Made by a program: the position numbers and the translations under genes
Source of the DNA: a virus
Length of the DNA stretch: 29,989 nt
Reading direction: 5' to 3' (one strand)
Virus record (IMG/VR): IMGVR_UViG_3300048110_000208
Coordinates: 1-29,989 of that record
Shown here: piece after piece, positions 1 through 29,989 of the stretch
Layout of the letters: each line of letters opens with the position of its first letter
Numbering within the stretch: the stretch's first letter is position 1
The notes under the pieces: generated by a model
Databases searched by the model: none
What the model was told of the DNA's origin: nothing
The model's input: only the letters and a program-made list of their open reading frames with translations

Positions 1-213
1 CGCTAATGCCATTTCTGGCGCTTTATTTGCGTTTGCAATTAAAAAGTTTATTCGCGGTAACGGCGCTTATATCCCGGTAACTCCATTCATCTATCTTGTC
101 AGTCGATCCTAGTTCAGCCCCATCAAAAGCACACTTATCTAAATGTGTTTATGGTGGAGCTGCGCGGTACTGCCCCGCGGTCCTGTCCAATCGTCAAATC
201 ACTTCAACGTTAC
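1..213 (-). ncRNA. ssrA: Permuted two-piece tmRNA (alphaproteobacterial type), 3' end cut by window
   Basis: tmRNA rescues stalled ribosomes and tags the unfinished protein for proteolysis. On the minus strand the tRNA-like 3' half comes first: a T arm (stem 175-179/163-167, 7-nt loop 168-174), the acceptor strand 156-162 and an encoded CCA ending at 152. A 30-nt intervening loop (151-122) follows, then the tmRNA 5' half starting GGGGCTGA at 121, with the typical GGATCGACTG stretch after it. The two acceptor strands, 121-115 and 162-156, pair over 7 bp and keep the third-position G-U pair recognised by alanyl-tRNA synthetase. The resume codon GCA lies at 36-34 and opens a tag reading ANANKAPEMALA up to the window edge, matching the ALAA-type tag ending. 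This order is the circular permutation known from Alphaproteobacteria. The 5' end is estimated from the promoter; the stop codon and the rest of the coding piece lie outside. Confidence 0.9.
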
Positions 214-217
214 AATC

Positions 218-248
218 TATTTATAACATATTTTGATAGCTGTGTCAA
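218..248 (-). promoter_or_regulatory. tmRNA promoter: sigma-70 -35/-10 fused with a late box
   Basis: TTGACA (248-243), a 17-nt spacer and TATAAA (225-220) form a near-consensus sigma-70 promoter. The same -10 is part of TATAAATA (225-218), the T4 late-promoter core. Transcription should start near 213, just ahead of the acceptor piece of the tmRNA, so the RNA could be made both early by host polymerase and late by the phage sigma factor. Confidence 0.7.
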
Positions 249-257
249 TAGAAAAAA

Positions 258-821
258 TTAATTAACGTATCTAAACATCATATTAATGGAGTATCTATCT
301 GCGTGTTCTTCAGTTCGCATACCAACACTATGAAAACTAATTGGAGAGCATTTAAACATAAGAAGATCACCTGGATATCCACCTAAGCATTCTGTTTTAG
401 ACATATCAAGCCTATCCCAAAATACATCAGTTCCAAATACATATTCTGGATTAATTGTTAGAATAGCTCTCGCTACAACTGCATCAGGTTCTTGACGTTC
501 ATTATCTGGATACCAATCACTATGCATTGGTATACCGCCGTTAGTTGTTATAAGACTGCCACTAAATTTTAAATCTAGTGTCCGATCTAATTTCAACTGT
601 TGTTTAACTATATCTTGAATCGAAGTTTGATTATCCCGAACAAATTTATGAGCCTTACAGTTGGGTGCATTTATTGTTGACAGTCCACCTTTTTTTATTG
701 GTCCTTGATGTGTATGTAAAATCTCACAATTTTTTAAATTATTATTAAAATTATCAGTATCGCAAACATGTTTTGCAAACCCTTTAAGTAGACTATATTC
801 ACCATTATTCCATGCAGACAT
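258..821 (-). CDS. 2-oxoglutarate/Fe(II)-dependent oxygenase-like protein
   Basis: This 187-aa protein shows the facial triad of the double-stranded beta-helix 2OG-Fe(II) oxygenases: H100-x-D102 (MHSDWYP) and distal H164 (SFHSVGMR), followed by R176 in RYSIN, the expected 2-oxoglutarate carboxylate binder. Such enzymes hydroxylate proteins, nucleic acids or small molecules; the substrate here is unknown. The start is supported by GGAG about 9 nt upstream and a GATAAATA late box at 849-856. The gene lies between the tmRNA promoter and the porin terminator, so it is probably a monocistronic late transcript. A second, dissimilar member of the fold is at 27533-28108. Confidence 0.75.
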   Translation of the reverse strand: MSAWNNGEYSLLKGFAKHVCDTDNFNNNLKNCEILHTHQGPIKKGGLSTINAPNCKAHKFVRDNQTSIQDIVKQQLKLDRTLDLKFSGSLITTNGGIPMHSDWYPDNERQEPDAVVARAILTINPEYVFGTDVFWDRLDMSKTECLGGYPGDLLMFKCSPISFHSVGMRTEEHADRYSINMMFRYVN

Positions 822-848
822 ATTTGTTGATCTCCTGTTTGATACTAA

Positions 849-856
849 TATTTATC
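849..856 (-). promoter_or_regulatory. Late promoter box GATAAATA
   Basis: GATAAATA on the minus strand, 27 nt before the start of the oxygenase gene. The same octamer recurs upstream of most late genes in the window. Confidence 0.6.
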
Positions 857-858
857 AT

Positions 859-884
859 AAAAAAAGGGAGCCTAAGCTCCCTTT
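859..884 (-). terminator. Intrinsic terminator after the porin gene
   Basis: A perfect 9-bp stem (863-871 with 876-884) closes a 4-nt loop. On the minus strand it runs into a T tract (865-859). It lies 25 nt after the porin stop codon. Confidence 0.85.
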
Positions 885-908
885 AATTAATTCTTTATAT
901 ATTCTAAC

Positions 909-1685
909 TTAGAAGTTAAATGATAGTGTTACAGATGGTGATAGTTCTTCTCTATCTGTATCATAATCTACTTCACCTGTTAAGCCAATACCGTTTAAGT
1001 CACGTGTATGTGATACACCAACGTGTTGAATTGTGTCGTTTTCGTCACCGTTCAAGTATGCTGTTAGACCCATTACTGTTGTGTCTGCTTCATATGCCCA
1101 TGTTGATAGTGCATATGTTACTGTGCTACCTACTGCTAAGCCTGAGATTTCTGTACCTGCTTGTACTGCATATGTATACTCTTCTGTTGTACGGTTATAA
1201 TCAACTGCACCAGTTAAATCTGCAATAGCTGTACCAAATGAATATGCACCTTGAATGTTTGTAATTTCTGATGCGTCTGTGCGGATATCTGTGAAGCCTA
1301 GTGCAACTGATGCACCTAATGCACTCACTTGTACTGACTCTTCCATTGCAGCATTTGTATCTGTTAATGTGTCAAAGCCTGCATCTGCTACAGCCTCTGG
1401 CATAATGCCGCCGTGATCACCGAATGATACTGTTGCGCCAGCAACAGTTGTACCGATATGCCATTCATCAACACCAACTGATGTATCATCAACTGAGTTA
1501 AATGAGATTGCACCAAATGCCAAACCGTTATCTGATGCTACATCAAGATTTACTGTTGTTTTGCCTTTGTACTTGTCTGTTGTTTGATCTTTAGCAACTT
1601 CTACTTCGATTGAAGCGTCCAAATCTGCTGCGAAAGATGTTGTAGCCATTGCAATAGCGGCTACCGTGGTTAGTAGTAGTTTCAT
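909..1685 (-). CDS. Phage-encoded outer-membrane porin-like beta-barrel protein
   Basis: This 258-aa protein begins with a clear Sec signal peptide (MKLLLTTVAAIAMATTSFAA, cleavage around residues 19-20 after an A-x-A-type site). The mature part is rich in alternating polar/hydrophobic beta strands with G, T, D and N, and it ends in aromatic phenylalanine (SVTLSFNF), the C-terminal signature used by the BAM machinery. These traits fit Gram-negative porins, although it is shorter than the usual 300-400 residues. It should be exported and inserted in the host outer membrane, where it could alter nutrient uptake or block the receptor used by competing phages; both roles are inference. AAGGAC lies about 8 nt before the ATG. 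It has its own sigma-70 promoter (1765-1793), a leader hairpin and a strong terminator. Confidence 0.75.
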   Translation of the reverse strand: MKLLLTTVAAIAMATTSFAADLDASIEVEVAKDQTTDKYKGKTTVNLDVASDNGLAFGAISFNSVDDTSVGVDEWHIGTTVAGATVSFGDHGGIMPEAVADAGFDTLTDTNAAMEESVQVSALGASVALGFTDIRTDASEITNIQGAYSFGTAIADLTGAVDYNRTTEEYTYAVQAGTEISGLAVGSTVTYALSTWAYEADTTVMGLTAYLNGDENDTIQHVGVSHTRDLNGIGLTGEVDYDTDREELSPSVTLSFNF

Positions 1686-1708
1686 AGTTTAAGTCCTTAT
1701 CTGTCATG

Positions 1709-1747
1709 AAAAAAATGAGCGTAAGTATCTTATATACTTTGCTCATT
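1709..1747 (-). promoter_or_regulatory. Terminator-like hairpin in the porin leader (candidate attenuator)
   Basis: On the minus strand AATGAGC (1747-1741) pairs with GCTCATT (1720-1714), extended inward by the AAGTAT/ATACTT segments, and runs into seven T residues (1715-1709). It has the form of an intrinsic terminator, but it sits between the porin promoter (1765-1793) and the porin ATG at 1685. It could end the upstream radical SAM transcript, attenuate porin expression, or protect the 5' end. Confidence 0.65.
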
Positions 1748-1764
1748 CTGTTATTACTTATACT

Positions 1765-1793
1765 AATATAGTATAAAATGCGTTGCTAATCAA
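1765..1793 (-). promoter_or_regulatory. sigma-70 promoter of the porin gene
   Basis: TTGATT (1793-1788), a 17-nt spacer and TATATT (1770-1765). The predicted start near 1758 gives a leader of about 70 nt that contains the hairpin. A shifted -10 (TATACT) overlaps it. Confidence 0.55.
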
Positions 1794-1826
1794 CCTTTAA
1801 TTTAATTTAATATATAATGTGTTGTA

Positions 1827-2906
1827 TTAAAACAACAGTTTTTCTACGCTACCACTTACTAATGATTTGTTCTCTATATCAATAACTTCTTGTAGACTGA
1901 ATGTCATATTGCTATCACCTTTAATATACTCAATTACTGCTTGTGCATCTGGTGATATAGGAAGATAGTTCTCTGTAACGAATTCAATTAACTCTGCTTT
2001 AATATTGGTATTCTGTATGGAAAGATGTGATGGATATTGTAGAAAATCAAACCCTATAGCATCGTCGCCAAACTCTTGCATAGAATATCCTATAACTTCG
2101 TGCAGTCTTTTAATATTTAATATACTAATTACAGTGTGCATTTTGAAGTTAAAGTTAACACCTGTTATATTCTTAAAGAACTCAATTGTTTTAACAACTG
2201 TTTCCCATTTATGCGGAGGTCTTAATATTTCATTTACTTCACCAATACCATCAATACTAAAAATTATAGTTACTTTGTTAAATTGTTTCCAGAACTCAAT
2301 AACTTTTTTACTAGGTGATACAGTAGCGTTAGTATGATATTCTAATTCTATATCTGATGCTGAAGATTTACTGATTAGTTTTTCTAAGAATGGTACGTGT
2401 TGCTTATCAATCATTGGTTCACCGCCAACAAGTTTAACAAGACGCAATTCTGATAAGTCACTATCGTACTTGTCTAAATCAAAGTTATCAATTACCAAGT
2501 CTGGTTTGATGTTTGGGTGTATTAACTGTTTCCATTTACTACTGAAGTCTTCATTGCACATTCTGCAAGTTAAATTACAATGTGTACTGAATGCAGTTTC
2601 AATGTATCGTATCTTTTTATCGTTGCTCTGAAATCTTTCATTCATTTCATTACGTAGTGATTTCACACCTGCGTCTTCAAGATTCCAACATGCATTGCAC
2701 TCTGGCACAGCATCATTGTTAGTCATTCGATTTCTTACATCATCAAACAACTCTGAATTAAATGCATTTTCGATGCCGTCTATTAATTTAGGTATTTTTA
2801 TATTTTTATTTGGTATTTTAGAAGTATCAAAAATACAACATGGGAGTACACTACCATCAACGTGTAGTCTGGTATGATTCCATAATAATGAACATGTATT
2901 AGTCAT
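1827..2906 (-). CDS. Radical SAM protein with twitch/SPASM-like extra Cys
   Basis: This 359-aa protein carries the radical SAM cluster motif C110-x3-C114-x2-C117 (CNLTCRMC) and a GGEP motif about 50 residues later that binds the SAM amino group. An N-terminal block with C5 and C23-C24 (PCC) plus C70-x2-C73 resembles the arrangement in twitch-domain radical SAM proteins common in marine phages. Family members are thought to modify peptides, sugars or lipids; no substrate can be read from the sequence. A start at 2906 has no Shine-Dalgarno, but a TATAAATA box lies 5 nt upstream, so the mRNA may be leaderless. A second member is at 13324-14643. Confidence 0.8.
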   Translation of the reverse strand: MTNTCSLLWNHTRLHVDGSVLPCCIFDTSKIPNKNIKIPKLIDGIENAFNSELFDDVRNRMTNNDAVPECNACWNLEDAGVKSLRNEMNERFQSNDKKIRYIETAFSTHCNLTCRMCNEDFSSKWKQLIHPNIKPDLVIDNFDLDKYDSDLSELRLVKLVGGEPMIDKQHVPFLEKLISKSSASDIELEYHTNATVSPSKKVIEFWKQFNKVTIIFSIDGIGEVNEILRPPHKWETVVKTIEFFKNITGVNFNFKMHTVISILNIKRLHEVIGYSMQEFGDDAIGFDFLQYPSHLSIQNTNIKAELIEFVTENYLPISPDAQAVIEYIKGDSNMTFSLQEVIDIENKSLVSGSVEKLLF

Positions 2907-2911
2907 ACATA

Positions 2912-2919
2912 TATTTATA
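2912..2919 (-). promoter_or_regulatory. Possible late promoter TATAAATA directly before a start codon
   Basis: Exact TATAAATA on the minus strand, 5 nt before the ATG of the radical SAM gene and inside the 3' end of the preceding small gene. If used, it would give a leaderless mRNA. Confidence 0.4.
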
Positions 2920-3103
2920 CTATATTTTTTAATTTATTCCAGGCTTCTTCAAAGCCCTCTTCATGTAGATATGCTTCGTTATTACACCAAAGACGTTTGA
3001 AGTATCCATCTGCACACGACAATACAGTTTCTTCACTCGCGGATAAATGACCCTTGACCATCCAAAATATTCTGTATGCTTCTTTAATTTCTTTATCAGA
3101 CAT
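2915..3103 (-). CDS. Small hypothetical protein (62 aa)
   Basis: MSDKEIKEAYRIFWMV... has no family I recognise. It is acidic and mostly helical in appearance, with two Cys and many aromatic residues (FW, YF, LW). The start is supported by AGGAG about 8 nt upstream. An overlapping ORF starting at 3111 in another frame lacks a ribosome binding site and was not chosen. It precedes the radical SAM gene by 8 nt and may be co-transcribed with it, possibly as a small accessory or substrate peptide; that link is only positional. Confidence 0.6.
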   Translation of the reverse strand: MSDKEIKEAYRIFWMVKGHLSASEETVLSCADGYFKRLWCNNEAYLHEEGFEEAWNKLKNIV

Positions 3104-3140
3104 TGTAACACTCCTATTGAGTAAATGTATTTACAATTTA

Positions 3141-3168
3141 TCTATAATGATATCGCTAACGTGTACAA
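3141..3168 (-). promoter_or_regulatory. Possible sigma-70 promoter of the 62-aa/radical SAM unit
   Basis: TTGTAC (3168-3163), a 16-nt spacer and TATAGA (3146-3141). The segment 3121-3134 just downstream is an inverted repeat (GTAAAT-GT-ATTTAC) at the predicted start site and could be an operator. Confidence 0.4.
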
Positions 3169-3173
3169 AATTA

Positions 3174-4052
3174 CTACCTTTTAATGGAGTCGTCTACATC
3201 CAAACTATCATATATCATCGCATGTTTATGTAATTCATCACGCATTGGCATTAACTTTTGGTCCCAAAAAGCAAATTTTCGTTGCTTAACGCATTCATCA
3301 TGCAAAATTTTAATCCAATTTCTTTGAGCTATTCTAACAAGTTTTGATGTTCTATTGCTCCAATCATGATCAAACATCTCTGTTACATAATTATAGTATT
3401 CTTCTGGGCTAGGATGGCCATCAGTAAAGTTTTCATGTACTAGCTTTCTGTCTCTTTCTTGTTTTAATCCTATATTATGTTCCCATAATACGTGATTCAT
3501 ACTAGGTAATATATTATCTAACACTGGTTTATACATTTCTTGCATTAGAGTATAAGTCTCACTGTTAAATTGATCATTTGCCCATTGATTTGCATAGCTA
3601 AAATCTACCATTTTAGTCATATGGTATGGAGAGCGGTGTTTAATAAAATCTTCCGCGCTTTTAATTAATGCAAAGTCTCTAACATATGAACCTATTTCAC
3701 TAACATAATTTTTAACAAATGACTTGTCATATGTTGACTGTGTAAATATATTTCCTGGAGAAACCCATCCGCCATGTTTTTCAGGTAAATATCTATCTTC
3801 TCTACATACGTTAGTCCATTCTACCAGAATCAAATCATCTTTATTAAATTTATATACATTATCAGCCTGCATAATAATATTATGTATATATGGATTACCT
3901 GCGCCCGACCTACCGAGGTTTCTAAACTCTGCATCTGGAAACTCAGATCCTATGATATTTGCCCATGTTCCCCATGCATAGTGCGTGTAACTGCACCCAA
4001 AAGAAAAAATTCTCTTGGGTGTATTAATAGCTAATTTTATTTTTGTATTCAT
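3174..4052 (-). CDS. SGNH/GDSL hydrolase-like protein, FGCSYT type
   Basis: This 292-aa protein opens with FSFGCSYTHY (S21 in the position of the GDSL nucleophile). NLGRSGAGN follows (Gly block II, around 45-53), then LVEWTNVCRED (N81, block III) and FTDGHPSPEEY near residue 210 (Asp/His block). This is the order of the SGNH hydrolase blocks, in the FGCSYT variant. SGNH enzymes remove acyl or acetyl esters from lipids, glycans or proteins. The C-terminal 80 residues (NRTSKLVRIAQRNW...) look like an added helical segment. The start has no clear Shine-Dalgarno; it follows the 51-aa membrane gene by 8 nt. It shares the fold, but little sequence, with 4209-5150. Confidence 0.6.
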   Translation of the reverse strand: MNTKIKLAINTPKRIFSFGCSYTHYAWGTWANIIGSEFPDAEFRNLGRSGAGNPYIHNIIMQADNVYKFNKDDLILVEWTNVCREDRYLPEKHGGWVSPGNIFTQSTYDKSFVKNYVSEIGSYVRDFALIKSAEDFIKHRSPYHMTKMVDFSYANQWANDQFNSETYTLMQEMYKPVLDNILPSMNHVLWEHNIGLKQERDRKLVHENFTDGHPSPEEYYNYVTEMFDHDWSNRTSKLVRIAQRNWIKILHDECVKQRKFAFWDQKLMPMRDELHKHAMIYDSLDVDDSIKR

Positions 4053-4060
4053 TTATTTTA

Positions 4061-4216
4061 TTACTCTGACTTCCAGATTGTCCATAAACCATATGCAATT
4101 GCTGCATATGCAATTAAGTTCACAGGTACGATAATCATCGCAACACCTGTTGCTACTAGTGCAACACCATCAAGTGTTGTACGTTCTGTCAGTCTGTTTT
4201 TAATCCAATTAATCAT
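4061..4216 (-). CDS. Small membrane protein (51 aa)
   Basis: The short ORF reads MINWIKNRLTERTTLDG, then a strongly hydrophobic stretch from about residue 18 to 47 (VALVATGVAMIIVPVNLIAY...) and a charged end WKSE. It is preceded by GGAG 7 nt before the ATG and overlaps the 3' end of the upstream SGNH gene by 8 nt, as expected for translational coupling. One long or two short membrane helices are predicted by eye. No function is known to me; a role in the envelope next to the two SGNH proteins is only suggested by position. Confidence 0.65.
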   Translation of the reverse strand: MINWIKNRLTERTTLDGVALVATGVAMIIVPVNLIAYAAIAYGLWTIWKSE

Positions 4217-5150
4217 TGTATTCTCCATTTTTTATATAATTTGTAAGCACTTCACTGATTTGTGAATGTCCATCTACATTCCAATGCCCACATCCTAAAT
4301 TACTTAAATAGTTTAATTTTTTTACACGGGCTAAATTATTAATATGTGTATTAATATGGGCTACTGTAGTGTTGTTGCTCAGTTCCTGATATATACTACC
4401 CTTTTCATTTAATTCAAAGTAACTCAGATAGTTGTTATTTAACTTGATATCAGTTAAGTATTTATTAAATAAGTCTATATTAGAGTCTAAAGTAAATCCT
4501 TTATCACTTACAGACTGCGAATAGCCAAACTTATCTGCAATATTAGGTGTGATAAAGCCAGATTTTATACTTTGTTTATCTATCAGTCTTGCCGTATCAT
4601 TTAATAAATCAAACATTAGATGCTTACGATCAGATAATAATAACTTTATATTATAATATATTTGTATAGTCTTAAAGAATGCATACTCTTGTGTGTATAA
4701 CTTCGTCCAATAATCTTCCCAAAACCTGGACCTAGTATTATAAAGTCCAGTATGTTTACGATATTCTCCCCAATCAGGTGATCCAGGATGATGGCCGGTG
4801 CGAATAGTGCCATAATGGTATGCGAATTCATCTTTTCTATCAGTTACACGCTGTAAGAAATCATGTCTCTCTGGTGCTGTGAAATTTATTAAAAAGAAGC
4901 ATTTTCTAGTATCATTATTACGCATGAATTCAGAAAGCAAGACATAGCTTGTTTCATTGCTTGCACCCATAACTCCAAGATTTATGTAGTCTTTAAATCC
5001 TAATGTATCTTTTAAAAAGCGGGTATAACTATTTTCGTTACACGCACTTCGCCATTCTGAATCGGCGGGAAAATCATTTTGTGATATTGTCCCCTGACCA
5101 AAGGTAAAGCTATCACCAAAACTTACAAGTGTATAATCACTATTGTCCAT
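4209..5150 (-). CDS. SGNH/GDSL hydrolase-like protein
   Basis: This 313-aa protein starts with VSFGDSFTFGQG, the GDS block with S14 as nucleophile. INLGVMGASN (about 56-65) gives the block II glycine and FLINFTAPERHD (about 86-97) replaces block III. The C-terminal GHWNVDGHSQ carries D293 and H295 as candidate catalytic Asp/His. The usual spacing there is D-x-x-H, so the exact dyad (D293/H295 or H289) is uncertain. The family hydrolyses ester bonds on lipids or polysaccharides. Its ATG overlaps the deformylase stop codon (TAATG), so it is translationally coupled within the operon that starts at the promoter near 8156. Confidence 0.6.
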   Translation of the reverse strand: MDNSDYTLVSFGDSFTFGQGTISQNDFPADSEWRSACNENSYTRFLKDTLGFKDYINLGVMGASNETSYVLLSEFMRNNDTRKCFFLINFTAPERHDFLQRVTDRKDEFAYHYGTIRTGHHPGSPDWGEYRKHTGLYNTRSRFWEDYWTKLYTQEYAFFKTIQIYYNIKLLLSDRKHLMFDLLNDTARLIDKQSIKSGFITPNIADKFGYSQSVSDKGFTLDSNIDLFNKYLTDIKLNNNYLSYFELNEKGSIYQELSNNTTVAHINTHINNLARVKKLNYLSNLGCGHWNVDGHSQISEVLTNYIKNGEYND

Positions 5151-5662
5151 TACTTTTTCTGACGTGAAATTCTTTTAAGTTTTTCTCTACGCTTTGACTT
5201 AGCAAGACTTAATGTTGTACCGCCAACACGTTCTTGGAATAGAACACCATCCAAGTGGTCCATTTCATGCTGAATTGCTTGCGCCCACACACCAACAAAC
5301 TTAGTTGCTTTACGTACACCTTGCGCATTAGTATATTCTAGTAAAACTGCATTTTTACGTTTTACTTTAAGTTCAAGATGTGGGAAAGATAAACATGCTT
5401 CTGTATATGTTTCTTCTTCTGCATCTTCTGCGATAGTCATAACAGGATTAATACATACTACAAAACCCTGAGATTTATGTCCGACTACAAATACTCGTTC
5501 TGCTAATCCTACTTGCGGCGCCGCAAGACCAATACCATCATGCTCTTGCATTGTAGTAATCATATCAACTGCAAGTTGTTCTGTATGTTCAGAAACAATA
5601 TGATCTGTGCATTTCTGTTTTAGTATAGGATCATTTTCACCTACTAGTTTATATTTTGTCAT
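5150..5662 (-). CDS. def: Peptide deformylase
   Basis: The enzyme removes the N-formyl group from nascent proteins in the cytoplasm and uses Fe2+ or a related metal. All three family motifs are present in its 170 residues: GIGLAAPQ (43-50), EACLS (88-92, with metal ligand C90) and QHEMDHLDG (H132, E133, H136). The length matches bacterial deformylases. Deformylases are known from cyanophages and other marine phages, where they are thought to support synthesis of phage or phage-altered host proteins. Motif II reads EACLS instead of the usual EGCLS. The gene overlaps the CDF transporter by 14 nt and the SGNH gene by 1 nt. Confidence 0.93.
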   Translation of the reverse strand: MTKYKLVGENDPILKQKCTDHIVSEHTEQLAVDMITTMQEHDGIGLAAPQVGLAERVFVVGHKSQGFVVCINPVMTIAEDAEEETYTEACLSFPHLELKVKRKNAVLLEYTNAQGVRKATKFVGVWAQAIQHEMDHLDGVLFQERVGGTTLSLAKSKRREKLKRISRQKK

Positions 5663-6554
5663 AGTATAATTCCTCGTCTGGACATTCGTTATGTTCTACT
5701 TGTATAGTTGAATGAAAAATATTAAACTCTTCAATCAAAATCTTTTTAACAGACCAAATTGTTTCATTACAATTACCTCCGTCTATCATTACTACATGTG
5801 CTGTTAATGCAGGCTGACCACTTGCTATTTCCCACATATGAATATGATGTATTTCTTTTACATCTTCTACTGAAGTCATAATAGCACTTTTAATATCACG
5901 CTCATTAATATTTTCTGGTTTACCCATCATCATAATACGAACACAATCAGCTAATAATTTAATACCACTTCGTAAAATTAAACTAGCCAGGATAATACTT
6001 ACAATAACATCAGCAAGATACCATTCTGTGAAGTAAATAATAATACCACCGATAATAGCACCTATACTACCCAGAATGTCCATTAATACGTGTAGAATAG
6101 CTCCACGCATATTTATGTTATCGTCGCTATTGTTATGTAATATTTTAAATATTACCAAGTTTACAATAAGGCCTGCAATTGCTATTGGCATCATTATTGT
6201 TACATCGACTATTTCTACATGTATGAAACGATATACTGCTTCATATATAATATAAGCAAATATAATGAACCATAGCAATGCATTAAAGAATGCTGCGATC
6301 ACTTCACTACGCATATATCCATATGAGTATGTTTCAGTGGGTGGTTTACGACTTAACCAGAAGCCGAACAATGCAATACCTAGTGCAAATGCATCTGTTA
6401 GAAGGTGCATAGCATCGCCAAAGAGCGCCAGTGAGTTACTATAGTAAGCTCCAGCTAGTTCTATAGCAACAAATAACAATAGAATAACAACTGAAATTGT
6501 CATTGCACGTTCATTATTGGTTTTAGTTCTAATATGATAATCAGGGTGTTTCAT
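5649..6554 (-). CDS. Cation diffusion facilitator, CzcD/ZitB-like zinc exporter
   Basis: This 301-aa membrane protein has about six hydrophobic helices and a cytoplasmic C-terminal domain from about residue 215. Helix II contains ALFGDAMHLLTDAFAL (D47, H50, D54) and helix V ILHVLMDILGS (H155, D159). The H-x3-D pairs are the four-residue metal site of zinc-preferring CDF proteins such as ZitB and CzcD. The C-terminal HHIHMWEIASGQ resembles the family's regulatory domain. It should exchange Zn2+ (or another divalent metal) for protons in the inner membrane. Phage-borne CDF genes are unusual. It is encoded between the epimerase (5-nt gap) and deformylase (14-nt overlap) genes, and the deformylase and YggX in the same operon are both metal-linked. 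Confidence 0.9.
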   Translation of the reverse strand: MKHPDYHIRTKTNNERAMTISVVILLLFVAIELAGAYYSNSLALFGDAMHLLTDAFALGIALFGFWLSRKPPTETYSYGYMRSEVIAAFFNALLWFIIFAYIIYEAVYRFIHVEIVDVTIMMPIAIAGLIVNLVIFKILHNNSDDNINMRGAILHVLMDILGSIGAIIGGIIIYFTEWYLADVIVSIILASLILRSGIKLLADCVRIMMMGKPENINERDIKSAIMTSVEDVKEIHHIHMWEIASGQPALTAHVVMIDGGNCNETIWSVKKILIEEFNIFHSTIQVEHNECPDEELYYDKI

Positions 6555-6559
6555 AGATA

Positions 6560-7468
6560 TTATTTATTTTCTTTATAATAAGCAGTGATCCCATCAAGTT
6601 GATTTACTTTTGGTTCCCATCCCAGTAACTTCTTTGCTTTTGAAATATCTGCTAGTGTTTCTGATGCGTAACCCTTAGGCTTCTCTGTATGCTCTACAGT
6701 AAGTCCTGGGTACTCTTTACGCAAGATATCAACTACTGAATTAACTGATATATTAGTACCAGTTCCTAAATTAAATATCTCACTCTTTACTTTAGATTCC
6801 ATACTAGCAATAATACCTTCTGCTACATCACTTACATGAATATAGTCACGCTTGTATTCGCCATCACCGTGTACAGTCAATGCTTCTCCGTCTTTAGCTA
6901 GTCTTGCAAACTTAGCAATCATCAATCCCTTATCATCACATCCGGGTTGTTCTGGACCATATACTGTAAAGAAACGCAATACATTATAGTTGACATCAAA
7001 CATATTTTTATATTGTCTACATAAATGCTCACCAAACAATTTAGTCATAGCGTAGTAATTAAGTGGGTCTGGCTTATGATAAGGTTTGTGGGGTGCTGGA
7101 TTGTTACCGTATATAGAACTACTACTGGCATAAACAAATTTACGAATACCAACCGCATGTGCGGCAGTTAGCATATTCTTTGTGCCAGTAACATTATTTT
7201 CATAATAAGAGTCAGGGTCAATAAAACTTTCTGGTATACGAGGCTTTGCGGCAAGATGAATAATATAATCTTGGCCAGCAGATGCCATTACACACTTAGC
7301 CGCATTTTGTATATCACCTTTAATGTACTTCACTAGTTTAAAGTCTTCTGGCTTTTCAGCCTTGTCTAACACAGTAACAGCGTATCCACGTCTAATTAAA
7401 TTAAACACTACTTCACGTCCAACAAATCCTGCACCACCGGTTACTAATACTTTACCCTTTAATTTCAT
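6560..7468 (-). CDS. NAD-dependent epimerase/dehydratase, UDP-glucose 4-epimerase-like
   Basis: This 302-aa extended short-chain dehydrogenase has the Rossmann motif GGAGFVG (11-17), a DIQN segment after the second beta strand, HLAAKP (71-76), a run of serines (115-118) as catalytic Ser/Thr, and the active-site pair Y139-x3-K143 (YYAMTK). It ends with a LADISKAKKLLGWEP segment typical of UDP-sugar 4-epimerases of the GalE/WcaG group. It likely interconverts nucleotide sugars for surface polysaccharide or virion glycosylation; the exact sugar cannot be told. It is co-transcribed with the thioesterase (17-nt overlap), and a glycosyltransferase lies in the window at 9281-10111. Confidence 0.88.
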   Translation of the reverse strand: MKLKGKVLVTGGAGFVGREVVFNLIRRGYAVTVLDKAEKPEDFKLVKYIKGDIQNAAKCVMASAGQDYIIHLAAKPRIPESFIDPDSYYENNVTGTKNMLTAAHAVGIRKFVYASSSSIYGNNPAPHKPYHKPDPLNYYAMTKLFGEHLCRQYKNMFDVNYNVLRFFTVYGPEQPGCDDKGLMIAKFARLAKDGEALTVHGDGEYKRDYIHVSDVAEGIIASMESKVKSEIFNLGTGTNISVNSVVDILRKEYPGLTVEHTEKPKGYASETLADISKAKKLLGWEPKVNQLDGITAYYKENK

Positions 7469-7850
7469 TTATTATCTTTCTTGGAATTCGTACTATGTTT
7501 CTAGTAACAGGATCAATTAATGAAAAATTAAATTCGCCAATTGCTGCTGTAACCCATTCAGTACTTTTAATTTGTCGTGTCTTTAAGATACTGCTAATTG
7601 TTAGTGTACCCGGCGTAATACTTAGTACTTCTGCATATACTTCAGCATACTCATGTTGAAATACCGGTACTTTATATTTTACTGTTGCACTACTCGTTAC
7701 AAGAGTTGTGTCTGGTATTCTATTCATGAACAGTTCATTGATAAATGTCACTGCACCTAAGTCCATTAATTGAAATGTATATCCGCCATTAATGCTACCA
7801 TTAGAATTTACTTCATCATATGGTATAACTGTTTTATAAGTTAATTTCAT
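7452..7850 (-). CDS. Hotdog-fold acyl-CoA thioesterase-like protein
   Basis: The 132 residues contain YDEVNSNGSINGGYTFQLMD (11-30), which matches the D-x-N-x-x-G-x-x-x-G-G active-site block of YciA/4HBT acyl-CoA thioester hydrolases. A beta-rich remainder (SSATVKYKVPVFQHEYAEV...) follows, as expected for a single hotdog domain. The reaction would be hydrolysis of acyl-CoA or acyl-ACP thioesters. The start is just after YggX with a 4-nt overlap. A phage use could be to adjust lipid or CoA pools, which is inference. It could also be a non-enzymatic hotdog protein, because the residues beyond the first block are divergent. Confidence 0.75.
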   Translation of the reverse strand: MKLTYKTVIPYDEVNSNGSINGGYTFQLMDLGAVTFINELFMNRIPDTTLVTSSATVKYKVPVFQHEYAEVYAEVLSITPGTLTISSILKTRQIKSTEWVTAAIGEFNFSLIDPVTRNIVRIPRKIINEIKG

Positions 7851-8131
7851 CGCAGATTAGGAACACTCGGATCTATATAATCATCTGGCATTTCAATTTC
7901 TTCTCCTTCAAACAAGAACTTGTTACGTTGTTCTGCTAAGAATTTACGTGCTTCAGCATCCATTAAATTCAAACGGTTCTCGTTAATAATCATTGTCTGA
8001 ATGTTAAGCCATTCGTCCCATGCTGCCGAACTTACGTTCTCGAATATATGTTGTCCATCAGCACCAGGAAAAGGTGCTTTCTCTAACTGTGTTAATTCTT
8101 TCTGATATTTAGCGCATAATATAGTAGCCAT
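7847..8131 (-). CDS. yggX: YggX-like Fe(2+)-trafficking protein
   Basis: This 94-aa protein matches YggX along its length: an early Cys (MATILCAKYQ, C6), a P-G-x-x-G block (FPGADGQHIF, 21-30), AAWDEWLNIQTMIINENRLN (36-55) corresponding to the Trp-rich Q-T-M-L-I-N-E core, and KFLFEGEE (71-78). E. coli YggX is 91 aa. YggX protects Fe-S clusters and is linked to the labile iron pool and oxidative stress. The start at 8131 is chosen because GGAGGAG lies 6 nt upstream; the longer frame to 8173 would begin inside the -35/-10 spacer. It is the first gene of the operon driven by 8156-8184. Phage copies are rare to my knowledge. Confidence 0.9.
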   Translation of the reverse strand: MATILCAKYQKELTQLEKAPFPGADGQHIFENVSSAAWDEWLNIQTMIINENRLNLMDAEARKFLAEQRNKFLFEGEEIEMPDDYIDPSVPNLR

Positions 8132-8155
8132 ACTACTCCTCCATAATTTAATACT

Positions 8156-8184
8156 ATTATATATCTTAAACATACCAATGTCAA
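8156..8184 (-). promoter_or_regulatory. Consensus sigma-70 promoter of the yggX operon
   Basis: TTGACA (8184-8179), a 17-nt spacer and TATAAT (8161-8156): both hexamers are full consensus. The predicted start near 8149 leaves an 18-nt leader with GGAGGAG. It should be a strong early promoter. Confidence 0.85.
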
Positions 8185-8204
8185 GTATTATTTTTTACTT
8201 GACA
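8179..8204. promoter_or_regulatory. Inverted repeat over the yggX promoter -35 (candidate operator)
   Basis: TGTCAAGT (8179-8186) and ACTTGACA (8197-8204) form a perfect 8-bp inverted repeat with a 10-nt T-rich spacer, covering the -35 of the minus-strand promoter. A second small palindrome (TGCATCAGATGCA) lies at 8217-8229. This could bind a dimeric regulator of the divergent promoters. Confidence 0.4.
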
Positions 8205-8252
8205 TTGTGTCACAGTTGCATCAGATGCATACCGAGTCTTCGCAGAATGCAG

Positions 8253-8281
8253 TTGTTTTTGGTGTTTTTTAGTGCTATATT
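8253..8281 (+). promoter_or_regulatory. sigma-70 promoter of the plus-strand small-gene operon
   Basis: TTGTTT (8253-8258), a 17-nt spacer and TATATT (8276-8281). An alternative -10, TATACT, lies 5 nt further on. The predicted start is around 8288. It is divergent from the yggX promoter. Confidence 0.55.
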
Positions 8282-8287
8282 ATACTA

Positions 8288-8432
8288 AATAATAGTAGAG
8301 AAACACACTGTCGTTTCACTATTCGGCACTGGGAAAGACTAGGGCAGGCGCAGACTGCCATATCAAACGAATGACACCCTGAAAAGACAGGGGGTATTGC
8401 TTTCCTCAAGCATCCTAAAATGGAGAAATAAA
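8288..8432 (+). ncRNA. Structured 5' leader of the small-gene operon (candidate regulatory RNA)
   Basis: The roughly 145-nt leader holds no convincing ORF but several helices: TCGTTT (8311-8316) with AAACGA (8365-8370) as a long-range closing stem; an internal hairpin GGCAG/CTGCC (8343-8347/8355-8359, 7-nt loop); CCCTG/CAGGG (8377-8381/8388-8392); and TGCTT/AAGCA (8398-8402/8408-8412) with loop TCCTC, ending 9 nt before the GGAG ribosome binding site. GC content is clearly above the surroundings. It does not match a riboswitch class I know. The intergenic stretch 8132-8432 otherwise contains the two divergent promoters and palindromes. Confidence 0.5.
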
Positions 8433-8618
8433 ATGACACTAAACTTATTTGGTGCCTTTGCAAATCTTTTTGGCGGACGCAAAATGTCTGCAAGTTACAG
8501 AAAAGATTTATTGACTTGGGCAAAAATTGAATACGCAAACGATTGGCAGTTTGCTTACAACTATATGATTGAAAACGATGGGCAAGCGCCTACTAGACAC
8601 ACACAAGGAATAAACTAA
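8433..8618 (+). CDS. Small hypothetical protein (61 aa), first gene of plus-strand operon
   Basis: The ATG at 8433 is preceded by GGAG with a 7-nt gap; an in-frame upstream ATG at 8397 lies within the leader hairpins and has no ribosome binding site. The product (MTLNLFGAFANLFGG... then a helical, aromatic-rich region WAKIEYANDWQFAYNYMIEN) is not one I recognise. Its stop overlaps the next start (TAATG). Its position after an early-type promoter, in a cassette of tiny genes, suggests a host-modulating role, which is inference. Confidence 0.7.
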   Translation: MTLNLFGAFANLFGGRKMSASYRKDLLTWAKIEYANDWQFAYNYMIENDGQAPTRHTQGIN

Positions 8619-8866
8619 TGCTTAATAGTATTATCACATCACTAATTAACTTTAATAAAAATAGAGAGTATAGAGCGGCTGTTCGTACTACTATCAAAGA
8701 ACTTCAAATGCTAACTAACCATGAGCTAAATGATATCGGCATCTCACGTGGCGACATTTATCATATTGCACACAGCTCATACAAGAAACCAGAGCAAGTA
8801 ACACTATCTGATATTTCAGAAATTACAAATATCGAAACTAATGCTAACTTGAAAGGTTTTGTATAA
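8618..8866 (+). CDS. DUF1127-family small protein
   Basis: The 82-aa product contains ELQMLTNHELNDIGISRGDI (residues about 28-47), the diagnostic DUF1127 core (L-x-x-L-x-x-x-x-L-x-D-I-G-[IL]-x-R-x-D-I). DUF1127 proteins are small, basic and abundant in Alphaproteobacteria; the Rhodobacter member CcaF1 binds RNA and affects RNA turnover. A phage copy could interfere with host RNA metabolism. AAGGA lies 12 nt before the start, and the ATG overlaps the previous stop and the stop overlaps the next ATG (TAATG at both ends). The C-terminal 35 residues after the core are not part of the usual short family form. Confidence 0.8.
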   Translation: MLNSIITSLINFNKNREYRAAVRTTIKELQMLTNHELNDIGISRGDIYHIAHSSYKKPEQVTLSDISEITNIETNANLKGFV

Positions 8867-9048
8867 TGGCTACACTAGTAATGAATAAAACATCTAATTT
8901 AGGTAAGATGGTAAGTAGAGGCTTAGTAGCATTTGCAATGGGTGCATGGGCATTTGGTGAATCAGCAGGCAGAGCAAGAGCAGCTGAAGCACTTTGGAGA
9001 GAAGGCTACCATGAAGAAGCAAAACGTTTAATGTTGGAGGACAAATAA
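8866..9048 (+). CDS. Small hypothetical protein (60 aa) with GYHxxAK motif
   Basis: MATLVMNKTSNLGKM is followed by a hydrophobic stretch (GLVAFAMGAWAFGESA, about 19-34) and a charged helix ending in WREGYHEEAKRLM. The GYHxxAK motif recurs in the next ORF (SGYHNAAKDI), which suggests duplication. The hydrophobic part is short for a membrane helix but could be amphipathic. It overlaps both neighbours by 1 nt (TAATG), so it is translationally coupled. I recognise no function. Confidence 0.65.
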   Translation: MATLVMNKTSNLGKMVSRGLVAFAMGAWAFGESAGRARAAEALWREGYHEEAKRLMLEDK

Positions 9049-9182
9049 TGTTTAAGAGATTTATGAAAGCAATGGAATACCGTTCATACTGTATGGCTAT
9101 TCGTCAACTGCGTCAAAGCGGTTACCACAATGCAGCAAAGGATATTAGTGAATTCAAACGCACTATGTATCCAACGTCATGA
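9048..9182 (+). CDS. Small basic hypothetical protein (44 aa)
   Basis: The ATG at 9048 overlaps the preceding stop (TAATG), and TTGGAGGA lies about 11 nt upstream. The product, MFKRFMKAMEYRSYCMAIRQ followed by LRQSGYHNAAKDISEFKRTM and PTS-type end residues, is basic and probably helical. It shares L-x-x-x-GYH-x-x-AK with the previous protein, so the pair may be paralogues or partners. No known family was recognised. Confidence 0.6.
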   Translation: MFKRFMKAMEYRSYCMAIRQLRQSGYHNAAKDISEFKRTMYPTS

Positions 9183-9241
9183 TAGATCCAAACCACACTT
9201 ACTTTAAAAAGCCAGTCGAAAAGAAAAAAGGCGGCAAATAA
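9179..9241 (+). CDS. Possible 20-aa micropeptide
   Basis: The ORF MIDPNHTYFKKPVEKKKGGK overlaps the previous stop codon as ATGA, the arrangement used for reinitiation. It has no ribosome binding site of its own and ends 14 nt before the terminator hairpin. The Lys-rich tail could bind nucleic acid. It may equally be an unused tail of the transcript. Confidence 0.4.
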   Translation: MIDPNHTYFKKPVEKKKGGK

Positions 9242-9255
9242 AAAACACAAAAGAA

Positions 9256-9277
9256 AAAAGACCCGAAAGGGTCTTTT
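9256..9277. terminator. Bidirectional intrinsic terminator
   Basis: A 9-bp perfect stem, AAAAGACCC/GGGTCTTTT (9256-9264 with 9269-9277), with a GAAA tetraloop and A/T tracts on both sides. It ends the plus-strand operon and the convergent glycosyltransferase gene, whose stop is at 9281. Confidence 0.88.
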
Positions 9278-9280
9278 CTA

Positions 9281-10111
9281 TTATGAGCTAGTGAATATAT
9301 TACTGACACTACCGTTAAATGTAAAGTGTCCTATGTGATCAAGATTAACAATAGGATCTAACCAAACTTCCCCACCCAATGCTTGCCAACGTCTACAGAA
9401 TGCATAGTCTTCTGATAGATAACGCTTTGTTTCTGGTTCATGCATACAATCAAAGAATAGATATGTCCACTTAGCAAACTCTGGATCCATACTCAAGTCA
9501 TTATTAAAGTATAAGTCTGGATACGATGCAATCATCTTTTCAATTACTTCACGCTTGATAAGCATAAAGCCTGTTGCCGCATCTTTAAGTTTTACAAGAC
9601 CATCTTCTGTACGAATAGTTCCTCTTTCACTCTTATCAAAGTTCCATTCAAAGTTCAATGCATAATTAGATGCAAGTCTCTGCAAATCACCCACAGATAC
9701 AGAATCGTTCTCAGATGCCGCTTTAGTCATTTTATCCCAATTTAAATCTTTCTTGGGATATGCACCGACAATAATATCTTTATCATGTTGTATCATATGT
9801 AATACATCGATAGGATCAAAATTAATATCTGCATCAATGAACATCAAGTGTGTTGCATTGGGATTAGCCATCATGTATGCAACCATGTGACATCTTGCAC
9901 GTGATATTAATGACTCGTTAGCACTTGTTGTAATTGTGTATGGAATTTCATGTTTAGTAAACAGCATATGTGCTTTACACCAAGAACGAAAGTATGGTTC
10001 AGTTACTTGTCCTCCGTAACATGGTGTGCAATAATGTACATGTGTATTTTTGATAAAGTCTAAATCAATCTCTTTGCGATATGCACGGAGGCTGTCGATG
10101 ATGTTACTCAC
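9281..10111 (-). CDS. GT-A fold glycosyltransferase-like protein
   Basis: The 276-aa protein has a beta strand plus D-x-D motif HLMFIDADINFDP (D93, D95) for metal/nucleotide-sugar binding. RARCHMVAYM precedes it, and a later acidic motif YLSEDYAFCRRWQ is followed by a His in LDHIGHF, the pattern of family-2-like GT-A enzymes found in many T4-like marine phages. It probably transfers a sugar to a virion protein, DNA or host surface glycan; the acceptor is unknown. The start codon is GTG (10111) with weak GGA upstream. It has its own promoter at 10144-10172 and shares the terminator at 9256-9277. Confidence 0.75.
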   Translation of the reverse strand: MSNIIDSLRAYRKEIDLDFIKNTHVHYCTPCYGGQVTEPYFRSWCKAHMLFTKHEIPYTITTSANESLISRARCHMVAYMMANPNATHLMFIDADINFDPIDVLHMIQHDKDIIVGAYPKKDLNWDKMTKAASENDSVSVGDLQRLASNYALNFEWNFDKSERGTIRTEDGLVKLKDAATGFMLIKREVIEKMIASYPDLYFNNDLSMDPEFAKWTYLFFDCMHEPETKRYLSEDYAFCRRWQALGGEVWLDPIVNLDHIGHFTFNGSVSNIFTSS

Positions 10112-10143
10112 TATAGTAGTCCACTTCTATATTGTTTATACAT

Positions 10144-10172
10144 ATAATACTATATTATTACACATAAGTCAA
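10144..10172 (-). promoter_or_regulatory. sigma-70 promoter of the glycosyltransferase gene
   Basis: TTGACT (10172-10167), a 17-nt spacer and TATTAT (10149-10144), predicting a start near 10137 and a 26-nt leader. Confidence 0.6.
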
Positions 10173-10176
10173 TTGT

Positions 10177-10851
10177 TTATTTTTTATCTTGTATCCATTT
10201 TTTCGCACGTCTGTCTGATGGAGGTGACATTAAGAATTTGTCAATAGCTCTATCGACTTCTAAGAAGTTTGCTTTACGATCTGGATCTTCAAGACCGCCA
10301 CTGTTATCTACAATGTGAAAGTTTCCTGCACCAAAAAGCTGTTGAAACTTCATAAGATTTTGCTGAACTATTTGCCACATCTTAGTTACTTGCTCTTTAG
10401 GAAGACTTCTAGCTCTTGCAGCATTGCGATCCTGTGCTACGTCTTCGCTCGTATTAACAAATAACATCATAGTTTCATATCCTAATGATTTTAATTGTTC
10501 ACTTGCTTTTTGTACCTTTGCTACGTCTTTTCCTGTACCATCGATAATAAGTCCTAGACGACCTTCAATATGAGATGCTTCTTTATTTTTTGTAATCTGT
10601 TTCGCACGATTGCGAATTTCTTGACCTTCATCTGAATAGATATTGTCAGGTGTTAATTCTTTGCCTGCTTTCCTCATCATATATTCATAGATATCATCTG
10701 AATTCACAGTACGTAGTCCGGTACCACTTAGCATCTTATTAGCTACGAATGATTTTCCACTACCTGGACCACCAGCTAAAAATACTGCTTTAAAGATATG
10801 AGGATCATTGACCCCCTCTTCTACTGGTTTGATAATTTCATTAACGTGCAT
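10177..10851 (-). CDS. P-loop kinase, zeta-toxin/polynucleotide-kinase-like
   Basis: This 224-aa protein has a Walker A motif, FLAGGPGSGKSF (GGPGSGKS at 27-34). NSDDIYEYMM follows, with the D-x-x pair typical of AAA_33/zeta-type kinases, and then GLIIDGTGKD (a Walker B-like strand) and an R-rich lid AQDRNAARAR (about 136-145). Relatives phosphorylate nucleic-acid ends, UDP-sugars or small molecules. It could pair with the ligase-like fusion at 23413-25599 in end repair, but that is only a hypothesis. A late box (10880-10887) lies 28 nt upstream. Confidence 0.72.
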   Translation of the reverse strand: MHVNEIIKPVEEGVNDPHIFKAVFLAGGPGSGKSFVANKMLSGTGLRTVNSDDIYEYMMRKAGKELTPDNIYSDEGQEIRNRAKQITKNKEASHIEGRLGLIIDGTGKDVAKVQKASEQLKSLGYETMMLFVNTSEDVAQDRNAARARSLPKEQVTKMWQIVQQNLMKFQQLFGAGNFHIVDNSGGLEDPDRKANFLEVDRAIDKFLMSPPSDRRAKKWIQDKK

Positions 10852-10879
10852 TGATACTTACTCCGAGACTTGTATATTG

Positions 10880-10887
10880 TATTTATC
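10880..10887 (-). promoter_or_regulatory. Late promoter box GATAAATA
   Basis: GATAAATA on the minus strand, 28 nt before the P-loop kinase start, in the short gap after the 586-aa gene. Confidence 0.6.
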
Positions 10888-10890
10888 AAT

Positions 10891-12651
10891 TCATTCTATA
10901 ATCTGAGACTTCAGAGATTTGTATGTTTCTCTTGATTGATCATATTCACGTTTCCATGAATTTATACTTGAACTTGTTCTATTATTATATACTAAATTAT
11001 AGTCTTGTAATGCTTTGTCTTCTTTTGCTTGTTCACGTTTTCCGGTTGAACTCTTGTATGACAATGCTTTCTTAGTTGTATCTAACCATCGTGATATCTC
11101 TTCTTTAATATCAAGATGTAAATCATATAGATTTTGTATTTCAATTTTTATACTTGGATCTCTGAACTTACCATTCTGTAATGTTCTTTTAAATTTATTA
11201 ACCAAACGCTTATGTTGTGCTTTTGCAGACATAGTATCAGTAAAGTATTTTTGTTTCCATGTATCATATGCTTTAGATTCCCAGAAATCTTGTTTCGGAG
11301 TCTCCACTTCTTGTTCTTCTCCAGCATCACTATTAGAACCTGTTTCTGGTAACTTAGTAACCGTAGAACCTGTTTCAGTTGGGGTGCTTTGGAACTTTTC
11401 TTCTGTACCAAACATACTTGGAGTAACTTTAAGTAAACTTCCAATGCTATCTGAATGTAAGTATGCATCAAGACCTGTATATATTTTAGCCGCTTCACTA
11501 AATGGTGATTGCGGAACACCAGGTGCTGTTTCTGCTTCTGCTTTTGCATTTTCTACAGCACGTGTAACTTCTTCTGGATTTGCACGTGGATCTAATTCTG
11601 TTTGTACTTCTTCAATTACATTTGTTACTGGTGAGGTCATAGCATTTGCTGCTGATTTCAACTCAGGAGATCCTGTATTCATTAACACTGCTAATTTACA
11701 CGGATCTAACATTGCTGCAGCCATTGCTAGAGCGGCTAGTTTTTGTGCTATTTGATTAGCCATTTCAAGTGCATTTGCAATTTCACTTGTTATTTGATTT
11801 GCAATGTCAGAAAAGGCACCCATTAACCCACTTGCAATATCACCTATTTCATTAAATAAATCTTTGAGCCCTTGTGGTATTAATCCACTAATAGCAGATA
11901 TTATAGCATCTATTCCGCCTGCAATTGCACCTGTTATACCAGCAACTATATCTCCTAAAGCTCCTGCTACTTCGTTTATTATGCCAGATACTTTATCCAT
12001 AGCAGCATCTATAAAATCAAATGCACCATCAAATGCACCTGCTAAGATACCCATTAATTCATTAAACAATGAACAACTACTAGGTCCTTCTCCGAACTGT
12101 GCATTCATTCCAGCTAATTGACTGGCGTTTTCTAAAGTATCTGGTAAATTAACCGTTTGTGAATTAGTATGTGATTGCAAATTATTAAACATTGTAATGC
12201 CAATACCTGCTAGTCCAGCAGTCAATAGAAGTTTTTCAAAATCAACTCCCAATGCATCTGATAATGCAGCTATGACAATAGCACTACCGCCCAATGCTAA
12301 TGCGTCTGATCCGTTTAATATTGCTGATAATGCAATTACGTTCAATACCCCTTGACTAGAAGAAAAAGTATTTAATTTATCAATACTTGTTGTTGATCTA
12401 GCGTTATATGGATTAGTAAAATTGTTAGCACCTATCTCACTACTAATAGTTTGCAATGCTTGTGTTCTATTATAGTGTGCTTGTCTAGCTTGTAGTTCTG
12501 CTAATTGTTGCGGAGTTAAAGTTAATGAACTTGCTTCATCATAATATTGTGCAGGTGTGTTAGCACCGTCAAGTGTAACTGTTCCACCATTAATAGTATT
12601 TTGTTGTACCCATAATTGGTATAATCGTTCATATTCTGATTCTGATGCCAT
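10891..12651 (-). CDS. Large virion-like protein next to the PAAR spike (586 aa)
   Basis: I do not recognise a named family. The N-terminal 90 residues are Gln/Ala-rich and helical. Residues about 95-160 hold hydrophobic segments (GVLNVIALSAILNG, LLLTAGLAGIGITMF). Residues about 195-320 are a long Ala/Gly/Ile amphipathic run (AGAFDGAFDFIDAAMDKVSG, IVAGITGAIAGGIDAIISAI), followed by LDPCKLAVLMNTGSPELKSA. The C-terminal 130 residues are charged and coiled-coil-like. It starts 4 nt after the PAAR gene, so a role at the baseplate/spike or as an injected, membrane-active virion protein is plausible. A late box precedes the transcription unit at 13296-13303. Confidence 0.6.
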   Translation of the reverse strand: MASESEYERLYQLWVQQNTINGGTVTLDGANTPAQYYDEASSLTLTPQQLAELQARQAHYNRTQALQTISSEIGANNFTNPYNARSTTSIDKLNTFSSSQGVLNVIALSAILNGSDALALGGSAIVIAALSDALGVDFEKLLLTAGLAGIGITMFNNLQSHTNSQTVNLPDTLENASQLAGMNAQFGEGPSSCSLFNELMGILAGAFDGAFDFIDAAMDKVSGIINEVAGALGDIVAGITGAIAGGIDAIISAISGLIPQGLKDLFNEIGDIASGLMGAFSDIANQITSEIANALEMANQIAQKLAALAMAAAMLDPCKLAVLMNTGSPELKSAANAMTSPVTNVIEEVQTELDPRANPEEVTRAVENAKAEAETAPGVPQSPFSEAAKIYTGLDAYLHSDSIGSLLKVTPSMFGTEEKFQSTPTETGSTVTKLPETGSNSDAGEEQEVETPKQDFWESKAYDTWKQKYFTDTMSAKAQHKRLVNKFKRTLQNGKFRDPSIKIEIQNLYDLHLDIKEEISRWLDTTKKALSYKSSTGKREQAKEDKALQDYNLVYNNRTSSSINSWKREYDQSRETYKSLKSQIIE

Positions 12652-12655
12652 CTGA

Positions 12656-12961
12656 TTATCCGTTCACTATTACATTTCCGCTACCACTTGCAACTCTAAT
12701 ACCGCAAGAAAATGCATCATTTATTCTACCAAGTGGTTTACCGTTAACTATAACATTAGGGGATCCTTGAGACAACGGAGTGACATGAGGCACACACGAT
12801 GGAGGTGATCCTCTAGGAATACCATGTGGTGTATCCTTATCACTTACTCTAAATGCCTGTAATCCATTAATGATTACATTGCTTGAGCCAGAACTACACT
12901 TACCCGGACCACATGGTGGGTGATTAGTTGTACTATCTGTTGTTCTAGCTGCTCCTGGCAT
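12656..12961 (-). CDS. PAAR-domain spike-tip protein (gp5.4-like)
   Basis: The 101-aa protein consists of repeated NVI[IV]NG units: SSNVIINGLQAFRVSD, SPNVIVNGKPLGRINDAF and terminal SGNVIVNG, with Pro/Cys/His loops (CGPGKC, SCVPHVTP, FSCGIRV) that can bind the tip metal. This is the PAAR arrangement, which forms the sharp cone on the end of contractile tail spikes; T4 gp5.4 (97 aa) is the phage counterpart. It marks the phage as having a contractile tail. It overlaps the upstream 103-aa gene by 1 nt and leads into the 586-aa gene. Confidence 0.92.
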   Translation of the reverse strand: MPGAARTTDSTTNHPPCGPGKCSSGSSNVIINGLQAFRVSDKDTPHGIPRGSPPSCVPHVTPLSQGSPNVIVNGKPLGRINDAFSCGIRVASGSGNVIVNG

Positions 12962-13272
12962 TATGTAATTAATCCTGATTTTTCTGGAACTACTAAGCCA
13001 CTTGTTGCGGCACGATATGCTTCAGTTGTTTCTTTGTTAGTCTGTAAAATTGATACTACTTTGTCTAGTCTAAATCCTACTGCGCCTTCACTATTTCCTG
13101 TAATAGTAAACGGCTGAAACGTAGCACCTTGTTGACCAAAGGCGATAGTCAGTGGTCGCTGTAGTACGATCACATCATCGTCTTCACTTACAAACTTACC
13201 AAGAGCTTCTTGTCCGCTCATTAGTGCAATTGTAATAATATCATTGACTTTATATTTGTTTTCTATTAACAT
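12961..13272 (-). CDS. Conserved small beta-rich protein upstream of PAAR (103 aa)
   Basis: The sequence (YKVNDIITIALMSGQEALGK then DDDVIVLQRPLTIAF) looks like a small Sm/SH3-like beta barrel, G-x-E-x-x-G-K followed by a strand and the phrase RPL. Similar small proteins are familiar from T4-like marine phages in the baseplate region, but no function is known to me. It is the first gene after the GATAAATA box at 13296-13303 and shares TAATG-type coupling with the PAAR gene. Confidence 0.65.
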   Translation of the reverse strand: MLIENKYKVNDIITIALMSGQEALGKFVSEDDDVIVLQRPLTIAFGQQGATFQPFTITGNSEGAVGFRLDKVVSILQTNKETTEAYRAATSGLVVPEKSGLIT

Positions 13273-13295
13273 ATTATCCTCGTTCTGTTATGTTG

Positions 13296-13303
13296 TATTT
13301 ATC
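13296..13303 (-). promoter_or_regulatory. Late promoter box GATAAATA
   Basis: GATAAATA on the minus strand, 23 nt before the start of the 103-aa gene. It should drive the spike unit at 10891-13272. Confidence 0.62.
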
Positions 13304-13323
13304 GTTATTATTAAGTATGTATA

Positions 13324-14643
13324 TTACATACCACTTCTTTTAAGCATGTCCCACCATTCTGGTGCGACTCGTTCAAAACTAATATCTCTATGCGGATTTA
13401 CAAAATTATGTGCTTTATCTTTGGATTGAATCATATCTGTAAATTTTAAATCTGTCGTAGGGTCATCATTCATTCGGTCTACAATACATTTTAATTTATT
13501 TCTATTATCATCTTTATACTTTGTATCATCTATAATTGATTGTACATGTTCTAATGCATGTATTTTTGCTTCACCTCTGAGATTTGCAATATCCATCCAA
13601 TCAGGACCATAGACAATGTTTGTTGATAACTGTACATCATCGATGCCAGCATCTGACATTCTATCATTTAATTCATTAATAAAATCAAGTAATGGCCTCA
13701 TATTATGAACATTCATAATACTTGTTGTTATCGCAACTCCCATGAATGAGTGTTTGTTATCTTTCTTTCGTCTTATACAATAATCTGCGAAGCCTAGAAC
13801 ATTTTTTACCTGCTCACTCCATACTGAACCCGTTCGAACATATTCTCCTAGTTCTTCTGTAGCATCTAAACTAAAATCAAACGTTATGCGTGAGAATTTA
13901 TCCCATATATTTTCTTTATACTCATCAATTCCTATTGTTCCATTTGTTATATATTGTATTGTAGGATGTACATTATTTTCAGCCATCCATTCTAAAAATT
14001 TATAATGTTGTGGTATTATTAAAGGTTCACCGCCAGTAAATTGAATGTATTTTAAGTCTTTGGATGCTTCTTTAATATGATCCCAAGTAGTCTCATCATT
14101 AATCCAGGAACTAAGTGCAGTCATTTTTTTAATATAATTTTTGTTTACAACACCGTCATTTATATATGATTCTTCTCTTAATAGTTTATTAGAGACAGGA
14201 CCTGAGCATGATCTACATTCAAGATTGCATTTTGCTCCTAATTTCAATTCCATGCTTGTTAATTTAACATCTTTGTCTGCATCTGGGAACTCAGTGTTTG
14301 CCCAAATTCTTCTACTGCCCGACCCAGACTTTTCAGTGCGGTAACAATCATGACAGCCAGCTGCTGGTATATTCTTTGCTGATTTTTTTCTCAGCATTGA
14401 CCAATCTTTGGAATGCAATATAGGTGTTAATCCAGCATCTTGTATCCAATGGAATTCTGGAACTTTAGCCCAATGAAATGTTTTTTTTACTGAATTATGA
14501 TATGGAGTATCTTTCTTCGTATGTTCATGTTCGTCATCTGCTTTTTTCCAATCGTAATTACAACAAGGTAGTACTGCACCTCGTCCTGTAACATTCACAT
14601 GTGAAAAGGGCATTATACATCTAAACTCTTTATCATCATCCAT
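13324..14643 (-). CDS. Radical SAM protein with twitch-type N-terminal Cys block (439 aa)
   Basis: The radical SAM motif is C139-x3-C143-x2-C146 (CNLECRSC), followed by the SAM-binding FTGGEPLI. The N-terminal block RCIMPFSHVNVTGRGAVLPC with C27-C28, and C97-x2-C100 (CHDC), parallels the smaller radical SAM protein at 1827-2906 and may hold an auxiliary cluster. The C-terminal third is likely a partial TIM-barrel end plus unknown helices. Substrate unknown. It overlaps the upstream 149-aa gene by 8 nt and ends just before a late box, so it is expressed with tail genes, which makes a virion protein or surface molecule a possible target. Confidence 0.82.
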   Translation of the reverse strand: MDDDKEFRCIMPFSHVNVTGRGAVLPCCNYDWKKADDEHEHTKKDTPYHNSVKKTFHWAKVPEFHWIQDAGLTPILHSKDWSMLRKKSAKNIPAAGCHDCYRTEKSGSGSRRIWANTEFPDADKDVKLTSMELKLGAKCNLECRSCSGPVSNKLLREESYINDGVVNKNYIKKMTALSSWINDETTWDHIKEASKDLKYIQFTGGEPLIIPQHYKFLEWMAENNVHPTIQYITNGTIGIDEYKENIWDKFSRITFDFSLDATEELGEYVRTGSVWSEQVKNVLGFADYCIRRKKDNKHSFMGVAITTSIMNVHNMRPLLDFINELNDRMSDAGIDDVQLSTNIVYGPDWMDIANLRGEAKIHALEHVQSIIDDTKYKDDNRNKLKCIVDRMNDDPTTDLKFTDMIQSKDKAHNFVNPHRDISFERVAPEWWDMLKRSGM

Positions 14644-15085
14644 TAGCGTTTCTATCCTTTACTGCATCAATTATTGTACTTGCTGTATATTTCTTTAGGA
14701 CATCTAAATCATTTTGCACTAATTCGAATTTATCTAATTCTCCAGTTATTCTATTCAATATATAACCATCTACATAACACACAAGATACATATCTCCGTG
14801 TGCTAAATCATGTACTAACCATACTTCTGGTTCTAGTTTTGGATGAGCATGATGTACTGTATAGAAACAGCCTAAGCCATTTCCGCTATTAGTATAAAAT
14901 TGTTCTGTGATATATTCCCATGCGTCAGGCCACATCGCATTGCGATCATAATCAAAACCATGACGGCTGTAATCTAAACTCTTCCAAAAGTCCATAACTT
15001 TTTGTAGATTATTTTCTGAAAATTCTTCTTTTAAATCTAATCGTGTTTGTCGCCAGTCAAATAACAGAGTAGCTGTATCTTTCAT
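14636..15085 (-). CDS. Hypothetical protein in tail-fibre/radical SAM unit (149 aa)
   Basis: I do not recognise this protein. It is acidic and aromatic-rich: MDFWKSLDYSRHGFDYDR, then NAMWPDAWEYI and a central strand region PEVWLVHDLAHGDMYLV. The overall look is alpha/beta and soluble. It starts immediately after the stop of the fibre-like gene and overlaps the start of the radical SAM gene, so the three are co-translated. It could be a substrate, chaperone or partner for either neighbour; no evidence separates these. Confidence 0.6.
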   Translation of the reverse strand: MKDTATLLFDWRQTRLDLKEEFSENNLQKVMDFWKSLDYSRHGFDYDRNAMWPDAWEYITEQFYTNSGNGLGCFYTVHHAHPKLEPEVWLVHDLAHGDMYLVCYVDGYILNRITGELDKFELVQNDLDVLKKYTASTIIDAVKDRNANG

Positions 15086-15865
15086 TTACATCGACCATCT
15101 TTTTACTGTATAACTTATCTCAGTTTCAAAGCCAGTACCTTGTGTAAAATTAATTTCTATATTATCACCATCAATTACAGTATCAAATTCTATATTTGAA
15201 AATTCATCTAGGTCAGCTATATCGTCTGAGTTGTCTTGCCACATTTCTGTATTATCGTCTGTAAGTTTTACTTGATCAATACCCTGAGGGACACCGTTAA
15301 TTACTTTAATTTGTCCAACTCGTAAAAACTTACTTGTTCCGTCAGTTTGTACTAAAGAATAATCAATAAAGAAAGTAGTACATATTTGTTTATTATAACG
15401 TAAGAATGTACCTGTCTCTGTTGCAAGTGATTTTCTGAATAGACTTGGACGAATACCTAATGAAGAATCTAATGAACTTAGATGCTGATCTGCAAACAAT
15501 TGATTAAATGAGTTTTCAGTTACAACCTCTACATTTTCTCTTGCTCTTGCAAAGTTTGAAACGTTAAATGTGTTATCAGTAATCATTGCATCTAATAGCG
15601 CATCCACATTTAGTACATCTCGAATTACAAGGTCTTCATCAATAATCAATCCAAGTTCAGCACTATAATTATCTAACCAAGATTGCACAATAGCTTGTGC
15701 ATTCGCAAAAGTATCAAACACTACTTCGTTTATAGCAGAATCTATGCCGATAAACAGTTGGTTTGTATCTGTAGCAAAGCCTGGTTCGCCAGTATCAAGT
15801 GTAGTAGATGCGATTTCATCACGGAAACCACGTCTTAGTAAGATTTTTACGTTTTCTGTAGACAT
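15086..15865 (-). CDS. Phage tail-fibre/virion protein with LRRG-type N-terminal domain
   Basis: The N-terminus ILLRRGFRDEIASTTLDTGE followed by PGFATDTNQLFIGID is the R-R-G...L-x-x-G-E-x-x-x-x-T-D...I-G pattern seen at the start of many phage tail fibre and receptor-binding proteins. The remaining 200 residues are strand-rich with no repeats, ending in FETEISYTVKRWSM. A late box lies 24 nt upstream (15890-15897). It is likely a baseplate or fibre component; the C-terminus may carry a host-contact domain, but I cannot identify it. Confidence 0.65.
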   Translation of the reverse strand: MSTENVKILLRRGFRDEIASTTLDTGEPGFATDTNQLFIGIDSAINEVVFDTFANAQAIVQSWLDNYSAELGLIIDEDLVIRDVLNVDALLDAMITDNTFNVSNFARARENVEVVTENSFNQLFADQHLSSLDSSLGIRPSLFRKSLATETGTFLRYNKQICTTFFIDYSLVQTDGTSKFLRVGQIKVINGVPQGIDQVKLTDDNTEMWQDNSDDIADLDEFSNIEFDTVIDGDNIEINFTQGTGFETEISYTVKRWSM

Positions 15866-15882
15866 AATGTAACTCCTAGTCG

Positions 15883-16572
15883 TTACATGTATTTATCAAA
15901 ATACTCTTGAACCTTCATTGCCCACTGCATTGCATACTTGTCAAATTCTTCACCCTCGACTACAAACTCTTGATAGTTACCAAGATTGTCTGCTTCAGCA
16001 TCCCAACCAATCATCATAATAACAATAGTACGAATGTCTGTTCCGTATAGTTCATTGTGTGCTGATGCATATGCGGCACCTTGAAGGAAGTAATCATCAA
16101 TCCATTCACGCTTCTTGGGCTTACGAGTAGTTTTGAAATCGACCATTGCAGGCTTACCGTTCCATACACCTATACAATCTGCTGTTCCAGCATATAGTTC
16201 AGGATAGTACAGAGGTACTTCTGTTCCCCAACATTCGTTTAGATTGCTGAGTCCTTTATCAATTACAATGTCTGAAAGTTCTTTAGCCATCTGATGAATA
16301 AGATTTGATCCACCTGGACGATCTTCTTCTAAGATAAACTTTTCAAGATGTAAGTGTACTTGAGTACCGATACCGGTAGCAAGGTTCATAATACGATTAG
16401 CTTCTTCATTCCCGACACGTTTGCGCCATTCATGTATTGCTGTTTTATCAGCAAGCGCAGATAGCACTGTCGTTACGCTTGGTAATGGTTTACCCCCAGG
16501 CGTCTGATAGTGACGGGAACCGTCCACATTCACACGTGACAAGGGGGTATAAGTATATGTTTCTTTTAGCAT
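15883..16572 (-). CDS. PD-(D/E)XK exonuclease, RecB/Cas4-like
   Basis: The 229-aa protein has the family's ordered motifs: PSVTTVLSAL near the N-terminus, GTQVHLHLEKF (H73), E118 in GTEVPLYY, D132 in AGTADCIGVW, the D145-x-K147 core in MVDFKTT, and Q164-x3-Y168 (LQGAAY). These define the RecB-type nuclease fold. It probably degrades or processes DNA ends during replication, recombination or host DNA breakdown. There is a promoter with a -10 6 nt before the ATG (16579-16607), so it can be expressed separately from the flanking structural genes, probably early and from a leaderless mRNA. Confidence 0.85.
   Translation of the reverse strand: MLKETYTYTPLSRVNVDGSRHYQTPGGKPLPSVTTVLSALADKTAIHEWRKRVGNEEANRIMNLATGIGTQVHLHLEKFILEEDRPGGSNLIHQMAKELSDIVIDKGLSNLNECWGTEVPLYYPELYAGTADCIGVWNGKPAMVDFKTTRKPKKREWIDDYFLQGAAYASAHNELYGTDIRTIVIMMIGWDAEADNLGNYQEFVVEGEEFDKYAMQWAMKVQEYFDKYM
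15890..15897 (-). promoter_or_regulatory. Late promoter box GATAAATA
   Basis: GATAAATA on the minus strand, inside the extreme 3' end of the nuclease gene and 24 nt before the fibre-like gene start. Confidence 0.6.
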
Positions 16573-16578
16573 ACGTTT

Positions 16579-16607
16579 AGTATACTATGATTCGCAATAA
16601 ATTACAA
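16579..16607 (-). promoter_or_regulatory. sigma-70 promoter giving a leaderless nuclease mRNA
   Basis: TTGTAA (16607-16602), a 17-nt spacer and TATACT (16584-16579), then exactly 6 nt to the ATG. The same spacing recurs at 27503-27531 and 29773-29801. Confidence 0.65.
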
Positions 16608-17075
16608 GTTCTTTTTTACAATTTCTATCATATCCGCTTTCTTTTTTCTGCGGTCTAAAGCTAATCCAAGTGTTTCTTCTGCCCACTCGTCTAGTTCTTT
16701 TTTAGTCATTGCTTCAAAGTCTGGTGTTTCTACTTTAACTTCTTCAACTGGACTTACTTTAACTACATCATCATGTTCGATAACGATTGGGTCTGGTCCT
16801 GTTTCTACTACTAGTTCACTAGTAGCTTCCATATCTTTAAGGTCTGCTTCTTTTAGTTTTCTTAAAGCGTCTTCTTCATTACGTTGAATTTTTGCTAGAT
16901 ATTCACGATGTGCTTTCGCATCAAGAATTTCTCTACGCTTTTCTGCTAGTTCAGGTGATAGTGATGATAGTGGATCATTCTTAATGATATCATCTTTCAT
17001 CTGTCCTATTTTGTTTTTCATTGCTTTTTCTGAAATGATTGTCGGCTTCGCTCCGCCCTTAATAATCAGTGGCAT
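16602..17075 (-). CDS. Hypothetical protein with C-terminal SAP/Rho-N-like helix pair (157 aa)
   Basis: The N-terminal half is charged and helical (EKRREILDAKAHREYLAKIQ...). A Val/Glu/Pro-rich linker follows, and then a C-terminal segment MTKKELDEWAEETLGLALDR plus KKADMIEIVKKNL that looks like the helix-extended-helix of SAP or Rho N-terminal domains, which bind nucleic acid or proteins. I assign no function. It starts where the preceding gene stops (TAATG) and ends in the nuclease promoter. Confidence 0.55.
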   Translation of the reverse strand: MPLIIKGGAKPTIISEKAMKNKIGQMKDDIIKNDPLSSLSPELAEKRREILDAKAHREYLAKIQRNEEDALRKLKEADLKDMEATSELVVETGPDPIVIEHDDVVKVSPVEEVKVETPDFEAMTKKELDEWAEETLGLALDRRKKKADMIEIVKKNL

Positions 17076-17395
17076 TATCCTATCCTTTTATCTGTTGCTT
17101 TATTTGCAAGTCTCTTAACTGCTTCACGGTCATTACTATCCTCAGATGAAGTTGGGGCTCCAACGAGTACAATTGAATCAACTGTTACTTTACTAATATA
17201 CTTGCTTTTACGCATAATGTCAACTAATGATTCTGGGGTCACTGTATGCCCCATATCATTTAGTTCTCTACTAAGAAGATCAGTGCCAATAGTAAAAATA
17301 CTATTCGCTTTTAAACGAACTAGATATGCATTAATATCATTGACTAACTGTGCATGTGCATTTGCATCTTCGTTTAAAAGTGTTGAAATTTTCAT
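17075..17395 (-). CDS. Hypothetical protein (106 aa)
   Basis: The sequence MKISTLLNEDANAHAQLVND then a helical region and strands (YISKVTVDSIVLVG) could be a small winged-helix-like domain, but there is no family I can name. The disordered tail (SSEDSNDREAVKRL) is basic/acidic mixed. It follows the 439-aa gene with a 3-nt gap and overlaps the next gene by 1 nt, so it belongs to the late unit starting at 18754-18761. Confidence 0.55.
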   Translation of the reverse strand: MKISTLLNEDANAHAQLVNDINAYLVRLKANSIFTIGTDLLSRELNDMGHTVTPESLVDIMRKSKYISKVTVDSIVLVGAPTSSEDSNDREAVKRLANKATDKRIG

Positions 17396-17398
17396 CTA

Positions 17399-18718
17399 TT
17401 ATCTCTTTGCACGTCCAAGTGGTTCATCTTCAGGCCCAGCCATTGATTCATCGCCGCCTGTTAAATCCATGTCCATTGAGATATCATCTTCCATATCTGC
17501 ACCCATGTCGCCACCAAGTTCTGCGCCTGTTGCCGCCATATCATCTGCTGGTTTATCACCCATCAGTACTAGTACTGCATCGTTAACTGCATCTTTAGTT
17601 GAACGTGCTTGACCTAGTAGACTTGCAATTGCTGAGTCTGATGCTTGTTTGAATGCAGCTGATTGTTCTGGACCATGTGAAAAAGCCATTTCATCTGCTA
17701 GTGGACCTAGCTGATCATTTTGAATTTTACCTAGTTTTTCGATCATGTCTTGTAGTTCGTCTACAATACCACGAGCCGCCATTGTAATTTCTGCATCAGC
17801 AGCGTCCGCTTCAAGTAGAGCATTAAGTTGTGCCATAAGGCCTTCTTCTAACTTTTCTTTTTTCATTGTGTATTCCTTTGGTGCTTCGTAAGTATTGCTA
17901 TACTTTTTCATTGTATCAAACTTTGGTGTTTCACCTTCATTTGCTTTTTCTGCTTTTGATGCGTGTACTGCTTTACGCTGTGCATCTGATTTGTATTTAC
18001 CCTCAGTTGCTACTTTTTCTTCAATAACTTCGTAATCGCCGCCTGATGATGCAGATTTCATTACTGCAGCGTCTTGTGCTTCTTTACGGGTTTTATATGT
18101 TTTATCTGATACGCCATATCCACGTGATTTGTCACGGATTTTAAAGCCTTCTGCAACGTGGTCTACATCTGCCAAATATGCATCGATACCTGCTGTTGAT
18201 TTTAATTTCCAATGTTCAGCCGCCTTTTTAGCCGCTCCATATGATGAAGTTGCATGACATTCGTGCTTGCCTTTCTTAGCATGAACACAAACGTAAGGAC
18301 GTCCTTCTGCTTCTGATACAGATTCATTCTTTAAGAATGCTGGCTTATCATCTTTTGTACCCATCTTACCGTCTTTGCCGGCATCCATTGGCATTTTATC
18401 TGACTTTGCTTTATCCTTTTTAGGAGCTTTGCCTTTTTTCTTATCTTGATATGCTTTAAGACCCGGCGGAAGTTCACCTTCTGCAACATGTGCTTTAAGC
18501 AATGATCTAATTGTTTCTAACATAAGCATGTTCTCAACGTATGCACGATCCTGATGATCTGCACGTAGTTCACGCTTCTGTGCTTCTAGTGCTACTTTTG
18601 CTTCACGTAATGAAGCTAAGTCGCTTTCAACTGAATATCCAAAGTTCGACTTCATATACTCGTTTAAACGAGTAGAAATCGCAACTGGATTTGTGTTATA
18701 AAAGATTGTTTTTTTCAT
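17399..18718 (-). CDS. Putative virion/core-associated protein (439 aa)
   Basis: The chosen ATG at 18718 has GGGG about 10 nt upstream; an in-frame TTG at 18733 would be inside the leader. N-terminal 100 residues are helical (LREAKVALEAQKRELRADHQ) and a Lys/Asp-rich low-complexity linker follows (about 90-125). A Cys/His-containing module GRPYVCVHAKKGKHECHATS (about 140-160) with KAAEHWKLKSTAGIDAYLAD comes next, then charged helices and an acidic Met/Asp/Gly-rich C-terminus. The mixture is typical of head-core or scaffold-like proteins of large phages, but this is inference. It is preceded by a late box at 18754-18761. Confidence 0.55.
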   Translation of the reverse strand: MKKTIFYNTNPVAISTRLNEYMKSNFGYSVESDLASLREAKVALEAQKRELRADHQDRAYVENMLMLETIRSLLKAHVAEGELPPGLKAYQDKKKGKAPKKDKAKSDKMPMDAGKDGKMGTKDDKPAFLKNESVSEAEGRPYVCVHAKKGKHECHATSSYGAAKKAAEHWKLKSTAGIDAYLADVDHVAEGFKIRDKSRGYGVSDKTYKTRKEAQDAAVMKSASSGGDYEVIEEKVATEGKYKSDAQRKAVHASKAEKANEGETPKFDTMKKYSNTYEAPKEYTMKKEKLEEGLMAQLNALLEADAADAEITMAARGIVDELQDMIEKLGKIQNDQLGPLADEMAFSHGPEQSAAFKQASDSAIASLLGQARSTKDAVNDAVLVLMGDKPADDMAATGAELGGDMGADMEDDISMDMDLTGGDESMAGPEDEPLGRAKR

Positions 18719-18753
18719 GGTAATGTACCCCAATACATAATTGTTATATTATG

Positions 18754-18761
18754 TATTTATC
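18754..18761 (-). promoter_or_regulatory. Late promoter box GATAAATA
   Basis: GATAAATA on the minus strand, 35 nt before the ATG of the 439-aa gene. Confidence 0.6.
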
Positions 18762-18794
18762 ATTTAAGATCATATTTAATTTTTAAGGAAGTGT

Positions 18795-19424
18795 TTATCT
18801 ATTAATAGACTCGTAAATCGACTTAATTTTCTTTTTAGCTACAGCAGCATCGCTTTTCGCTCTTGAAAAACGTGCTTCAGCAATATCCATTTTACTTGAA
18901 TCTTTGCGTTTCTTTGCAGTTTTATAGCTATTCTTATGAGTTAATGCGTCTTCGTAGTATTGTTCAAACAATGCATTCGTCGCCATTACTCTAGTAATTT
19001 CAGTTGAGTTTACTTTTTTGCCTTCGTTAAGGTGTTTTGCGATAACAAACGCAGTTTCGTAGATATATAAACCTTCAAATAACGTGTCGCTTGTACGGCC
19101 ATCTCTAATGTCGTAATATCCATCAGCATTTTTCTCCACAGAGTACATGCCCATTTCAACGCCAATTGAAGTTTTCTTTGATTCATTAATAGTAGTTGCT
19201 ACTTTAGCTGCAACATTTGAACTAGCATTATGAAAGCCTTTAAGGATATTTTCCATTGCTTTAATATCTGCTGTTTTTACACCAGGACTTGTATCAACAA
19301 TACCTGCATCTTCACGTGCCTGTGCTTCTTGTTGAGTTTGTTGCTGTAAGCCACTCTTATCACCGTTAAGTGCTTTCATAAGATTGCTCATTGCATCTAC
19401 GTCTTTTTTATTTGGTGCTGTCAT
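18795..19424 (-). CDS. Hypothetical late protein (209 aa)
   Basis: The product begins with a helical Gln-rich region (KSGLQQQTQQEAQAREDAGI), has a central globular part (MGMYSVEKNADGYYDIRDGR, FEGLYIYETAFVIAKHLNEG) and ends in a basic helical stretch rich in Lys, Ala and Ser (TAKKRKDSSKMDIAEARFSR). It resembles other virion-assembly proteins of marine T4-like phages in style, but no named domain is visible. It lies in a tight series with four further genes ending the unit driven by 20744-20751. Confidence 0.55.
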   Translation of the reverse strand: MTAPNKKDVDAMSNLMKALNGDKSGLQQQTQQEAQAREDAGIVDTSPGVKTADIKAMENILKGFHNASSNVAAKVATTINESKKTSIGVEMGMYSVEKNADGYYDIRDGRTSDTLFEGLYIYETAFVIAKHLNEGKKVNSTEITRVMATNALFEQYYEDALTHKNSYKTAKKRKDSSKMDIAEARFSRAKSDAAVAKKKIKSIYESINR

Positions 19425-19439
19425 CTTAACCTCTTTCTA

Positions 19440-19634
19440 TTATACAGTTCTATATCCGCGGATAGTAGGTACCAACACACCTTTATGTGTTAGTTTATCA
19501 GCTATCAATCCTTCACGGTCTGATAACTGAGATTCATTAACATATTCGTTCTCTGAAAAGAACTTTAGTATTAAATCGTTTTCTTCTTCGGTAATCATAA
19601 CATATAGACCACCTAGAACTTCTGTAAGTTTCAT
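19440..19634 (-). CDS. Small hypothetical protein (64 aa), possible winged-helix
   Basis: The product reads MKLTEVLGGLYVMITEEEND, then a helix pair and LSDREGLIADKLTHKGVLVP with a closing strand RGYRTV. A helix-turn-helix plus beta hairpin (small winged helix) is a reasonable fold guess from that order. It has GGAG about 6 nt upstream. No function is recognised. Confidence 0.55.
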   Translation of the reverse strand: MKLTEVLGGLYVMITEEENDLILKFFSENEYVNESQLSDREGLIADKLTHKGVLVPTIRGYRTV

Positions 19635-19645
19635 TATGAAACTCC

Positions 19646-20170
19646 TTATTTGTTAATCTTATTTAAAAGATTTCTAAATTGTGTTGCAGTCCTCGGGTCG
19701 CTTGCTAATTTATCAACAGACGTTGCCTGTGCTGCCATAGCTTTACGTTGTACTGGTGTCAATGTTTTACCTTGACTTGCTTTATCTACTGCATCTGCCG
19801 CTTGCTGTCCAGTTGCTCCACCTAAGTTTTGTTTACCTAGACGTTGCATTGCTTGTGCTTTTTGTGCAGTTCCAGCTTGTGGTTTCTGAGTTCCTTGTGA
19901 TCTCATCTCACTAGGTGAAAGAGATCCTTGTGTTCCGTTTCGTCCTGCATACTCTTCACGTACTAGACCTAAGATATTTTTAATTGCATCTTCGTTTCTA
20001 TCACGTAATGCTCTCATTAACTCTACATAGTCAGTAAATGCCAAAGATTTCATACGCTCACGCACATCATCTTCTGATGCTCCTGCCATATCAGCAATAT
20101 TATTTAATCTAGTATTGTATGTAGTTGCTGTTTCGCTCATTGCGTTTGTAATTTCTTCTCTTAATGACAT
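19646..20170 (-). CDS. Hypothetical late protein (174 aa)
   Basis: A helical N-terminal half (ITNAMSETATTYNTRLNNIA, SLAFTDYVELMRALRDRNED) precedes a disordered Gln/Gly/Ser/Ala-rich middle (about 80-140, e.g. GTQKPQAGTAQKAQAMQRLG) and a helical end DPRTATQFRNLLNKINK. This low-complexity composition is common for head or tail scaffolding components. I cannot name a family. It is 7 nt from the next upstream gene and 11 nt from the one downstream. Confidence 0.55.
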   Translation of the reverse strand: MSLREEITNAMSETATTYNTRLNNIADMAGASEDDVRERMKSLAFTDYVELMRALRDRNEDAIKNILGLVREEYAGRNGTQGSLSPSEMRSQGTQKPQAGTAQKAQAMQRLGKQNLGGATGQQAADAVDKASQGKTLTPVQRKAMAAQATSVDKLASDPRTATQFRNLLNKINK

Positions 20171-20177
20171 TTTCTCT

Positions 20178-20462
20178 CTACCTATTTAGTGACTTTAATC
20201 TACGTGATGCTGGGTTCATACGTTTAGTTAATTTTGATTTACGAGCCATTCTTGACCCCATTTTTGCTTTTGTTCTAGCTAATGTAAATCGTTTTTTAAT
20301 ATCTACTGGTTTGAAACATGAAGTTGGGTTAGCTACAGTCTTGCCTTTTAGTCTGCCGCTTGAACAACGATATTTACGAACAACTTTTCTACCACTGCGG
20401 GCATACACAAGTTTCGCTTCATCTAGTTCTTCAACTGTTCCAATAATTTCTTCGATTAACAT
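20178..20462 (-). CDS. Small highly basic protein (94 aa)
   Basis: After an acidic first 20 residues (LIEEIIGTVEELDEA) the protein is strongly basic: KYRCSSGRLKGKTVANPTSC followed by many Arg/Lys (RTKAKMGSRMARKSKLTKRM). Two Cys in the middle (CSSG and SCF) could bind a metal or pair. It looks like a nucleic-acid-binding or capsid-internal protein. The acidic head may be a removable or masking segment. Function unknown; it is coupled to the upstream gene by a 1-nt overlap. Confidence 0.6.
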   Translation of the reverse strand: MLIEEIIGTVEELDEAKLVYARSGRKVVRKYRCSSGRLKGKTVANPTSCFKPVDIKKRFTLARTKAKMGSRMARKSKLTKRMNPASRRLKSLNR

Positions 20463-20710
20463 TAGATTACCTTAAATACTGAAGTTAACAATGCAATTAA
20501 CATTGTACCGAATAATGTAGAACTTGCCCACACCATAACTTTTTTCAATTCACTAATATCATCTTTGATACTAGTATGATTTTTTTCTAACTGAGATTCT
20601 ACTCTCGCAATTGACTGGTCAATATTCTTAAATCGTTCATGATTAGCTGCAACATGCACATCCAGTCTTTCTGCTTCTACTGCTGCTAATTTTGTTTCTA
20701 TTTCAGACAT
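20462..20710 (-). CDS. Coiled coil plus C-terminal membrane helix (XhlA/holin-like)
   Basis: The 82 residues form a heptad-rich coil (about 1-55: KLAAVEAERLDVHVAANHER, IDQSIARVESQLEKNHTSIK) followed by one hydrophobic helix (VWASSTLFGTMLIALLTSVF). This is the layout of XhlA-type hemolysin/holin partners, which sit in the inner membrane and aid lysis. With a late box 33 nt upstream it is expressed at the right time for lysis. It could also be a virion or membrane-anchoring protein; no lysozyme or second holin is visible nearby. Confidence 0.55.
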   Translation of the reverse strand: MSEIETKLAAVEAERLDVHVAANHERFKNIDQSIARVESQLEKNHTSIKDDISELKKVMVWASSTLFGTMLIALLTSVFKVI

Positions 20711-20743
20711 CGTAAGGCTCCAATGTATACTAATTGTTTATTG

Positions 20744-20773
20744 TATTTATCACCGAAGCTACGTTTATTTATC
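20744..20773 (-). promoter_or_regulatory. Two late promoter boxes GATAAATA in tandem
   Basis: GATAAATA occurs at 20744-20751 and again at 20766-20773 on the minus strand, 33 and 55 nt before the coiled-coil gene. It is the only doubled late box in the window. Confidence 0.6.
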
Positions 20774-20786
20774 TACGAACACAAAA

Positions 20787-20817
20787 TGAAAAACCCGATG
20801 CATCACTGCACCGGGTT
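20787..20817 (-). terminator. Intrinsic terminator
   Basis: An 11-bp stem (20792-20802 with 20807-20817, one G-U pair on the minus strand) with a 4-nt loop, followed by T residues on the minus strand. It lies 86 nt after the nitroreductase-like stop, but only 10 nt after the in-frame downstream stop at 20828-20830. Confidence 0.82.
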
Positions 20818-20902
20818 CTATCTCCGTTTAATGGGGCATCCATATACCGTCTGTCGTATATGTGATTCCAAAACTGTCTTTAAGAGTGAGTACGTACTGA
20901 GA

Positions 20903-21553
20903 TTATTCAATAAACTTTATGTAATCATTCATAGCAGGCTTCGGTTCGGTTCTCCACTTTTGATCGTGGGCAGAATCAACCATCTTACCAGTATGTGGGT
21001 TTAGTGTCTTATTTTCTTCAGATGCATATCCAATACCCATTGATACAATGATATCATGAACTGAGTCGATGCCTAATTTAGATGCTATTTGATCAGGTCG
21101 AAATTTTGTATCATAACATCTGCAAAATCCACAATTCAAACCTCTTGATGCTGCCGCATGTACGATAAAATCAGCTGCTAATCCAGTTTCAATGCAACTT
21201 AATTGCTTTGCATATTCACCAAATCCATGTCCAGAGAAATCTGCATCAAATTCTCCTGGGTTTCTAAAACTGAATACTAGAAGATATGGTGCTAGTACTT
21301 GAGGATTATACTGAGGGTTTGGATTATCTCTATCTACACAAAAGTTGTAATATGTATCTCTAAACTCAGGATCACTATAATCTAATACTGAAATTTTATA
21401 ATGTACTCTATTTTGTTTTACAGGAACACGTCTATGAAGTTCTGAAAATATATCATCTATATCTTGTCTGTTGACTTCACGATCCATATCCCATGAATGT
21501 GTTTGTTTTCTTACATCTATTAGTTGCTTCCAGCTTTCTACTAAATTTTCCAT
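20903..21553 (-). CDS. Nitroreductase-like flavoprotein
   Basis: The 216-aa protein shows nitroreductase-family features: an R-K-x-x-H-S-W start of the fold (DVRKQTHSWDM), APYLLVFSF (strand 2), the core helix SCIETGLAADFIVHAAASRG with NCGFCRCY, and a late strand IVSMGIGYASEE. These bind FMN and NAD(P)H in relatives. It would reduce small molecules such as quinones or nitro compounds, or act in a redox role in the virion neighbourhood. It is co-transcribed after the 132-aa virion-like gene (1-nt gap). In the same frame, 24 coding-like codons follow its stop (20828-20902). Confidence 0.65.
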   Translation of the reverse strand: MENLVESWKQLIDVRKQTHSWDMDREVNRQDIDDIFSELHRRVPVKQNRVHYKISVLDYSDPEFRDTYYNFCVDRDNPNPQYNPQVLAPYLLVFSFRNPGEFDADFSGHGFGEYAKQLSCIETGLAADFIVHAAASRGLNCGFCRCYDTKFRPDQIASKLGIDSVHDIIVSMGIGYASEENKTLNPHTGKMVDSAHDQKWRTEPKPAMNDYIKFIE

Positions 21554-21554
21554 A

Positions 21555-21953
21555 TTATAATATATCCGACATTGTAAATTGAATGTTTGAACCAGTTACT
21601 GGCTCTAAGCCTACGCCATCTATTGCAACGCCAGTAAAAATCTCTTTAAGAATAGCAACTGAGTCGCCGTCTCTTTCAAAAATTCTACCGTGTTCAACAG
21701 CAAACTTAAAGATCATTCCTGGACCTGTAAGTGTTGGAGCAAGTCCATCAAGTGTTACTGTCAGTGGGTTATTCATAATTACTGGTTGTGCTACTAGATT
21801 GATTAAGTTACATACATCATCAAAGTTTCGCTGTGATTGGTCTGCTACATCGCCGGTAGCAGTAATATCTAAACCTTTAACATATAATGTGTAAAAGTTA
21901 ATATTACCTGATAAGTTCTCGCCTGCTTTTGCAGCGCCATGAATTCTTGCCAT
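21555..21953 (-). CDS. Probable virion protein (132 aa)
   Basis: The ATG at 21953 has GGAG about 9 nt upstream; an in-frame TTG at 21968 was rejected because it overlaps that site. The product (MARIHGAAKAGENLSGNINF...) is Gly/Asp/Val/Thr-rich and strand-prone, with LTVTLDGLAPTLTGPGM in the middle. A late box lies 30 nt upstream, and a terminator separates the promoter from the previous gene. It shares the MA-[KR]-x-H start with the 82-aa protein at 22060-22308. Likely a tail or capsid decoration subunit; no family is recognised. Confidence 0.55.
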   Translation of the reverse strand: MARIHGAAKAGENLSGNINFYTLYVKGLDITATGDVADQSQRNFDDVCNLINLVAQPVIMNNPLTVTLDGLAPTLTGPGMIFKFAVEHGRIFERDGDSVAILKEIFTGVAIDGVGLEPVTGSNIQFTMSDIL

Positions 21954-21983
21954 TGTTATTTTCTCCAATGTTTATTATAGTAG

Positions 21984-21991
21984 TATTTATC
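21984..21991 (-). promoter_or_regulatory. Late promoter box GATAAATA
   Basis: GATAAATA on the minus strand, 30 nt before the 132-aa virion-like gene and just after the terminator of the preceding unit. Confidence 0.65.
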
Positions 21992-22002
21992 ATCTAGCCA
22001 AT

Positions 22003-22036
22003 AAAAAAGACCCAGTAAATTAATACTGAGTCTTTT
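22003..22036 (-). terminator. Intrinsic terminator
   Basis: A 13-bp stem (22005-22017 with 22024-22036; one G-U pair on the minus strand) and a 6-nt loop, with a T tract on the minus strand. It lies 23 nt after the stop of the 82-aa gene. Confidence 0.88.
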
Positions 22037-22059
22037 GTTTTAACCTGGGGGGTTTAAAC

Positions 22060-22308
22060 TTAGTAGTCGAAATCTGCTACTGTGTAACCTGCACCTAGAG
22101 CTGCCTCTAGTGATGCTGCTGTCCATGCGCCGTTGTTTTCAACTGCGATACGTGCGCCGTCTGCGCCTAGGATTACTACTGTTGCACGTGTTGAAGCTGT
22201 TTCAACAAGTACTTTCATGTCTACTGCTGATGTGTGTGTTACAGTAAAGTGTGTTAGTGAACCTGTTAGGAATTGACCTGCGTCATATGATTCGTGTGCT
22301 TTTGCCAT
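22060..22308 (-). CDS. Probable abundant virion protein (82 aa), monocistronic
   Basis: The protein begins MAKAHESYDAGQFLTGSLTH and is rich in Ala, Thr, Val and Gly with alternating strands (FTVTHTSAVDMKVLVETAST, ATVVILGADG) and a short helix at the end. It lacks Lys after the first residues. A late box (22356-22363), GGAG 8 nt before the start and a strong terminator 23 nt after the stop make it a self-contained, probably highly expressed late gene. A cement/decoration or tail-tube-type protein is likely; I do not recognise a family. Confidence 0.58.
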   Translation of the reverse strand: MAKAHESYDAGQFLTGSLTHFTVTHTSAVDMKVLVETASTRATVVILGADGARIAVENNGAWTAASLEAALGAGYTVADFDY

Positions 22309-22355
22309 TTTATTTCTCCATTAAATGTTTGTGAGACTACGTGTCTCTATACTAT

Positions 22356-22363
22356 TATTTATC
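22356..22363 (-). promoter_or_regulatory. Late promoter box GATAAATA
   Basis: GATAAATA on the minus strand, 47 nt before the 82-aa gene, the longest box-to-start distance seen here. Confidence 0.6.
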
Positions 22364-22375
22364 TTTTTTGTTCAG

Positions 22376-23209
22376 TTATTTGTCCCTAGATTGGAACTTT
22401 CTACCTAATTTTCTATCTTGTTGATAAGAAGTCTTACCTAATTGTGTACCTATCTTACCTGCACCATATATTGCGCCTACTGCAACTGCTGCTTTTACGA
22501 TTGGACGATCCCAAATCTTCTTTTTAGTGTCTTTTTTATCATCTACTACATAATTACCACGCTTCTGAAACTTTAGAAGTGCTGGTGTTAGTTCGCTACG
22601 CATTGCTTTCTTGCGCATATATTGTGCCATACGTGTCACTACTAGCGCACGTTGGTTCTGATTTAGATTGTCCCAGTCTGCTGCAAGTCTACGCAGTGAT
22701 TTAAGCATACCATCTTGTACGTTTAACTGTCTTTCAAAACGCATTAGCATTGCTTTTTCAAAGCTAGAATCTGATTTATTTGCTCCTATATGTTTTAGAT
22801 AACGTATTACATCTGCTTTTTTTATAGAGATACGTGACATTGCAATCTCATCTTTGTCACTTAACTTACCTTGTTCTTTGCCCATAATTCTGTTAAGAGC
22901 AATATACAAGTCTGTTCCGCTTGTTCTAAAGTAATCAAAGTTTGTAAATGCGCCTGTACGTTGTGCATATTGACTTGCTAATGGAGCAAAGTCATAATCT
23001 TTATTGAACACATTCAACATTAATAACTGTACAAAAGCAAGTTCTGCGGCATCATCGATGTTTACTTTGCTTGTAATGTTTTTATTGCGAAACAACCTGC
23101 TTTCAGTTAATGTATTGATTAACTGATACTGGCTTTCATTTGCGCTCATTTCATGACCACCTTCCATTTCACTCCACTGTTTAGCAGTGTATTTTCTATC
23201 TTTACTCAT
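22376..23209 (-). CDS. Hypothetical protein (277 aa)
   Basis: The product is mostly helical with Arg/Lys/Gln-rich segments (LMRFERQLNVQDGMLKSLRR, VTRMAQYMRKKAMRSELTP). Near the C-terminus there is a short Ala/Gly-rich hydrophobic stretch (PIVKAAVAVGAIYGAGKIGT) followed by a basic tail. No known domain is evident. It overlaps the DUF6356-like gene by 8 nt and is the last gene of the late unit beginning at 26054. It could be a head or internal protein. Confidence 0.55.
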   Translation of the reverse strand: MSKDRKYTAKQWSEMEGGHEMSANESQYQLINTLTESRLFRNKNITSKVNIDDAAELAFVQLLMLNVFNKDYDFAPLASQYAQRTGAFTNFDYFRTSGTDLYIALNRIMGKEQGKLSDKDEIAMSRISIKKADVIRYLKHIGANKSDSSFEKAMLMRFERQLNVQDGMLKSLRRLAADWDNLNQNQRALVVTRMAQYMRKKAMRSELTPALLKFQKRGNYVVDDKKDTKKKIWDRPIVKAAVAVGAIYGAGKIGTQLGKTSYQQDRKLGRKFQSRDK

Positions 23210-23411
23210 CGTTCATCTCTTTAAATCTATCAGCAAGTTCTTTAATCTTATCACTCGCATATGTTTTACAACATCTTGGAATAAACGAATGTAAAGTAAT
23301 TGCAATAACTGCAATCTGTAGCTCCAATGCAATACGCATTGCAAATCTTGCATGTTGCAATGGTCCCATTTCTGCTTCTTTTAGGTGTGCTTTGCATTCT
23401 CTACTAAACAT
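23202..23411 (-). CDS. DUF6356-like small membrane protein (69 aa)
   Basis: The sequence CKAHLKEAEMGPLQHARFAM followed by ALELQIAVIAITLHSFIPRC matches the pattern H-L-x-E-x-x-M-x-x-x-x-H-x-R-F-A-x-R-x-x-x-x-L...H-x-x-[IL]-P of DUF6356 proteins, small one- or two-helix membrane proteins found in bacteria and phages. The family label is from memory and not certain. It is placed between the ligase-like fusion (1-nt gap) and the 277-aa gene (8-nt overlap). Function unknown. Confidence 0.58.
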   Translation of the reverse strand: MFSRECKAHLKEAEMGPLQHARFAMRIALELQIAVIAITLHSFIPRCCKTYASDKIKELADRFKEMNDE

Positions 23412-23412
23412 A

Positions 23413-25599
23413 TTATCTTTCCTTTGTCATATTCGCAGCACTGAAACCACTACGATTAACTAATTTACTATCGCCTTGTCCTATTACATAACCCTCACCG
23501 CCACGTTGACCGTCTGTGTATGCTTCTACGTCAGCCTCAGACGCATCTAACTGTGCAATGATATCATTCTTAACTGACATGATACCCATGATTACTGTAA
23601 ACAATGCTTTCATTCCGTCTGTGTTATTACTTACATGATTTTGCATACGCTCTTTCATTGGCTCTGACATCTTTGCTGATGCTAACCATGATGACCAGTC
23701 GCCTACTAAATTGTCTAGCTTACGTGCTTTAGTCATGTTATTAACGTATGTATATAGTGCAGTCTTAAAACTTGATAGTTTGTTTGATTTTAAGAATTCA
23801 TCATCTAATAGCATATCAATCTTTTGAGAACTTTGCTTTGCAATGCTTGCTACTTTGTCTAGGTTGTCTGCTTGTACCTTAGGACCCTTTGTAAGCGTCA
23901 CTGGAGGCATAATAAGTAGATTGCCTGAGTTTAGTTCAGAAGCATCTACTTTACTCTTTGAACCGTCAAGTTCAATCTTAGCATGTAGAACTACACCCGA
24001 CTGACTGTTTGAAATTTGTTTACCAATTTCGCTCTTTGCTTTAACACGATATGTTACAATGTTTGGAGTGAATACAAAGTGATTGTCTTCTACACCAGGC
24101 TTAGTAAAGTATAACAGGTCACCGTGTACGTAGCCTCTGAAGTTCTCAGGTGTAGCCGCTTCGTAAATATCCCAGATGTTTGCCATCTTCTTAACGAATG
24201 CTTTACGATTTGCGTCTGGTGCTTCTTTGCCTCTACGTAAGAACATAGATGACATTTCTTCTTTACTTGTTACTTTGCCGTCATATCCTTTTGCACCGAA
24301 GCCACTCTTATCAGTTAAAACGAATTCTCCGTTCTCGTTACGACCAAAGATAACTGCTGGAGAACCGTCCCATTTAACTGTTACGTTCTCGGGTGACTTC
24401 TCTAAGTTCTTTAGTGTGCTAATAGACTTTGCAACACCCTTTGCACCATGCCATATAGCAAAATCTTCTACGTGTTGAATACGTGCATCTGCTTCTTTAA
24501 GATTATGTTTCTTTCTGTAATCATCTAAATCTTTCTGTGCATCTTTACTTCTTTTTTTAGCTGCCTCTGCGTCTTTGACGTTATCTGAGTGCATCTTGTC
24601 TACATCAATGCCTTTTCTCTTTAACTGTTTGTTAAAGTTTGCTCTACCGAAAGACTCGCCTAGTTCAGTTGGAACACCTGCGTTCTGAATGCTTGGGTTA
24701 TCTTTGAAGTTCTTAAAGATAGATTTAGCTACGTCTGCTGGATAGTTCTTCTTAACTGCCGCATATAGTGACTCAAAGCTATACAAATCATCTGCATTGT
24801 CTAGCTTTAAAATCTTTGCCCAGTCTTTAGGATCTTTGAATGGACCTTTAACAATCTCATTCTTGTTTGCTTTAGTGTGACCAATGCCATTCTTCTTTTC
24901 AACTGGTCTGCGAATTACACGCACCATGCCGTCTGAAGGAGAGAACATCCAACGTTCCATTTCTAATGGTCTGCCGTCTGATGTTGTATCGTCACTTGCT
25001 TTAACTTCTAGCGCACCAGCAATTGAAGCAATCATAATATTACGATGAATGCCTTTATAGTTACTGTGTCTACCGTCTTGGCTCATTTCTTTTGAGTGCG
25101 GCGAGTGATAGTAATTCTTCATAAAGTCTACGTCACCCGGCATAAAGTCGATTTGTACTTTACCAGTACGTTCTTTGCCCTGCACTTGCTTGCTATCATC
25201 ATAGCCAATAATATCAACTACTGTCATAAACACACTTGACTTTTTAATTTCTTGAATACTCGGCGCCGCTTCTAATCTTTCTGCAAAATCTGCAATCTGA
25301 TCTTTGTCTAGCTTAACTGCGATATCGATATCACCAGAAAATTCTTTCTTCCCAACAGAACCAAGAGCATTCTTCAATAGAGGAATACCCAACTCTTTTT
25401 CTAGTTTTAGTAATGTAGGTTTGATTTCTGAATGATGAATAATACCAACGCCTGGCATTGCACCACCTTCATTCACTTGTTGACTATCTAGTAGTCCTTT
25501 CATACGTGCATGAAAGCCTTTTTGCTTTAGACGAGGTTTACGTGGACCTCTGAATCTACGCTGAATACCTTGACTTAATATGATTTCGCTAATCTTCAT
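23413..25599 (-). CDS. Nucleotidyltransferase - RNA/DNA ligase-like fusion (728 aa)
   Basis: The N-terminal part is a minimal nucleotidyltransferase: ALGSVGKKEFSGDIDIAV (G80-S81, D90-x-D92) and third acid D151 in VQIDFMPGD. A Lys-rich coiled linker (about 340-372) leads to a second catalytic module with covalent-nucleotidyltransferase motif I VKWDGSPAVIFGR (K409, D411, G412), a motif-III-like FRGYVHGDLLYF (about 487-498) and LHAKIELDG as a possible motif V. Ligases and capping enzymes use this Lys for AMP or GMP transfer. Similar large proteins occur in T4-like marine phages (possibly annotated DUF6267). A role in RNA or DNA end repair is inferred. The ATG at 25599 overlaps the preceding stop (ATGA); the longer frame to 25653 is not needed. 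Confidence 0.75.
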   Translation of the reverse strand: MKISEIILSQGIQRRFRGPRKPRLKQKGFHARMKGLLDSQQVNEGGAMPGVGIIHHSEIKPTLLKLEKELGIPLLKNALGSVGKKEFSGDIDIAVKLDKDQIADFAERLEAAPSIQEIKKSSVFMTVVDIIGYDDSKQVQGKERTGKVQIDFMPGDVDFMKNYYHSPHSKEMSQDGRHSNYKGIHRNIMIASIAGALEVKASDDTTSDGRPLEMERWMFSPSDGMVRVIRRPVEKKNGIGHTKANKNEIVKGPFKDPKDWAKILKLDNADDLYSFESLYAAVKKNYPADVAKSIFKNFKDNPSIQNAGVPTELGESFGRANFNKQLKRKGIDVDKMHSDNVKDAEAAKKRSKDAQKDLDDYRKKHNLKEADARIQHVEDFAIWHGAKGVAKSISTLKNLEKSPENVTVKWDGSPAVIFGRNENGEFVLTDKSGFGAKGYDGKVTSKEEMSSMFLRRGKEAPDANRKAFVKKMANIWDIYEAATPENFRGYVHGDLLYFTKPGVEDNHFVFTPNIVTYRVKAKSEIGKQISNSQSGVVLHAKIELDGSKSKVDASELNSGNLLIMPPVTLTKGPKVQADNLDKVASIAKQSSQKIDMLLDDEFLKSNKLSSFKTALYTYVNNMTKARKLDNLVGDWSSWLASAKMSEPMKERMQNHVSNNTDGMKALFTVIMGIMSVKNDIIAQLDASEADVEAYTDGQRGGEGYVIGQGDSKLVNRSGFSAANMTKER

Positions 25600-25817
25600 A
25601 ATTTTCTCTTCCCAAATGGATTCTCTCCAGTCAACTGAGGACGAGAAAACCATAACTTAAACCATTCTGGAGTTCCCGGTTCGATATCATTCTTACGTTG
25701 ATACTCACCTTTTTCCGTGCCGGTGTGCGATATGTTTTCTTGGTGCTGTGATACATCATACGGTTTGTAGATGCCAGCTAGAACTTTTAGTTTGTGTAGT
25801 TGTTGTTCAAAATCCAC
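25596..25817 (-). CDS. Small conserved-type phage protein with EWFKLWF motif (73 aa)
   Basis: The protein carries EPGTPEWFKLWFSRPQLTGE followed by NPF near its C-terminus, a phrase I associate with small proteins of T4-like marine phages encoded beside replication or head genes. The N-terminal 15 residues are helical (FEQQLHKLKVLAGI). No function is known. It overlaps the ligase-like fusion gene by 4 nt (ATGA) and directly follows the 78-aa gene, suggesting coupled translation. Confidence 0.6.
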   Translation of the reverse strand: MDFEQQLHKLKVLAGIYKPYDVSQHQENISHTGTEKGEYQRKNDIEPGTPEWFKLWFSRPQLTGENPFGKRKL

Positions 25818-26054
25818 TTACTTCTTCTTTGCACTAGTCATGCCTCTCTTAAACTTACGAGGGTCTTTGGCACGGATACTATTAACTAAACGCTTAGTTA
25901 AATCACTGGCAACATCTTCGTCAAAAGTACTTTCAATGTACTCCATCAGATTAATTGCACCTGCAATGATATGCTCACCCTTTTGTTCAACAAGACGTTC
26001 CTTGTCCATTGGGATAGAACTAAGTTCTTCGAACAGGCTTTTGCGCTTACTCAT
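25818..26054 (-). CDS. Small hypothetical protein (78 aa), first gene of late unit
   Basis: The product is helical with mixed charge (SLFEELSSIPMDKERLVEQK, INLMEYIESTFDEDVASDLT) and a basic C-terminus ending KRGMTSAKKK. It resembles small head-region proteins of T4-like marine phages, but I cannot assign a function. GGAG lies upstream and a GATAAATA box (26075-26082) 20 nt before the start, so it leads the unit 26054-22376. Confidence 0.58.
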   Translation of the reverse strand: MSKRKSLFEELSSIPMDKERLVEQKGEHIIAGAINLMEYIESTFDEDVASDLTKRLVNSIRAKDPRKFKRGMTSAKKK

Positions 26055-26074
26055 AATAAATCTCCGTTATGTTG

Positions 26075-26082
26075 TATTTATC
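26075..26082 (-). promoter_or_regulatory. Late promoter box GATAAATA
   Basis: GATAAATA on the minus strand, 20 nt before the 78-aa gene; it overlaps the stop codon of the helicase gene and marks the early/late boundary. Confidence 0.65.
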
Positions 26083-27496
26083 AAGTTTCGTCAAAAGCGG
26101 ACCGCGTTTTTGTTTTGAGCATTGCTCTCAACGATGATGCGGCTTGACCTTTATCCATTACTGGAGTATCGTCTTCATCTTCCGTTTTAACTGTTGTTTT
26201 CTTTCGTAATGTATCCATTACATTTGATGTATTGCCACTAGGAGTACCAGTGCCATTTTCATCTGCATTATCATCATCTGTGATACGTAGACTATCTCTA
26301 TTGAAAAGAAGACTTACTTTACTACCTACACCTGACGATGAACGAGTTTTTAGAAGTTGTAATTGATATTGTCCACGTTCACGCATTGCATTTGATGTAA
26401 AGATACCAATCACATTATCTGCTGTTTGAATTTTAGAGATACCGCCTGCGATATGAGAATGATCAAACTCTACTTCTTCGACTGCCGCACGATTTAACTG
26501 TGATGCTGTTACAAGAACTGTTTGTGTTTCCATCGCAAAGTTACGCATTTCTTCTGTAACATATTTGTCTTTAATAAACAAATCACTTGCTGATACTTTA
26601 ACAGCCGCAGGAGTAAGAAGGTCGAGATAATCAACGCACAAGCAATCGACCTTCTTCCCTGTTTGGATTTGTAACTCTTTCAGATATGACCTAATGTCAT
26701 TAACCGTCGAACCAGAGGGGAGATATTTCACACGAAGCTGTCCGGACTTTTTGCCTTTTGCTTTGACCTGTAATTCGACTTCATCTAAGTTCTTAAATAT
26801 ACCTTTTGTACTTCGATCCGTTTGCATTGCATACATGCGCATACTTGAGAGTGCTTCTGAAAGTTCCAAGGTGATGTAGACACAGTTTAGACCAGCCTCT
26901 GCCCAATTCAGACTCATATTTTGCATGAAAAGTGATTTGCCTGCGCCAGAGCCCCCTGCGAAAATCGTGATCTCCCCACGATTTATGCCTCCATATAGCT
27001 TATCATCAAGGGCTTTCCAGCCTGTAGTCATTTGACCGTTATTATCTTTCAGTCCTTCCAGCACACTTCTAGGGTCAGCATAATAATCTGTACCTAAAGA
27101 ACGTGCAAGTCCAGTTTGAACTGCTTCCTTGATTCTAAGTTCTACTTCACCGTATTTGCCAGTCTCCAACAAATCAGCACTATCGATAATAGCCTTCTCA
27201 ATAGCCTTATGTCGGCAGAAAGTTTCAAATTCATCAACAAACCAATCGATGTGCTGGTCTATGTTATCCAGTTTTTCGACAGTCACTCCCGTTTCTGCCT
27301 TGACCATTTCAAGACTTGGGATAGATGAATATTCATCACTGTGTTCGATTAACTGCTTTACCACGGAACGGATGCCGCGGTCAAAGTATTCAGGCTTAAT
27401 GATACTACGAACTCTTGAATAAAGTTCTGGATCAGTAAACATGAATTGTACGAATAGTTGCTGTAAATCTGAGCTATAGTTTTTTACTTCTGACAT
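26081..27496 (-). CDS. Replicative DNA helicase (gp41/DnaB-like)
   Basis: The 471-aa protein (T4 gp41 is 475 aa) has a helical N-terminal domain and a RecA-like motor from about residue 155: Walker A GGSGAGKS (181-188), H1a ITLELSEALSSMR, Walker B LCVDYLDLL (D289), a motif with Q and N (VLVTASQLNRAAVEEVEF) and an arginine-finger region LLKTRSSSGVG. It unwinds the phage replication fork with the primase encoded at 28768-29766. A perfect consensus promoter ends its -10 6 nt before the ATG, with no Shine-Dalgarno. The disordered C-terminus (about 400-471) is acidic and may bind partner proteins. Confidence 0.95.
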   Translation of the reverse strand: MSEVKNYSSDLQQLFVQFMFTDPELYSRVRSIIKPEYFDRGIRSVVKQLIEHSDEYSSIPSLEMVKAETGVTVEKLDNIDQHIDWFVDEFETFCRHKAIEKAIIDSADLLETGKYGEVELRIKEAVQTGLARSLGTDYYADPRSVLEGLKDNNGQMTTGWKALDDKLYGGINRGEITIFAGGSGAGKSLFMQNMSLNWAEAGLNCVYITLELSEALSSMRMYAMQTDRSTKGIFKNLDEVELQVKAKGKKSGQLRVKYLPSGSTVNDIRSYLKELQIQTGKKVDCLCVDYLDLLTPAAVKVSASDLFIKDKYVTEEMRNFAMETQTVLVTASQLNRAAVEEVEFDHSHIAGGISKIQTADNVIGIFTSNAMRERGQYQLQLLKTRSSSGVGSKVSLLFNRDSLRITDDDNADENGTGTPSGNTSNVMDTLRKKTTVKTEDEDDTPVMDKGQAASSLRAMLKTKTRSAFDET

Positions 27497-27502
27497 GAGT
27501 AT

Positions 27503-27531
27503 ATTATATCACTTTTATAGGTTGTTGTCAA
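27503..27531 (-). promoter_or_regulatory. Perfect consensus sigma-70 promoter of the helicase (leaderless)
   Basis: TTGACA (27531-27526), a 17-nt spacer and TATAAT (27508-27503), then 6 nt to the ATG. The start of transcription should fall on the start codon itself. Confidence 0.88.
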
Positions 27532-27532
27532 A

Positions 27533-28108
27533 TTAAAAATAACAGTATGCACTGACCCTAAAATCATCAGCGGATACGGTTGCTTGAAGTCCATGTGCTT
27601 GTAGCTTACCATTTATAGAAAAATAACCTGTATTAGGTTTATAATTAAATGCATATCTCACTTTTAAGTCTTCGGTTTTTTGTAAGTGCCACTTCTGTGC
27701 AGAATCATTAACAAGAACATCTTCATCTGTTACATCATAAAATACAGTTCCTAGTTCAGGCCTTGCATTTCCGATATAAATTTGCATAGCAGATGCAACT
27801 GCAGGATTATCTATATGTGCTGGCATAGTAAAGCCTTCGTTATCTAACCAAAATTTAACATCGTTACATTCAAATTTTTTAATAATTTGTTCCCTAATTT
27901 TTTCTAGTATCGAATTGTCATATGGTATAAGTTCTTTACGTGGTGAATGCTCCTGCCAAGGAACATCGGATGTATCATATAAAGAAACATCCTCTTTATT
28001 AAAATCTTCAATTAATTTTGCATCAACTGCGTTTTCAATAATAAAAAGGTTGTTTTCTTTATCGACTGCTTTTTTAATATGTTGTGATAATATGATCTGC
28101 GATCCCAT
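27533..28108 (-). CDS. 2OG-Fe(II) oxygenase-like protein (191 aa)
   Basis: H98-I-D100 in FTMPAHIDN, distal H172 in QAHGLQATVS and R184 in FRVSAYC form the iron and 2-oxoglutarate binding set of the double-stranded beta-helix oxygenases; W88 and aromatic strands (MQIYIGNARP, YAFNYKPNT) fit the fold. The enzyme may hydroxylate proteins, nucleobases or lipids; the substrate is not known. It overlaps ClpP by 35 nt, and AGAGGA lies about 11 nt upstream of its start. It is not closely alike to the oxygenase at 258-821, so the phage carries two distinct members. Confidence 0.72.
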   Translation of the reverse strand: MGSQIILSQHIKKAVDKENNLFIIENAVDAKLIEDFNKEDVSLYDTSDVPWQEHSPRKELIPYDNSILEKIREQIIKKFECNDVKFWLDNEGFTMPAHIDNPAVASAMQIYIGNARPELGTVFYDVTDEDVLVNDSAQKWHLQKTEDLKVRYAFNYKPNTGYFSINGKLQAHGLQATVSADDFRVSAYCYF

Positions 28109-28754
28109 GCTTAATTGTTTCCTCTGGATTCAACCAACAATCACTTTCTGGTAACAACCATTTGCGAATGTATGTTTCATTCTTGCCAGTACATTTCTTA
28201 TAATGATCCATCATACGTTCTGTTGACAGTTCGAACTCTTTGACAATAGACATTAGTTCGTGTTCTTTACCACGTGAACCCCAAGAGTATTGGTGTGACA
28301 TTACGCTAGTATTCTGTGTAATATAACGATGTCCTTTTTCACCTGCCATCATTAGAAGTACTCCGCAACTAGCAATCATTCCCATACCGTATGTATATAC
28401 TGGGATTTCACTTTGCTTGATTACATCAATTAGATGGAATGCACTGTTTACTGCACCACCCGGTGAATTGATATACAGATGAATAATCTCTGGCTTTGTA
28501 TCCTCTGGCATCATATTATATTCCATAATCATTTTGACTAATGGCATACAGTTTTCTTGATTAAACTCTTTGTCCATAAACAAAATGCCGTTATCATACA
28601 ATGCTTCACCGGGTTTCTTTGGTGGCATTGGAGGTTGCGGCATAGGCATAGGTGGGGGAGCAGGTACCACTTTTGGTGTTGGTATTACTTTATTTGGCTC
28701 AGTTTTGCTCGGAGCTTTTTTTGTTACTTTTTTCTTTTTAGGTTCTTTAGCCAT
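28074..28754 (-). CDS. clpP: ClpP-like serine protease with Pro-rich N-terminal extension
   Basis: The ClpP core shows INSPGG (95-100, oxyanion strand), the nucleophile in GMIASCGVLLMMAG (S129), the His in VMSHQYSWG (H154) and the Asp in LPESDCWLNPEETIKHGIAD (D205): a complete Ser-His-Asp triad. The first 48 residues are a Lys/Pro-rich low-complexity segment (KKKKVTKKAPSKTEP, PAPPPMPMPQPPMPP) absent from normal ClpP. ClpP degrades proteins with ClpX or ClpA; no such ATPase is encoded here. It could form mixed rings with host ClpP, act as a prohead-type protease, or redirect turnover of tagged proteins. It is in the replication operon, 13 nt after the primase gene. Confidence 0.9.
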   Translation of the reverse strand: MAKEPKKKKVTKKAPSKTEPNKVIPTPKVVPAPPPMPMPQPPMPPKKPGEALYDNGILFMDKEFNQENCMPLVKMIMEYNMMPEDTKPEIIHLYINSPGGAVNSAFHLIDVIKQSEIPVYTYGMGMIASCGVLLMMAGEKGHRYITQNTSVMSHQYSWGSRGKEHELMSIVKEFELSTERMMDHYKKCTGKNETYIRKWLLPESDCWLNPEETIKHGIADHIITTY

Positions 28755-28767
28755 GTATTTTGAATTC

Positions 28768-29766
28768 CTATCCTAAACGCATCTTTACGTTAATCTTTGT
28801 ACTATTACTTATGCTTCCGTCAATTATACTTTTGAGAGTATAAAGTTTTCCGTATCTCTGTATAGCATCTCCTGCATCTTTTAAATCATCTTCCCATCTT
28901 GGGAAAGAAACTGACCAGCCGTTTTCAATTGCTTGCTTGATTAGTTTCTCGCCTGCTTTGTCTCTATCAGGACAGACAATCACTTCACCTTTAAACTGAT
29001 TAATATAATCAATTTGTGTATCACTTGCTTCGTTACTCATAATCGCTACTGCATCTAAACATGCAGCATCAATCGTTCCTTCTGTTACTATCAAGTACTT
29101 TCTATTTCGCTTGATAGCATCTATATTATAGAGAAAGTCTTTTGGCGTCTTGCTCATATACTTAGCTTCGTTCTTACCAGTAAAGTCTCTGCCACTATAT
29201 CCAACAATTCTATCACCTTGATAAAAAGGAAAGATAACTCTTTGTCTGAATACAGGATGAGGAGACCAATAAGTCTCAACAAAATCGTATATACCTCTAT
29301 CTAATAGATATTTAGCGGCTGAGATAGCACGTGCATCTGGCTCATCTTCACGTAGTATATCCTCTAGTAGTCTTGCTCCCTCTGGCAGTTTACACTCTTT
29401 GAATGATGGTATGCGTGTTGTTTGTGTCTTATTAATGAATAGTGTAGGACCATCTGCTAATTCTTTTTCTCTGATAGCGTCTAATTGCAAACGTTTAATA
29501 TCACTTTCTGCTACACCCAAATTACGCATAAGATTTAACATCTTTTTGTTGATTACTCTGCCACGTTTATGTGATGCAGTAAACCCACAGTTAAAACAAT
29601 GATATGATATACTCTCATTATCTGAACGAATACCACCCCTCATACGTGTATCATTACGTGCTTCACCATTATCTACACAACATGGACAATTGAAGGACAG
29701 CCAACCTCCGGACGACTGCCTTCTCTGATGCGGCAAATATTGATATATAGACTGTTGTATTTCCAT
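28768..29766 (-). CDS. DNA primase (gp61/DnaG-like)
   Basis: The 332-aa protein (T4 gp61 is 342 aa) has an N-terminal zinc-binding domain, C27-x2-C30 and C57-x2-C60 (NCPCC, YHCFNC). A basic primase core follows (VFRQRVIFPFYQGDRIVGYS, GRDF), and then a Toprim domain with E229 (YLIVTEGTID) and D267-x-D269 (VIVCPDRDKAGEKL). It makes RNA primers for the lagging strand and works with the gp41-like helicase. It has a sigma-70 promoter with a -10 only 6 nt before the ATG (29773-29801). It heads the operon primase - clpP - 2OG oxygenase. Confidence 0.94.
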   Translation of the reverse strand: MEIQQSIYQYLPHQRRQSSGGWLSFNCPCCVDNGEARNDTRMRGGIRSDNESISYHCFNCGFTASHKRGRVINKKMLNLMRNLGVAESDIKRLQLDAIREKELADGPTLFINKTQTTRIPSFKECKLPEGARLLEDILREDEPDARAISAAKYLLDRGIYDFVETYWSPHPVFRQRVIFPFYQGDRIVGYSGRDFTGKNEAKYMSKTPKDFLYNIDAIKRNRKYLIVTEGTIDAACLDAVAIMSNEASDTQIDYINQFKGEVIVCPDRDKAGEKLIKQAIENGWSVSFPRWEDDLKDAGDAIQRYGKLYTLKSIIDGSISNSTKINVKMRLG

Positions 29767-29772
29767 AACTAT

Positions 29773-29801
29773 AATATAGCGTGTTTCATGCTAATTGTCA
29801 A
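29773..29801 (-). promoter_or_regulatory. sigma-70 promoter of the primase operon (leaderless)
   Basis: TTGACA (29801-29796), a 17-nt spacer and TATATT (29778-29773), then 6 nt to the ATG at 29766. No Shine-Dalgarno is possible if transcription starts at the usual distance. Confidence 0.8.
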
Positions 29802-29804
29802 GTG

Positions 29805-29989
29805 CTAATTTGTGTACATCTTACGATATGCTTCGATATCTTTTTCATACTGTTTTGAACAGAAACTAGATTGACGTTTCCAAAAATTCATCTTACGCTC
29901 ACATATGTCTAACTCTTTAGAGGCGTGATGTTTTTCAACTGTATCGTCACTTTTCAATAGTATAAATTTCAGGAAAAAATAGTTTTCTA
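29805..29989 (-). CDS. 3' end of a small unknown gene, cut by the window edge
   Basis: An open frame runs from the window edge to a TAG at 29805-29807, about 61 codons. It ends in charged, aromatic residues: LDICERKMNFWKRQSSFCSK then QYEKDIEAYRKMYTN. Two Cys and K/R/W/Y-rich helices suggest a small helical protein of the kind found in cyanophage and other T4-like early regions. The start codon lies outside. The stop lies just before the primase promoter. Confidence 0.55.
   Translation of the reverse strand, partial: ENYFFLKFILLKSDDTVEKHHASKELDICERKMNFWKRQSSFCSKQYEKDIEAYRKMYTN

Follow-up and report, generated by a model that had tools for sequence, protein, structure and literature searches.

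The window, a stretch of viral DNA of 29,989 nucleotides recorded in IMG/VR, carries on its minus strand a set of eight tightly packed genes behind a perfect TTGACA-17-TATAAT promoter (Table 1). All eight open reading frames, their overlaps, and the promoter are present as the earlier note had described them. In order of transcription, the genes specify YggX, a hotdog-fold thioesterase, an epimerase, a CDF exporter, a peptide deformylase (PDF), an SGNH-type protein (SGNH_B), a 51-aa membrane protein (TM51), and a second SGNH-like protein (SGNH_A). Neighboring frames overlap by 4, 17, 14, 1, and 8 bases, and the two remaining gaps measure 5 and 8 bases. The promoter matches the consensus at 12 of 12 positions and is the sole such site within the first 12 kb of the window; the number of such sites estimated from base composition is ~0.02. 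A 12-bp inverted repeat overlaps the -35 box. We considered it as an operator and dropped that idea: the nearest relatives do not conserve the palindrome, which is therefore probably no essential operator.

One strand, overlaps or short gaps, a single promoter, and no internal terminator mark the eight genes as a probable operon. No terminator lies at position 3174, and three genes in the same direction come next. Transcription may thus extend to the terminator at 884-863, in which case the unit would comprise up to eleven genes.

Table 1. Features at and around the operon, in positions of the window.
Feature	Position	Strand	Basis or remark
Alphaproteobacterial-type permuted tmRNA, cut by contig end	1..252	-	RF01849 89 bits, RF04321 93 bits
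Intrinsic terminator AAAGGGAGCTTAGGCTCCCTTT-TTTT	863..884	-	First clear minus-strand terminator; same one after porin in L003
Predicted outer-membrane porin-like protein	909..1685	-	Signal-peptide-like start and composition
Radical SAM/SPASM protein, possible read-through gene	1827..2906	-	PF04055, PF13186
Small protein w2915, 62 aa	2915..3103	-	Same place after TM51 in 12/31 loci
SGNH_A, SGNH-like	3174..4052	-	Motifs alone (GCS..., ...DGH)
TM51, 51-aa membrane protein	4061..4216	-	Motif ERTxxDG...WTIWKSE
SGNH_B, SGNH-type esterase or acylhydrolase	4209..5150	-	Weak PF00657 (Lipase_GDSL), below curated cut-off
Peptide deformylase (PDF), long form, basic C-terminal tail	5150..5662	-	PF01327 2.4e-38
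CDF exporter, ZnT/ZitB-type	5649..6554	-	Cation_efflux + ZT_dimer; HxxxD H50/D54, HxxxD H155/D159
GalE-like nucleotide-sugar epimerase (SDR)	6560..7468	-	PF01370 1.6e-57; YxxxK at Y139/K143
Hotdog-fold acyl-CoA thioesterase, YciA/HI0827-like	7452..7850	-	Pfam 4HBT
YggX, Fe(II)-trafficking / oxidative damage protection protein	7847..8131	-	PF04362 (Iron_traffic) 1.4e-33
Ribosome-binding site GGAGGAG of yggX	8136..8142	-	Direct sequence reading
Sigma70-type promoter TTGACA-17-TATAAT	8156..8184	-	12/12 match
12-bp inverted repeat overlapping -35 box	8176..8207		Sequence
Divergent cluster, four small genes, one DUF1127 protein	8397-9182	+	Conserved opposite operon
Putative glycosyltransferase-like gene GT9281	9281-10111	-	phrog_1574; no Pfam family

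Host-like gene content raises the idea that the contig is bacterial rather than viral. We regard that as extremely improbable: the window also encodes a PAAR-tip protein, a tape-measure-like protein, a primase, and a DnaB-type helicase that is 55% identical to that of the jumbo phage PA5oct, and 48 IMG/VR contigs carry the epimerase. The phage collection contains no nucleotide-level relative of the window. Signals regarding the host diverge, as the tmRNA is alphaproteobacterial in type and YggX is closest to gamma- and betaproteobacterial sequences.

Gene order and inheritance in related phages

Searches with YggX and CDF yielded four related contigs, and the CDF profile added nine more. The epimerase profile retrieved the 48 IMG/VR contigs, which reach 342 kb; one is only distantly related, and nearly all share the same region. 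Removal of near-copies left 31 distinct loci, including the window. No departure from the order YggX-hotdog-epimerase-(variable slot)-PDF-SGNH_B-TM51 occurs in any of these 31 phage loci, and all genes lie on one strand. The epimerase is present in all 31 loci, TM51 in 27, YggX in 26, PDF in 22, SGNH_B in 20, the hotdog gene in 19, w2915 in 12, and CDF in 10; SGNH_A occurs in 1 of 31, the window itself. The 17-nt overlap between the hotdog and epimerase genes is kept in 15/19 loci and the 1-nt overlap between PDF and SGNH_B in 13/20. Likewise, when the best upstream site is taken, TTGnnn-17-TAnnnT lies 20-60 nt before the first gene in 26/31 loci, compared to a mean of 0.8 loci and a maximum of 4 in 200 shuffles; some loci are closely related, so the count does not represent 31 independent events. 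The conserved promoter supports transcription by the host polymerase. From its type we infer that expression could be early, a promoter by itself being no proof of timing.

Variation is concentrated in the slot between the epimerase and PDF genes, which spans 29 to 3230 bases and harbors CDF, a DUF6552 protein, a radical-SAM protein, or one to three family-less proteins with a GAGxNF motif. CDF is thus a clade-specific slot gene. One clade (L017-L025, with records of up to 146-155 kb) keeps only epimerase-CDF-TM51. YggX, hotdog, PDF, and SGNH_B are absent from it and are therefore dispensable there. A core of epimerase-CDF-TM51-porin to which the other genes were added was considered and dropped after the epimerase scan revealed the wider common order and the clade-specific nature of CDF. 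The elastic slot, together with the sporadic occurrence of the SGNH_A and radical-SAM genes, would fit unlinked cargo that had gathered, without shared regulation, at an insertion hot spot, but the order shows zero violations and both the overlaps and the promoter are conserved, which makes such an assemblage very improbable. The flanking genes are also syntenic, and thus conservation of order alone is no proof of joint function.

Two of the protein families are nearly private to the operon within the viral collection. Specifically, the PDF profile retrieved 31 viral contigs, 31/31 in the same phage group, and 39 of the 43 contigs retrieved by the YggX profile belong to the group, the rest being two other phages (one of them twice) and a cell-like fragment. 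Operon proteins diverge in step with the product of the flanking phage gene GT9281 (correlation of distances, r 0.58-0.84) and with the epimerase (r 0.63-0.85), at permutation p of 0.001-0.002. The hotdog protein and SGNH_B evolve fast. The operon YggX proteins form one clade (100/99) on a long stem among gamma- and betaproteobacterial sequences, in a tree of few columns that leaves the exact sister unsure and whose cellular sample consists of sequences matching one peptide pattern. The best cellular matches of the YggX profile, at 46-61%, are likewise gamma- and betaproteobacterial genes.

Conserved order, overlaps, and promoter, the private PDF and YggX profiles, and the tracking distances together indicate that the operon is real and long inherited, not a recent one-off capture. 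The further proposal that the genes were acquired as a unit from a common donor is not supported: genes are gained and lost singly, the GC content and codon use of the operon resemble those of other phage genes, and searches of cellular sequences with the CDF and YggX profiles revealed no matching donor cluster. With the CDF profile, no cellular relative could be confirmed, and hence no donor for the zinc exporter emerged. The simplest reading is an old acquisition followed by vertical inheritance with single-gene gain and loss.

Flanking genes and the tmRNA

The porin-like protein encoded downstream of the operon matches no Pfam, PHROGs, or NCBIfam profile. In several clades, homologs follow the operon on its downstream side (14 loci in all); in L024, TM51 and the porin have a terminator between them. 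A few genes past the porin, L025 encodes a periplasmic binding protein (PF12849, phosphate-binding type). Identification of a 323-aa gene product of L025 as a PiT phosphate transporter stays a guess, as there is no Pfam match. The window specifies a second radical SAM/SPASM-like protein at 13324-14643, recognized by cysteine motif only.

Upstream, GT9281 is present in all 48 related loci and is 34% identical to a gene annotated as a glycosyltransferase in an Ochrobactrum phage. In the 5' leader of the divergent cluster (8297-8430), hairpins seem to covary with those of L002/L003. A riboswitch was considered there, and the Rfam search came back empty. A manA-type RNA (RF01745) lies at L046:14727-14933 in a related phage locus.

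The tmRNA at the contig end scores above the gathering threshold of RF01849. Relatives carry complete copies, located a few kb downstream from the epimerase gene, and their tags include ANNNYAPEMALAA; the tag frame was read in these relatives, the window copy being incomplete at the contig end. SmpB was not found beside the tmRNA in 11 records, and thus host SmpB is presumably used.

Other genes of cellular character accompany the operon. A ferredoxin-like gene lies downstream in 24 loci, and IscU/NifU_N scaffold genes occur in 2 of 11 records (L034:10839-11069 and L235). Genes for IF-3 and ClpX are phage-encoded downstream of the operon at L064:15237-15767 and L057:15183-16436, respectively, and the window specifies a protein of the ClpP family (28074-28754) that may alternatively serve as a head maturation protease. 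A PrkA-DUF444 (YeaH)-SpoVR cluster, complete at L003:3712-8469, adjoins the operon in ~20 related loci; the window does not have it there. The tmRNA, ClpX, IF-3, ferredoxin-like, and IscU genes, near the operon or elsewhere in relatives, lead us to speculate about an early layer of housekeeping replacement that would join maturation and rescue of proteins (PDF, tmRNA, ClpX, the ClpP-family protein, and IF-3) to upkeep of iron and Fe-S (YggX, ferredoxin, and IscU). We hold this idea to be doubtful. If it is true, such a layer would keep phage translation functional while the host fails.

The encoded proteins

The families that the earlier note assigned to YggX, the hotdog protein, the epimerase, CDF, PDF, and the 51-aa membrane protein stand. 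Its SGNH assignments fare less well, with SGNH_B a weak match and SGNH_A recognized by motif only, with no profile match in Pfam, PHROGs, or NCBIfam.

Phage YggX aligns to its family profile over its full length, carries the conserved N-terminal cysteine (Cys6, invariant), scores above the NF003817 cut-off, and matches the PA5148 and YggX structures. The PDF possesses all three motifs of its family, GIGLAAPQ, EACLS, and QHEMDH (consensus GxGxAAxQ, E(G/A)CLS, and HExDH). Both long and short C-terminal forms occur in the phage group, and a sister clade ends at residue 142; viral PDFs with a short C-terminus can be active, and activity in vivo is known for some viral PDFs (PMC5591237). The CDF exporter has the attributes of the zinc type, namely HxxxD in TM2, HxxxD in TM5, and a ZT dimer domain, and is far more like ZnT4/ZnT1 than FieF. 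Zinc is therefore its likely substrate. It scores below the ZitB equivalog NF002923 (248.9 bits versus 408 needed).

These three proteins could be taken as the center of a metal and Fe-S homeostasis module, in which YggX, the zinc exporter, a probably Fe-dependent PDF, and the nearby ferredoxin and IscU would keep the metal enzymes of the infected cell working. The prevalence of YggX (26/31), the ferredoxin-like gene downstream in 24 loci, the IscU genes in two records, and the zinc-type signature of CDF all fit. Nonetheless, CDF is present in just 10/31 loci and IscU in 2/11 records, the metal use of PDF is deduced from its family, and the hotdog protein, epimerase, SGNH, and TM51 have nothing to do with metals. 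We judge a dedicated metal module to be quite unlikely.

The remaining proteins act, as far as can be predicted, on acyl groups and sugars or reside in the membrane. The hotdog protein is closest to the HI0827 acyl-CoA thioesterase by profile and by fold (model pLDDT 94) and is a YciA/HI0827-like acyl-CoA thioesterase in predicted substrate class. The best solved relatives of the epimerase are UDP-glucose 4-epimerases, and it reaches no equivalog cut-off (GalE TIGR01179, 176.7 bits versus 262.3 needed). Ser14 and His289 of SGNH_B are invariant across 11 sequences. Its predicted structure is weak, is nearest to CE2/TesA, and bears a weak likeness to carbohydrate esterases; its N-terminus, MDxSxYTLxSFGDSF, lacks an evident export signal. 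TM51 passes no profile family in Pfam or NCBIfam searches. The 51-aa start given for it in the earlier note is likely correct, because relatives keep the same 8-nt overlap with the upstream gene.

Envelope remodeling, also put forward in that note, would mean that the epimerase, the SGNH enzymes, the hotdog thioesterase, TM51, and the downstream porin together change surface glycan, acyl groups, and the outer membrane, for example to block superinfection, with PDF, YggX, and CDF as riders. Consistent with this notion, the epimerase (31/31) and TM51 (27/31) are the most constant genes, the porin-like gene comes next in several clades, the putative glycosyltransferase lies upstream in 48/48 loci, and SGNH_B faintly recalls carbohydrate esterases. 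At best, however, it accounts for the downstream porin and, within the operon, for the epimerase, SGNH, and TM51. Neither YggX (26/31) nor PDF (22/31), both almost as widespread, has an envelope function, and the zinc exporter does not fit. Moreover, SGNH_B has no evident export signal, the glycosyltransferase belongs to no Pfam family, and the terminator in L024 parts TM51 from the porin. We consider an envelope module unlikely.

Proposed function and comparison with known phage systems

The explanation that we find fairly probable is that of a translationally coupled, vertically inherited operon of large uncultured marine phages that serves as an early host-takeover toolkit rather than as one pathway. 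The anatomy of the operon, its order and promoter, the intact catalytic motifs, and the loss and gain of single genes can be read directly from the DNA. With respect to function, unmodified host RNA polymerase would read the operon early from the strong sigma70-type promoter, so that several mutually independent helper enzymes would be delivered together. The deformylase would mature the flood of new phage proteins, YggX would protect iron and Fe-S enzymes from oxidative damage, and the YciA-like thioesterase and the SGNH enzyme would release acyl groups. The epimerase would supply UDP-sugar, perhaps to the neighboring putative glycosyltransferase (9281-10111). The epimerase-PDF slot would accept clade-specific extras, in the window the zinc exporter.

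PDF, epimerases, tmRNA, and cation efflux genes are each known singly from phages. Cyanophage S-SSM7, Vp16, and pelagimyophages encode PDFs that, as here, carry the catalytic motifs, and pelagimyophages count PDF among their core genes (PMC7029224). Known phage PDF genes belong to a DNA-metabolism operon or accompany photosystem genes (PMC7029224), and also sit beside 2OG-oxygenases, whereas the PDF of the window lies between the epimerase or slot and SGNH_B. A shortened C-terminus is usual for viral PDFs (PMC5591237); the window PDF, by contrast, keeps a basic C-terminal tail. The phage nucleotide-sugar epimerases of phrog_540 and cyanophage ACG-2014f belong to the same SDR epimerase family as that of the window, whose closest counterpart in the phage collection is only 37% identical. 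Phage tmRNA was already known (PMC4131195, PMC9723777), as were phage cation efflux genes, as phrog_7308.

For YggX, we found no such precedent. Our literature search found no paper on a phage YggX, and the three YggX hits in the phage collection look like host DNA filed as phage. The phage proteins share the full-length family match and the cysteine with YggX of gamma- and betaproteobacteria and differ in forming a separate long-stemmed clade. The operon holds the first phage YggX family found in the collection and literature searched. Neither the gene combination nor its conserved order was found there, and the searches revealed no isolate of the phage collection with the operon, in keeping with the earlier impression that the combination is unfamiliar among phages.

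The huge phages Mar_Mega_1 and the LR745206/LR756502 megaphages resemble this group in their large genomes. Mar_Mega_1 carries a tmRNA (PMC9723777), and the SpoVR of this group shares 48-52% identity with its counterparts in LR745206, LR756502, and LR756504. Searching the phage collection for YggX gave no match in the Mar_Mega_1 or LR745206/LR756502 megaphage records, and thus the operon is apparently absent from them. Compared to the single auxiliary genes known in phages, the arrangement described here holds six to eight unrelated housekeeping functions in constant order within one operon, and with its one cargo-exchanging slot it offers a defined setting in which to ask what host functions are limiting for a large marine phage.
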